The notes beneath the pieces were generated by a model. It worked only from the letters and a program-made list of their open reading frames with translations, was not told the DNA's origin and searched no databases. The position numbers and the translations under genes are program-made. A DNA stretch of 64,000 bases from Metallyticus violacea (taxonomy: Eukaryota > Arthropoda > Insecta > Mantodea > Metallyticidae): NCBI GenBank assembly GCA_030762175.1, contig CM060833.1:166895001-166959000 (forward strand). Direction: 5' to 3'. This document shows positions 1 through 64,000 of this stretch, one piece after another. Each line of letters starts with the position of its first letter. Position 1 is the stretch's first letter.

Positions 1-170
1 GCTCAGTTGGTTAGAGCGTCAGCACGGAAGGTTGAAGATCCGTGGCTCAAATTCCGGCTGTGACCCAAAATTCTCAAGTCTGCTTCTTCATTTCCAGCTT
101 ATGTGCTACACACGGCTGGCGTGAAAGAACTGTTTCCAAATATGAGAAGCAGGGGTGTTCAAGAAAAACG
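1..170 (+). repeat. tRNA-derived SINE, family C, copy 1 (5' cut by window edge)
   Basis: The first bases carry a tRNA A-box-like string (GCTCAGTTGGTTAGAGCGTC) and then a degenerate B-box region (GGCTCAAATTCCGGCTGTGA). A body with CCCAAAATTCTCAAGTC follows. The same arrangement recurs near 43.3 kb and 44.2 kb, which makes this a dispersed family and not a tRNA gene. There is no intact T arm or acceptor stem. Confidence 0.65.
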
Positions 171-428
171 AAAAGTGGAAAGACACTCTACACAGAATAG
201 GATTTAATGCCCTTTTACTACAATGGCAGTAGACACACAAGGGTAGATAAAACAAGGAATTTAGATAAGGACACATTCCAGTACTAAGGGTACCTTACAG
301 GCATTTTCCATTGATGAGCACTGAGGAAAAAACCTCAGTCAGAATCTTTCACCTGTTTCAGTCAGGATTCACTATAAAAATATTCGAATGATACCCTCCA
401 TGGGTGGAGGATATTCTACTGTTGATTT

Positions 429-632
429 GCTTTATTTCCGGACGCTCTTTAACATCTCAGGTCATCAGCGTCCCATTCAATTCAGGGCGTGAAACGGCCG
501 ACAAATTTTGCTCATAGGCCTCTTCTTTCAGGATTGAGGTTTTTTACATGCCGTAAAACTACGACATGGGACTCGCGGTTTCATTTCCTTTCCGAAGGAA
601 GTCATACTTAGGATTTTTACGCCTGAAAAAAT
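429..632 (-). repeat. SINE family A, copy 1, 5'-truncated
   Basis: In minus orientation this holds the 3' two thirds of family A: the GGCGTAAAAATCCTAAGTATG block, the GAAGGAA block, and the terminal AGATGTTAAAGAGCGTCCG followed by AAATAAA. The tRNA-like head is missing, as expected for 5' truncation at integration. It is divergent, so old. Confidence 0.85.
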
Positions 633-1926
633 GTGAATAGTGCCAAGAATTATTTTATAAACCTATTGCTGATTGTTTTGGGTTCTAAAACTGTTAGTAA
701 ATTTTAAAAAATTAAATGATAATTCTATTTCATTTAACAGTTAAATTTTCATGTGTACAGTGCATCACTCGTTACTCTGGCTGCAAGCTGATAAGAGCAG
801 TCATACAGCTTTGTATTTTATTAAAAGCAAGAGCCAAGTAAATTTAAATGAAATTTTGGGGAATGAAGCTCATTCCATTTTATTACGCGTGAATGAATAT
901 TTTCCACCCCTATCTATTTTTAAATGTATGCTTTTTATATAAATTAGCTTTATTGTGCTCATAATTTCCCCAATTTCCATATGAAGCTAACCAAAACAGC
1001 GCTGAAGCTTTAGTGTCTACCGTACTATTTATACAAATAATAGTTGTTATAAAGCCGACTCTATATACTACCTACGTAACTTGCAAGCAATGCAGTGAAC
1101 CTATCACGTTAATATGTGAAATATGTTAGATAATCTTTAGCACACGTAAATGCGTAAAAAAGTCGAGAAAAGAAATGTTTCAGTTTCGACATTGTTTTTT
1201 CTTATGTTTCAAAACAAACTTGAACCTTTCTTTTTCTAGAATACGTTACATTCATCATTTATCGCTAGAGCTGGGAAAAAAATCTTCCTTTCTGTGCTTC
1301 GACTGTATACATCATTAGCGAATTGTAGCGTAGCATCAAAGTGTAAACAAGCCACTACTCAGACACTCGGAAAAAAATAAGCGAGGAAAATAAAAATGAA
1401 TAAATAAAATAGCAGAGCACTAGTTTACTTACACTAATTACTTAGTGTAATTATTATCAGATTAATGGAGCGGAAGAGAATGTCTAATAACCTTCAGTCT
1501 GCCAGAATAAAAATATAATTATAATATATAATTTTGTTATGCTGTTAATTTTTTCACCATGTTTGATCAAAGTCAAGTTCCTTGGAATCTGGGAGTCATT
1601 TTGACCTTAAAAAGCACAATGTGTAATCTCTCCCTGTTGCTCTGCTGTCACTTTTCATAAACCCTAGATCGAGACATGTTGCTTGTTTTGAGTAGCGCGT
1701 ATAAAAGTTGATATCGTTGAAACAAACGCAACACCTTCAAACAATGTTGAGTAAGCTATAAGAATGTAACTAGAGATTCCCTGGGTAATACAGCGGTTCT
1801 GTTCTTAAGATCACATAGCTAATGTAGACCTTAGTTTACGGAGATATGTTTGATTAAGAGAATAGTTATGTTTGTAGGGTGTCTTGGTAGTTTATTCCAC
1901 AACTACAATACTACAATGTGTGTGTA
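633..1926. other. AT-rich DNA, nothing recognised
   Basis: No coding region, RNA gene or recognisable repeat was seen. The 63-codon ORF at 751-942 resembles no known family and is taken as chance. Confidence 0.6.
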
Positions 1927-3045
1927 ACACACAGAATGTTAATGAACTACACCGAAATATTTTCAGAGAGTGTAGAGATGTCGTCTATTGCCAATTTCAG
2001 ATAGGTAATGTATGGTCCACAACTAAACATAACGCAGTTTTATGAAGTTAATCATTTTGGCATCACATACTGGTAAGTCGGTGTTAAAGCGAAGCTGGTT
2101 GAAAAATTAGCTTACAATGTCTTTAAAACTGGCTTGCGAGCATAGAATTGTCGATTTTCCTTAGCTCGTTATCAGCGTTTTCAAGATTTAGTGATATAAA
2201 AATCCCTCAAATCTCGAACTAATCATGTGACAGTGCGACACTGATAATATATTAATTATCTTCTTGCATAGAATTGTCGATTTTCCTTAGATTGTTATCA
2301 GCACTTTTAAGATTTAGTGACATAAAAATCCCTCGAATCTCGAACTAATCATGTGACAGTGCGTTACGTAGTCTACTATAAAGGGAGCTCTTTGCTTGTG
2401 TGGCGAAATACATAAAGCAAAAACTGATGGTCCGCAAACAGCGGGTTCAATTCTTGTCATGGCGTTAATTTAATTTTTTTAATAAATATGAAATGTTGCG
2501 ATTATTATGAATGAAATTTACTTAATACTTTCAAGTTTTATTCTCCTTCTTAACAATGAATGTATTACCAAACATAGAATGGCTAAGAAGCTTACTACTA
2601 ACATGATGCCTGAAACTTAATCTACCCAACACATACTCAGGACACGATTCTGATTGCTAAGTACAATAACAGCTAAAAAGGTTATAATAATATGAATTGG
2701 TATGTTAAGATTTAAACTGAAATATCAACTTAAAACGTAGGCTAAAATGTGCATTGTTAGGCTAGCCAGAGGAGGAGGGGGGGAAGTGATGAACGAGTCG
2801 AACTCGAAAACAAATGCCCATCTCTTACTCGAAAGTTAATATCATAAACGTGGTACCAGAGTGATACGTTCAGAAACCTGCCTTCGTTATCATGCATTAA
2901 GCTTTCGAGGGGCATAGTGGCGTACTGGCGCTTTAGAAACTTTTAGCCATAGCTTCGAAATTTGAACAGTTAGGCATTATGTTTACTATCCCAATCTCTA
3001 CACTCTCTGAAATTATTTGGCGTAGTTCATCAACACTCTGTGTGT
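1927..3045. repeat. Inverted-repeat unit, candidate foldback/MITE element
   Basis: About 54 bases at 1927-1980 recur in inverted orientation at 2992-3045, sharing the core TTCAGAGAGTGTAGAGAT and the string TGAACTAC with roughly 85% identity by eye. Weaker inverted similarity may extend inward through a TAAACATAA string. No transposase lies between the arms, so this could be a non-autonomous foldback element or an older inverted duplication. Target-site duplications were not identified. Confidence 0.5.
2141..2363. repeat. Two-copy direct repeat, about 97 bp units
   Basis: Units at 2141-2237 and 2267-2363 begin CATAGAATTGTCGATTTTCC and end AATCATGTGACAGTGCG, with about 8 differences. A 29-base AT-rich spacer separates them. 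The pair lies inside the inverted-repeat unit. It looks like a local tandem duplication. Confidence 0.85.
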
Positions 3046-3117
3046 ATAAACATGTCTTGATTATTTGAGATTAAGTTGATTTTAGCTTGTTTTAAAGTTT
3101 TGAATGAGAGCCAGACA

Positions 3118-3182
3118 GGATGACGGCTGGGACACGGTTTACCATGTCGATGCTCTTACATCTGAGCTACTGTGTCCTGCGC
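3118..3182 (-). repeat. tRNA-like relic
   Basis: In minus orientation an A-box-like GTAGCTCAGATGTAAGAGCA follows GCAGGACACA, and a partly complementary CATCCTGTC lies about 60 bases on, resembling the two sides of an acceptor stem. A proper GGTTCRANNCC B box is absent, so this is probably a SINE head relic rather than a functional tRNA. Confidence 0.3.
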
Positions 3183-5300
3183 GACTATAGCGAAACCCTC
3201 CCCCATTCGAGACTATCATTTAATTGATGTCAGCGCAACTAGAAGACTATTGGGTGAATACTTTGATTGGCTTAACGCTCATGCCCTCCACGGAGAACGC
3301 CACCGTGAAGTTGGATGCGGTGATATCGGCGGTATTTTTACGACGTTCATTTAATGGCTTCTTTCAACTCATTCGCCTTTTGATTAAATAAATGCAGAAA
3401 ACAGTCACTTCCCCAATATAGGTCGATGATTCACAAATGAGAACACTGTAGCTGAAGTTACATTTCTTTCACAGTTACCCTGGAGCGCGTCTAAAAACAA
3501 CTCCACAAATGCTCCCGGCAATTGCGTGGAATTGTTTTCATGGCCGCCTCTACTTTCCATCCGATCCTAAAGAAGACGTAAAAACAGTTCTAATCTTAGC
3601 AAATAACCTGAATGTTTGAGACGTTTTTTCTCGTTTAATCTAATGATACATATTTGTAGTGCCATTTCGGAGCTTCAGACCCGTGCTTAGCCCTCACTAA
3701 ACCGATGTTTATCTCTCACAGCCGCCATTGATTAAGACGGCCGCTACCGGCTAATTCCGTGTTCCCATCCGTCATTATACACTCTTTGCCTTGTAATCGG
3801 CGTGCGCATGGCCTACATTGATTGCAATGCAATTTACAATTTCACTGTTAGCTCCTCCCTGGTTGCTACTGTTTGCATGACTTTAATCGTCTACCCGGAT
3901 GTGCCGGGCATCAACACGGGGCCTACTGCAGTGTGTCCTATCAAAGTTTCATTGCACTGAGAATATCTGCACGATGTGTAATGTGCTTTGCCAAAGAAAT
4001 AAGAAAGTTTTAAGATTCCTAAGAAGTATATCAGGATATACATTGGAACACTTCGGTAATGGCTCTATTATACTTTACAGATGGAAACGACACACACGTC
4101 AGTTGATTGTCTAAGCTGTTCTATCATCGTTCTGCTTTAAGGAAATTTTATCACCTTTATCAATCGCCCAATACTTGGCCGCTCTTTAGGTTTAAAATAT
4201 AAATACTAGAGACAATATCTTCCTTAACAGTAAATTATTTTCATTTATTTCAAACATATTTAATTGTTCCCTTATATCTTTTCACTCTTTTCTCAATCTT
4301 ATTTATACACTGCTACATTTATTTGTGATCTATTTCTATCATTTTGTTTCATGACTTAGCTAAATTGTAGTAATGTATACTGTTTTAAGAACAATAATCA
4401 TAATTAAGGAGCTAGTCAGCAATCATTTATGTCATCTGCTGCGAATAATTTTTTTGAAATCATTACATTTTATTTCCTTGTCACCCTTTCGCTGCACTAT
4501 ATGGAAAAAAAGTTAGTGAAAGGACATCTTTTTTCGACCCCTCTTTGATTTCTAAAATGTCACTTATTTAAAATTTTGCATTGCTACATTTTCTGCTATT
4601 GCAACAAAAATACCCTAACTTTCCTTCAGAATTTCAAAGGTAGGGATTATGATTGTTCTTGTTATAGCTATAGATGAATCTCAAGGAAAAGTTACAGAAC
4701 TGTCAAGAACTTATTAAAAATAATAAACATGCCCACGATAATTTACATTTCATACAAAACATGTATGCTTAAAGCGGAAAATATCCGATTCAAGGCCTTA
4801 ACCACTCATTTGTAGCAGTTATTTAATTATATTCATTTAATAAATTCATTTTCATATATTTTATATTAGGTGAAGAATATAATGCTCAATATAAATCCTC
4901 AAACTCTTAATGTAAATGTTATTTAGCTATACTAATTTACGAAATTCATTTTCCTATGTTACTACATAAGTAAAAGGCCATAATATTCTATTTAAAGCTC
5001 CAAACATTCATTGATAATATGTTTTCAATCATATAAATTTAATAAGTTCATTTGCACATGTTTTATGTTGGTTAAAGGGTTTAAATTTCAATTCAAATAT
5101 CAAATATTCGTTGGGAATAGGTTTTAAATCGTATAAATCTAGTATGTTCATTCGTATAGATTTCATGTATCAGGTAAGGGCTATTACAATGTATGTCTTT
5201 ACGTTTGTTTGTTGGCTTTTATAATAATACTCAATAATACAAATGTAATCGTTCGAAGCACCACACGCATAGCCACAAATATTTGTTTGTTCATTTAATT
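3183..5300. other. No gene recognised; GC-balanced block at about 3480-3900
   Basis: From 3480 to 3900 the composition is closer to even, and simple repeats are absent, unlike the AT-rich DNA on both sides. The block contains AGCCGCCATTGATTAAGACG. It could be a regulatory element or an old repeat; nothing coding was recognised. The rest, 3900-5300, is AT-rich with no assignable feature. Confidence 0.4.
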
Positions 5301-5550
5301 TATTTATGAACGCTCTTTAACATCTCAGGTCATCAGCGCCCCATTCAATTCAGGGCGTGAAACGGCCGACAAATTTTGCTCAGAGGCCTCTCTTTCAGGC
5401 TTGAGGTTCTTTATCTTGCCGTAAATGACGACACGGGACCCACGACTTTACTTCCCTTCCGAAGGAAGCCATACTTAGGATTTTTACACCCGAAAAAACC
5501 CGTCAATCCCAACTGGGATCGAAACCGCAATTTTTGCTTTAGGAGGCAAA
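5301..5550 (-). repeat. SINE family A, copy 2
   Basis: Nearly full length in minus orientation. The tail side GACCTGAGATGTTAAAGAGC and the central blocks are present, but the tRNA-like head is eroded: the B-box equivalent reads GATCCCAGTTGGGATT. Confidence 0.85.
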
Positions 5551-8095
5551 TATATATATTCACATATATAAAGATATGCATTAGTTTTCGCTTTTAAAAC
5601 AATTTCCACTCTATTATGACATTATTGGTATTTATTATCAAAGGTTGTTGAATAATTCCGTGCATGAATTAAGACATAAAATTTTGGGGGAAAAAAAACG
5701 TTTTATTTTTCAACACAACCTCATTGCACACATTTATTCCACTGATTCAAATTTGTCTATCCCAATTTGCTAAAGCGCATTTTTATACTGGTTTTAATTT
5801 CAAAAATATATGTCTATGCTCATTTTGCTGCATGTTCTTGAAATTATATTTAAATGAATATCTAAAAAAAAAAGTTCACAAACTTTGTGCGCACCTTCTG
5901 GCGTGGCCACATTGTAGCAGGTTTCTGAGGCCGGGACGAACTCTGTTACGTTTTCCCAGTGTGGATGATGAAGGTAATACGGTACACCGGGGGGGGGGGG
6001 GGGTCTAGGGAAAGCTACACCAACCAGACTATTGCTGCCAAAGGTTTATGCAATGAAAGAAAAAAATTGCAACATATTTGGGAATAGATCCGGTACCCGG
6101 ACCCCAGGGGCTCTGACCACTAGACTGTGGGGCAGGTAATACCTCAAACTTTGTTTATAGTATTTAGCCCCTTCGGAATGATAGATCTTCAGTTGGCCTA
6201 TGACGGGATAGACTTCATTGAAGCACAACCCCTTTTGGAAAAAACCAAGTGTCATGAATCGAATTTGGATCCCGGATCTGCAGAAGACCCGCTGATCATT
6301 AAAAAATGAAAATAAACGTTAAGTTTTCTAAACAGTGTTTATTAATGTCTTATTTCGAAATTGTGGATTTTATAAAACGAAAATTATAGAGAATTTTATG
6401 ATCTGTGGAAATATCAATGGAAGAACGCGCTTTTCTGCAATAAACATAAACCATTTCCTAAACTTTTTATACATAAATAATTACTGTAAGTTAAAACTTG
6501 CTGTCGCTCTGTTTTTGGGCAATTATTTTGTTTGTGATATTTCACAGAAATATAACGCAAGAATACAAAAAATGCATTATATTGTAAAACTATCTCTACG
6601 ACAGTGAAATGTTAAAGAGTGAGTTTGGCTCCGAAAACTGTGTACTGAACAAATGAAAATAAAGGAATTTGCAGAAATCGAGCTTCATGCAGTTGCTATG
6701 CAAGTCCTCACGGAGCGAGTTAGGATGGAAACGTTTGATAGATATAATTAAGTAACCTATCAAAGTAGCTATGAGAGCTGGTCGATGTTTGGAAAAGAGA
6801 GGGAATCAGCCTGCACAAAGGTTGCATTATGTACATATCAGCACAATAATATGAATAAATAATTTCTTCTGTGCTTACTATTATATCTAAATAAGTCGTT
6901 CAAGCAAATGAAAGACGTTGGGGTTATTTTGATCTATGTTGAACAATGGCAGAAAAAAAAAATAATAATCTCTTCGTTTAGTTCTGTAAATTTTTCCAAA
7001 ATAACTACACCATTTTATAAACCCTGAGAACATGGTATAGATCTAAGCACTTTTCAGATACATTTAGAAATGTCTTTTCATAATTCTGAAAGAAAAGTTC
7101 TTCATATGAATGTACCTAAGTCAACGGGACGATATGAGGATTAAATACATAGCCCTTTATGAATGAAAGAAGCGGAAATTCTTCGTTGACCAAAGCCGAA
7201 AAGCGAGATCTTTTTACGAAATGCAAACCCCTTCTGAGATACATAATAATTCGTATTTTGCGTATACTTTTTGGATTATACTAGAAATTAAAAGAAATAT
7301 GCGACAATATCTGAAATATAACTTTGAGAATGGAAGAATTTGTGGGAAAACTCGCAAGCAGCAACAGAAGTTTATCGCAGCTACTGAAGAAAGAAAAACG
7401 AAGTGAACAGAATGTCACTGGCCTAGCCGTTAACTGAAAAAACTGGAGAACAACAAGAATGGGTAAGGCATGGTAGATGGACCAGGTTACCCTGCATAAC
7501 ATCATCTCGCTGTCCTGCACACAGATGTGGGACAAGAATTAAAAATACTGTCTCTTTGTCGCTCGCCGTCACCACAAAGCTCTGTCACACTGACAGCTCG
7601 GCGTGACATCTGAAGACGACGTTCATATGTTCACATCAAAACGTGTGCCAGACATTTGGTGTGGTGCAATCGGGTCATCTAGTCGGCAGGGTAGTCATAA
7701 CACGAACGTTATTCCAAACCGATGCCGCAGTTTTCTTCATCATCGTTATCAGCAAGAACACGATAGATGAAGACACGTGTTCTATTCAAATCATAATTTT
7801 AGCGAAGCGGCATGTGTCACTTGTTAATTGTTATTGCTGAGGAAAGCGTAAGACATTTTGAAAGCTCTCCAGCCCGAAAGTAACACTCTAACCTGGTACA
7901 TGACACGTCTATTATCTACAGCCGGTGCAGTTAAATTGACACTAAAGGGGAAGTATTTTTGAAAGCTTTTTCGCAACATATAGGATATGAAATGCAAATT
8001 TCCTCGCCGTCAAAACAATGGAACACTGGCTACAAGCGACTTGTGCCACGCAGACCAATTCTATCATTATACATTAACCTTGAACTTTTTTGAAT
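5551..8095. other. AT-rich DNA, no gene recognised
   Basis: Apart from the tRNA-like fragment described separately and a run of about 16 G near 5988, nothing could be assigned. Short ORFs here (for example 5724-6008, 6335-6607, 7643-7840) resemble no family. Confidence 0.5.
6085..6150 (-). repeat. tRNA-like SINE fragment
   Basis: In minus orientation, CAGTCTAGTGGTCAGAGCCC resembles a tRNA D-arm/A box, with GGGGTCCGGGTACCGGATC beyond it resembling a decayed T arm. No intact cloverleaf can be drawn. Read as a relic of another tRNA-headed repeat. Confidence 0.35.
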
Positions 8096-8365
8096 GATGT
8101 TTACGTCCGTTTATAGTACTGAAGTACCACAGGCGATGGGCACTAATGATACATGAGATGAAATGATATATTGGGAAAGGATTTTTTTTAAGGAAGGAAG
8201 CGTTTCAGGCCTAAGTTTAGGGTACCTTCCCGGCATTTGCCATTTACAAGGATTGAGGAAAACCTGAAAAAAACCTCAGTAAGGGAGGGTGGTTCTGGCG
8301 GGATTCGAACCCCAGACCTTTCGCTCACGAGTCCGCGCCTTAACGACCTCGGTCACTCGTAGCGA
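8096..8365 (-). repeat. SINE family B, copy 1
   Basis: Minus-strand copy of the family with a class II (Leu/Ser-like) tRNA head. The B-box region, GGGGTTCGAATCCCGCCAGA in minus sense, is well kept. The body carries CCTCAGTCCTNATAAATGGC-like and CTAAACTTAGGCCTG-like blocks and ends in the GGACGTAAACA-type tail. The A-box side is partly decayed. Confidence 0.9.
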
Positions 8366-9921
8366 TTATCTGTTGGGCTGTTTTTGATATATACACACTT
8401 AGGTTCATAAGAAAATATACAGAAACATAATACTCAATGGTTGTTTAAATGTATATTTAAGGAAAACCACGAGGAATGAACTACTAATTAAAAGGCACAA
8501 TATTATATTTAAACTAGCACTCAATTCCTGGACCCTGTTCAATAAAACTGTAGTGTAATTTAATATAAGTGTACAAGTACAGGTCCTTGTAAAGCAGCAG
8601 GTATAAAAAGTTAATGCTTGTTATTAGTTTTAATGACTAAAAGTAATAAAATTTATGATAAAGCAGTTATAGCTTTGTTTTAACCCTTGCAATGCTGTTT
8701 AGCCTACTTGCTGGATACTTTAGACATTTGGTGTAATGTTAAAAGAATGATGAACATTGTTAATCAAGTGATTCTTTAGTTCACATGGAAGCTTGTTGCG
8801 CTCTCTTTAGCAGGTGCATTTACTTAGATAGCAAGTCAGAAGATAACTTTCCATTCTATGAAAACGGATAGCCTACATTATGCCAATTAAGTTATCATTA
8901 ACAAACATCCTCTACTCTGTACCACTTAAGAAGTTTTACATAAAGCATCATTTATTATTTTCATGCAGAAAGCAGGTGATTCCTTTTGCGTTAGTCAAAA
9001 TTGTTGCTAAAGCATTAACTGCGTGACTGCTGCCCGCTGTCTTCCTTCAAAGTCAAACAAGTACATTAATAATTGAGATGTGATAGAAAACAGTTATTTA
9101 ATTGCACGTTTAGCTCTAGATCAATGTTCCAGAATAAAAATGATGACGATATTCAGCACTCATTCTCTTCTCACTCGGCGCTACAGCCTTGGCCTGCCGC
9201 AGCGACCTCTGCTTCCTTTACTTCCATCTTAAGACTTCATTAATAGAGGAGTCACCTATCACGTGACTTTCGTTATCGAAGATACTCGCCACCACTTGTT
9301 CTTGTGTCAAAATTCTGAAGTAAGGTTTGGTGTATGGCAAACATTTGTATGAAATGTGACGCCGCACCTACAGAAAAGTATAGCGACACTCCTTTAACAA
9401 GTTAATGCTTCCAAGCTACCCTTCGTTATAAATTTTGTCCGCTAATGCATTACTTTACATCTCGTTTCAGATAATTTAACTTTGCTTCCTAAAATGTGTA
9501 TAGAATTTTGCTTTAGAGAAGATGCAGAAATTGTCATTCTCCCTGGGTTAAGTGGAAAATCACTTTCTGATTCATACGATTAAGTTCGACCACTGCAATG
9601 TTTCTGGTTTCAATGCGGATGCTTTTCTTTTGTAACAGTTCTTACGGCCCCAAGCCTAATTGTCATATTTTGTGCACTGTAATTAATAATATGAATATTA
9701 TGTATATATGTATGTCATAAGGTTTAACTTCAATGTGTGAAATTGTATGTCATCAGAAGGGAAAGTTCTGCTTAGGGCAGCCCGGAACGCCAAGACATAA
9801 CACCGCTTTGCAAAGGGAATAGTAAACCAACAGGGACAAGTGTTATGCCAATTTTTTAAAAGAACTTCCTTTGGCGGGGGTTAATAGAGCCAAGACCTTT
9901 TAAATACAGGTTTTTTTTTTT
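8366..9921. other. No gene recognised
   Basis: Mostly AT-rich. A GC-richer patch at about 9160-9250 has a short minus-strand open frame but no splice sites or family resemblance that would support an exon. Confidence 0.5.
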
Positions 9922-10197
9922 TGAGTAGTGTTTAACGCCCGTTTTTACTACTGAGGCACCACAGGCGGTGGACACTGATGATACATGAGATGAAATGATA
10001 AATTGGGAAAGGATATTTTTTTTTTAAGGAAGGAAACGTTCCAGGCCTAAGTTTAGGTACCTCCCCGGCATTTGCCAGTTATGAAGACTGAGGAAAACCT
10101 GGGAAAAAAAACCCAGGACGGTTCTGGCGGGATTCGAACCGCAGACCTCCCGCTCACGAGTCCATGCCTTAACGACCTCGGCCAACCGTGGCGGTTA
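9922..10197 (-). repeat. SINE family B, copy 2, full length
   Basis: Minus-strand full-length copy. The tail GGGCGTTAAACACTACTC and an A/T run come first on the plus strand, and the head CCGCCACGGTTGGCCGAGGT ends it. The B box and the GGTCTGCGGTTCGAATCCC region are intact. A TIR element begins five bases after the head, at a TA. Confidence 0.93.
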
Positions 10198-10201
10198 AAT
10201 A

Positions 10202-11501
10202 CAGGGTGGCGCACGAAACGTCATACATTGAATTTGTGTAATAAATATGTTATTTACAGTTTGGCAACGTTGGAATGTGACGATTAGTCGTAGTTCGTGC
10301 ATGGCTCAACAGAAGACAGCAGCTGTCAATATCACGCACGCGTGATTCCACCGTTTCAGTTTAGTAAAATGGCGGACAAAGGTCGGTTGACGCAAGAACA
10401 GAAGTGAAGACACGGAAACGGAGAGTGTTTCAGAGACGCAATGACGTTTTCGTGTTCATTTGCATACGAGCCGGGCCCCCTGCAGACAGTCAGTGTATAG
10501 ACTAACCACACAATTTGAAACTGACGGCAGTATTTTAGAGCAAAAGCGACCTCGTGTCAACACAGTCCGTACTTCAGAGAATATCGAGGCTGTGAGAGTG
10601 GCTTTGACACGAAGTCCTAGGAAACCACGAGACGAGCTTCAGCCGAATTGGATGGGCATCTCACGTCGTTCTCTTCAAAGAATACATCATGCTGACGTGA
10701 ACTTATTCTCATACAAAATGACAAGGTACGGCGATTACAGTTGCGACTTCGGCTCTTGCAAATGATGATGCCGTGATTCATAACACGTGGTTTTCTGATG
10801 AGGTCTACGTTCATTTGAACGGTAGCATCAATATACAGATTTTGGGCACGAAAACCTCCTGGTGTTGTATACGGGATTGAAAATTACAGAGAAAAAGTTC
10901 TGTATGGGGTGCATTTTCCAGCCATGGAGTCATTGAGCCAAATTTTTCCATGGCACAGTTAACAGTGCGCGCTACATGGACACGTTGCAGAATAATTTTC
11001 TTCCGCAACTTTATGCAACAGGGTTACCAATGGAGACACAATAGTTCATGCAAGATGGAGCTCGTCCTCATACAGCAAACGTTATTCTGGATTTCCTGCA
11101 CTAACATTTCGGGCTCTGTGTGATGTTCCATTGATATCCAGAACGTTTCCATGGCGGTTTAATATGGCCGCCACACAGCCCGGATATTAATCCTGTGCTT
11201 ATTTTTTATGGGGACATTTGAAGGAGATAGTCTACCGCAACAAACCACGCAATCCAATGCAACTGCGAGCGGCTCTCACAAATTTTTTCCAGGGAGTAAC
11301 AGAAGACTTGTGTCGTAGAGTGGTTGGAAACGTCACAGTTCGTCTCGAAGAGGTGGTGCGTCAACAAGGTGAACATGTACTGCACGCTAGCATACACAGT
11401 CTAATTATTATAAAATGTAAAAAAATAAAAAAACGACATGTTTTGTTGATTAAAAGTTATATAAACAATTTTCAATGTATGACATTTCGTGCGCCATCCT
11501 G
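10202..11501 (+). mobile_element. Tc1/mariner-superfamily transposon, 1.3 kb, 31-bp TIRs, decayed transposase
   Basis: The left end CAGGGTGGCGCACGAAACGT and the right end, which in reverse reads CAGGATGGCGCACGAAATGT, form inverted repeats of about 31 bp with two mismatches. TA flanks at 10200-10201 and 11502-11503 are the target duplication. Plus-strand transposase pieces remain: an HTH half around 10460-10720 with SPRKPR and GISRRSLQRI; a first-aspartate region FSDEVYVHLNG near 10795; QDGARPHTANVILDF near 11050; and GHLKEIVYRNKPRNP near 11210. The third catalytic region is damaged (PDINP kept, the following DFFLW-type motif lost). Frameshifts and stops break it throughout, so it cannot transpose by itself. 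The well-kept ends suggest it could still be mobilised by an active relative. Confidence 0.9.
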
Positions 11502-11503
11502 TA

Positions 11504-12533
11504 GGTCAAATGAACGACCCCGTTAGTCGGTTGTATAGTTAACTTTAAACCACCCAATGTAAATAAACATTTTAAACGTTCAAATAGTAGCGGATGCCAT
11601 GCGTTGGCAGGTGAATTTGAACCAGCCAATAGTAGATGTATATTTTGAATTTTTAGTAAAGTCAACGTCTAGTTACTTTGAATCGAGTACATAAGGAAGC
11701 GTTTGCTCTGCTGAGACACTCACTCGCAGCTCGGCACAAGAAACTCAGTTCCTTAAGCACAGGACATCACTTCAATTAGTTGTAAGTTATACACCGGGAG
11801 ACGCGGTTTAAGTTTCCTCTGCTAGGGCTTTAGTTTTTGGTCAAATTATCTCCTTAGAAGTTGCGTTTGCTAAATTTATATTCGACTTGGTATCGTACGC
11901 AGAACACCAGAGAACGCGAAAGACCTTGCGAATGACAAAGTACCATGTATATTGAGTCGTATAGCGTGAGCATTTATACAGTCGATATCCTCTCCCAGTC
12001 ACAAAATAGCTAAACAAATCCTTGAAGTATCGTTGTCATGAAGAATGAGGCAACAACTTCGAAGCGATCATTAATCAATCTACCAAATCTCTTTCAACGT
12101 GAGGACAACAACAAACCGCTTCAGATTACATTCCGAAACTTGCACTTGCTTTACCTAATTTTGGGGGTTGTTCTTTGTTTGCGAACATTTGAAATTGTGC
12201 CAACTTCGCCTAACATTTTCCTGTTTAAACTGCGCGTTTTTGTTCGTATTTTTTATTTTGAACTGAAACAGTAGATTCACAATAGCCTAACTTGTAATTC
12301 TGGAAGGAAGTAATTGATTAACATAGTTTTCAATTAAATTAGCACTCACACAATGAGCTCATTTATATTTAAATAACGTTTACACATAATAACGTGGTAC
12401 TTGGGATATACATTCGTATGTTTAAAATTTATTTTAAAAGCTATTATTATTTATAATATATCATCTATTAATTATTTTAGAAAAAGCATATTTAAAAAAA
12501 AAGGTTAATTCATTGACCTTGTTACTGTTTTTT
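11504..12533. other. No gene recognised
   Basis: No repeat or coding similarity was seen. The ORF at 12038-12274 has no recognisable domain. Confidence 0.5.
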
Positions 12534-12578
12534 ATTAGTGTTTAACACCCGTTTTTACTACTGAGGCACCACAGGCGG
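12534..12578 (-). repeat. SINE family B, copy 3, 3'-tail fragment
   Basis: Only the terminal block remains (plus-strand TTTACTACTGAGGCACCACAG), the last 40 or so bases of the family. Severe 5' truncation. Confidence 0.8.
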
Positions 12579-13210
12579 AAACCTTCTAACTATGGTCAAG
12601 TTTGCACTCAACGTTATTAATCACAATTAACAATTATGAAAAACACCGTTTACTTGAATTTCAAAAGTATGTTTACATTGTTGATATTTTTTAAGAATAT
12701 GTGGGCTTCCTTACATTTTCGACAGGTAGATTTACACCACGAACTGCAAACCGCAACCTCCAGCTTAACGGCGTCGAGAAGAAGAAAAACCGTTTTGATG
12801 CCGCTGAGTATTTATGCCGGTATATGACAGGTCTCCACGGGGTTCTGCATCAGATAATGTTGGCACCGGTCACGCAGAACTTAACAGATGTTGATAATGT
12901 TAATAGCCTGCAGATCTCAAGTGTAGGCGGAACGATACGCCACTTTCACACTGAGTTTTACATATGGCGAAGTGTGGCAGGCAAGGACTTTCGACAAATG
13001 GAGGGGAAGAGTTTTATAATGCTCAACATTGTTTGCCTCTCCATTCAATCTCAAACACCATTATTTAGAAGTTCAGGAATAGCTCTAATATAAAGAACAA
13101 TTAATTATTTTAAATACGCAGTAGAAATTAGTATAAAGGCACTGAACATTATTTTTTGTAGAAAAATAAATGTATATCTTGTTTTATATATGAGTATGCA
13201 TGTAAATGTC
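12579..13210. other. No gene recognised; GC-balanced segment
   Basis: A 130-codon plus-strand ORF (12701-13093) overlaps a second one in another frame. Neither resembles a known domain or shows clear splice borders, so they are not called as genes. Confidence 0.45.
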
Positions 13211-13500
13211 GATTCTGTGGTGTAGTGGTAACCATATTTGCCTCGTAGACCCAAGTTCGTGGGTTCGATCCCGGCCAGCGAGGGATTTTTTTTTTCCGAG
13301 AGTAAAAATCCTTAGTATGGCTTCCTTCAGAAGGGAATTAAAGCCGCGGGTTCCGTGTCGTATATTTACGGCACGTAAAAGAACCTCAAGCGTGAAAGAA
13401 GAGACCTCTGTGCAAAATTTATTGGCGTTTCACGCCCTGAGTTGAATGGGACGCTGATGACCTGAGATGTTAAAGAGCGTCCATAAATAAAACAATAATA
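13211..13500 (+). repeat. SINE family A, copy 3, full length
   Basis: Begins with the tRNA-like TGTGGTGTAGTGGTAACCAT and a B box GTGGGTTCGATCCCGGCCAG. Continues through the AAAATCCTTAGTATGGCTTC and GTCGTATATTTACGGCACG blocks and ends AAAGAGCGTCCATAAATAAA with an A-rich AATAATA tail. Confidence 0.93.
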
Positions 13501-13964
13501 AAAACAAAACAAAGAGCGGCAGTTTGAGACCGTGGGGTTGAACTGAAAGATGCGCTTCAGGTGCAGTGGAAAGAAAGAAACACTTTTATTTAGTTGCTGC
13601 CTAAGAGAGTTGTCGGTGTTATCAAGAATAACGTAGATTACTGAAAGTTTTTGTTTGATTCTGTAAACATGCAAGTGTTTTTGTGCCAATGTTCAGCCCT
13701 AAGACAGAGTTTTTTTCGTATTTCATATACTGTTTTTGATAAATTAAGTTTTATATGATTTGTTTGTACTTAATATTCACCAAAGCTTAAATAATTATTC
13801 TATGCTTACGCCGTATTTAAATTGAAGGCAGATTAACTCGCAATACAAGCTTCTTCAAACGAGAAAAGAAAGTTATGGCATTTAAGGAGAGAACTGGATT
13901 TTTATTGATTTACATATTACAGATAACTGTACCATCTTTTTAAATGCAGCGCAGCTTGGCCACC

Positions 13965-13969
<5 letters not shown>
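13501..13969. other. No gene recognised
   Basis: AT-rich, without coding or repeat similarity that could be named. Confidence 0.5.

Positions 13970-14010
<41 letters not shown>
13970..14010. repeat. (AT)n microsatellite
   Basis: About 20 uninterrupted AT units, ending just before the tail side of SINE A copy 4. Confidence 0.98.
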
Positions 14011-14012
<2 letters not shown>

Positions 14013-14019
14013 TTTGATT

Positions 14020-14280
14020 TGTTTTATTTACGGACACTTTAACATTTCAGGTATAATTAAAGTTCCGACTAATTTTGCTCAGAGGCCTCTTCTTTCAGGC
14101 TTGAGGTTCTTTTTCGTGCCGTAAATATACGACATGGGATCCACGGCTTTACTTCCCTTCCGAAGGAAGCCATACTTAGGATTTTTTACGCCCGAAAAAA
14201 TCCATCGGTCCTGGCCGAGTTCGAACCCGCGATTTGGGTTTAGGAGGCAAGTATGGTAACCACTACACCACCAGGACCGA
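14020..14280 (-). repeat. SINE family A, copy 4, full length
   Basis: Minus-strand copy with an intact tRNA-like head: GGTCCTGGTGGTGTAGTGGT, then GCGGGTTCGAACTCGGCCAG. Part of the tail region is deleted (the GAATTGAATGGGACGCTGAT block is lost). Confidence 0.93.
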
Positions 14281-14369
14281 CCCGCTCTTTCTGATACACA
14301 TGCCTTGCTAGTACCCCCCGCTATCGATTTAACATACATGTGAACGCAGGCATTATCTTGTTTTATATT

Positions 14370-14465
14370 TATTTGGTTTATTTACGGACGCTCTTAACAT
14401 CTCAGGTCACCAGCGTTCCATTCAATTCAAAATCCATCGACTCTAGCCGTTATTGAACACGCGAA
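14370..14465 (-). repeat. SINE family A, copy 5, internally deleted
   Basis: Tail block and head fragment are fused: plus-strand CATTCAATTC is followed directly by AAAATCCATCGACTC. That removes about 150 internal bases. It lies only 90 bases from copy 4 in the same orientation. Confidence 0.8.
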
Positions 14466-14669
14466 ACACTGCAGTTCATTAGTATTACCGACGTTATCGA
14501 CTTGAAATATTATCGTCTTCCAAGAATTTACAGAAGGCATGTAACCCTAATACAGCTCTGTTATTGTAACACCATTCTGTATGCGTTTGTAAGATTTCGA
14601 TGAACTATAACTTTTAGAAAACAGCAGAAGTGACACGTTGACCTATAGCAAGCTTTCCTATAAATGAGG

Positions 14670-14900
14670 TAGCAAAAGGCCGTCCAGAGAGATGTGAAGA
14701 CTATACACCATTGGATCAGGAAGAACGCCTTGAAACGAGACTGAAGACAGGCCAGCCAAAGAAAACTACACCAGAGGAAGAAGCAGCAAGGGTGATTCTT
14801 TTACACCCACGACCTTATTCTGAGAGAACCAGATCTTAATTGCACCGTTGTTACCGAAAGAAAACGTCTACATACGAGAGTGGCATCCGTTGTAAAGGAA
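14670..14900 (+). mobile_element. Tc1-like transposase relic (HTH region only)
   Basis: Plus-strand translation near 14738-14790 gives LKTGQPKKTTPEEEA, matching the GRP(K/R)-T-TPEED linker between the two HTH halves of Tc1-type transposases. A stop soon follows (near 14837). No catalytic motif and no inverted repeats were found, so this is a short fossil. Confidence 0.55.
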
Positions 14901-14965
14901 AACTTCAAGGATGTTCATCGCGAACATTCGTATCGATTTTGATCTGTGTATTTAAATGTATCAGC

Positions 14966-15440
14966 GAGATTTAAGGTGCAATTTTACTGTTTTATCATAC
15001 TATACACATTTCCGACCAAAGATGCGGGGAATGAGCCTGAGTGTGTTTGAATTCAAAATCTTGGTTTTCTAACACAATCTGTAAATTCCCAGCAAAATAG
15101 CAACGTGGATACACCTCAAGATAGACTAAGCTGAAGGAGCGACTATGCGATTCCGACGCTGTGCACAAGGACCAATGTCAATCATTTCCGATCGGACATC
15201 GTGGATACAGTCTTCAGTCCTCAGCAAACAGAACTGAAGGCAATGCAACCATACGAGTTCGATTGAAATGTAATTGTGTCCGTTTCTCAGTTTAAGTTTT
15301 TCATTTTTTTAAGGAAAAAGATGGATAAAAATTAGATTGTATGAAATGAGCAAAACTGCTAGTTTTAGATAAGTTGGAGTCAAATGGAATCTGAAGTGAA
15401 CCCCAGTTGACTATAGTTTCATACATGTAAAAAAGAAAAT
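14966..15440. other. No gene recognised
   Basis: Undistinguished sequence between the Tc1 relic and the mariner; it may include decayed parts of the Tc1 element. Confidence 0.45.
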
Positions 15441-15441
15441 A

Positions 15442-16699
15442 CGAAAGTAGGTCAATAAGTTTCCGGTCTAGCCGATAAAGATTATCGCCCTCACAAACCC
15501 TTATCTCGTATCATATCTTATCTGTTAATTGCAGTTCCGCTCTGTTCAGTTCAGATATAGTTGCATGAAGAAGGCTGTGTGTAGAAGATTGTGACATGTT
15601 CAAAATGGAGTATCGAACTGTTATTAAGTTCTTCACAAAAGAAGGACTTACTCCAAATGAAATTAAACAGCGATTGGACGGTGTATATGGGGAAGCATCC
15701 ACCTCATATTCTACCGTAAAAGAATGGACCAAACTTTTTCAAATGGGTCGAGAAAGCATTGAAAACGAAGAGCGTGCAGGTCGGCCCTTGGAGGTGCTCA
15801 CTCCTGAAAACATCGCTCCTGTGGAAGGAGAAATTATGGAAGAACGGCGGCTCAAAGTTACAGAAATAGCAGCAAAGTTGAGCCTTTCTAAAACAACAGT
15901 CCTTCGAATTATTCATGAACATTTAAACATGAATAAGGCTAGTGCAAGATGGGTGCCTAGACTTCTTTCCTCAGTTCAAAAGCAGCAACGAGTCATCTGT
16001 TGACAGACATTTTTGGAGCTCTGCCGTGGTAACGAGAGTTTCTGCAAACCATTGTTACAGCAGATGAAACTATGATCCTGTACTATGATCCCTTGTTCAA
16101 AAGAGAATCAATGGATTGGCGTAAACCTGGAGAAGCACCGCCTCTAAAGGCCAAGGCCATTCTGTCAACCAAGAAGATCATAGCCATAATCTTTTGACAC
16201 TGTTAAGCAATACTCTTCATTGACTTCAAGGAGAGGAACACCATATTAAATGGGGAGTACTATGCTGGTCTAGTGCACAGACTACGTGCTTCCATCAAAG
16301 AGAAAAGGCGAGGAAAGCTGAGTGATGGTGTGCACCTTCTTCATGACAACGCGCCTGTGCACACAGCTCTTGTTGCAAAGGAAGAAATGTGACTTTAAGG
16401 AGATCGACCATCTACTCTACAGCCCAGATCTAGCTCCCAGTGACTATTTTCTCTTCTCACAACTCAAGAAGAACCTTCAAGGAAGGGAATGAAAAGTGTG
16501 ACGAAGAAATGATGGATGCTGTTTATGCCCATTTTGCATACCAAATTTCTGATTATTTTGGAGGGAGGATTGAAATGTTAATTCAAAGATGTGAGAAGTG
16601 TATTGCAATAAAGGTAACTATATTGAAAAGTGAAATATAGTTTTTATGTTCATCATAGCTAGAAAATGGTTAGGCCGGAAAATTATGGACCTACCCTCG
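15442..16699 (+). mobile_element. mariner element, lineage M, copy 1
   Basis: The left end CGAAAGTAGGTCAATAAGTT and the right end, reversed CGAGGGTAGGTCCATAATTT, are inverted repeats of about 30 bp flanked by TA at 15440-15441 and 16700-16701. Length is about 1.26 kb, normal for mariner. The other copies of the same lineage lie at 29.0, 35.2, 41.9 and 57.0 kb. Confidence 0.95.
15596..16640 (+). pseudogene. mariner transposase pseudogene (lineage M, copy 1)
   Basis: The reading frame opens with MFKMEY at 15596 and runs 135 codons through the N-terminal HTH domain (WTKLFQMGRESIENEERAGR, then KTTVLRIIHEHL). It hits TGA where the sister copies read Cys. Later segments lie in shifted frames: ADETMILYYDP (first Asp; the usual Gly is Ala), then stops after KKIIAIIF, then LLHDNAPVHTA (second Asp), then a small deletion after VAKE. 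The catalytic signature spacing is the D,D34D type of the mariner family, normally about 345 residues acting in the nucleus as a cut-and-paste transposase. This copy is dead. Confidence 0.92.
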
Positions 16700-16701
16700 T
16701 A

Positions 16702-17449
16702 TGTATAACATGAAATAAACATTTCTCCAAAAATTTATAATACATAAGTTATAATGGAGGTCCTGGCTACCATTTTTGGAGTTCTACGTACCTACTTATA
16801 ACGGCGTAATTAATTTTTTACTCACCTGAAAAATTGAATTAGCGTTTATCTTAATGATAATATATAGATATTATTTGAGTCTTTTCTTGTATTACTTTTA
16901 TTAAACATTTTTGAGTGGTACATTGCGTACTTTTATAGCATGTACACTTAAATGTAATTAATAAGTTTTATTTTGTGCGTGTATATTATGTCATAGCCTT
17001 TCATTTCTCTACTTTCACTGTTAAAAAGTAATGAATGGTCACTACGATGTTTAATTTAAGTTTCTTGCAGATATTTAAATTGCAGAAATATGCCAGGAAC
17101 GTTCTATAAGCAATGAAACTTTTTGTTTATCTTTCAGGGTTTCTTTTATTTTAACTTTCAGCTTTACTTGTTTGTTTCTCAGTTCTTTGGCTATACAGCG
17201 TTATATAATCCCTTGCAATTCTATAGCTTTAGCATCGCCTAGATACCAGAGCCTACACTGTTCTATAGGCCGTTTCTCTAGTCATCTTTGACTATCGTCA
17301 CATCTTCGGCGGGCTACAACTGAGGACGAAGAGATGACAATCAGAAATCTCCGAACGGTTAGTTCACCGAAGTTTGGTGATCTCTTCTGTGTTGCTTGAT
17401 TTCGCGAAGATCCAAAAAAGAAATCTGATCATATTTTTGTGAATACACC
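16702..17449. other. No gene recognised
   Basis: AT-rich DNA after the mariner; nothing assignable. Confidence 0.5.
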
Positions 17450-17900
17450 CGTGCCGGAACCTCTTCAACTTACGAGCAGTTTTGATATATTTTGGAGTTA
17501 ACTATTTCACCATCTATCAAAACAGTCTCTTCAAGAATGTGGGCATAAGATTTACTGGCTTGAACTTCTTCCTCAGAAGAAGGTTTCCTATGCCACTCTA
17601 TGGTTGTCCTTTGGCCTCTGGCTCTAAGAAATAAACCCAACTTTTATCTTTCGTTGCAATGCTGGACAAGAAACTTTCATCTTCAACCTTGTAACAAGCA
17701 AGCGATTCTCAACAGATGATGTTTTTGGTCTCCTATGATCTAATTCAGTTTCGAGACAACTCTTTGTATGTACAAATTGCTGGATTACAGTGTTCACTCT
17801 GCAGACATGACATCAGGTTGAAGAATAATTGTTTGGTTGTTATTCACCGATCGTTCCGAATAAGGAGTCGGCATGCATCAGTGAGAGCACTTGGAACTTA
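17450..17900 (-). mobile_element. Possible old mariner transposase relic
   Basis: On the minus strand around 17680-17480, translation in two frames gives KDKSWVYFLEPEAKGQ, IEWHRKPSSEEEV and LIDGEIVNSKIY. This resembles the first-aspartate block of mariner transposases (D-E-S-W-V-Y ... E/D-P-E-T-K) and the segment after it. Catalytic Glu is Lys in this copy. No inverted repeats were found. Confidence 0.35.
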
Positions 17901-19059
17901 GAGGATCGATTAGTAATACTACCTCGATCTTCTTCCGCTAAAATAAATTAAATTAAAACTCTTTATTTATAACATACAAATGCAACTGCAACCCTACCAT
18001 CTAGAGGAAGAAGTTGATAGCAGACGAGTCAGGTACGAAGGCTCAAAGGTACAGCACATGAATTGTGTTTTCCATGAGAAAAAAAAATAATATTAGAGGT
18101 CTTCTAATTGTGTTACACTTCCCTATGATTTAATCGACATTGAACCCGCGCTCTGTTTCTCTATGCATTAAACATTCTCTTATTTTTTATTCGATTGTGG
18201 ACTTTTTATAGTCGTATTTTAATGGTAAAAATATTAAACCCAGTATACACAGAAGGCACCAAGCTACCATAACCATGTCGACAGAAGGAAAAATAAAAAC
18301 GCAATGCTAAATGCTGCCTCAAGAGTGGCAAAGCTATACATATTCAGTTTGGGAGAATATTCGGGGCTAGAACTTAACAACTGCGGAACAGGTAAAACTC
18401 TCTTACTCACACACAAATGTTTACAACTTGATTAGATGGAAGTCTGACTTGCTACAAGACTTGGAAAGCAGGATTTCTGAACCGAAGCTACAACAAAAGT
18501 TCATAAGTTGGAGAGCTGGGCATTAATCACAAAGACCCTCGGTTCAGACCACTTTGCGACTTACCTTCGCCTCTGAAGGTGTATTTGCAACATGTGTTTG
18601 TGAGTTGGCTAGCTATTTTTGTGTGATTAATTGTTGATGGCCTGCCAGCGTTGGGGCTGTGCCAAACGGAAGCCTTCCCAAACCTGGACTTGGGTTCGAA
18701 TCTTACAAAAGCATTCTCTGTACAGGTGTAAAACAGAAGACAGTTGTCAACAAACCCTCCAGACCCAAATATTTGCTCCTTTTCTGTGATATTGCTTTGA
18801 ATTAGGTTACTATCAAAGCTGCAAACTGTTGATTTCCTTTGCGAACAGTGCGAGGGATACCTTTTAGGTTTTTGCAAACGATCACTAGGTGGTAATATTG
18901 AGATACGTCATCACTACCTTAGAAACAATTAACATTTGTTATTATGAAAACAGCTGCAGCTTAGAAATTGACCGAGTAGTTTGTTTATAGTGAGCGGTTA
19001 AATAAATCAGTTTTGTGAAAAAATGAAAATTTCACGTAAAGGTTTCGTTAGATGATTTT
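17901..19059. other. No gene recognised
   Basis: A tRNA B-box-like GGACTTGGGTTCGAATCTTA lies at about 18689 but without a matching A box. The 116-codon minus-strand ORF at 18527-18877 has no recognisable domain. Confidence 0.45.
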
Positions 19060-20010
19060 TTAAGATTTTAGTGAAAGCGTAACTCAACAGCAATGCATAA
19101 AATAATTTTGGTAACACAGCACTATCAGAAATTGGTTTGCAGAACTTCGTCGTAGTCGTGCATCAGTCAGTGATGAATTTCGTGAGGGTTGACCAACATC
19201 GGTTGTCATTCCAAAAATCATCGATCGGCATGTGACTTATGGTGAGATAGAGGCATCCTTAAGTGTACCGAAGACTGCAGTACATTCGATTTTGCATCTG
19301 TGAAAAATATCTATTCCCGAGGGATTCCGCATAATTTGACCGAAGGTCCAAAAACGCTCATGTTAATTGGTGTAATGAAATGTTCAAAAAAATGCACCGA
19401 GGAACTGCAACATCCGTATACAACATCGTAAAGGCGACGAAACTTGGATATATTCGTATGAATGGGAAACTAAGCAACAATCCGCTGTTTGGGTGTTCCA
19501 AGATGTACCGAATCCCACAAATGTTGTTCGTTCACGAAGTACTTCCAAGAAAATAATCGTTTGTTTCTTCGGTTGTACTGGACATGTCGCAACCATATCT
19601 TTAAAGGATCGAAGAAAAATTAATGCTGAATGATATACAACGATTTATTCGCCAGAAGGCATAGAGAAATCAGGAAAAACAACCGAAAACATGGCATCAT
19701 TCTTCATCATGACAATGCCAGCTCTCACACAGCAGGCAAACAATTGATTATTTGAAGGATAAAAACATCGATTTAATGTTTCATTGCCCATATTCACCTG
19801 ATTTACCGCCTAACAACTGCTTAGTACCAGAATGTCGAACAAAAATGCATGGACAGCGATTTTCATCACTTCAAGAAGCTATTAAAGGCTTTAAAAACTA
19901 CGTTTTTGAGAAACCCACTTCAGAGTGGACAAAATGTTTCGATAATTTGTTTGAACGCATTTAAAGGTGTATAAATCTTAAAGGCGAATATTTTGAAAAG
20001 CAGTAGAACA
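19060..20010 (+). pseudogene. mariner-type transposase pseudogene (different lineage)
   Basis: Shifted plus-strand frames give, in order: WFAELRRSRASVSDEFREG (HTH linker, near 19130), RHVTYGEIEASL-like pieces, KGDETWIYSYEWETKQQSAV (first Asp, near 19433), KKIIVCFFGCTGHVATISL, ILHHDNASSHTAG (second Asp, near 19706), PYSPDLPPN (third Asp region, near 19790), then MHGQRFSSLQEAIKGFKNYV and SEWTKCFDNLFERI up to 19964. This covers most of a roughly 345-residue D,D34D mariner transposase, with the extreme N terminus lost and several frameshifts and stops. The family acts as a DNA transposase; this copy is a fossil. Inverted ends were not identified. Confidence 0.88.
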
Positions 20011-20400
20011 GTTTGTTAAAAAAATTCTAGCTTTTGTAAAAAGTTAAAAGGTAGGCCTCGTATGAGCATTGAAACCGCTGAAAACAACAGGTAGATGTTG
20101 AAGGTCTTTATTGAAACACTGTTACAATGTGTTATTTCTTGGTACAACTTCGTTGCAGTTATACAGAATTACAGGTTCTTAAATATTTTCAGTTTCCGTG
20201 TAACAAAGTTTGTCATCAGCAGGAAGTTAGGCATATCGAAATGTTTTGTTCAAAATAAGGCCACAATGCTCTGAAGTCAGTTTCTAACCCCCAAAATTCT
20301 TTTACGTCTTTAGCTTAACCTAAATGAAAGAATGATGTGTAAAACACCTTCTTGTCTTAACGCTCCTTTTAACCACAACTTTCTAAATTTATCCTACATT

Positions 20401-20405
<5 letters not shown>

Positions 20406-20456
<51 letters not shown>
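20406..20456. repeat. (TA)n microsatellite
   Basis: About 25 uninterrupted TA units. A SINE B tail-truncated copy starts about 80 bases downstream. Confidence 0.98.
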
Positions 20457-20459
<3 letters not shown>

Positions 20460-20536
20460 TGGACGGTTGTCATTATTACAATAATACCATAATTTTATTG
20501 TAAATACTTAAATTTAGATAAATAATGGGGACAAAA

Positions 20537-20760
20537 TAGTGGACACTGATGATACATGAGATGAAATGATGAATTGGGAAAGGATTTTTTTTTTTGAGGA
20601 AGGAAGCGTTCCAGGTTTAAGTTTAGGGTACCTCCCCGGCATGTGCCATTTATGAGGACTGAGGAAAACCCGGAAAAACCCTCAATCAGGGAGGACAGTC
20701 CTGGTGGGATTTGAACCCCAGACCTCCCGCTTACAAGTACGTGCCACCCGTGGCGGTCAT
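20537..20760 (-). repeat. SINE family B, copy 4
   Basis: Minus-strand copy whose terminal tail block is missing. The head, ending on the plus strand in GCCACCCGTGGCGGTCA, has lost the segment holding GAGGTCGTTAAGGCGCG. Confidence 0.88.
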
Positions 20761-22145
20761 TGGTTGTCTGAAAGTAAATCTCTAGCACGAGATCCCGTTT
20801 AGAAAGTATCCGTTGCACGCAGCTTGGCAGTGTGTCACTTCTGCTCGTGCGGTTTTATGTGAGAAAGTTCCATACTGTTACAGAATCAGATCAGTTGCTT
20901 GTTGATGTTTCACTTACACATCTGCAGTGAGGTGTAGAGCAGAAAGTTAATTTTTTGCAGTAGATGGCAGTTCTAACTTAGTTTTCAACCAACAGGTGGC
21001 ATCATATGTGAATTCAATGCGCATGTGCCACTGTGTAAGTTTATTCATGGTGCCCGTCTGGTGTTCACACGCTTCTCGAATCTGCAATATCCCATTTTTG
21101 TATTTTACATTTAGTTATTTTTTTATTCTTCTTACATTCTTTAGTGTTTTCACGTCTCCCTTCATGTTTTACTTGCATGTTTTCAAAATTCTCTAGAAAA
21201 CATCAACATAAGACTAAACCCGATTTTTTTATATTCTTGATCTTGATTGTTTATTTCACTAAAATAAATCAATTAAACGAGAAGGAAAAGATTAAAAAGA
21301 ACATTGTTTACGCTTGGAACATTTCGACAAGAGCCAGCCACACTGCAAGAAATATCTTTGTTAAAAATAAGTTGATAAGATCGTGGCAGTATTCCCTTAC
21401 CCGTTCTTTCACATAATACTTTTACTAAACCTGGACATGCTTATCTCTTTTGTCTCATTTTAGATCGTGGGGCACAATAACATTGCATAGAATCCACGAA
21501 CATGAATTTATCATCTGCAATACATATACAGACTTTCACGTTCCTCGAAAATAGAATCAAAAGTAATTTTATGTACGATATTCAACCTTTATTTGACGTA
21601 AAGTATTCACTACATGTTTATTGAAATAAATCATTCGCCTTCTCTTAAGTTTCTTATGCATTTCAGATGTTTGTTAACAGTTTGGCTACGCGTTTAGAAA
21701 CAAGAAATAATATCAACAATAAATATAAATACTTAGCACGCAACAGTATATTTAAACACCTGTCCGCCACCCACCCCCCCCCGACAATGTATGTATATTA
21801 AAACCGGCGAGAGGCAGAAGTGTCAAAATTGTCGATTTAATCTCAAAACTATAAGCTCTGCTCACTAATCATTCAGGTTTACTCCTGTCTGTGATAATGT
21901 TGGTTCTGTTTTAAACGCAATGTTATTTAAGGACACGTTAGTTGAGTTCCTTTATAGTGGAAAACGTTTCTTATAGTTTAGATACCTCATAAGGAAAGAG
22001 CAACCAGGTGATGGAAGTAATAACCAATAACCTTACGAACATATCACTTAAGGAAGTTCCTCTTGCAGGCTTAAAGCGCATGTGCGTGGAAAGTCCACAG
22101 GTTCTGCGTGCCCTTTGTGAAGCTTCACTGTGACACCCCTCTTAT
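20761..22145. other. No gene recognised
   Basis: AT-rich sequence. A C run near 21771 and several short ORFs are present, none with a recognisable domain. Confidence 0.5.
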
Positions 22146-22425
22146 GGCCGCCACGGTTGGCCGAGATCGTCAAGGTGCGGACTCGTGAGCGGGAGGTCTG
22201 GGGTTCGAATCCCGCCAGGACCGCCCTCCCAGACTGAGGTTTGTTCCAGGTTTTCCTCAGTCCTCATAAATGGCAAATGCCAGGGAGGTACCCTTAACTT
22301 AGGCCTGGAACGTTTCCTTCCTTAAAAAATCCTTTCCCAATTTATCATTTCATCTCATGTATCATCAATGTCCACCGCCTGTGGTGCCCCAGTAGTAAAA
22401 CGGACGTTAAACACCATTAAAAAAC
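22146..22425 (+). repeat. SINE family B, copy 5, full length
   Basis: Plus-strand full-length copy starting GGCCGCCACGGTTGGCCGAG. The B box GGGGTTCGAATCCCGCCAGG is intact and the tail CGGACGTTAAACACC ends it. One of the best preserved copies and a good reference for the family. Confidence 0.95.
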
Positions 22426-23269
22426 TCTTATTCCTTTGCCCATAGTTTCATAACGAATTTTAAACCAAAACATCGTGCCCTACTAAGCCTGGACACAAGG
22501 AGAATGTGCCCTGGCCCGTTCTCTTCACACATACACACACCAAGTTGCCTCCATTTGCAGAACCGTTTTAAACCGTACGCCTCTCTTGCATACTACAATG
22601 CAGGCACTGAAACATTCAGCCCTGCGCCTATGAAAGTCTATAACCTTTTTTTGAGTTGACAAATTATGCACAAATATTTAAAGGTATTTATGCTTCAAAA
22701 TTAGCGGAGGTGTCACTGGATAGCAACTCTCTCATATTGTCCAATAAGTATTATTTGCTCGTTTTAAGTTTCCAGATTCAGGAGAAAGGGCTGAAAACTG
22801 TTTACTTCCGCTCCTATTAGTGACCTTATCACCACCCTTGCTCGTAACAAACATAACGTACACCAACTTGACAATTGCATAGATGACTGACAGACTGCTG
22901 TTGTTAATGAGCATACAGTTAAAATATCACCAGTTACGGCTCAAGTTATTCCCTCCCCGCTTATACCAACCCGGCTCGGTAACGCTCGTGTATTGTTGGC
23001 AGCACTTGGCTGTAAACTATAATTCCTTCTTTGGCCATCTGCAAACGTAAAATAAACAGGTAATACATGCATACCAACCTCTGGCTCATAAATATCTTTT
23101 GCATTGCTGACGTTTCACTACGTTTTCCTTAAGTATTAACGTCATGAATAAATAAATAACGTGTAAATGTTAAAATGTAACTTGTCGAATGATAACAATT
23201 CGGTCTGGTGTGTCTTATTTATCTTAATTCCATTAAGGAGTTAATAGACTGCAGAAAGCACTTTTTTTT
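22426..23269. other. No gene recognised
   Basis: No coding or repeat similarity could be named here. Confidence 0.5.
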
Positions 23270-23543
23270 TAATGGTGTTTAACGCCCGTTTCTACTACTG
23301 AAGCACCACAGGCGGTGAACACTGAAGATACATGAGGTAAAATGATAAATTGGGAAAGGATTCTTTTAAGAAAGGAATTGTTCCAGGTCTAAGTTTAGGG
23401 CACCTCCCCGGCATTTGTCATTTATGAGGAGTGAGGAAAACCTGGAAAAAACCTCAGTCAGGGAGGACGCTCCTGGCGAGATTCGAACCCCAGATCTACC
23501 GCTCACGAGTACGCGCCTTAACGACCTCGACCACCCTGGGCGA
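23270..23543 (-). repeat. SINE family B, copy 6, full length
   Basis: Minus-strand copy from tail (plus-strand GGTGTTTAACGCCCGTTTCT) to head (ACGACCTCGACCACCCTGGG), moderately diverged, with the B box kept as GGGGTTCGAATCTCGCC. Confidence 0.93.
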
Positions 23544-23829
23544 TGCAGAAAGCACTGATGAGATTTACAACTCGATAGAATTTTCTAAAGAGATGCCAAA
23601 ATGTGTGGAGATTGAAGGCGGGCAGTCGACACCTCATTTGATAATTTGGTAAGTAATGAGCTACTTAAATTGGTTTGTGTTTTGTTGTATGGTTGATTTG
23701 TTTTATTGTTTTACCCTCCGCTAATCACCCAGATCTGTCATGCCGGCCAACCGGCTAACGATTGGCGCTCTCCTCCATAGGCAAAACACTCCGGAAGAAA
23801 ATAAAATTGATCGCACGGTGCAATCATTT

Positions 23830-24470
23830 GTAAATTAAACATCTGTTGACGAGGTGGATGCTGCGTTTGCTAAAGATTGCCCGGAAAAGAGAACGAGTTC
23901 TCACTTCCGTGCAAAATTTGGAAACGATAAACAAAAAAATCACGTGATTTTCGAAGACGGTAAGTGGCATCCATACACGCTGGAAACGAAGGAACAGTCC
24001 AAACGTGGATTGCAACTGAAGAAAACGCTCCGAAAAGACAAAAGCAAACCTGAAAAGTGATGGCGACTGTGTTTCCGGGTTTCCACAGCTTAATTGTAAT
24101 TGATATTTTTGGAAACGAACAAATGCATAACCTGTGAATATTACTCTATGCCACCTGGAGCAAAAGAAAGACGCGATCAAGCGAAGACAAATATCCTACC
24201 CCATCAATATAACACGCCAGCGCATAAATCTGCGATTGCTTATTTAACTTAAGGAACGAAATCCCTTTTATCTTCCTACTCTGCGGATTTGGCTCCCTCG
24301 AACTACTTCGTGTTCCCCAACATGAAATCACTAGCGGGAAGAAATTTGCGTCAAATGAAGAGGCGAAGAAAACGCATTTTATGGATGGGATAAACAAATT
24401 AGCAAAATCACTGGAATAAGCGTGTAGATTTGAAAGAGGTTTGTGTTGAGAAACAAAACTTTGTAGAGGA
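23830..24470 (+). pseudogene. mariner-type transposase pseudogene (third lineage)
   Basis: Plus-strand pieces in mixed frames: LETKEQSKRG near 23980 (just after the first-Asp block), ILPHQYNTPAHKSAIAYL near 24190 (second catalytic block; its Asp is altered), YSADLAPSNYFVFPNMKSL near 24275 (third block), and KRVDLKEVCVEKQNF near 24420 (C terminus). Order and spacing fit the C-terminal two thirds of a mariner transposase. Both the second Asp and the final D/N position are changed, so the relic is inactive. Upstream HTH and inverted repeats were not found. Confidence 0.7.
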
Positions 24471-24679
24471 AAGCATTGGCGGAAAGGGTGTCGTTACCGG
24501 AAGATATCCCAGGTAGTTTCATTGGCCATTCACACCTGCAGTGATGGACTGTGTCAACATCTTATGCGCAATGATATCTATGTCGGTAACGCCAACTAAC
24601 CTCAGAGCACTGTCCATCATAAGGAATCTGCCTAAAGTTACTTGAAGATGACGATTTCTTGTAATAACGGAGGATAAAA

Positions 24680-25130
24680 CATGCACCTAGTTATTCCACA
24701 CTCCGAGTATGAAATCAAAAGACAATGCACTCTCGGAAAAAGTCCTCAGCAGGTACAGTCATGGCAATTTTCTTCTGTGACTAAAGATTGTCTTGTGGTA
24801 AATTCAGTTTGTTACGAAATATATGTCAAAGCTCCCCAGAAAATGAAGATGCATCCATCCTTATATAGTATATCATCTTTAAAGTACCGCGAAGTCATAA
24901 TTAATCCATACACCCAAGATGAAATCCCTTAACTTCCCTATAGTCCGGATTTTACATCTTCTGATTTTCACCTCTTCTTTCCTCTAAAAGATGTAAACCA
25001 TAGTAGAGGAAAAGACAATGGCAGGAAGTCAACCGCAGTATAAAGATGACAAGAGACCTATAAAAGATGCCGCGACAACTTACAAGCTCTGATATCTCGA
25101 TGACGCAAAGCCACGCAAAGGATAATTGAG
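24680..25130 (+). pseudogene. Likely mariner C-terminal transposase relic
   Basis: After an 83-codon open frame (24681-24932) ending DEIP, the sequence continues LPYSPDFTSSDFHLFFPLKD (24928 onward). This matches the third-aspartate block and its DFHLFGPLK-type continuation in many insect mariners. Pieces such as CRDNLQALISR follow. The upstream open frame itself is not recognisable as the middle of the protein, so the extent is uncertain. Confidence 0.55.
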
Positions 25131-25445
25131 AAATCGCTCCGCAGCCATTGTGCAGCCGACATTCACTAGAGAAGCGAAGCTCATTTCGAGCGTATAGTTA
25201 TAGTATTCACTTAATCAGCAAGGCAAACTCTCACACCAAAGTCCAAACCGTACCCGATAAAAAAACAGATTTCGAAGGAAGGAATGTCAGAAGTGTATGG
25301 GTACCAACTTTCTCCTGTGCACATCACCCGAGTGTGGAGGAACTAGTAGATGACCCGTTAGAATTGTATAGCCAAAGAATTGGGGAACAATTCAGTATAT
25401 ATAAAATTGAAATAAAATAAACACTGAAAAAGACAGAGAGAATGG

Positions 25446-25478
<33 letters not shown>

Positions 25479-25491
25479 TTTTTTTTTTTTT
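25446..25491. repeat. (TTA)n microsatellite with poly-T
   Basis: About ten TTA/ATT units, then about 15 T residues. No SINE body was seen directly attached. Confidence 0.97.
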
Positions 25492-27167
25492 ATGTTTCTT
25501 GTGTATCTTAAAGAAGATAAAGTAGTATAAAACATTAACACGACGTTTTAGCAACATTTCATATTATTTGTTCGTGCGTTTCTAGTGTTTAATCTCTGAA
25601 AACTTGTAATTATTGAATTAATTTGATTTTGCAGGCCTAAAATTACTAAAGGATCTTAAGATATATATTGGTTATTAACGCCTGAAACGTCTTATGAAAA
25701 CATTAAAAATATTTTAAAATGCTTAGAAAGAGATCGCGTTTTGTATAGATCGTTTTCTAAGATCATATGGAATAATGCGATTTAAACCGTCACAGCGTCT
25801 CACTTATTAAAATAACAAGTGAAGAAGTAAGTAGTTGACGTCAATTGTTCTATTGCTTCTACCTACCACTTAGCAACAACATTTCGATATTAGTAACTGA
25901 CGCACCTCGATGTACCCAAGGATGGTAAGCCTATTTTATTAGTTTCACAGTCGGTTCCTTTCAATGATGCTCAATAACTATTAATACCGTAAAGTGTAAG
26001 GGGTTGTAGAATCAAGTTGGTGGGTAGGTATTCTCATGAACTTTAAAGTACAGTCTCAATACATCTTATCCACAGTGTTTGGTAAAAACTGCTTTATCTT
26101 CTATAAATATACATATGTGCACAGTGAGTCCCAATCAAATTTCTGCCGGTCCTCCTCTGCTGACCAACCGATCGACGAATGCCGGCTTTATCAATCCATA
26201 ATCTTCTTGTATGTCAAGCTCTTTACAACTTCGGTTTATCAAAACAGGCATTAATTGCTATTTTTATGTTATAATGAATACTAATCTGAATATAACAGAT
26301 GTTCAAAGTGGTGTTCACCTCAATAATTTCAGGCATCATCTAATAAAATTATCATTTACGTGCAAATATTCTGTTCCTATATTGCTTTTCAGCTCATCTA
26401 TATTGTGGATGTTATTTCTAAAGATTCTTTTTAAAGTTTCCACAAATAATAGCCGCACTGGGGAACGTGAGAGTCATAACTCTTTAGAAATTATTGCCTC
26501 CTGAAATCTGTCTTAGAACGTTCAAAGAATCTCGGAAGGCAGAATTATTTTGAAAATATTCAAATAGTCTCGCATTAGTGGATAATTTTTTTTAAAAAAG
26601 TGAGAAAAATTACATGCGAAACCTCTTTGAAATTTTAAGAATTATTCTCTTGCAGTTACTGTACGTATAATGTCAATTTATGCATCTTGCAAGGGAAAAA
26701 TCACTAGTTTTCTGTGCTCCAGTACTCGAAGTAACAAAACTATGTAAATGAAACCAAGTCACGTGGGGAAAACTGTGTGCAGAATCCAAATATAGATATT
26801 CACACGATTTACTCATCAAACGGGATAACTCTAAAATTACAACCCATTTTGTAAAGTTCAATTTCAGTAATTTAGTAACTTTATGAGTTGAGCCTTTTTA
26901 ATTTTCTATTTTCTGTAATACATGACATAGAAATTTTTTTGGAAAACGCTCTAATGTTTCTCCAGTGCCATTAAACTTTTTACTCCGCTAGAACACATCG
27001 TTTTCAGTTGATTACAGAAACATTACAAAAGTTTACTATAAATTACAGTACAAACTGAGAGAGACGTCATTCTCTGTTCACTGTTAACTTGTAAAGTGAC
27101 ATTTCAAGCATAATAATGCTAAGAGAGGTTGGAAATGCACTTCAAACAAAACACGGGTAGCCGTGTT
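25492..27167. other. No gene recognised
   Basis: AT-rich DNA. ORFs of 72 and 97 codons at 26036-26504 overlap in different frames and show no domain. Confidence 0.5.
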
Positions 27168-27229
27168 CCTTCCAAAAATAAAGTATTTCCCAATTTATCA
27201 TTTCATTCCATGTCCGCCTCAGTAGTAAG
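27168..27229 (+). repeat. SINE family B, copy 14, internal/tail fragment
   Basis: Holds CCTTCCAAAAATAAAGTATTTCCC, the family's CCTTCC...TTTCCCAATTTATCATTTCAT block, then jumps to CCGCCTCAGTAGTAA. The head and terminal tail are missing. Confidence 0.7.
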
Positions 27230-27242
27230 CATGTTCTTTACC

Positions 27243-27785
27243 AAGCGGAGTGGCTCAGACAGTAACTCTTGGCATGTGCCGGGTTCGATTCCTGTCATCC
27301 TGACCTTGGGTTTTCTTCGTGGTTTTCTGTGGCCACTTGGGCAAAAGTTGGGATGGATATTTACATTCCACGAATTTTCCGCTCTCCCATTTCATTCCGT
27401 TCGTTCTGTTACAGGGTCCAAAGTGTGATGGTTTGCACTTGCGCCGGCGTCGGGATGCTTTATCTGGAAACATGTTAGGGGGCTCATCTGCGTCCGCGCG
27501 GTCACGACCGCCCGGGTCTCCTCACCACATTCCTTCCTCTGGGAGATGCCTCCATTAGGGAAAGGCTCATCATAGTTGTCATAGTGCATCCAAAGTTGTT
27601 TAGGTCATGGCTACCGACAATAAGGCGAAATTTCAGCACTCTTGTCAGCAGAAGGCACAACAATTAAGAACGGGATTCGAACCCGGGATCCTGCGGTTAC
27701 TAGCGGGTCTTGCGGTACTTCCCACCCCAAGCTGGAGGAGGGAGGTGAAGCGTAAGGTGAAACCACAAGGGTCCTACTTGAAATA
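27243..27785 (+). repeat. tRNA-headed repeat (further SINE-like element, family D)
   Basis: GCGGAGTGGCTCAGACAGTA (A-box-like) is followed after about 30 bases by CCGGGTTCGATTCCTGTCAT (B box), and then by an unusually GC-rich body of several hundred bases. Near 27665 a second tRNA-like head in opposite orientation is seen: in minus sense, CCCGGGTTCGAATCCCGTTC. Either one compound element or two adjacent ones. Overlapping ORFs in several frames here are translations of the repeat. It occurs once in this window, so family status is inferred. Confidence 0.55.
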
Positions 27786-28640
27786 CCACAGCGTGACCTT
27801 CAAGTCTGTATCGTCGTAAGTGATGTAATTGGGCACAAATTTCATACTTTGTGAGCTGCAGTAGGCCGAGTTGTTCTTAGTAATTACCTCTTTAAGTTAG
27901 GAGTTTTCCTCATCCTGTGAAAACAAATATTAAACTGTTTCACAAGAAAAGCAAGATATGATAACCACTGCTTCACACTTCACCAGCCAACCAGCAGTCC
28001 CAGGCTGAATGCCATAAACTAATTTATTTCATTCATCGTTCCCAAGACCCGTAACACATTAAAAGCCTCGCAACCTTACAAAGAGAAGAACGTATAATAT
28101 TTGCAAACGCTTTCAGACGACAAGATAACCGAAGCGATCTCATGAAAATGTCTCTCTGAACTTTGACAGCTGTTATCTGTCACAGAAGACTATTGATGAA
28201 TATTTGCAATTCAAATAATCAATCTAACATTCATCTGACTTGATGAAACTTTTAAAATACCAGAAAGAGAGTCCCACTGTAATAGGAAGAGAGTGTAGGG
28301 GCCAAATGAATCTCTTCTGCCCCACCCTCCCCCTCTGCGAGAAGGTCAGCGTGTGAGGTCACTTGCTACACAAGAAAAGGCACCGACAGACGGGCCGACC
28401 ATCACACTCTCTCTCGGGTTTCAACCAAAACAAAAAACTGTAGCAACCCTACCAGGTGGCTAACGTTCACTATTTCCGCCTTCTACAACTCGGCTCGGAC
28501 TTCGAGTCCTAATATGAACATAAATTAAGTTTATACTGTGCGACATATGAAGAGAAAATATTGAGATATGTTTTTGCTGAAGATCAAACAAATTCAGTTT
28601 ATACTTTCTATTTGATATGAATATTTATATTTTGTGTCCA
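27786..28640. other. No gene recognised
   Basis: A GC-balanced patch at about 28260-28500 includes CCCCACCCTCCCCCTCTGCG. No coding frame or family resemblance. Confidence 0.5.
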
Positions 28641-28994
28641 TTTGTGAGGCAAAGTAATAAAAATTATCAATTAATGACATTTTAGTGAGATATTCAGTAT
28701 GAACATTTGCGATGTGCGGCCGTGCATTATCTTGGCGCAGCATCCAGCATGTTGCATGAAAATGTGCGGGCTCTCCTGACACATCCTCTGGACATCTGCA
28801 TAGTATTTCTCAGTTATATTTGTATGTACAGGTAAACCATTTGAATACAGAAAACGAAATGACCATAACTTTCCCAGCAGAAGCAACCACTTTTGCCCTT
28901 TTTTGTTGTTAGTGATGAGGAAGATTTCCACACAGAGCTTTCCTGTGTGATAAAAAGTGAATAAAGAATTTAGGAATGCTATACAATTAGAAGG
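28641..28994 (-). pseudogene. Old mariner transposase relic, C-terminal half (split by younger mariner)
   Basis: Minus-strand pieces in shifting frames: VWKSSSSLTTKKGK near 28940, SAGKVMVI (strand between first and second Asp), then LRQDNARPHIANVHTEYLTK near 28740 (second catalytic block). This continues the N-terminal half found at 30267-30546, with lineage-M copy 2 inserted between. Multiple frameshifts show it is long dead. Confidence 0.65.
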
Positions 28995-28996
28995 TA

Positions 28997-30264
28997 CAAG
29001 GGTAGGCCATAAGTTTCCGGCCTCCCCAATAAGGATTATCGCCTTCACAAAATCCTCTCTGGTGTCATACCTTATCTGTTGAATAAATAACTGCAGCTGT
29101 AATTTCCGCTCCGCTGTGTTCAATTGTTAAGATATAGTTGCATAAAGAAGGCTGTGTGTAGAAGATTGTGACATGTTCAAAATGTAGTATCGACTTGTTA
29201 TTAAGTTCTTCACAAAAGCAGGACTTATTACAAATGAAACTAAACAGCGATTGGACGGTGTATATGGGGAAGCATCCTCCTCATATTCTACCGTAAAAGA
29301 ATGAGCCGAGAAAGCATTGAAGACGAAGAGCGTGCAGGTCGGTCCTTGGAGGTGCTCACTTCTGAAAACATCGCTCGCTTTTGTGGAAGGAGACATTATG
29401 AAAAACAAGCGGCTCAAAGTTACAGAAATAACAGCACGGTTGGGCCTTTCTAAAACAACAGTTCTTCGAATTATTCATCAACATTTAAACATGAATAAGG
29501 TTAGTGCAAGATGGGTGCCTAGACTTCTTTCCTAAGTCCAAAACCAACAACGAGTCATCTGTGTCAGGCATTTTTGGAGCTCCGCCGTGCAAACGAGAGA
29601 GAGAGAAGTTTTGCAAACCATTGTTACAGCAGATGATCCTCTACTATGAACCATCCCTTGTCCAAAAGAGAATAAATGGAGTGGCGTAAACCTGGCGATG
29701 CACTGCCTCTAAAGGCCAACGTCACTCAGTCAACCAAGAAGATCATGGCCACAATCTTTTGGGACTGTGAAGGAATACTCCTCATTGACTTCAAGGAGAG
29801 GAACACCACAGTAAATGGGGAGTAATATACCGGCCTACTGAACAGACTACGTACTTCCATCAAAGAGAAAAGACGAGGAAAGCTGAGTGGTGGTGTGCGC
29901 CTTCTTCATGACAACGCGTCTATGCACACAACTCTTGTTGCAAAGGAAGCTGTAAAGAAATGTGACTTCAAGGAGATCGAACATCCGCCCTACAGCCCAG
30001 ATCTAGCTCCCAGTGACTATACCTCTTCTCAGTCCTCAAGATGGACTTTCGAGGAAGGAAATTTAAGTGTGACGAAGGTGTGATGAATGGTGTATATGCC
30101 CATTTTGCAGAAAAAACTGTCTATTTGGGGAGGGGGGGGATTAAAATGTTAATTCATGGATGTGAGAAGTGTATTGCAATAAAGAGTAACTATATTAAAA
30201 AGTAGTTATTGTCTTTATCATATCTAGAAAATGGTTAGGCCGGAAACTTATGGACCTACTTTCG
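28997..30264 (+). mobile_element. mariner element, lineage M, copy 2
   Basis: The left end CAAGGGTAGGCCATAAGTTT follows TA at 28995-28996; the right end, reversed CGAAAGTAGGTCCATAAGTT, closes at 30264. The right target TA is mutated to TT. Body and ends match the other lineage-M copies. It has landed inside an older minus-strand mariner. Confidence 0.93.
29175..30210 (+). pseudogene. mariner transposase pseudogene (lineage M, copy 2)
   Basis: The start equivalent to MFKMEY is followed at once by a stop (ATGTAG). A deletion removes the segment equivalent to WAKLFQMG. KTTVLRIIHQHLNMNKVSAR is intact near 29450; the first-Asp block is damaged (TADDPLL); FWDCEGILLIDFKERNT and LLHDNASMHTTLVAKEAV remain, and YSPDLAPSDY survives near 29990. 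Dead copy, more decayed than the one at 57 kb. Confidence 0.9.
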
Positions 30265-30266
30265 TT

Positions 30267-30546
30267 CAACATAATAAAAGCCCTCAGGATCGAAATGATG
30301 AAGCCAAGTTTCATCAGCAGCGATTATCTTAGAAAGAAACTCCATATCTTCCTGTAATATCTTCTTCAACTGCACAGAAGGTCCTTTCAGATGCCCGCTA
30401 CCATGTAAGATAATCTGAAGTAATATTAATGCTTTACCACAACGTGCTGTATAGTTTGGGACTTCGGAATTAGGGAATATCAAACACGTCAATTGATCCA
30501 AACCTCTGTTCATAGCTAATATCTGCGTCATTATTGATTTCCACAA
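30267..30546 (-). pseudogene. Old mariner transposase relic, N-terminal part (split by younger mariner)
   Basis: A 96-codon minus-strand frame (30546-30256) ends KIIAADETWLHHFDPEG, the first-aspartate block of a mariner transposase, preceded by the usual linker to the HTH domain. The frame breaks exactly where copy 2 of lineage M ends; the downstream half resumes at 28994. The Gly of the GDETW motif is Ala. Confidence 0.75.
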
Positions 30547-30918
30547 GGAAAGACTTGAAATTAATCACACATGTTAATAAACCTTAACATTCACGATTGT
30601 TGCATGTGCAAAATAAAGTTTAAAGAACAAAACTATTGAAGCGGAACTCAGCTTATTAAAATGAAATGCTTTTACAATAATCTGATTGTGCTAAAGCTCT
30701 ATGGTCCTGCTATTATACAGCAGTAACGTTTTTTAAGAATTGAGCAGTTCCTAGCACACACCTGGAAAAATTAATTCATTACCCCACCGCCTATTTTCTG
30801 TACAGTTATTGGATGTTGAAAAAAGTCCAAAGAATTCTCATGAAATAGACCAGAGTTTTGAATGAAAGTTTCTGAAGTTAGTGAAAAATTAGGGAGCACT
30901 GTAAAATATCTGAGTTGG

Positions 30919-30919
30919 A

Positions 30920-30996
<77 letters not shown>
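30919..30996. repeat. (ATT)n microsatellite
   Basis: About 26 perfect ATT units abutting the 3' tail of SINE A copy 6. The SINE tail is A-rich AATAAA-like on its own strand, so the array probably grew from it. Confidence 0.98.
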
Positions 30997-31268
30997 GTTT
31001 ATTTAGGATGCTGTTTAACGTCTCAGGTCATCAGCGTCCCATTCAATTCAGCGCGTGAAACGGGCGACAAATTTGCACAGAGGCCTCTTTTTTCAGGCTT
31101 GAGGTTCTTTATCTGCCGACACGGGACCCACGGCTTTACTTTCCCTTCTGAAGGAAGCCATACTTAGGATTTTTACGCCCGAAAAAATTCATCGGTCCTG
31201 GCCGGGTTCGAACCCGCGATCTTGGGTTTAGCAGGCAAGTATGGCTACCACTGCACCACCAGGACCGA
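30997..31268 (-). repeat. SINE family A, copy 6, full length
   Basis: Minus-strand full-length copy with intact head (GTCCTGGTGGTGCAGTGGTA) and B box (GCGGGTTCGAACCCGGCCAG). A short deletion removes part of the GTCGTATATTTACGGCACG block. Confidence 0.95.
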
Positions 31269-31829
31269 CTGCTGGAAGAAGAAAAAACAGTTGCAAGTTT
31301 AATGTTTTTGCACAGCATCGATTCTATTATGCAATATGGAGGAATCGGTAGGTAAATTAAATGCTACAAATTTGCTATATGACTTTTGGGTTTAAAACAA
31401 ATATATTATGAACTTTTTAAACTAAATCACATGAGATGTTCATGTTGTTTTGGAAAATAAGATAGGATTAGGTTTTATTTTCTTTGAAGTTTTAAAAGTT
31501 TATTATTTTTAGTGTTTAATCTATTAAAACTTATGTTAATATGCTGTTAAGTTTGTATTATTTTGTTATGATAATAAGAGGTGAATTGTTTTTAACAATA
31601 TTTTTATAAATTTTCTGTTTGAGAGGAAGGTTAGCTTTATCTATTTTAATTTCTATAGTTCGTATGCTTTTATTAGTTCTTTTGTTTTGGTATTCTTATA
31701 CTTTTCATAGTATGTAGTGAAACAATTAGAAACATCATCCGATCAGGAACTGTGGTCGTACGTCTAGCAGCTAATTTAATTACATGGCATGTACCATTAG
31801 TTAATACAAGAAAAGCATGAACATTTGTA
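31269..31829. other. AT-rich DNA, possible upstream extension of mitochondrial insert
   Basis: Strongly AT-rich. The last 50 bases (from about 31775) may be scrambled cytochrome b, but alignment by eye is not convincing before 31830. Confidence 0.35.
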
Positions 31830-32100
31830 ACATTAAATCGATTCTTCACCCTCCACTTTCTATTACCCTTAATTATCGCGGCAGTAATACTAATCCATTT
31901 ACTTTTCCTCCACCAAACACGATCTAATAATCCATTAGGACTATATAGAAATATTGACAAAATTACTTTCCATCCATACTTTACATTTAAAGACATTTTT
32001 GGATTTATTATTATAATCATAATTATATCTTCTCTGTCTTTATAAGAACCTTATTTATTAAGAGATCCAGATAATTTTACCCCAGCAAACCCTGTCGTCC
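31830..32100 (+). pseudogene. cob/cytb (NUMT): Nuclear copy of mitochondrial cytochrome b (NUMT)
   Basis: Read with the invertebrate mitochondrial code, the plus strand gives about 90 continuous residues of the C-terminal half of cytochrome b: [51 protein letters not shown] and, after one stop, EPYLLSDPDNFTPANP. AGA codons fall where Ser is expected in insect cytochrome b, which shows the organellar code. In the mitochondrion the protein is the core haem subunit of complex III; here it is an inert fragment starting and ending abruptly in nuclear repeats. The single TAA sits at a site usually Lys or Asn, consistent with one substitution after transfer. No other mitochondrial gene was recognised next to it. 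Confidence 0.93.
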
Positions 32101-32792
32101 ACAAGCAAGCAAAGAAAATTTGTATATAATTTGAATATTTCTGTCAGAAGATTAATTCTAACGTGCTTTCCTGGTCCTGATATAAAGTCCAGCTTGAGAA
32201 GCCTACTTTTGCTGCAGAATAAACTCCCAGAACAAAAACTTTGGATTTGCAAGTAATTAGAAATCACCCACACGTGCCAGTTAATAACCCTGAAGTATAT
32301 TAGATACTGGCCAGCAGGCAGCCTTGTGTTTGAGGAATAAAACTAGATAGTCGTGCAGTTTGTTAATATTCCACTTGATCGATCATTATACACTTAAAAT
32401 GCATTTGAGAATGGGTAGATGCAAATATAAACGCTAAAATTTATTACTGCAAATATCTATAAACCTAATTAATGCATGATGCAGTTTAATATTTCGCCCA
32501 AAACAGTTTAAATTAAAACATACACATTTTTAGGTCATTTTAAAATGTTTGATCTTATTCACGGGCTTAATAAATTGCTGGCGAATAATGGAAAATCATT
32601 TACGTCGATATTATGTGGAGTTAGTAGAGGGCGAAAAGCAAGCAAAATATTCATTGAAACACATGTTCTATTTTGTTTAGTTTTTTTATTAGTTACAGCG
32701 ATTTTAAAGATAAACAAAGCAAGTATTTTGTCCTTTACAAATTGTCGCTGTGCTGTAGTTTGTAGTCAGAGCCATCTGTCATTTATCACAGT
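32101..32792. other. No gene recognised
   Basis: AT-rich DNA between the mitochondrial insert and a SINE; no further mitochondrial gene was evident. Confidence 0.5.
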
Positions 32793-33048
32793 ACCGCCAA
32801 GGGTGGTGCGGACTCGTGAGCGGGAGTCTGTGGTTCGAATCCCGCCAGGACCGTTCTCCCTGACTGAGGTTTTTTACAGGTTTTCCTCAGTCCTCATAAA
32901 TGGCAAATGCCGGGGAGGTGCCCTAAACTTAGGTCTGGAACGTTTCCTTCCTTAAAAAAATCCTTTCCCAAATATCATTTCACTTCATGTATATTCAGTG
33001 TTCACCGCCTGTGGCGCCTCAGTAGCAAAAACGGGCATTAAACACTTT

Positions 33049-33050
<2 letters not shown>
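32793..33050 (+). repeat. SINE family B, copy 7
   Basis: Plus-strand copy. The A-box part of the head is deleted (CCGCCAAGGGTGGTGCGGAC) while B box and body are intact. The tail CGGGCATTAAACACTTT runs into an (AT)n array and an inverted copy of itself. Confidence 0.92.
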
Positions 33051-33087
<37 letters not shown>

Positions 33088-33146
33088 GGGCATTAAACAC
33101 TTTATAATATATATATTTAAAGTGTTTAATGCCCGTTTTTGCTACT
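33021..33146. repeat. Perfect 30-bp inverted repeat around (AT)n, made from a SINE tail
   Basis: Bases 33021-33050 and 33117-33146 are exact reverse complements (each contains GGGCATTAAACACTTTAA or its complement). The 66-base spacer is (AT)n plus a third, direct 21-base copy at 33084-33104. The DNA or RNA could form a hairpin with a large loop. Confidence 0.97.
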
Positions 33147-35237
33147 AACTATATATATTTGCTAAAGAGTTTATAAGTTACGTTTTAAGTTACAAGAAAA
33201 TAACAACGTAGCTCACATGAATGACACGTTATCCGGCTCATTAATTGCAATATAATAGTTAATTTCAAATATTTTATTATATTAACACATCGCGTATTAT
33301 GGGATTTAAACACGCTGAAATTTACCAAATTTATTCATGCGCTGAACAATGATTCTAAAATGTAAATGGGTAAGGGCATATGGTCATGAATATATCGGGG
33401 AAGGGGCACTAAGAGATGTCCCCCTCCTTTAGAACTTTTGTCAAAGAATAAAGGTCAAAACGTAAAAAATTATCTGAGAAAAGAAAAAGGAAAAGAACAA
33501 TAAAAGATAAGGCAGCTATCTTCAAATCAATTCTGTGCATTTTTGGAGCTGGAGGAGCAGCTTCTGACATCTAGCGGACAAGTCAGAACTAACCAGGTTG
33601 CGATACGTCAGCTCAAATGGCAGTATAGTGCAATTGTGCGCAGCTTAGAGTAGGACTTTCGAGAACTGTCCACTGTCATGTAAAATTATTAGCTCGTGTC
33701 ATTTGTAGTCCCAGTTGACAAACATTTGTACAGAATGTGCAATCACATTCAGGGTATAAAACAGTTGCTGTGTTTCTCGCTAATGTTCTGTATATTTTAT
33801 AGAAGTCAATCACATATCATAACTAGATTAAAAATGAAAATGATAAGCGGTTGCTTTAAGCTGGCAGCTGACAGGCGATGATCAAGAAAAGAGCATCGCT
33901 ATTAGTGATGTACCAATGGTAACAAAGAAACGTGGGGTTAAGGAGTGTTCATTAATAAACAGGCCTAGAACAACTGCCCTGAGTGCTAATTTTATACATT
34001 TGAGCAAACTTTAAGAGCCTGTCTTTACTCAAACACTTCAACTACAGATCTATAGAAACAACTGTCTGGACTAATGGGTTGCACCTGATGCTCCTTCTCT
34101 TTTCAGAAACATTGTGGGAGAAAATTGCGCTTTCAGAGATAGCCGATGATAAAATGGGAGCGGGTAGCTTTTTTTGTATGAAAACTGATGTTCAATATAA
34201 AGATTGTGCGTAATTTGACCCAGAAGTTGAAGGAAAAGACTTGCACCAGAAATTTACTAGTTTGGTGGCCAAACTTTTGGACAATTAGAAGAATCCTACA
34301 GGAAGTTTTGGGGAACATACAACAACAAAATACCACCAGTTTTCAAAATGGGAGCATGAAATTTCTAAAAGTAATAACCTTAAAAAAATGGAGGGTATTG
34401 ATGGTACATGAATGGGGAAAACAAGGTCAAAGTGTGGAGAACAAAAGTTGCTCCTTCACAGTGAACGCTTGTCTCTAGAAAAATCGCTTGAAAAGTTTCC
34501 GGATTTGTTAGATTTAGAATGTCATAATTAAGATGAATTTATTTGTTAACTAATCTTAAGAGTGTCAGTCCTTGAATTTTAATTGAGATTTAGGCGTTTG
34601 TGGAAAGCTTGTCCAATCAGATGAACGTAGAAAACATTTCTTGAGAGGGACAAGTCTCTCGGAATCTTTGAAGTGTATAAAGGTTTCAGTGAAGTATCCT
34701 AGTGCAAAGTCTTTGAATTAACTACTCATTGAAGCTGCCAATATGAGAGGGAAAAATTAGTGATAGGCAAGCACCAAAAGCAATCTGTGCACTATGTATT
34801 AAGCACTTCAACATCGGCTGAGGTCGTTTATTTCTCATTCTCTCAAAGTTGTGAAGGAGCCGTTAAACTCTTTACATGCAATCCGGGAAACAAATGCTAG
34901 AAAATATCGTAATAGTTATACCCGAAAAAAATTGTGAGTAAATGTGAAACAATGTTAGTAAAAAGTAACGATTCCTTGAACATATCTGCAAGTTGCTTCA
35001 AATATTAGTAGCGACCTTGCTAGGGAACTACTCACCAACAATCCATTTCGACACTCTTCCCATTAAAAGCTACAAGCTCATCTTCCTCAACAGTCGATCT
35101 TAGAAGCACTGCGCATGCGTAAAGATAATCAAGAAGCTGGGAAATTTGCGAGAAATAATTGTCTAACTCCCTGGCCCCTGAGTTTTCCAGTATTAGAAGT
35201 GTCCTCAACCACGGCTCCTCCAACTCTGAGGGCGATA
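33147..35237. other. No gene recognised
   Basis: About 2.1 kb without a nameable repeat. The ORF at 34188-34478 (96 codons) overlaps a minus-strand ORF and has no recognisable domain. The stretch may hide old unrecognised transposons. Confidence 0.45.
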
Positions 35238-36509
35238 GCGTGCTAGGTCCATAAGTTACCGGCCTAACCATTTTCTAGGTATGATAACGACAAACATTAT
35301 ATTTCACTTTTCAATATAGTTACCCTTTATTGCAATACACTTCTCACATCTTTGAATTAACATTTCAATCCCTCCCCCCAAATAGTCAAAAGCATTGTCT
35401 GAAAAATGGGCATAAACAGCATTCGTCACTTCGTCACACTCAAATTTTCTAATTTATGAGTTTTGAAAAGAGAAAAAAGGAAGAGGAAAAATAGTCACTG
35501 GGCTGTAGGGCAGATGGTCGATCTCCTTGAAGCCACATTTCTTCACAGCTTCCTTAACAACAAGAGCTGTGTACACAGGCGCGTTGTCGTGAAGAAGGCG
35601 CACACCACCACTCAGCTTTCCTCGCCTTTTCTCTTTGATGGAAGCACGTAGTCTGTGCAGTAGGCCAGCATAGTACTCCCCATTTACTGTGGTGTTCCTC
35701 TCCTTGAAGTCAATGAAGAGTATTCCTTCACAGTCCCAAAAGATTGTGGCCAAGATCTTCTTGGTTGACTGAGTGACCTGAGCCTTTAGAGGCGGTCTTC
35801 GCCAGGTTTACGCCACTGCACTGATTCTCTTTTGGACAAGGGATCACAGTAGAGGATCATAGTTTCATCTCCTGTATCAATGGTTTGCAAAACTTTTCTC
35901 TCGTTGCCACGGCAGAGCTCCAAAAATGCCTGACAACAGATGACTCGTTGCTGCTTTTGGACTGAGAAAAGAAGTATATGTACCCATCTTGCAATAACCT
36001 TATTCATGTTTAAATGTTCATCAATAATTCGAAGGACTGTTGTTTTAGAAAGGATCAAACTTGCTGCTATTTCTGTAACTTTGAGCCCGGTCTTCCATAA
36101 TTTCTCCTTCCACATGTGCGATGTTTTCAGGAGTGAGCATCTCCAAGGGCCGACCTGCACGCTCTTCGTTTTCCATGCTTTCTCGACCCATTCGAAAAAG
36201 TTTGGCCCATTCTTTTGCGGTAGAATACGAGGAGGATACTTCCCCATATACACCGTCCAATCGCTGTTTAATTTCACTTGGAATAAGTGCTTCTTTTGTG
36301 AAGAACTTAATAACAGATTGATACTCCATTTTGAACATGTCACAATCTTCTACACATAGCCTTCTTTATGCAACTATATCTGAACAACTGAACAGTGGTA
36401 GTTACAGCTGAAATTATTTACTTAATAGATAAGGTTTGACACCAGATAAAGATTTTGTGAAGGTGATAATCCTTATCAGTGAGGACGGAAACTTATGGAC
36501 CAACTGTCG
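35238..36509 (-). mobile_element. mariner element, lineage M, copy 3
   Basis: The left end (TAGGTCCATAAGTTACCGGC from 35244) and the right end CCAACTGTCG are the TIRs; TA flanks lie at 35236-35237 and 36510-36511. Length is about 1.27 kb, minus orientation. Surrounding sequence is unrelated to that around the other copies. Confidence 0.93.
35380..36338 (-). pseudogene. mariner transposase pseudogene (lineage M, copy 3)
   Basis: Minus-strand frame opens MFKMEYQSVIKFFTKEAL at 36338 and reads 97 codons into the HTH region, then a frameshift near 36100. KTTVLRIIDEHLNMNKVIAR, TGDETMILYCDPLSKRE (first Asp) and LLHDNAPVYTALVVKEAV (second Asp) remain. A small deletion near 35505 removes PDLAPS, so the third catalytic Asp is lost, which alone would inactivate it. 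Confidence 0.92.
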
Positions 36510-37039
36510 TACATTATCGTGCTGAAAACAATAGTGCTAAAGCACTCCTCGCATTAAGGGGACAAAATATTTAAAAAAAGATCACAATAACAATATTATT
36601 TATCAACCCCTGTGGATAAATAAAGAGCCCCTTCTCTCTAATAGACGCCTGTCGAAGCTTGGAACTCCTCCATATTGCCATAAAAATTACTCTCAGATAA
36701 CAGAGACAGAAGATGTTTTAAAGGAAATGTAGTATACATGTTCAGCCGCACATGCGCAGAAGAATCGTACGGCTCCTATATTCCTCTTTCTGCGTCTCGC
36801 CTCGAAAAGAAAAGACCCAGAAAGTCAGACCACAATTATCTGTTTTCTGGCCGCTTAATGTAGAACTGTGGGTAAGCACTGGGGGGATAAAAATAAATGA
36901 ATAAAAAACGATTTTTTTAACTAGTCGTCATATCAGTTGCTCAGAGGTTTACCACATATTATGTAACATCCTGTGTGTCGTATAATTCTAAACTAAGTAC
37001 TTAGCATAGCGTATTTGAATTGTCAAATATGGTTATGTA
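36510..37039. other. No gene recognised
   Basis: Nothing assignable between the mariner and a diverged SINE. Confidence 0.5.
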
Positions 37040-37215
37040 GGCGACATGAGTGGCCGAGATCACTAAAGCAAGGACTCTTGTAAGGGGTTCGATTTCCGCC
37101 CCGACCGAGTTTTTTCAAAGTTTTCTTAAGTCCGCTTTCCTCATCAATGCCACATGCAGGTTAAGTATCCTAAACTGAGATGTGGTACGCTTCCTTCCCA
37201 AAAATTTCCCCATCA
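37040..37215 (+). repeat. SINE family B, copy 13, strongly diverged
   Basis: The head GGCGACATGAGTGGCCGAGA is recognisable, the B box is decayed to GGGGTTCGATTTCCGCC, and the body shows TCCTCATCAATGCCACATGC and CTAAACTGAGATGTGGTACG. Far more diverged than other copies, so either the oldest or a separate subfamily. The tail is absent. Confidence 0.75.
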
Positions 37216-38923
37216 TATGTGCACCGGGAAGCCATTTTACTGTCAGCGAAACAAACTTTACATTTAGTTTATATATGGCGTTCTTTATGGATTTAAATGT
37301 AATTTGGGGTGATTACAGTTCGAGTATATTTGTAAAAAAATAAGTTACGCTAGTGTAATTTAATATAAACATGGCATAACTTACACCATGCATCATCAGA
37401 ATGTGGCGCTGCGTTGTTCTGAGAAGATACAGAACTTTGAAAAAATTACAGCCTTCTTTCACATCAATTTCCTATAGTTCAATTTTTTTTATATAATTCA
37501 TGTGCTCTTTCGCAAAAAACGATTAAAGATATTACCACTAAATTTGTGCTGAAAATTCTTTAAGGAATAAACCATCTTTTTTGTAATTATTAAACTAAAG
37601 CACTCATAAATATTTGTCAGATTAAAAAAATGCACCACTTTTTGCAATGTGGAATTTGTATTTTTATTCTACTGAGGTAAAATATATTTGCTTAAATATT
37701 TTAAATACATGTTTTATGCAACTAAGGAGATTAAATGGTGACTATAGGAATCAGCTGTGTGGATTTAAAAAATGTGTACCCGCAGTATTGGAAGCAATTT
37801 TCAGCGAAGATGCCATTTATGCACTAGTAACTTATTAATTTCCCATTCATTATTTGTAAAAAAGTCTTAAATATAATTACCTCGAATATAATAGTTATCA
37901 TAAACACTACATTTAAATTTATGTTATGAGTTTTAGCTTCCTTGGCGGTAAACCTCTCAGCTAACATCGGAATGTGTCTATAATAATCAATGAAATAGTA
38001 GAAACACCATTTCATCTATACTGTTACTTACTAATGCTATTAAAGTTTGTGTGTTAGTACTTTCTATTTGTTAACAGTTCATCAAATAAATATCAAATGG
38101 CGTTTCAGCAGTAAAGTTAATGAAGAATAGTTTTAGAGAACTTTCCTGGGAACAGTACGTTAAAACTTCATTATTACCGTTATTTCAGATGTTCTCTAGA
38201 AAAAAAAAAATCTGAAAAGTTAGTTCAGAATCTAAATTATTATAATGGTAAATATTTATTTGCACCAATTTTCCTTAAGCTATTTGCTTTCTTCAATTTC
38301 TCTCATAGAAACTTTGAAATCTAGTAAAATGAAATAGAAACAATAGCATGTAAATAAGGTCAAGGTGTTGGAGACGGGTCTCGAACCTGCGGCTTGCAGG
38401 TAGGTGAACATATGCAAATGACATGGCCGGTAGCCAGTGAGCACAGTATACGCTAATAACAGTGTGTGTCTGTTATCTACTGAAGAGTGGCTAGCACCGC
38501 CCTCTGCCTGCCTGCCTGCCCACCCTCCCAGCAACACCTACGACCAGCCGCGTAATAAAACATCAACAACAAAGTGGTTTCCAAAAAGGAGAGCATTTTC
38601 CATTTCTCTTTTTAAAAAACACAAGCCCCTATACAGATGTGCGTGTCAATTGCAAGTACAGTGCTGTTCTATGGTAAAGCTATCGGCTCCAATGAGAGCG
38701 GTGGGCGTTATGGCAAAGGCCGGGAAGACCGACTGCGGTAGAGCCAGTTGATTTAGAAGCTAAAACACTACAAACTCGCAGGTGTAAAGAAGCTTCTGAA
38801 GGAGCGAATTGACCTACTGAGAGACTTTCTGACACTTATGTCAATCAGTTACTTTTACAACAAATAGATGCTATAGGAAGGCAGCCAAGCATGAAGGATT
38901 ATATATTTGACCAAAAGTGTTGT
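37216..38923. other. No gene recognised
   Basis: A CTGCCTGCCTGCCTGCCC short tandem run lies near 38503. A tRNA-B-box-like string in minus sense (CAGGTTCGAGACCCG) lies near 38375, with no matching A box. ORFs at 38280-38751 show no domain. Confidence 0.45.
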
Positions 38924-39208
38924 CGGTCCTGGTGGTGTAGTGGAAACCACACTTGCGTTCTAAACCCAAGATTGCGGGTTCGATCCCGGCCAGGGCCGAT
39001 GGATGTTTTCGGGCGTAAAAATCCTAAGCATGGCTTCCTTCGGAAGGGAAGTAAAGCCATGGGTCCCGTGTCGTACATTTACGGCACGAAAAAGAACCTC
39101 AAGCGTGAAAGAAGAGGCCTCTGAGCAAAATTTGTCGGCCGTTTCACGCCCTGAATTGAATGGGACGCTGATGATCTGAGATGTTAAAGAGCGTCCGTAA
39201 ATAAACCA
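38924..39208 (+). repeat. SINE family A, copy 7, full length (best preserved)
   Basis: Head GTCCTGGTGGTGTAGTGGAA, B box GCGGGTTCGATCCCGGCCAG, complete body and tail GTTAAAGAGCGTCCGTAAAT. The acceptor-stem halves GTCCTGG and CCAGGGC nearly pair. This copy is a suitable family reference. Confidence 0.96.
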
Positions 39209-40399
39209 AATCAACAATCAACTTAACAAAAGGAGAGGATGATTTGCATATTGTTATAAGAGCGCTCGATATGGGCAAGCGCTCCGCGTGTTGCTGTTCA
39301 GTGACGGTAAATTTCTCATAATAATTTTAATAATTTATGAAATAAAAGAACTGAACAAACATAACTGAGGAGAGGAGATGCTGAAACTACCTGCCTTCAT
39401 TTCCAGCGTATTTGCCCCCCCCCCCCTTGCATCACTCTTCTTACAGGATGCTTTGTTTTGTTTTATTTACCCCAGGGAGTACGGTCTAAAATATTACTGG
39501 TTAATAACTGTGTCTTTCTTTAACACTTTATTAATTTAATTCATCTAAATATTGCATGAGCAGAATCCCGTTGATAAAAAGCAAAATGATAACCCCCTAC
39601 AGTTACATTCACGTAGCCACAAGCATTATATCTTAATATCACATAAGATGGAACTTCCTTCCAAAATAAAATAAGAATTAAGTTTATCTTTCCTTCACAA
39701 TACTCAAAATTCACTCATTGAACTTGCATCTAAATTCAGGACCATTCAATTGTAGTTCTTATGTCATGGTTTTAATTTATAGCTTTTAACCAAGTATATT
39801 TATAGCTATATGTATAGAAGAATAGATGTGAAAAGAGTTCAAGGGAATTTTAGAAGGCTTTTGGAATAGATTAACGCCCGTTTTAGTGGTGAGCTCTTCA
39901 TGTCTTCAGAAAATATATTAAACACTCTTACAATGCGGAATATTTTGTCAAAATGTAATGTTCATACACATACTTTGTGGTAGCATACGACCATCGATTC
40001 ACAAAAGAAAAAGTGGCACGAGGCAGGCCAGGCATGAACTACCCTTTATAGTTTACTTAAGCTGCTGTTTATTTCTCTGCATGGGTTGAGATAAACATCG
40101 CGCATGAGCTGAGCTTCTTATAAGCACCAAGTAGAACAGACGTAAAGTGTTAAAGAAAAATCTAGTTTACCTATATGTCGCTGTATATAAAGTTTCGAAT
40201 CATTAAGAGTTGTTAAATCAGTTATAGTTACATACAGTGAAATATTCAACCTTTTTTTGCTCGTTATGTTTTGAAGTGGTTTTAATTACCTAGTCAACAG
40301 TTATATTCCAGTTGCGTAACATTCCTTTTCTAGAAAACTGTTCCAAAAGTATGCCGTTTGCTAACGGCAATTTAAAATAACCAAATCTAATAAACCTTC
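39209..40399. other. No gene recognised
   Basis: AT-rich, with a run of about 14 C near 39413. No coding similarity. Confidence 0.5.
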
Positions 40400-41106
40400 T
40401 AAACAGTGAAGTTATCACAGTAACAATCACTAACTGCACCGTTTACAACAAGAAACAATTTCCATGGCAACGGAACAATTACACTATCTGCAAGAATACA
40501 AATTTTGATGATAATATAAACTATTAATCTACTTGAGGCCAATTTAAACGGCAACAGAACGCTGTTTACAAGAGACGCCTTTCTATGACAACAGAAATTA
40601 TTAATCTATAGTACGCAAAATTTCCACGGCAGCAGTAACTGTTACATTATCTACCGGAGACAATTTTCCAATGCAACAGAAACTGTTACACTATCTACAA
40701 CAGGCAAACGTGTGCTGCAACAATAACTGTTACGGGAGACAAATTTAATTTCTACAGCACCATTAACAGTTACACAATCTACCGAAGACGAATTTCCAAT
40801 GCAACAGAAGCTGTTGCACTATATGCAGTAGGCAAATTTCTAGAACATCAGTAAATGTTACGCTATCTACAGTGGCAAATTTCTACGGCACAATTTACCG
40901 AAGAGAAATTTTCACTGTAACAGTAACTGTTACATTTTCTATAATAGGCAACTTTCTACGGGAATACTGTTACATTAAGTACCGGAGACAAATTTAATTT
41001 CTACTGTATCAGTAACTGTTACACTATCGACAGCAACAGACACTGTATCGCCAACTACAGAGCCAAATGTCCATGGCAACAGAAACTGTTACACTATCTA
41101 CCGTGT
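40400..41106. repeat. Degenerate minisatellite with AACTGTTAC core
   Basis: At least ten recognisable units of irregular length (about 40-70 bases) share GCAACAGAAACTGTTACACT, then ATCTACCGNAGACAAATTT and TTCCATGGCAAC. Cores are seen near 40639, 40690, 40726, 40926, 40967, 41015 and 41085, with weaker ones between. The core TAACTGTTA is palindromic and includes the Myb-type recognition string AACTG/CAGTT. The units are well diverged, so the array is old. No open frame spans it. Confidence 0.85.
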
Positions 41107-41910
41107 TTAACAATGGCATGAGACAAGATTACGAAAGAGCATGGTGAATGTTGCTTCCATGGTAATCGCTGAACTTGGCGCGTATAGCGGAGCGAGGTCA
41201 CTACTTTTCCTATAACATAAATTGATTTAGGAATTCAATTAATAACAGCATTAGGCAGAATAATAAGAGGTTGCTGCTTGTGTTAATTACAGGCCATGCT
41301 GGAGAGGTACCGATCTCCTGCGGGCGACACGGTAGGGACACAAAAACCCCCTCCTTCTGCGACTCCCTAAATTACGATAATTACTGCCGATCCACGTTCA
41401 GCCGCGTTCTTTGCACGGAGTGTGTTAACAGGCACACAGATTATTTAAATGTGTTTACTTGGCTTCTCAAAATGAACATCCAGGAAATTAATTAAAGGGA
41501 TTTGCCTGCATTTAGTCTGCTTCGACTTCAACCACAGAAACAATTAAGTCCATTGTAAGAGTCCTTCATAAATTAACTTGTGGTTTTATGTCCCTTCTCT
41601 TTATAACGATATTAATGTGATGCTGAACGTTGCTTTGGCTGCAAGAAAGGATCCAAACATAACAGCAAAACCCCAGTCCTGCACTACATGTATTTACGTG
41701 CTAAAGCTTAAAAAAATTAAATTTTATGTTAACGGAGGACATAGGTATTAAGTGATATTTTCTGTATCACAGATCATGTTGATTTCGTAGTTAACGGATC
41801 ATAAATTATACACGCATTGCAGACTATTCCCGCATCAGTCACCAGAATATTTTATGAAAACTTTCATGGTAACATGCGATTCGTGGACGGTTTAATCTTT
41901 AATGATATAT
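41107..41910. other. No gene recognised; GC-balanced patch at 41280-41430
   Basis: The patch holds GAGGTACCGATCTCCTGCGG within a 74-codon plus-strand ORF (41271-41495) of unknown meaning. Searched by eye for the missing homeobox on the minus strand without success. Confidence 0.45.
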
Positions 41911-42228
41911 TAGGGTAGGTCCATAAGTTTCCGGCCTAACAATTTTCTAAGTATGATAAAGGCAAAAATTATATTTCACTTTTCAATATAGTTACTCTTT
42001 ATTGCAATGCGCTTCTCACATCTTTGAATTAACATTCAAATCCCTCCCCCCAAATAGTCAGAAGTTTTGTCTGCAAAATGAACATCCATCACTTCTTCGT
42101 CACATTTAAATTTCCTTGCCAGAAGGTTCTTCTTGAGTTTTGCAAAGAGGAAATAGTCACTGGGAGCTAGATCTGGACTGTAGGGTGGTTGATCGATCGA
42201 TTTCCTTGAAGTCACATTTCTTCACAGA
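41911..42228 (-). mobile_element. mariner lineage M, copy 4, 3'-end fragment
   Basis: Minus orientation: the terminal repeat (plus-strand GGGTAGGTCCATAAGTTTCC from 41913) and the last 300 or so bases, including the segment coding for the third catalytic Asp (plus-strand CACTGGGAGCTAGATCTGGA). The copy stops inside the VKKCDFKEI-equivalent and the rest is missing. Confidence 0.9.
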
Positions 42229-42491
42229 TTTTTTTAATGTTTTAGAACTTTCCATTGTTTAAACAAATTCGACCCCAAAACAATAAAACTAATATTCCAA
42301 GATGGCAGCAGTGCTAGCTAACGTTCAACTTCACCGCGAAATTTTTAAAAACATTTTCATTATAGCATGTGATCATTTATTTCATTTCTTAATTTTTTTC
42401 CTCTGTTTTTATAGAACTTCTCATTCTAATCTACTTTTATAGAACTGTTTTAAAGTTTAGTAATTATTGTAATGTATATATTGTTATACAA

Positions 42492-43217
42492 AGGGTGCCA
42501 AAATTGTACACACACTTCAAGCAAAGGAAAAACTGTGTTAACATAACAAAACTGAATTCACACAAACAGAAATTAATGAGCATTAATCATCTTAGACTTT
42601 TACAGTTACAACAGTTGCTTAAAATGCCCACCATCAGCGTCGATACACTTCTGAGTACGTTGAACAACTGATTGAGCAACGTTTGCGAAAGTGTCCTCAG
42701 TGATTGCAGCATATGCCGTTTCAATTTCTTCCCGAAGTGCTGTCAGTGTAGCTGTCAGGTTTTCTACGGTATACAACATCCTTAAGAGTTCCCCATAGGT
42801 AGAAGTCCAACGGAGTTAGATCCGGAGAACGCGGTGGAAACTCAATCGGACCTCTTCGTCCTATCCAGTGCCTTGGAATACTGTCATCAAGGTACGTACG
42901 TACATCTCGGTGGTAATTTGGTGGTGCAGCTCGATTTTGTTGCAGCAACGCCAACATAACGTAATATGAGTCTCATTTGTTTAATGACCAACATACGATA
43001 AACTTGACTTCATTTATTCATTGTTGATTTACGATAACCTTGGGTTCATTTGTTCATTGTTGATTTATCTGTCACGTAGCAACGCTATCATAATGTATGT
43101 GAGTCACATCTGTTTACAAAACATCATACTACACATTACTGTCGTTTTTCGGTTCAACTTTGAAACATATTAAATAGATATCTACTGTGAAAGTGTGTAT
43201 ACATTCTTTGGCACTCT
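42492..43217 (-). mobile_element. DUF4817-type Tc1/mariner transposon, internally deleted, C-terminal part kept
   Basis: Ends are inverted: left GGGTGCCAAAATTGTACACA, right reversed GAGTGCCAAAGAATGTATAC. The minus-strand frame 42957-42721 encodes GRRGPIEFPPRSPDLTPLDFYLWGTLKDVVYRRKP, the third-aspartate block of transposases whose N terminus carries a DUF4817 HTH. The HTH and the first catalytic block are gone, the frame being joined to noncoding 5' sequence. It shares its ends with the copy at 55.75 kb, so both are deletion derivatives of one family. Confidence 0.85.
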
Positions 43218-43324
43218 CGATATGTTAACTCTGTAATAATAGTGGTTCAGTTAAAACAAATATTTATTTATAGATATATTTTTTGCACACAAGCCATACG
43301 TAGCATATTATTTGGAAACTCCTA

Positions 43325-43435
43325 GTTGTTCGGCACGTAAGAAATCCCGACTGTGACCCGAATTTTCCAAGTGTTATTGTTCCTTTGCGACTGATGCTTT
43401 ACGCACGGCAAGAGTAAAGGAACTATTGCTTCCAA
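43325..43435 (+). repeat. SINE family C, copy 2, 5'-truncated
   Basis: AAATCCCGACTGTGACCCGAATTTTCCAAGTG matches the B-box-and-body section of copy 1. The part with TGATGCTTTACGCACGGCAAGAGTAAAGGAACT parallels copy 1's TGTGCTACACACGGC...GAAAGAACT. The A-box head is missing. Confidence 0.7.
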
Positions 43436-43589
43436 AAGTTGTCCTCACCGTTAGCATGGGATTTTGTGTCGAATAAGGCGGTTCCCCTCTCCACTTAAAG
43501 CCGCCTGCCAGCCCTCTATCCTTGAACTTTCGAGCAGTCGCAAGTTTTCATTCGTTCGCGCAGACTTTAGAGCAAGGAATTTTTATGTG

Positions 43590-44040
43590 TAAATGTTATT
43601 ATAAACATGAATCGGCTCATCGCGTTCGTGGGAAATGCATTCCGAAGTTTCCTTAGCAAGTGTGTGCTTCCAGAACCACATTTCACGATCTTGTTAATAA
43701 ATTTGACACTACTGGTTTATTGCAAAACAAGAAAATCACGCGAATATGTTAACAGGTGACAAATTAGACGAAATTGGGGAAAATGTTGAAAGTTTACCTA
43801 CAAAATCAGTACCGAAATTAGCACAAGTTGGGGCTGTAGTATCTTCTGCACATGCAGAAACAAAAATGTTAAAACTGTACCGCACAAGTTTATATATTTC
43901 CATTGTCTAACACAAGATGATCCCGTAGCATGTGTGCATTATTGTGAGTGGTTTCTTTCATCGGTGACTGAAGGGTTAATTGATACACAGCTCGTGTTCT
44001 GTACAGACGCAAGACGCCAAAGTTCTCGCGAGTAGTAAGG
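43590..44040 (+). pseudogene. Tc1/mariner (DUF4817-type) transposase relic, N-terminal and linker region
   Basis: Frames on the plus strand give VRGKCIPKFP, TTFHDLVNKFDTTGLLQNKK (near 43660), LTGDKLDEIGENVESLPTKS (near 43750), SSAHAETKMLKLYRTS and, frameshifted, DDPVACVHYCEWFLSSVTEG (near 43920), ending VFCTD. This order matches the second HTH half and the run to the first catalytic Asp in DUF4817 transposases. Not part of the neighbouring 42.5 kb element, since it lies outside its terminal repeats and on the other strand. Confidence 0.75.
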
Positions 44041-44186
44041 ACATATTTTGGAAGCCCTGTCTAAATTAACTGCGTACTGGTAGAATTTAAAATTGTTCAA
44101 AGGAATAAATATCTTATAGTAGAGAAAATCGCAGGAAGGTCTCTGGAATATATAAAAAGAGGCTCGTTGTTCCGTGCTTGTGGAAG

Positions 44187-44272
44187 AACACGGTAGCTCA
44201 GTTGATTAGAACGTCGGTACGAACGGCCGAAGATCTAGCTAAATTTTGACTGTGATCCGAATTGTTTAAGAC
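44187..44272 (+). repeat. SINE family C, copy 3
   Basis: CGGTAGCTCAGTTGATTAGA (A box), GGCCGAAGATC, then TTTTGACTGTGATCCGAATT (decayed B box), matching the order in copies 1 and 2. Only the tRNA-like head and first body bases are recognised. Confidence 0.75.
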
Positions 44273-44958
44273 TAAAATAAAAATTGTTTGGAAATTTACA
44301 CTAGAATGCTCACATCTGTGTATTAGTATCTCTTCACTAGGTCTTGAACTTTTGCAACATTTTTAATATTTTAATATCAATTCTTTCGAAAGGCGCTTAT
44401 CGACCTAGTTTTTGTATAAGCCCACAATCTCCTGGATTAAAATGGGCAACGATTAAAAGGTGTTTGATTGCAAGCTTCATTTTCAGTTTTTCATTCAAAC
44501 ACCTGATACAGACATCAAGGGGAAGTCAGATATCGGAATATCGGCTAGTGGAAGGAAAACGGAGGAAAAAATCAAAATAATAATGAAAAAGCCCAGAGAA
44601 AAATGGAGTAATGGTGTACGATATATTATGATTGTTAAAGATAGATGTAAAATTTACTTTTGGTTGAGGAAAAAGCATTATAAAATAAAAAACTTAATAT
44701 GGAAAATAGTTTATTTAATGCGTTTCCAAATAATTGGTGGTAATCTTCATTTTAGCTTTGGATATTATAACAATGCTCGAATCAGGCAAACACAAATTAA
44801 AATTATGTTAAGCCTTTGCACTACATTAGTACGCGGTAGTGAATGAGTGGTGTGTATCGGTAAGAGTTCTGCCGGCAGCGGTTGATACAGAAATTATCGA
44901 TATGTACTGGCGTGTGTCAAAGATACATGTCTATGTTCACTTGTTCATTTGAACTTAC
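44273..44958. other. Pax3/7 intron 3' of the RED exon, proximal part
   Basis: In gene orientation this follows the RED exon. It starts with a strong donor GTAAGT. Two overlapping plus-strand ORFs (44344-44846) have no recognisable domain and are antisense to the gene. Confidence 0.6.
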
Positions 44959-45065
44959 CATCGCAGAGCTTCTTGTCATCCTCTCCGTCACGCCCCCGGA
45001 GTAGACGGGAGATCGCACTCACGGAGGGCGCGTTGCTGCGGTCGCATAGCCCGTCCTTTATCAGC
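44959..45065 (-). CDS. Pax3/7: Pax3/7 exon: C-terminal (RED) half of the paired domain
   Basis: A 107-base exon that follows the 54 kb exon on the minus strand. Its acceptor is TTTCTAATGTTTCAG and its donor GATG|GTAAGT. The first base completes an Arg codon begun in the upstream exon (AG|G); then come 35 codons, starting LIKDGLCDRSNAPSVSAISR and continuing LLRGRDGEDDKKLCD, and one base of the next codon (phase 1). LIK-G-CD and SVSAISRLLRG are the RED subdomain's first helices and its recognition helix, which contacts DNA in the 3' half of Pax sites. SVSAISRLLRG is typical of insect paired/gooseberry. No methionine begins the exon, so ORF finding misses it. The base composition is GC-rich against AT-rich flanks. 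The next exon (octapeptide and homeodomain in Pax3/7) was not found. Confidence 0.95.
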
Positions 45066-45850
45066 CTGAAACATTAGAAAGTTACTCCTTTAGAGCTAAG
45101 AAAACGAACATTTCTGCTTGAACTGACCAGCCTTGAAGTGCGGTATGTTGCATTTAAATATAGGAAAAATAAACTTACTTTGAACAATGAATTTTATTTA
45201 CTAAAATTTAAAATTTACTGCAGTAGGGAGGGGAGGAGACAGATTTGTCTTAAAAGATATCGAACTTTGCCTATTTATTTATTATTACATTAAAATATAC
45301 CCTCTAAATCGTTTGTGCCTTCAAAATAATTTAAGTCCACAATTGCTATGCAGTTTTCAAAATTCAGTTTACCGAAAATGTATGAAATCATAATAATATC
45401 ATTTTAAAAAAAGTGAAAAAATAACATTTTCCGTCAAAAAATTTTTTTCTCCAATTTTTCTTAAAATTACTTTGAGCCTTACAGAAAAGTTTCAATTGCC
45501 CATGTCGTAAAGAGCAACTGTTTGTCATTTTAAAATGTCTGCACTCTTTAAATGTGTTTTAACATTCAGGCTTAACTTGAAGTTCATGTTTTCTCCGCTT
45601 TAGCTTTTCCTGCACTCTAAACACATCTCTAACTGCAATATTTTATTTACATACATGGAACTTTTTTTTAGAAATTCTGTACACTTTGCTGCTTGTGTTA
45701 TTCTCAGAAGCTAAAAATATATTTTTTTAAAAAAATGTATAGTACAGTCGATAACAAATTCCAGAACTTTTGTATTTTATTTCACTTTTTAAAAATTAAC
45801 CAACATAATTAAATATCCTTGCTAACTTTTTCATAAATTTTAAAACGAAT

Positions 45851-46102
45851 TTATTTTGTTTTTTTAAGGACGCTCTGTGAAATCTCTGTACATTAGTGTT
45901 CCATTCATATCAGTATGTGAAACGGACAATAAACTTTCATCACTTGCCGTTTCTTTCAGGTTTGGGATTTTTACGTGACGTAAATTTACGACACAGGACC
46001 AGCGTTTTACTATCCTTACGTAGGAAGTCATACTTAGGGTTTTACGTCCTAAAAATTCATCGACTTGAATCAGCGACCTTGAGTCTATGAAGTAAGTATA
46101 TA
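45851..46102 (-). repeat. SINE family A, copy 8, strongly diverged
   Basis: Minus orientation. The tail AGCGTCCTTAAAAA, GAATGGAAC and GACTTCCTACG blocks are recognisable but altered throughout. The head is barely visible. Oldest family A copy in the window. Confidence 0.8.
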
Positions 46103-48873
46103 AACAATAAATGGAACACATTTATAAGGTTATTGTAGGAAAATTTTCAACTTTTATGAGAGGAAATAGGCTTTTAGCAATAATTTTGAATTACCAACAA
46201 AAACTGAATTAATGTTTTAAAACGTAGTGAAATGTTACCATTTAATCCGAAAGTTTATACAGACAATACTTAAAGCCTGAACAACACGTGTGCAAAATAT
46301 GAAATCTCTAGGTTTAACTATTCAAAAGTTTCAAGTTTCATTTCGTTGTCATTTGAACAATTAATTATAAGGGAAAGGAAGGAAAACACCCTAAAATGTT
46401 GGCTTTGTAACATAGTAAAGCCTCTTGAAAAATTGAATTTTAAGGAGTTTATGGCTTTTCAGAAGTTTTGATAACTATTTAACTACTATTGCACCCCATA
46501 GCGTGAATATAGACAGAAGATAGCTAGGGCAAGCAGTTTTTACCCTTTCTTCCTTGTTTTTGTAATCTTGCTATGAATTTCTTTTGCTGCTATAAAAAAA
46601 AAAAAATTAGAGAATCTATCTTGGTTTGTTTTTCGGCCCTACTTTATCACTGTAAAACTCTGAATTTTGCACCTGACTAAAAATGTATTTGTATGCCTTA
46701 ATGACAAAATTGAAACCCGTATTGCGATATCATCTAAAGGTCCGGAAACACTATTTTATGTTTATATGTGCCAAACGGTCGATAGCAAATGATGTGTATC
46801 CAACCAAGAACTTTTCTTGAGTGAGAAATGCATTATGGAAAAATACGAACGGCAAATCTGTGGGGATTTTAAAGTAATAGGATTATTTCTAGGAAAGCAG
46901 CATGATTTCATCAATATTTGTTGCTTTAAGTTTCTAGCTACTAAGTAGATTTTTTTAATTTTTTAATTTTAATTCTGCAATACTTACATCCTGATATCTT
47001 GGTTCTACATCAGGACGTAATACTCCAGATTTCATTTATTTATTCCTCTTGTATCTTTCAATACAATTTAAATTACAATTAAATTTTACAGATTTTAAAA
47101 TCTACACTACTAATACTATGACTAAACAAAATTAAAACTTCAAAAAACAAAACCGGTACTGGAATCCAGCACTACGGCTATTTACTATGACTTATAATAA
47201 CATCTACAGTTGCAACTGGTACCCAGTAGCAATGATTACATTTAAACTTTATTAATTTACAATTATTATCCAATTTACTCTATGCGTCTTCATTTCTGCT
47301 AACGCTCGGTATCCGGGCTGCTCCGCACTGGAATTCCTGGCAACAGAACCTGGACATCAGTGGAGTTGCTGCCGGTCTCAAGCTACTAAGTAGATAGAAA
47401 CTTAATAAATTTGGAGGAGCCAGTAAGATATGTTTGGTCTAGGGTCAAATAAACTATTTGGTAAAAAGATAAACTTTTGTGCCACCGTTTCATATAATTT
47501 AGGGATAATGAGACATTTGTGAGAGCCTTAGAGGCTTGGAGTATTCGAAAGAACAATTCCCGTGAATAAATTAAGCCAAACAGAAGAAAGTTTTTATTAG
47601 CTCCCAAATTCAAGATAGTATTTTGAAGCTCTGTCAATGGACAATGAGAAACAAGAATAGTTACTGTGTGTCTGGGGAATGTAAGAGTTGAGAACTACAA
47701 GGTTGCAATGATATACAAACTCCTAGGTGTAATTTGACATTGAAATTACATTTCCTACAGTCCTATTTGTACTACTTTCCTCCTAATCTGGGTGTACTGG
47801 GGAATGAAGTCTGGACACCAGATACGGCTTCCTATCACGCTGTCAGCTGTTTACTTTACTGGTGTACCTGCAAATTCTTACAGAAAAATACAGACATCAC
47901 TTGAAAGGAGCTCTGACTTGATATAAACAACACGATGTGTATAACACACGACGTAGTTAACTGCATGTGTTCGGTGTCTGAACTACCATCCTTACTGATG
48001 AGCATGAACGTTTTAATCACATTGAAAAACCATACTGAGGGAGATTGTCACCAAGCATGTTAGTCATTATTGGCAACTACTTGAAGATGTTTCCGGTGTA
48101 CTTAACAAACGGAAATATAGAATAAAAAATTAATGTGTGTGAAATAAAAAACTGTTTCAAATTTTTATATAAGTAAAGTAGTTATGACTATAGGCAATTC
48201 TATTACTTTTGGATTCTTCGCATATATTTTTGTTAGGCTGAACTTCATATTTAGTTAAGGAAATGTTTGAATTATGTATCTTTTGAATGTTTTTATGACA
48301 AATTTAAAACTTAATTTCCTGGGAAAACGATATACAATACGGAATTTTAGTTACAGATTTAAATTTAGCACATGCTAATAATCCTATTCAAGCGCGAAAC
48401 AAAAAGTTATAATTTGTTCAATGAGTAATGTCTACAAAGACGGAATAATTCTTTTGCTAACGAAATATCAGCGTGCAAGTTAGAGTATATGACGTCAGAG
48501 GAAGGGGGTTACATTTCGTGGCTGCAATGCATAGACATGCTGTTGTTTACAACGGAACGCTAAACAGCTTGATTGATGATATTTCGTTGATCATCTCTTA
48601 ATTCTAGTTTTCTAACCCTTCTTTTTATCATTACAATTTGCTCTCCTTCAATCGTTAGTAATTTAATTCTCTGTACTATTGTGTTGCTAATTATATTGGA
48701 ACTGAGGTTCCCCCACTCTATTTCTAAATGCATGACATCTCACGGCTCAGTTCTTTAGTTAGGTTTCTGTTCTATGATAACACTTCTTTGTCTTAGATGA
48801 TACAACTGATGTGCATTCTTTCTTGAAATTAAAGCGATTCCTTTGCCCTTGATGATCAGGGCGGCTGTGTTTT

Positions 48874-49125
48874 TACTAGTGTTTAATGCCCGTTTTTTAC
48901 TACTGCGGCACCACAGGCGGTGACACTGATAATACATGAAATGAAATGATTGATATATTGGGAAAGGATTATTTTAGGGAAGGAAATGTCCCAGCTCCCC
49001 GACATTTGCCATTTATGAGGACTGAGGAAAACCTGAACAAAACCTCAGTCAGGGAGGATGGTCCTGTTGGAACTCGAACCCACCTCACGAGTCCGCGCCT
49101 TAACGACCTCGGCCACAGGTGGCGA
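48874..49125 (-). repeat. SINE family B, copy 8
   Basis: Minus-strand copy, tail (TTTAATGCCCGTTTTTTACT on plus) to head. About 20 bases around the B box (GGAGGTCTGGG) are deleted. Confidence 0.9.
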
Positions 49126-49846
49126 TAAGAGCTGCTGTGATGTCTATAAACAAATGAACATCAGTGGGTTTGTATACGCAGCCGCCAGTAGAGAAAGGTG
49201 AAACTCTAGAAAATCCCAGCATTGCATTTAATAGGTTAAATAATACTTAATTTACAGGAAATGTGCACTGCAACCCGAAAACCTCCTAGTGGAAAAAGAG
49301 AAAGCTGTTCAAGCCTTCTAATGACTTAAGAAGAACTAATTAAATGCAATAACACCAGAAATGCCTAAATCGTTTAGAGATTGAGTATCGCGCTCAAGAA
49401 ATTCCAGGGTTTCGTTTTCCCCTAGGCCCTTCTAGATAGCCTAAGGGTTATAACTCGATTGCATACGATCCAAGGGACATAGGTACCTAATTACGTACCA
49501 GGCACCTTCAAACACTTCTTCTATGTTATTAAGTTGGTGGTAATGATGTATTATTAGACCTCCTAAAGCCTGAAATACCAACTTTAAAGTCGATTGACAA
49601 TCTAGAGCGTTCCTCCTGTTGGAGTTAACGATTTAAAATGTCTTCATTTTCACCTTATTGTAATTCACAATTAACGACTGATGCATAATTGTCGGATTTA
49701 TTTCATATTTCTACAATTTTAAAAGAAAACTTTCATTCTCTCGTCATGAACTTTTAATATTTAAATTATATGTACGGAGAGAGAGAGGCAGTCCTAACGG
49801 AAATAAAATAAAACTCAATACAACAATTGACGACCTATATTTTTTT

Positions 49847-50060
49847 AATGGTGTTTAACCATGATGATACATGAGATGAAATAATATATCGGGAAAGGAT
49901 ATTTTTATTTTTTAAGGAAGGAGACGTTGCAGGCATAAGTTTAGGGTACCTCCCCGGCATTTGCCATTACTAGTGAGAAAAACTTCAGTCATGGAGGACG
50001 AACCCCAGACCTCCCGCTCACGAATCCGCGCTTTAAAGATCTCGGCCACCCGTGGCGGTG
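49847..50060 (-). repeat. SINE family B, copy 9, internally deleted
   Basis: The plus strand passes from GGTGTTTAACC directly to ATGATGATACATGAGATG, losing about 45 tail bases. A second deletion removes the CCTCCCTGACTGAGG-to-B-box region. The head ends in GCCACCCGTGGCGGT. Confidence 0.88.
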
Positions 50061-51534
50061 ACGACCTATATGCACTTCATGTTATTAACAGTACACTAGA
50101 AGCATATGAGATGACAATGTTTAGTCGAAAGGGGGGGGGGGGGTCTTGGTGTTTGGTTTAAGAAAGTCAAAATGACTTATAGGGAAAAATTGGAAACAGT
50201 ACGCTGTGCAGAGTGAAAACTCAGACAAACAAGATGAGAATTTACGTATATAACTATGGTATTTGCCCTAGAAACAGCTGTTTGGTGTTGGAAGGTGTGA
50301 GAAAAACTCTCTTGTGCCAAAACGTACTAATGTAGTTCAATTTTTACACTTTGCAGATATTTTCTAGATTACTTTTTGTTCAACGTTTGATTTGAATAAT
50401 CCACAATTCAAACATTCAAAAAATTGGGAGTAAATACATACCTATGATTTTTAAAAAGTGTAAAAATATGCGCGTGTTTATGTGCGCGCGCACTTTCGTA
50501 CTTTAATTTCACAGATATCCCGCTTTACAAGATTATACACTGACTGTCGTTTTACAGAGTCGATCATCCAAGCTATTTTTAGTGCCTTTGATCTTTAATT
50601 CCCTCTTATTTGTAGCTTCTAGCAATTCTTCGATCCAAGCCTGTTCTTCTTTACTAAATATAAATAAATTAATTAATATAAATATATAAATAGCCATCGT
50701 CCTTCCTCCATTCTCTTTATATATCCAAATTTGGTTCTCTATGTTCTAATTAAACATATTTACTTCAACATTTCATTGTTTTCTACTTCTTCAATTCTTA
50801 CCAGGTCAAGCCATGAAATTCTTTCGTTTTCCTGTTAAAATATCCATTTTCATTGCCAAATGCTTTTTTATTTTTATAAACTCCTATTGTACATCCATAA
50901 GCTATGAAATATTTTAATAAAATGTTCCATTATACATATGTGTGTATATAATATATAATTATGTAAAATGCATAGAGAGGTTAAATGAGATAAAGCATAT
51001 AGCATACGGTTAGGTAACACACAGTAAAACGTATTTCGATCCTAAATGTTCTTTTTCTGATAGATCTGCTTGTCCTTTTAAGTTCTTTTAACTACAGAAC
51101 GCTGTAGTTCTTTGTATTTTTACTAATTTGCGCAGTTTTTTTTTTGTCTATTTCAACTATTGTGGCTAGAAATATCATGTTCCCCCATATTGTGATCCTA
51201 CCGTATTGAATTTTGGTACTCTGTTCAATTTTATACCTGATCTTCTTTGTAATGTTTATATTTTCTTCGATATTCATATTATCTTTAGTTTTGCTATTAA
51301 TAACCAAATACTCAGTTTCTTATAATTCATTGTAAGCCTCCTTAATTCGGTGTTTCTATAATAATTTAATCATAAATTGTAAATCAAAATGATGTTGGAC
51401 AGTTACTACATTGTCTTTTGCGAAGTGTAAATCAAACAAAAAAAATAATTAATCTCCACTCTTATTCTATGAATGTTCTTTCCATTTTTCCAAAATATGT
51501 TGAACATATACTCGTAACAAGTTTTTTTTTTTTT

Positions 51535-51783
51535 TAATAATATTTAACGCCCGTTTTTACTACTGAGGCACCACAGGCGGTGAACAGTGGTGATATATGA
51601 ATATATGAGTTTATATATTGGGAAAGGATTTTTTTAAGGAAGGAAACGTTCCAGGTCTAAGTTTAAGGGTACCTCCCCGGTATTTGCCATTTATGAGGAC
51701 TATGGGGAAACCTGGCGATATTCGAGCCCCGGACCTCACGCTCACGAGTCCGCGTCTTAACGACCTCGGCCACCCGTGGCGGT
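51535..51783 (-). repeat. SINE family B, copy 10
   Basis: Minus-strand near full-length copy with an intact tail (TTTAACGCCCGTTTTTACTA) and head (ACGACCTCGGCCACCCGTGG). The segment between body and B box is shortened. Confidence 0.92.
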
Positions 51784-52649
51784 ATGTAATAAAGTGAAAG
51801 GTTGGCTCTAAGGAAATAAGAAGTATTTTCCTATATAAATATATGCTTTATTGTTTTCATACATTTCTCTGTCAACAAGTGTAACTTTTTTATCATCTGG
51901 TTTAATACTAATAGGTTGTCAATGAAACACTTTCCTGCTCGAAAACAACTTGGCTCTCTACACGTTTTATCTTTTGTCCCCACTTCTAATTTGTTTTCAA
52001 TCATTATTTCTGTTCCGCTTTTTAAATATTCAAATGATGTGGTTAATATTAAAACATTTATATCATACAAAATAATACATAAATTAACAAACTTCCTTAC
52101 TATAATGTTTGTTTTGTATTTCTGTATCATGTTATTTACGTTCCTGATAACACACTTTCGGAACTTGAATGAGTCCTAAAGTTCTTTCCTCTGAGAGGAG
52201 AAAACTTTCCATGATATTACTAGAATTTCCGGGTATGAAATCGCATCAATATCCCCCCCCCCCTGAGGTGGCACAAGAACCAGTAGTTAAGAGAAGGGAG
52301 AAGTTTCTATTTATTGAATTGCACATTCCGGTCAGGAAATCACTTGATCTCACGATTATCTTTACTTTGTTTTAAAACAATTACTCATTACATTTACATG
52401 TCGAACAGAAAAGTTCAGTTTACTGCATTACCGTATACTAAAGTCACCAGAATTCATACAAAACTTTACTTGGCAATTTCAGCATATATGATCATAGTAT
52501 TGGGTCTCCAGTGAACTTCCCCATTTTTGTGACGCAGTCCAGATTACAAAACAAAATTGGGGAAATTTTTTTTCTTTTTAAGAGATTGCAGAAGTTTATC
52601 GTATTGAACTTAAAGCAAAATTGAACAAATGAACCAAAAAGTTTAATAC

Positions 52650-53545
52650 GAGGTATGATAAAAATAACGCAATATTCGTTTTTCTTAAAGAATCTTTATT
52701 TATTCATCAACATCAATTCTGTTCCCTTCAAAGTGCGGATATAATTCACTTGTACCAGCGCTTTTTCCAATCTTGGAAGCACTTCTGGAACTCACTTTAG
52801 GTATGCCCTTCTGCTCTTTCAGCGATTGTGTTTTTACCTTATCAATGGTGGCAAATCGTCTTTTTTTCAAAGTTTTCTTCAGCCTCGGGAATAGAAAGAA
52901 TCGCAAGGGATCATGTCCGGCGAGTATGGGAGCTGAGGCAACATTACGGTTTTGTTTTTTGCCAAAAAATCAGAACAAGCAGCGAGGTGGTAGCAATCTC
53001 TGAACAAACTTTGCTGCCACACGTTTCATGCCAAAACATCCGAAAAGTTGCTTGGCATCAACCGACATCATCAGCAACCTCTCTGATATGATTCGGCGAT
53101 TTTCCAGAATCATTTTCTTCACTTCTCCGACGTTGTCGCCGGTTATTGATGTGCTAGGATGTCCAGGACGGTGTTCATCTTCAACGTCTTCACGGCCCTC
53201 TTTGAAACGTCTGTACTACTCGTAAGCTCTTGTCTTGCTCATAGTAGATTCGCCAAAAGCCACAGTCAACATTTCCAATACTTAATTTGTTCCATTTTTC
53301 AAGCAAAATTTAATACAAATTCTTCGATCCAACTTTTTCGAAAGTAAAAAATCGCCGAGCACATCAAAACACGTCTAACCTTTTCGACTATCAACAATGA
53401 ACTAAACATTCAAAACAGCTGAAAAAGCCAACATTGGTCAGAAATATGTGTACCAACAAGCTAAAAAACGAAATTGAAAATCGGATTTACGAAGCTCCGA
53501 AATTAAAAAAAAAAAAAAATGCTGTTATTTTTTGATCACATCTCT
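52650..53545 (-). mobile_element. mariner element, fourth lineage, internally deleted (896 bp)
   Basis: The ends CGAGGTATGATAAAAATAAC and, reversed, AGAGATGTGATCAAAAAATA form inverted repeats of about 25 bp with TA at 52648-52649 and 53546-53547. Minus-strand frames encode the N terminus (KTRAYEWYRRFKEGREDVED near 53200, MILENRR near 53110, RVAAKFV near 53010). The sequence then jumps to LPQLPYSPDMIPCD near 52940 and the C-terminal FFLFPRLKKTLKKRRFATID. The central part with the first and second catalytic Asp is missing, so it is non-autonomous. It sits in the intron between the paired-domain exons. Confidence 0.85.
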
Positions 53546-54097
53546 TATGTTGACTCTTGCATGAAACATTAACTTTACAGTCCACTATGTTCAGTTATGA
53601 TCTCCTGTCATGTTGTAAATCATACTACACATTCTGTCTGACTTAATTTCATTATGTGTGCATTTTTTATCTGTTTACATTCAAGTTTATATAAATGAAC
53701 AGAAGAGTTCACAAAACTAAAACATTCTTTTGAACACGAGGGAAAGCATCACTCATCGCACTGTAAGAAGTGGGTAATAAATTAATTTTGTTCCGTTTCC
53801 AGGAGACTGGAGCCTCTCAGCTCAGTTAGTGATCGAAATTAGACATTGCTATGGAAGTAGATACAGCTTTGATCCGTAAATAAACACTATAGGAATTGCG
53901 GAGAGAGAGATATTTATCCGGTTATGGTTTGTCGGAAGATTTTTTTTTCAGCTCAAAGACAGGTAGGTTTCAACACTTTTAACTATCTCAGAGCTTATAT
54001 CATTATCTCCAACACCTAAGAAAAGGGTGTAAATTTAAATATTGAGTGCAACATGAATGTTCATTCTTACACTGTACTTCGGAAGGTTTTTACGAAC

Positions 54098-54401
54098 CTG
54101 TCACGTATCTCCCAGCTAAATATACCGGGATTTTCCTTTTTGTATTCCTCGATGCGAGTTTCGACTTCAGGGGTGGCCACCCGAGGCTTGGAGCCGCCGA
54201 TGACTCCGGGGCGTATGGAACCTGTCTCTTGGTAGCGATTCAGAATCTTGGAGACGCAGCCGTGAGACACCCGCAGCTGTCGCGATATGACGCACGGCCG
54301 AACCCCGGCAGCAGCCATCTCCACGATCTTCAGTCGGATGTGGTTGGGCAAGGGACGGCCGTTGATGAACACACCCCCTAGCTGGTTCACACGCCCCTGT
54401 C
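54098..54401 (-). CDS. Pax3/7: Pax3/7 exon: N-terminal (PAI) half and linker of the paired domain
   Basis: A 304-base exon preceded by the acceptor GTGTTGTGTTGCAG. It opens with two bases completing Gly, then [20 protein letters not shown], the start of every Pax3/7 paired domain. It continues [20 protein letters not shown] (the PAI recognition helix that reads the 5' half of the site), the linker [16 protein letters not shown] without the extra Gln seen in a vertebrate splice form, and FSWEIRDR, ending AG|GTTCGT. All 100 whole codons are open and no key residue is missing. The reading frame runs past the exon into FVKTFRSTV before a stop, which is intron. Joined in phase with 44959-45065 it gives an unbroken paired domain. 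Pax3/7 proteins are nuclear transcription factors for segmentation and neural fate in insects. Whether this is paired, gooseberry or gooseberry-neuro cannot be decided from this domain. The start-codon exon lies upstream and was not found in the window. Confidence 0.97.
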
Positions 54402-55328
54402 CTGCAACACAACACCCAGGTGAGTGTAAATGTCAACTGCACTCTCAGGTAAGCAGAAATACTTTTCTCTACTTACGGAAACTATAAATTAGACAGACAA
54501 CATACTTCACAGCTCTACATGTGCTCTTGCATAAAAACTAACCAACAAGAATAAAGGAGATGGCTGAAAATATAAAAACAAAATTCAGATATAATAAAAA
54601 TTAACCACATTGTTTTTTATTTATGTTATCGGGTTTGTTAATGTCCTGGCCGCTCTACTGGGTTTAGCACCTCGGCAGCTGGATATGCCACAGCGAACCT
54701 CGCATTATGAGCTCTCAGCTAGTCGCATAGCAAGCTCTAATTTTGCTATTATAAAGAGGGGTTCCTTGTACACAATTGAGTTTTCAGAACACCAACAGCG
54801 AGTGTTGTGAATATCCGTATTACCATTTTGGTGGAACCATGCCTCATCTATCTATGAGTCAATTAATTCTTCAGCAATTGACGAAAGCAACCACTGACAA
54901 TAACGCACACATGCTATGGGATCACCTTGTCGCAGACAATGCAAGGGTTGCTATAGATACATTTGTAACATTTCATTTTTAACATTTTTGTTGCTGTATG
55001 TGCAGAAGACACTGAGATCTCAATTTTTTGTGCTGATTTCGATAGTGATTTTGTCGGCGAAAGTTCAAAATTTGTACAAATCTCGTCTAATTTATCTTCT
55101 GTTGAAACTGTGCGTATTTAGGTAAGTTTCTTGCTTTGCATTGTAGTATCAAATTTATTCACAAGAACGTGAGAGGATGTAATTGCCCAGGAAACTTCTG
55201 AATGAATTCCTCAAGAACGCGATTAGCCGATTCATATTTAAAATAGCATTTATAAAATAAAAATACATTAATCTAAAGGCTTCGCGAACGAATGGTGACT
55301 GCTCGGAAGTTTAAGGTCAGGCATGAAT
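54402..55328 (-). other. Pax3/7 intron upstream of the PAI exon, proximal part
   Basis: Intron sequence on the gene strand. No exon with a plausible ...YPFQG|GT end was seen here or up to 64000, so this intron is probably longer than 9.6 kb. Short ORFs in it have no domain. Confidence 0.6.
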
Positions 55329-55534
55329 CGCCACGGATGGCCGAGGTCTTTAAGGCGCGGACTAGTCAGCGGATGGTTGAGGTTTTTTCTCAGTCCTCAT
55401 AAATGCAAATGCCGGGAAAGTACCCTAACCTTAGGCCTGGAATGTTTCCTTTCTTAAAAAAATCCTTTCCCAATATATCATTTCATCTCATTTATCATCA
55501 ATGGTGCTACAGTAGTAAAAATGGGCGTTAAACC
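55329..55534 (+). repeat. SINE family B, copy 11, internally deleted
   Basis: The head CGCCACGGATGGCCGAGGTC is followed by a jump from GCGGAT to GGTTGAGGTTTTTTC, losing the B box. Body and tail are intact. Confidence 0.9.
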
Positions 55535-55745
55535 TGGTTTGAATATTGAAACTTTCGTTTAATTACTACAAATTATGTATGTATATACACATACATACAT
55601 AATAAATTTCTGAAAACATTGATTATTAAGGTAATGAAGTTTAAAATGTTAAATAAAGCAACAATATGAAATTTATTTTTTCAAGTGGCATTGTCAACTA
55701 AAATATCTTGTCCACGAATTATATATATTTTATTTAAAATGCAAA

Positions 55746-56445
55746 GAGTGACAAAAAAGGTACACGCATTTCAAGCAAAGAAAAAACTGTGTTAACATGA
55801 CAAAACTGAATTCACATAAACAGTAAATAATGAATACAAATCATCTTAGAATTTCACAGTTACAACAGTTAACAACAGTTCCCCAAAATGCCCACTATCG
55901 GCGTCGATGCACTTCTGGTAAGTTGAACTACTGATTGAGCAACGTTTGCTAAAGTGTCCTCAGCGATTGCAACACATGCCGTTTCAGTTTCTTCCCGAAG
56001 TGCTGCCAGTGTATCGGGTTTCTACTGTATACGTTACCATGAGTCTCAAATTTGTCTCGAATGCGTGCAATTGTTACTCGCGTTGGCGGTTCTGTTTTGT
56101 ACACACGTCTCCATTGCCTTTGAACTTCAACAACATTCTCGGTTTTCCAATACCACTTCAAAATTTGTTTCCGCTGTTCAAACGATAATCTTGGTTCCAT
56201 TTTGTTGTAGCAACGCTAGCATAACGTAATGTAAGTCACGTCTATTTACTGAACATCATACATAATCTTCACTTCATTTGTTCAGTGTTTACTTCCCTGT
56301 CACGTAGCAACGCTATTATAATGTATGCGAGTCACATCTGTTTACAGAACATCATACTACACATTACTGTTGTTTTTCGGTCCAACTTTGAAATATATTA
56401 AGTATATATCTACTGTGAAAGTGTGTATACATTTTTTGGCACTCT
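55746..56445 (-). mobile_element. DUF4817-type Tc1/mariner transposon, internally deleted, N-terminal HTH kept
   Basis: The ends GAGTGACAAAAAAGGTACAC and, reversed, GAGTGCCAAAAAATGTATAC match the 42.5 kb copy. The minus-strand frame opens MEPRLSFEQRKQILKWYWKT at 56200 and continues VVEVQRQWRRVYKTEPPTRV and IARIRDKFETHGNV, the complete DUF4817 HTH that binds the element's ends. It then breaks, with no catalytic Asp block. The reverse of the 42.5 kb copy, which keeps only the catalytic C terminus. Confidence 0.88.
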
Positions 56446-56950
56446 TGGTATTTTGATCAGGTATTCTTTACTTCAAGGCTTGTCATTCCACGGAGTTTAA
56501 ACCTCACTTAATATATTTGATCAATTGTCAAATTTCATAGGCAACTTTAAACTATCAATGAGACAGAAGACAATTTTAAAGGTGCTACTTCTTGACAGGG
56601 AGCGTTTAATATATCCAAAATTTCTGCCCGTTCCATTCTACTCATGAACAGAGGAACATAGCATTAAAATTTAATATGAATTATTAAAAGGATGTTTAGA
56701 TTTATTGTTTAACTTTACCCAAGTAATATATCTAAGCCTAGACGTTGAATTGCTTTTCAGCAAAAAACTTCTTGTCCACCACTTGCGTTTTTCTTTCAGC
56801 ACAAGAAGCAGCAGCTGCAGAGAGCAAAAAAGTTTCTTTTATGTAGAAATTGACTTGCAATAATGTCCTATACAAAGGCAAACACTCTTCATTTGTTTTG
56901 TATAGAACAAATCTGCATGATACAAATATATACAAAACGTTTCCGATGTA

Positions 56951-58176
56951 CGGGGGTAGATCCATAAGTGTGTCATACCTTATCTGTTAAATAAATAATT
57001 ACAGTTGTAACTTTCACTGTGTTCAGTTGTTCAGATATAGCTGCATAAAGAAGGCTATGTGCAGAATATCCTCATATGTTCAAAATGGAGTATCCAGCTG
57101 TTATTAAGTTCTTCACAAAAGAAGGACTTACTCCAAATGAAGTTAAACAGCGATTGGACGGTGTATATGGAGAAGCATCCCCCTCATATTCTACCGTAAA
57201 AGAATGGGCCAAAATTTTTCAAATGGGTCGAGAAAGCACTGAAGACGAAGAGCGTGCAGGGCGGCCCTTGGAGGTGCTCACTCCTGAAAACATCGTTCTT
57301 GTGGAAGGAGAAATTATGGAAGACCGCCGGCTCAAATTTGCAGAAATAACAAAAAGGTTGGGCCTTTCTAAAACGAAAGTGAATTATTGAATTATTTCCG
57401 AACATTTAAACATGAATAAGGTTAGTGCAAGATGGGTGCCTAGACTTCTTTCTTCAGTCCAAAAGCAGCAACCAGTCATTTTTGGAGCTCTGCCGTGGCA
57501 ACGAGAGAGAAGTTCTGCAAACCATTGTTACAGGAGATGAAACTATGATCCTCTACTATGATCCCTTGTCCAAAAGAGAAGCAATGGAGTGGCGTAAACC
57601 TGGCGAAGCACCGCCTCTAAAGGTCAAGGTCACTCAGTCAACCAAGAAGATCATGATCACAATCTTTTGGGACTGTAAAGGAATACTCTTCATCGACTTC
57701 AAGGAGAAGAACACCACAGTAAATGGGGAGTACTATGCTGGTCTACTGCACAGACTACGTGCTTCCCTCAAGGAAAAAAGGCGAGGAAAGCTGAGTGATT
57801 GTATGCGCCTTCTTCACGATAACGCGCCTGTGCACACAGCTCTTGTTGCAAAGGAAGCTGTGAAGCAATGTCACTTCAAAGAGATCGACCATTCACCCTA
57901 CAGTCCAGATCTAGCTCTCAGTGACTATTTCCTCTTCACAAAACTCAAAAAAGTCCTTCGAGGAAGGAAATTTAAGTGTGACGAAAAAGTGATGGATGCT
58001 GTTTACGCCCATTTTGCAGACAAGACTTCTGACTATTGGGGGGTTGAAATGTTAATTCAAAGATGTGAGAAATGTATTGCAACATAGCGTAGCTATATTG
58101 AAAAGAGAAATATAGTTTTTTTGTTTTTGTCATACCTAGAAAACAGTTAGGCCAGAAACTTATGGGCCTGCCCTCG
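56951..58176 (+). mobile_element. mariner element, lineage M, copy 5 (best preserved)
   Basis: TA flanks lie at 56949-56950 and 58177-58178. The right end, reversed CGAGGGCAGGCCCATAAGTT, is intact. The left TIR CGGGGGTAGATCCATAAG is followed by a deletion of about 45 bases that removes its inner half. The transposase is nearly open. The copy most likely to be young. Confidence 0.94.
57076..58087 (+). pseudogene. mariner transposase, nearly intact (lineage M, copy 5)
   Basis: The N-terminal frame 57076-57390 (104 codons, MFKMEYPAVIKFFTKEGL, WAKIFQMGRESTEDEERAGR) holds the HTH domain. It ends at a stop caused by a small lesion near 57375-57395, where sister copies read KTTVLRIIHEHL. The C-terminal part runs unbroken to 58087: TGDETMILYYDPLSKREAME (first Asp), FWDCKGILFIDFKEKNT, LLHDNAPVHTALVAKEAV (second Asp) and HSPYSPDLALSDYFLF (third Asp, 34 residues on). 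About 14 residues (ICCQA and neighbours) are missing near 57475. All three catalytic aspartates survive, so it is disabled only by the central lesions. Total length is close to the usual 345 residues. Confidence 0.93.
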
Positions 58177-58194
58177 TAAATAAAGGGGAAGAAA

Positions 58195-58545
58195 TCTGTT
58201 TACAACCCAGGAGAAATTGCATTTTTGATTTTTTCTTCAACATCAATGGAATTCTTTTGACTCTTTAAAGAACGAAGTTCGTGAGCAACGAACTCAGCAC
58301 ACACCATGTGAATCTCTTTCTGGTTTGTTCTCCAAAATGTTTTTACCTAACATAGAAAACGCTTCATCTGTTTTTTGTTTTTTCTGAGGTTGTTGAGGAG
58401 TTAACGTCAACCTGCTTGAAGTGTAAGGTCCTGATTAAAAACTATCTTCTTCTTCCTCCAGGTTGTAGTTTTCCTGGGATATTTCACTCGGTTCTGCTGT
58501 AATATCACTTTCATTGATGACTCACTTATAAAAGATCTACAGTAA
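58195..58545 (-). pseudogene. PIF/Harbinger accessory (MADF/BESS-like) protein relic
   Basis: On the minus strand a frame reads ESDITAEPSEISQENYNLEE, then after one stop SSRLTLTPQQPQKKQKTDEA, FSMLGKNILENKP, and, after a frameshift, CAEFVAHELRSLKSQ to a stop near 58200. The acidic run, TPQQP linker and final F-VA-ELRSL helix resemble the C terminus of MADF-BESS proteins that accompany Harbinger transposases. It lies head to head with the transposase relic that starts at 58.6 kb, the usual two-gene layout. Function is inferred from layout and weak similarity. Confidence 0.6.
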
Positions 58546-58624
58546 AATGAAATTATAAAGCTTTAGAATTGATATCAATGCCATCTTATTTTATTATACA
58601 ATTATTTTTTTGTATTATTTTTTC

Positions 58625-60520
58625 AAAAACACACTAGGGAACTAGAATGGAAAGAAACAGCAAAGGCATTTGGTTTGTTGTGGAATTTTCCCCATTGTAT
58701 TGGAGCCATGGATGGTAAACATATACAGCTTACTGAGGTTGCTAATAGCATTTAACACTGCCGTAGTTAATGTTTATATGCTGAACTCAGGGACGGGTTT
58801 CTGATGCCGGGGTTTCGTAATCTTAAAAATAAAACATTAAACACAGCCGTTCCTGGAAGAGAGCAGAATAGTTTGTCTGAACTTTATGTGTCATTAATTT
58901 AAACTATAAACACCCTTTACAGTTACTAATTTTATCTATTGCATGCGTCCCACGTTTTTCGTTTGGAAGAATTTTTATAAAAAACTTTATAATATTATGA
59001 ATTTGAATGGGGTTATAAATCTGCATTTGACTAGAATGAATTATTTTATACTTATTAGTTCATTTGGTTAATATAAAAGCGTGTTTTTTTAAAAAAATAT
59101 TTAAATTATTTTCTACCTTTTAATCTTGTGTGCACGGAATTTTGCAATGAGTATTAGACATCTCGATTAAATAATGACAAACTTTTTAGATTTAGTTCAT
59201 TTTGTTTTCTCTTGATCTCATCTAAAATAGAAAATTGTTTTATCTACTCCGTTGATATATCGAAAGAGTTGATTAATTATTATTTTTTTTTTTTACTTCA
59301 AAACAAAATGCAGAACAACAAAGTTAATTTTGAAAAGCTTTATTTCAGTATTAAATACATTTGTACCAGATCCTCAATATAGAAGTCAAAATCTTTGATA
59401 ATAGTCACTCATTATATTATATAAATATAATACTCGTTCACTACTTATTTACACAGTTTAAATTATTAATACATTATTAATACACATGTTACACTTTAAC
59501 ATTAGCGCAATTGAATTTATGTAATAGAAATCAGATATATTAAATGTTATTTGTAAGGATTTAATTGTGAGCATTTAAATTTGATGTTTTTATTTGAAAA
59601 GTTGCCCTTGCGACTGTATTGTTATCAAAATATTTAGCATGTCTTTGCGTGTCATTAGCGAGTCGAGAAGAACGTTTTTCCATCGTCTCAGTTGATTGCG
59701 CTTGAGCCATGCGTTTCTTGGAATTTGCGCGTTCGACATCGCGCTGTTTATTTGAATAGTTGCCATGGCGACTGTATTGTTATCAACATATAACAAAAAG
59801 AATTCTAATCATTTTAGATTAAAATAAAACGTTGAAATCAAGTTACACTATAATTTATTTAAGTCATCATAGCAACTGTTCTTATTTTTAAATAAAGTTT
59901 ATATTTTTATGCGTTATTAACGAAACTCAGAAACGTGTTCTTATTATTCAGTCTTATATTTTTTAAAACCTTCGTGTTTGATATGACGCTGCTTTACTTT
60001 CAAAACTGCGAAACTATATTTTTGAACATTGGAACCATTGAACCATGATAATTACCGTATTATATTGTATTGTCATCCATTTCTGATTTCTGTGCAAAAT
60101 TTCAAGTCTCTATCTCATTTAAAAGTGCATGAAAAACTAATTACAAAATTCCAGCCGAACAGACAAGAAGGCGAGTTAATAAATTATGAACAAGGAAATA
60201 TTGAGCTGATATATAATTATAGCTTAAGCAGAGCAAGAAATTGTAACATTGGTGCTGCGAAAGCCTATGAATTTAGCAACACAGAAAGCTGCTACTGTTA
60301 CATTAGCTTGCATAACTATCTACGTAGAAATACACCTGCTAGGAGAATACAGGCACCTCTGCATTTTTTGACGAACTCAATCAGGATCATGGAGGAAAAA
60401 AAGCTAATGATATTCTTTTAGCTTTAAAAAATATAAAAGAAAAGTTACAAATCGTCACAAAATGTAAAAACATCAGAGTAGCATTTGCATCCTATTTTTC
60501 AAGTGAAGGGGGCAAGCATG
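58625..60520 (+). pseudogene. PIF/Harbinger (HARBI1-like) transposase relic
   Basis: The plus strand at 58640-58740 encodes WKETAKAFGLLWNFPHCIGA followed by MDGKHIQL, the hallmark first catalytic Asp block of DDE nuclease-4 (HARBI1) proteins. RDGFLMPGFRNLKNKTLN and PGRE, matching the next conserved block, lie at 58790-58860. About 1.3 kb on, at 60205-60345, come YSLSRARN and SLHNYLRRNTPARRI, the C-terminal SRARxxxE and LHNYLR motifs, with the segment between them deleted. Frameshifts occur throughout. The 130-codon ORF at 60029-60421 is the C-terminal remnant. The intervening 58.9-60.0 kb is AT-rich and may be insertion. Confidence 0.85.
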
Positions 60521-60524
60521 AATA

Positions 60525-61320
60525 AGCTTATCCTACTGTAAATTAAATGGATTAATCTTACACTTCATTTCTGTATAATAAAAATGTTATACGTAATTTA
60601 CCTCAATATCTGTTGATTGTGTGAAAACAAGTCACGCAAAAAGTTAAGGTGTACACTCATATAGATTCATATGTTTCGTTCCCGCCAGATCCTGAAGTTT
60701 TTGACTTATCTATTTTCGTCATTTCCCTGATATTTTAAGTTGTGCATCTTTTCCCCACTTCACCAACCTCAACTTTGAGGACAGAAGCAATTTCACGTAA
60801 ACAATATTTGCTCGCGTTTCTGTCCCTGAAAGTTTTATTTTGAAGATCTCAAATACATTTTATCACTTCCATTTATTCTATTGAACATAAAGTTTTTGTG
60901 ACTACCACTCCATGTTTGTTGTTTATCGAAGAGAAAAAAAACTGCGAGTGAATGTGCGCATGACCAGCTGCTGAACAAGAATTGTTTTCGATTGTCTAGC
61001 GATACAGGGAACTTTCCTCTACATTATAGAACTGGTTCATTTGTGTGAAACATGAAAGAACGTATTCCATACTGATCGGAACACACGTTCTATACAAAAA
61101 CTTGCCGCTGTGAACGCACCTTAAGAGGTCAAGAAGAACAAATGCGTTTGAGAACATCTCTCTGAAGATATCTAAAAGTAGCGCAGCAGACACCAGTTCT
61201 CTTGGCGTGTTTCTAAAGACTGTAAGACCCCTTGACAGTCCCAGAAAACGGATGTCATGAGATTTTGTATTTGTACATTTTAACTTAACAACTTAATCAC
61301 AGTGAATGTGATATTTGCAA
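60525..61320. other. No gene recognised
   Basis: AT-rich; probably the flank of the Harbinger element. Its terminal repeats were not located. Confidence 0.45.
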
Positions 61321-61329
61321 CAACTGCAT

Positions 61330-61490
61330 GGAAAAAATTAATAAGAGCTGAACGCACTGCACTGCAGTGGATTTCTAATCACTGCGGATTTGTGGAAACG
61401 AAGGAGCAGATGAGTTGGCGAAATGAAACAACCAGATCCTCCTTTGCCCCTACAGCATATTACAGTCACCTGTATAGAAACAGATGCGTG
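61330..61490 (+). pseudogene. Non-LTR retrotransposon RNase H fragment
   Basis: LQWISNHCGF in one frame (near 61363) passes by a one-base shift to GNEGADELAK (near 61395). Together they are the RNase H motif L-Q-W-x-P-S-H-C-G-x-x-G-N-E-x-A-D-x-L-A of Jockey/CR1-type LINEs. The reverse transcriptase was not found upstream. The preceding bases (AERTALQW) fit the same domain. Confidence 0.7.
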
Positions 61491-62858
61491 GCGACCATGG
61501 CTGAAAAACACCTCAGCATTTGCCCTCTCAACTGTTTCTATTGGCAATGCCTTTGGTGATTATTTTTATCGTTCTTTGTGTTGGGCTGCTCGTCGACTTA
61601 TGACCGAGAAGTCGGAGATGGGCAAAGATTAAAAAAAAAAAAAGTTTGAATTTTTGTGTGACTTTGTTGGCGAGTGAGCATGATACACAATATATTGATT
61701 GTCGTTTCACTTTCGGGGTTTTTGTGTCAGATCTATTTGGCCCACAAACTCGTCCCAAAAAAGTCAACGCAGCACCCGTCCACTCAGCTTTGTGATCACT
61801 TGTGAAAATCCACCTTGCATTGGTGGAAGACACTTCCGCACATTGAGCGCGAACTTTACTAAAAGACAAATTCTTATATGAGATGTGATCATTCTTTTGT
61901 TTCATCTCATCCAGACGTGTGACCTGATCTCTCCACAAAATGAATGTTTGTTTTAGCGTTTTTTATGCATTATGCACTATACTTCCTAACTCTATTTCAT
62001 TCATACCAACTTATCCAATAGACTGCAGAACGTTTTTGAATAATTCAACATGATTATTTTTTTCCAGTATTTAAAAAATTGCAGCAGGCGAATGTCTACA
62101 TCACACTGAAGGCGGCTAATGCGAGACCGGCTGTAACTAAAACAGCTGCGCAGTTATTTACAAACTACCATCATATTTTGTCCCGCGGTTGATGAATATT
62201 TCAAGTGTGAAGGATTTATGATGTCGTTTTATTTTACTCAGCAATTGTATAACAATATTTCATAAACGTTTAAAATAAATTAATATTGCCATATTATGCA
62301 ACATGTTACAACAAGGTTAAGACATTGTATCGTCAAAGAATTCATTGTTGAATAAGAGTGGGGTGCATTTAGATCAAAGCAAACGTGCCGTTCAAACTTA
62401 AATGTGAATTTCGATCAGTGGCGTGCGGTCCAATAATGAATTTTGCGTCACCTATTTATGATTTTTTTTAAATATTTTTCAAGAGTTAATATTATTTTTG
62501 GCTTTTATGAAAATTATTTTATGTATCATTTATAACCTGAACATTACAACAAAACACTCCAACTCCACTTAATACGCAGTAGACAAAGGAACACGATCTC
62601 ATCAAGTTTTAATTTACTATCTCTACGGTCGAAAAAGTGTGGAAACTCTCTTTAATCGATCTAATTAATGCGTTGATGTTTAGTTCCCATTAACTTTTTT
62701 TTTTTATATTCTTCAAGTTTAATTCGAAATAGACAACTCTTTGTTGAATGCCTCTTCCCACTTCTACACAAACACTGGCCTAAGGAACTGGGTACCATTC
62801 TTAGGCTGTGCCATTTTGTTTCTTATTTCCAAATCCATCATTTCATTCTCTCCAAATT
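61491..62858. other. No gene recognised
   Basis: A 136-codon minus-strand ORF (61938-61528) and the overlapping plus-strand ORF 61699-61881 show no domain that could be named. Possibly LINE 3' sequence near 61500. The rest is AT-rich. Confidence 0.4.
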
Positions 62859-63132
62859 AACGCCAAGAGTGGTCGAGGTCGTTAAGGCGCGATCTCGTGA
62901 GCGGAAAGTCTGGGGCTCAAATCCCGCCAGGAACATCCTCCCTGACTGAGGATTTTCCATATTTTCCTGAGTTCTCATAAACGGCAAATGCCGAGGAGGT
63001 ACCCTAAACTTAGGCCTGGAACGTTTCCTTCATTAAAAAAAAATCCTTTTCCAATATATCATTTCATTTCATGTGTCACCAGTGTTCACCGCCTGTGGGG
63101 CCTCAGTAGTAAAAACGGGTTTTGAACACTTA
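62859..63132 (+). repeat. SINE family B, copy 12, full length
   Basis: Head ACGCCAAGAGTGGTCGAGGT, B box TGGGGCTCAAATCCCGCCAG (slightly decayed), complete body and tail GTAAAAACGGGTTTTGAACA, followed by poly-A. Confidence 0.93.
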
Positions 63133-63134
63133 TC

Positions 63135-63171
63135 AAAAAAAAAAAAAAAAAGAAAGAAAGAAAGAAAGAAA
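63135..63171. repeat. Poly-A and (GAAA)n at a SINE 3' end
   Basis: About 17 A residues and then five GAAA units directly follow SINE B copy 12, as expected for a tail that later diversified. Confidence 0.95.
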
Positions 63172-64000
63172 AACGAAAGCTCTCCAAATTGAGTATATCT
63201 AATTTCATTAAATCTATAACACCTAACTCACTTTTCGATCTAAAGATCCTAAACTTGCCTATTTTATTATTTATTTTGCTTTTTTAAGAAAATAAAACAA
63301 GGCACGTGTCTGAAGCAAAGAGGGAATGAGTGAGAAAATGACCTTAAAATTATAATGAACATATTGAAATGTTAAAATATGAATAAATAAATATAAAAGT
63401 TTCCTTCCATTTTTAAAATTTAGTTTAGATGCCTTACCTACAGCATTTCATTTTGGTATCAAAGAGACAACATTTATTTAAGAGTTAAGAAAAAAGATTC
63501 TGTTTCTACAAAAAGAATTATTGAAAAACTAGACATTTTGTGAATGGACTTGTTATATTGGCAATGCAATAAAGGAAAGAAGAAAACGCAGAAAATTATT
63601 TTTTCCCTCGTTGTAAAAAGATTAGCACTTGTCTGCGCAATTAGCCAGTCTTACGGCATGTGTTTTAAGTATTAGGTAGGGATAAAGCGAGAGATGTTGT
63701 AATACAATGCAGTTGCGCGAGAACGAGGTTTGGTCTTGTATTCTGAGATTGGTCAACTCTATTTTTTTTTTCCTCTCCCACAATCCACTTAATATATTTC
63801 TGTTGTATCCTATCTTGTATTTACATGCCCTTTTATCATTGAATAATACATAATAGTATTCTATTGCTTGTTGCTATTGGAGCTGCCAGATCTCAATTTG
63901 AATACAGCCATGGTTCTATGGAAAATTTATGTACAGAAAACTGTTCAATACGTAACGTAATATAAACAACAGTCTATAGAGAATATTTTAAGGGTTTTTT
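63172..64000. other. No gene recognised
   Basis: AT-rich flank. A minus-strand GTAAGG near 63434 was tested as a donor for the Pax first exon and rejected. Confidence 0.5.

Follow-up and report, generated by a model that had tools for sequence, protein, structure and literature searches.

Two exons on the minus strand of the window, the whole 64,000-nucleotide stretch of Metallyticus violacea DNA analysed here, are very probably consecutive coding exons of the host paired (prd) gene, a Pax3/7 transcription-factor gene. Their coordinates are listed in Table 1, together with those of the splice borders and of the repeated elements that surround them.

Table 1. Positions of the exon pair, its splice borders and other elements in the window.
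Feature	Position	Strand	Remarks
Acceptor AG (TTGCAG|G) of the preceding intron	54402..54403	-	preceding intron is phase 1
Exon encoding residues 1-100 of the paired domain plus the first two bases of codon 101	54098..54401	-	PAI subdomain and part of RED
Donor GT (AG|GTTCGT) of the 304-base exon	54096..54097	-	
Intron between the two exons	45066..54097	-	9,032 bases, phase 2
Acceptor AG (TTTCAG|G) of the 107-base exon	45066..45067	-	
Exon beginning with the third base of codon 101 and running through the paired-domain end into the linker	44959..45065	-	linker start GEDDKKLCD G
Donor GT (G|GTAAGT) after the 107-base exon	44957..44958	-	toward the linker/homeodomain exon
Mariner-type transposase copies	15549-16700, 29126-30265, 57029-58177	+	Transposase_1
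Mariner-type transposase copy	35457-36394	-	Transposase_1
DUF4817 helix-turn-helix ORF	55952-56215	-	E 2.1e-17
Second short repeat family, one strand	8182-8273, 10017-10108, 20588-20679, 23360-23451, 48951-49042, 49906-49997, 51629-51720		
Second short repeat family, opposite strand	22242-22330, 32872-32960, 37119-37207, 55374-55462, 62953-63041		

The exons, their phase and borders, and the intact bipartite paired domain that they encode can be read directly from the DNA. When the 304 and 107 bases are joined by script, one of the three frames is open and gives 136 residues without a stop, comprising the full paired domain and the start of the linker, with the junction splitting Arg101 as AG|G; the window contains no N. 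An AG or GT is read at every border, and the initial annotation is borne out in its description of splice sites at all four ends, an in-phase join at an arginine codon, a 9-kb intron, and a complete Pax3/7 paired domain with both subdomains. The first donor (GTTCGT) is off the usual consensus; of the GT/AG pairs tried within 60 bases around both borders, 11 keep the frame open, and the junction given here ranks top with a score of 198 vs. 179 for the next. The joined product matches positions 2–125 of the 125 in the Pfam PAX profile (PF00292; E 3.5e-73). Extending the first exon into the intron gives a match to positions 2–105 (E 4.2e-63), and the second exon alone matches positions 103–125 (E 1.7e-4), with 21.9 bits against a cut-off of 22. 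Because the matches of the split exons stop at 105 and start at 103, it is the join that supplies the missing C-terminal end of the domain, and because its score falls just below the cut-off the 107-base exon is easily missed by itself. The latter point had also been made previously, and it holds for ORF finders and for the exon scored alone, but not for the blattodean orthologs, which are annotated as whole proteins. Chance is not a serious explanation of the exon pair, and the two exons are predicted to be spliced together.

The joined product belongs to Pax3/7 (group III). The best of its solved relatives is Drosophila PRD (1pdn; 247.7 bits, E 2.4e-73), which outscores the Pax2/5/8-type structures (Pax5, 191.7 bits; Pax8, 189.7 bits) and Pax6 (179.5 bits). 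A full-length protein search with a length filter matched 6,786 of 7,012 candidates, and the best 120 of the 6,786 were considered; named relatives among the matches listed are gooseberry, gooseberry-neuro, paired, and Pax3 or Pax7, with the one exception of a 'pax1/9' (P0133). Comparison of the joined translation with Pax proteins, as suggested in the initial annotation, finds insect Pax3/7 proteins at 95–98% identity over all 136 residues among the matches listed (98% in both Zootermopsis and Cryptotermes, 96% in Periplaneta and 95% in Blattella), and the Blattella protein carries the name 'Segmentation protein paired'. Judged by these identities, the host is very probably related to termites and cockroaches. 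Three proteins (P0122–P0124) outscore the termite rows yet are less identical (88, 71 and 81%, respectively), and they were left out of the ranking of closest relatives.

Within Pax3/7 the gene is most likely paired, over gooseberry or gooseberry-neuro, a better yet unproven reading that rests on the SVSAI motif, the octapeptide-less kin and the likeness of the linker. The RED subdomain encoded in the window reads SVSAI. Among the matches listed there are 115 new proteins, 83 of which are SVSAI without the octapeptide and 17 SVSSI with it; for the other 15, no homeodomain was found in six (three of them SVSAI), the motif is unreadable in seven, and two are SVSSI without an exact octapeptide match. 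An octapeptide is present in none of the SVSAI proteins with a readable linker among the matches listed. SVSAI and SVSSI are correlates of prd and gsb found in this analysis and not a published definition; the published mark is the octapeptide, absent from Prd and carried by Gsb and Gsb-n, as described in passages of both PMC4609124 and PMC7528073. A tree of the paired domain alone has short branches and does not separate prd from gsb. With the homeodomain of the relatives added, the window falls within a supported set (97/95) that contains all 23 SVSAI rows together with three myriapod or tick rows, whereas the seven insect gsb-class rows all lie outside it. By AU tests, placement of the window with prd-class rows (p 0.777) and placement with gsb-class rows (p 0.611) are both acceptable; the tree of paired and gooseberry classes envisaged in the initial annotation yields a place in the SVSAI set, but does not settle prd vs. 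gsb.

The position of the intron within the paired domain may distinguish the two classes as well. We give an even chance to the proposal that this intron lies in codon 101 (phase 2) in prd genes of blattodean-, hemipteran- and collembolan-like origin, and after codon 104 (phase 0) in the gsb class, two sites that are 10 nt apart and leave the protein length unchanged. The pattern comes from a third protein search, in which the best 120 of 2,081 matches included 104 new sequences, many of which are taken as ORFs of unspliced DNA because their tails leave the family abruptly. Among the matches listed, 20 of these 104 leave the paired domain right after Arg101, like the window read unspliced, and 78 leave it after Lys104; five other ORFs and one lacking the motif were left out of the count. 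Half of the Arg101 breakers (10/20) have no tail beyond this residue, as would be expected of either a donor AG|GTAA or the end of the record. The nearest class, a label that rests on about 100 residues, is prd for 17 of the Arg101 breakers and gsb for one, with two tied, and for the Lys104 breakers it is gsb in 29 cases and prd in 26, with 23 tied, given a reference set of 93 prd and only 26 gsb. Among ORFs that agree with a blattodean protein in at least 99 of 101 residues, six break after Arg101 (five nearer prd and one tied) and nine after Lys104, all nearer gsb, with margins of one or two residues. The partial Daktulosphaira model P0312 has a prd-type N-terminus and ends EIRD, one residue short of the Arg101 site, and five of the Lys104-breaking ORFs carry a joined N-terminal exon, none with the MTVT start within the printed stretch.

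Inserts in protein sequences also mark the Lys104 site. Eight proteins (P0049, P0063, P0073, P0074, P0082, P0098, P0101 and P0121) are interrupted by an insert precisely at the boundary of Lys104 and Asp/Glu105, beyond which the domain continues; all eight are SVSSI and gsb-type, including P0082 from the mollusc Plakobranchus, and P0098, a Tenebrio model, differs in the first residue. Not counted here are P0015 (Pollicipes), whose insert is ambiguous, P0115 and P0117, with an insert elsewhere, and several that are three residues shorter. No similar insert occurs at Arg101 among the script-readable proteins, in which stretches of up to about 50 residues are detectable, and both borders of the prd-site intron are seen in the window only. 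A beetle-like SVSAI sequence, P0006, continues across both sites and departs from the family only after the linker glycine. Unless P0006 is a partly spliced transcript, the intron may be missing from some prd genes.

If the two sites do sort with the two classes, the change at about the time of the prd/gsb duplication would have been either a joint shift of both borders by 10 nt or the loss of one intron and the gain of another. We note that the first ten bases of the intron in the window (54097–54088, minus strand), read in frame, encode Phe-Val-Lys where relatives read Leu-Ile/Val-Lys, and that the 107-base exon (45065–45056, minus strand) has an AG exactly at the acceptor position of the gsb-type proteins. 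The Phe-Val-Lys read-on could hint at a doubled stretch as the route of the shift, although we give this little weight. Intron position would then provide a one-glance mark of prd or gsb where sequence alone fails, by which the two could be sorted in incomplete genomes, and the paralogs would exemplify an intron shift of 10 nt. The breakpoints in the paired domain are described as conserved in a published account of how prd and gsb genes are organised in Pancrustacea, in passages that give no nucleotide position (PMC7528073); the 10-nt offset may already be shown in Supplementary Fig. 3 of the same paper. The literature searched yielded no paper on where introns lie in the paired domain of gooseberry genes.

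The earlier statement that the 64 kb contain no host exons besides these two is upheld within the reach of a Pfam scan of ORFs and of comparisons with ortholog peptides. The scan took in the 120 stop-to-stop ORFs of at least 72 amino acids and, at E ≤ 0.001, found one PAX match and one cytochrome b fragment besides transposase, helix-turn-helix and DUF4817 matches. Peptides from the N-terminus, the homeodomain and the C-terminus of Prd in the termite relatives do not outscore shuffled controls in gapless six-frame comparisons with the whole window. Neither a first exon nor a homeodomain exon was found in the window by pattern search or by tblastn, for which 120 relatives were used at first and 235 later. 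Small unconserved host exons could still be present elsewhere in the window. A weak tblastn match at about 61973–61827 (E 0.12–0.99), obtained with many related queries, was taken as chance, and its longer form crosses stops. Rfam at gathering thresholds gave no match in the window, and no relatives were confirmed among GTDB contigs and IMG/VR (152 and 11 pattern stretches, respectively).

Several other elements are recognizable in the window. The mariner-type element is represented by at least four diverged copies (best E 6e-21), which are 60–94% alike over ungapped repeat blocks, and the DUF4817 ORF is probably another transposon remnant. A 74-residue ORF at 31821–32042 (plus strand) is probably a nuclear copy of a mitochondrial fragment, as two cytochrome b models of Pfam recognise it at E 1.5e-14 and 7.4e-7. 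ARAGORN predicts a pyrrolysine tRNA at 38924–38999 (plus strand), which is more likely a tRNA-derived SINE because it is located inside a short repeat found elsewhere (inverted pairs I17 and I22). The second short repeat family consists of D3 and D8, which are linked to each other through inverted pairs (I9 and I12, for example), and three of its copies are inside the 9-kb intron.

Two other explanations of the exon pair have to be weighed against a working paired gene. The database labels of the nearest termite and Periplaneta proteins (those of Zootermopsis, Cryptotermes and Periplaneta) are gooseberry or gooseberry-neuro, and since the AU test does not reject a gsb-class placement the gene could be such a member of Pax3/7. 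We consider this improbable, as the octapeptide-bearing proteins of Cryptotermes (P0229), Periplaneta (P0231) and Coptotermes (P0235) are only 90–91% identical to the window, compared to 95–98% for the octapeptide-less proteins, and the window has neither of the gooseberry correlates: it has SVSAI instead of SVSSI, and its intron in codon 101 is at the break site of the prd-like ORFs, away from the site after Lys104 in known gsb-type proteins. The automatic names gooseberry and gooseberry-neuro for this class of termite and cockroach proteins are probably wrong.

Slightly less probable still is that the exons are a duplicated or decaying partial copy of paired. In its favour, just two exons are found in 64 kb, transposon remnants surround them, and the first donor departs from consensus; however, the 411 bases contain no stop, frameshift or lost splice site, the encoded residues differ from those of the termite relatives by only about 2%, and retention of the intron in place argues against a retrocopy.

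For a working paired gene, the flanking introns are longer than 9.6 kb and 44.9 kb, barring missed small exons, because the termite-ortholog peptides score like shuffled ones. The first exon would lie that far upstream and the homeodomain exon that far downstream, both outside the window, and the gene would span more than 64 kb. In this family, DNA is bound jointly by the PAI and RED subdomains and the homeodomain, and prd has a role in segmentation, as summarised in passages of PMC4609124. By analogy, the protein would bind DNA through its two paired subdomains and a homeodomain, and would probably play a role in embryonic segmentation like the paired of other insects.

In all, the pair is very probably an unremarkable stretch of an insect paired gene, close copies of which are already annotated in termites and cockroaches, and it adds one more paired ortholog of the blattodean type; the exact place of the intron between the two exons is its one mildly unusual feature. 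Cryptotermes secundus P0126 and Zootermopsis nevadensis P0125, with the database names gooseberry and gooseberry-neuro-like, have the same SVSAI, lack the octapeptide, and are 98% identical over 136 residues when compared as proteins. Their linkers start GDDDKKLSDG, similar to GEDDKKLCDG in the window, and no octapeptide stands between LSDGK and the homeodomain; the window has VET where these have VEQ or VEH. A second Cryptotermes model (P0127) has additional linker sequence. Drosophila melanogaster Prd (1pdn) is matched across the whole domain with 87% identity over 93% of the query, 13% of the aligned residues being different. The gooseberry-class proteins Periplaneta P0231 and Coptotermes P0235 share the same paired-domain class and 91% identity with the window, but differ in having SVSSI and the octapeptide, and in the gsb-type proteins the paired-domain intron lies 10 nt further along than that of the window and is in phase 0.
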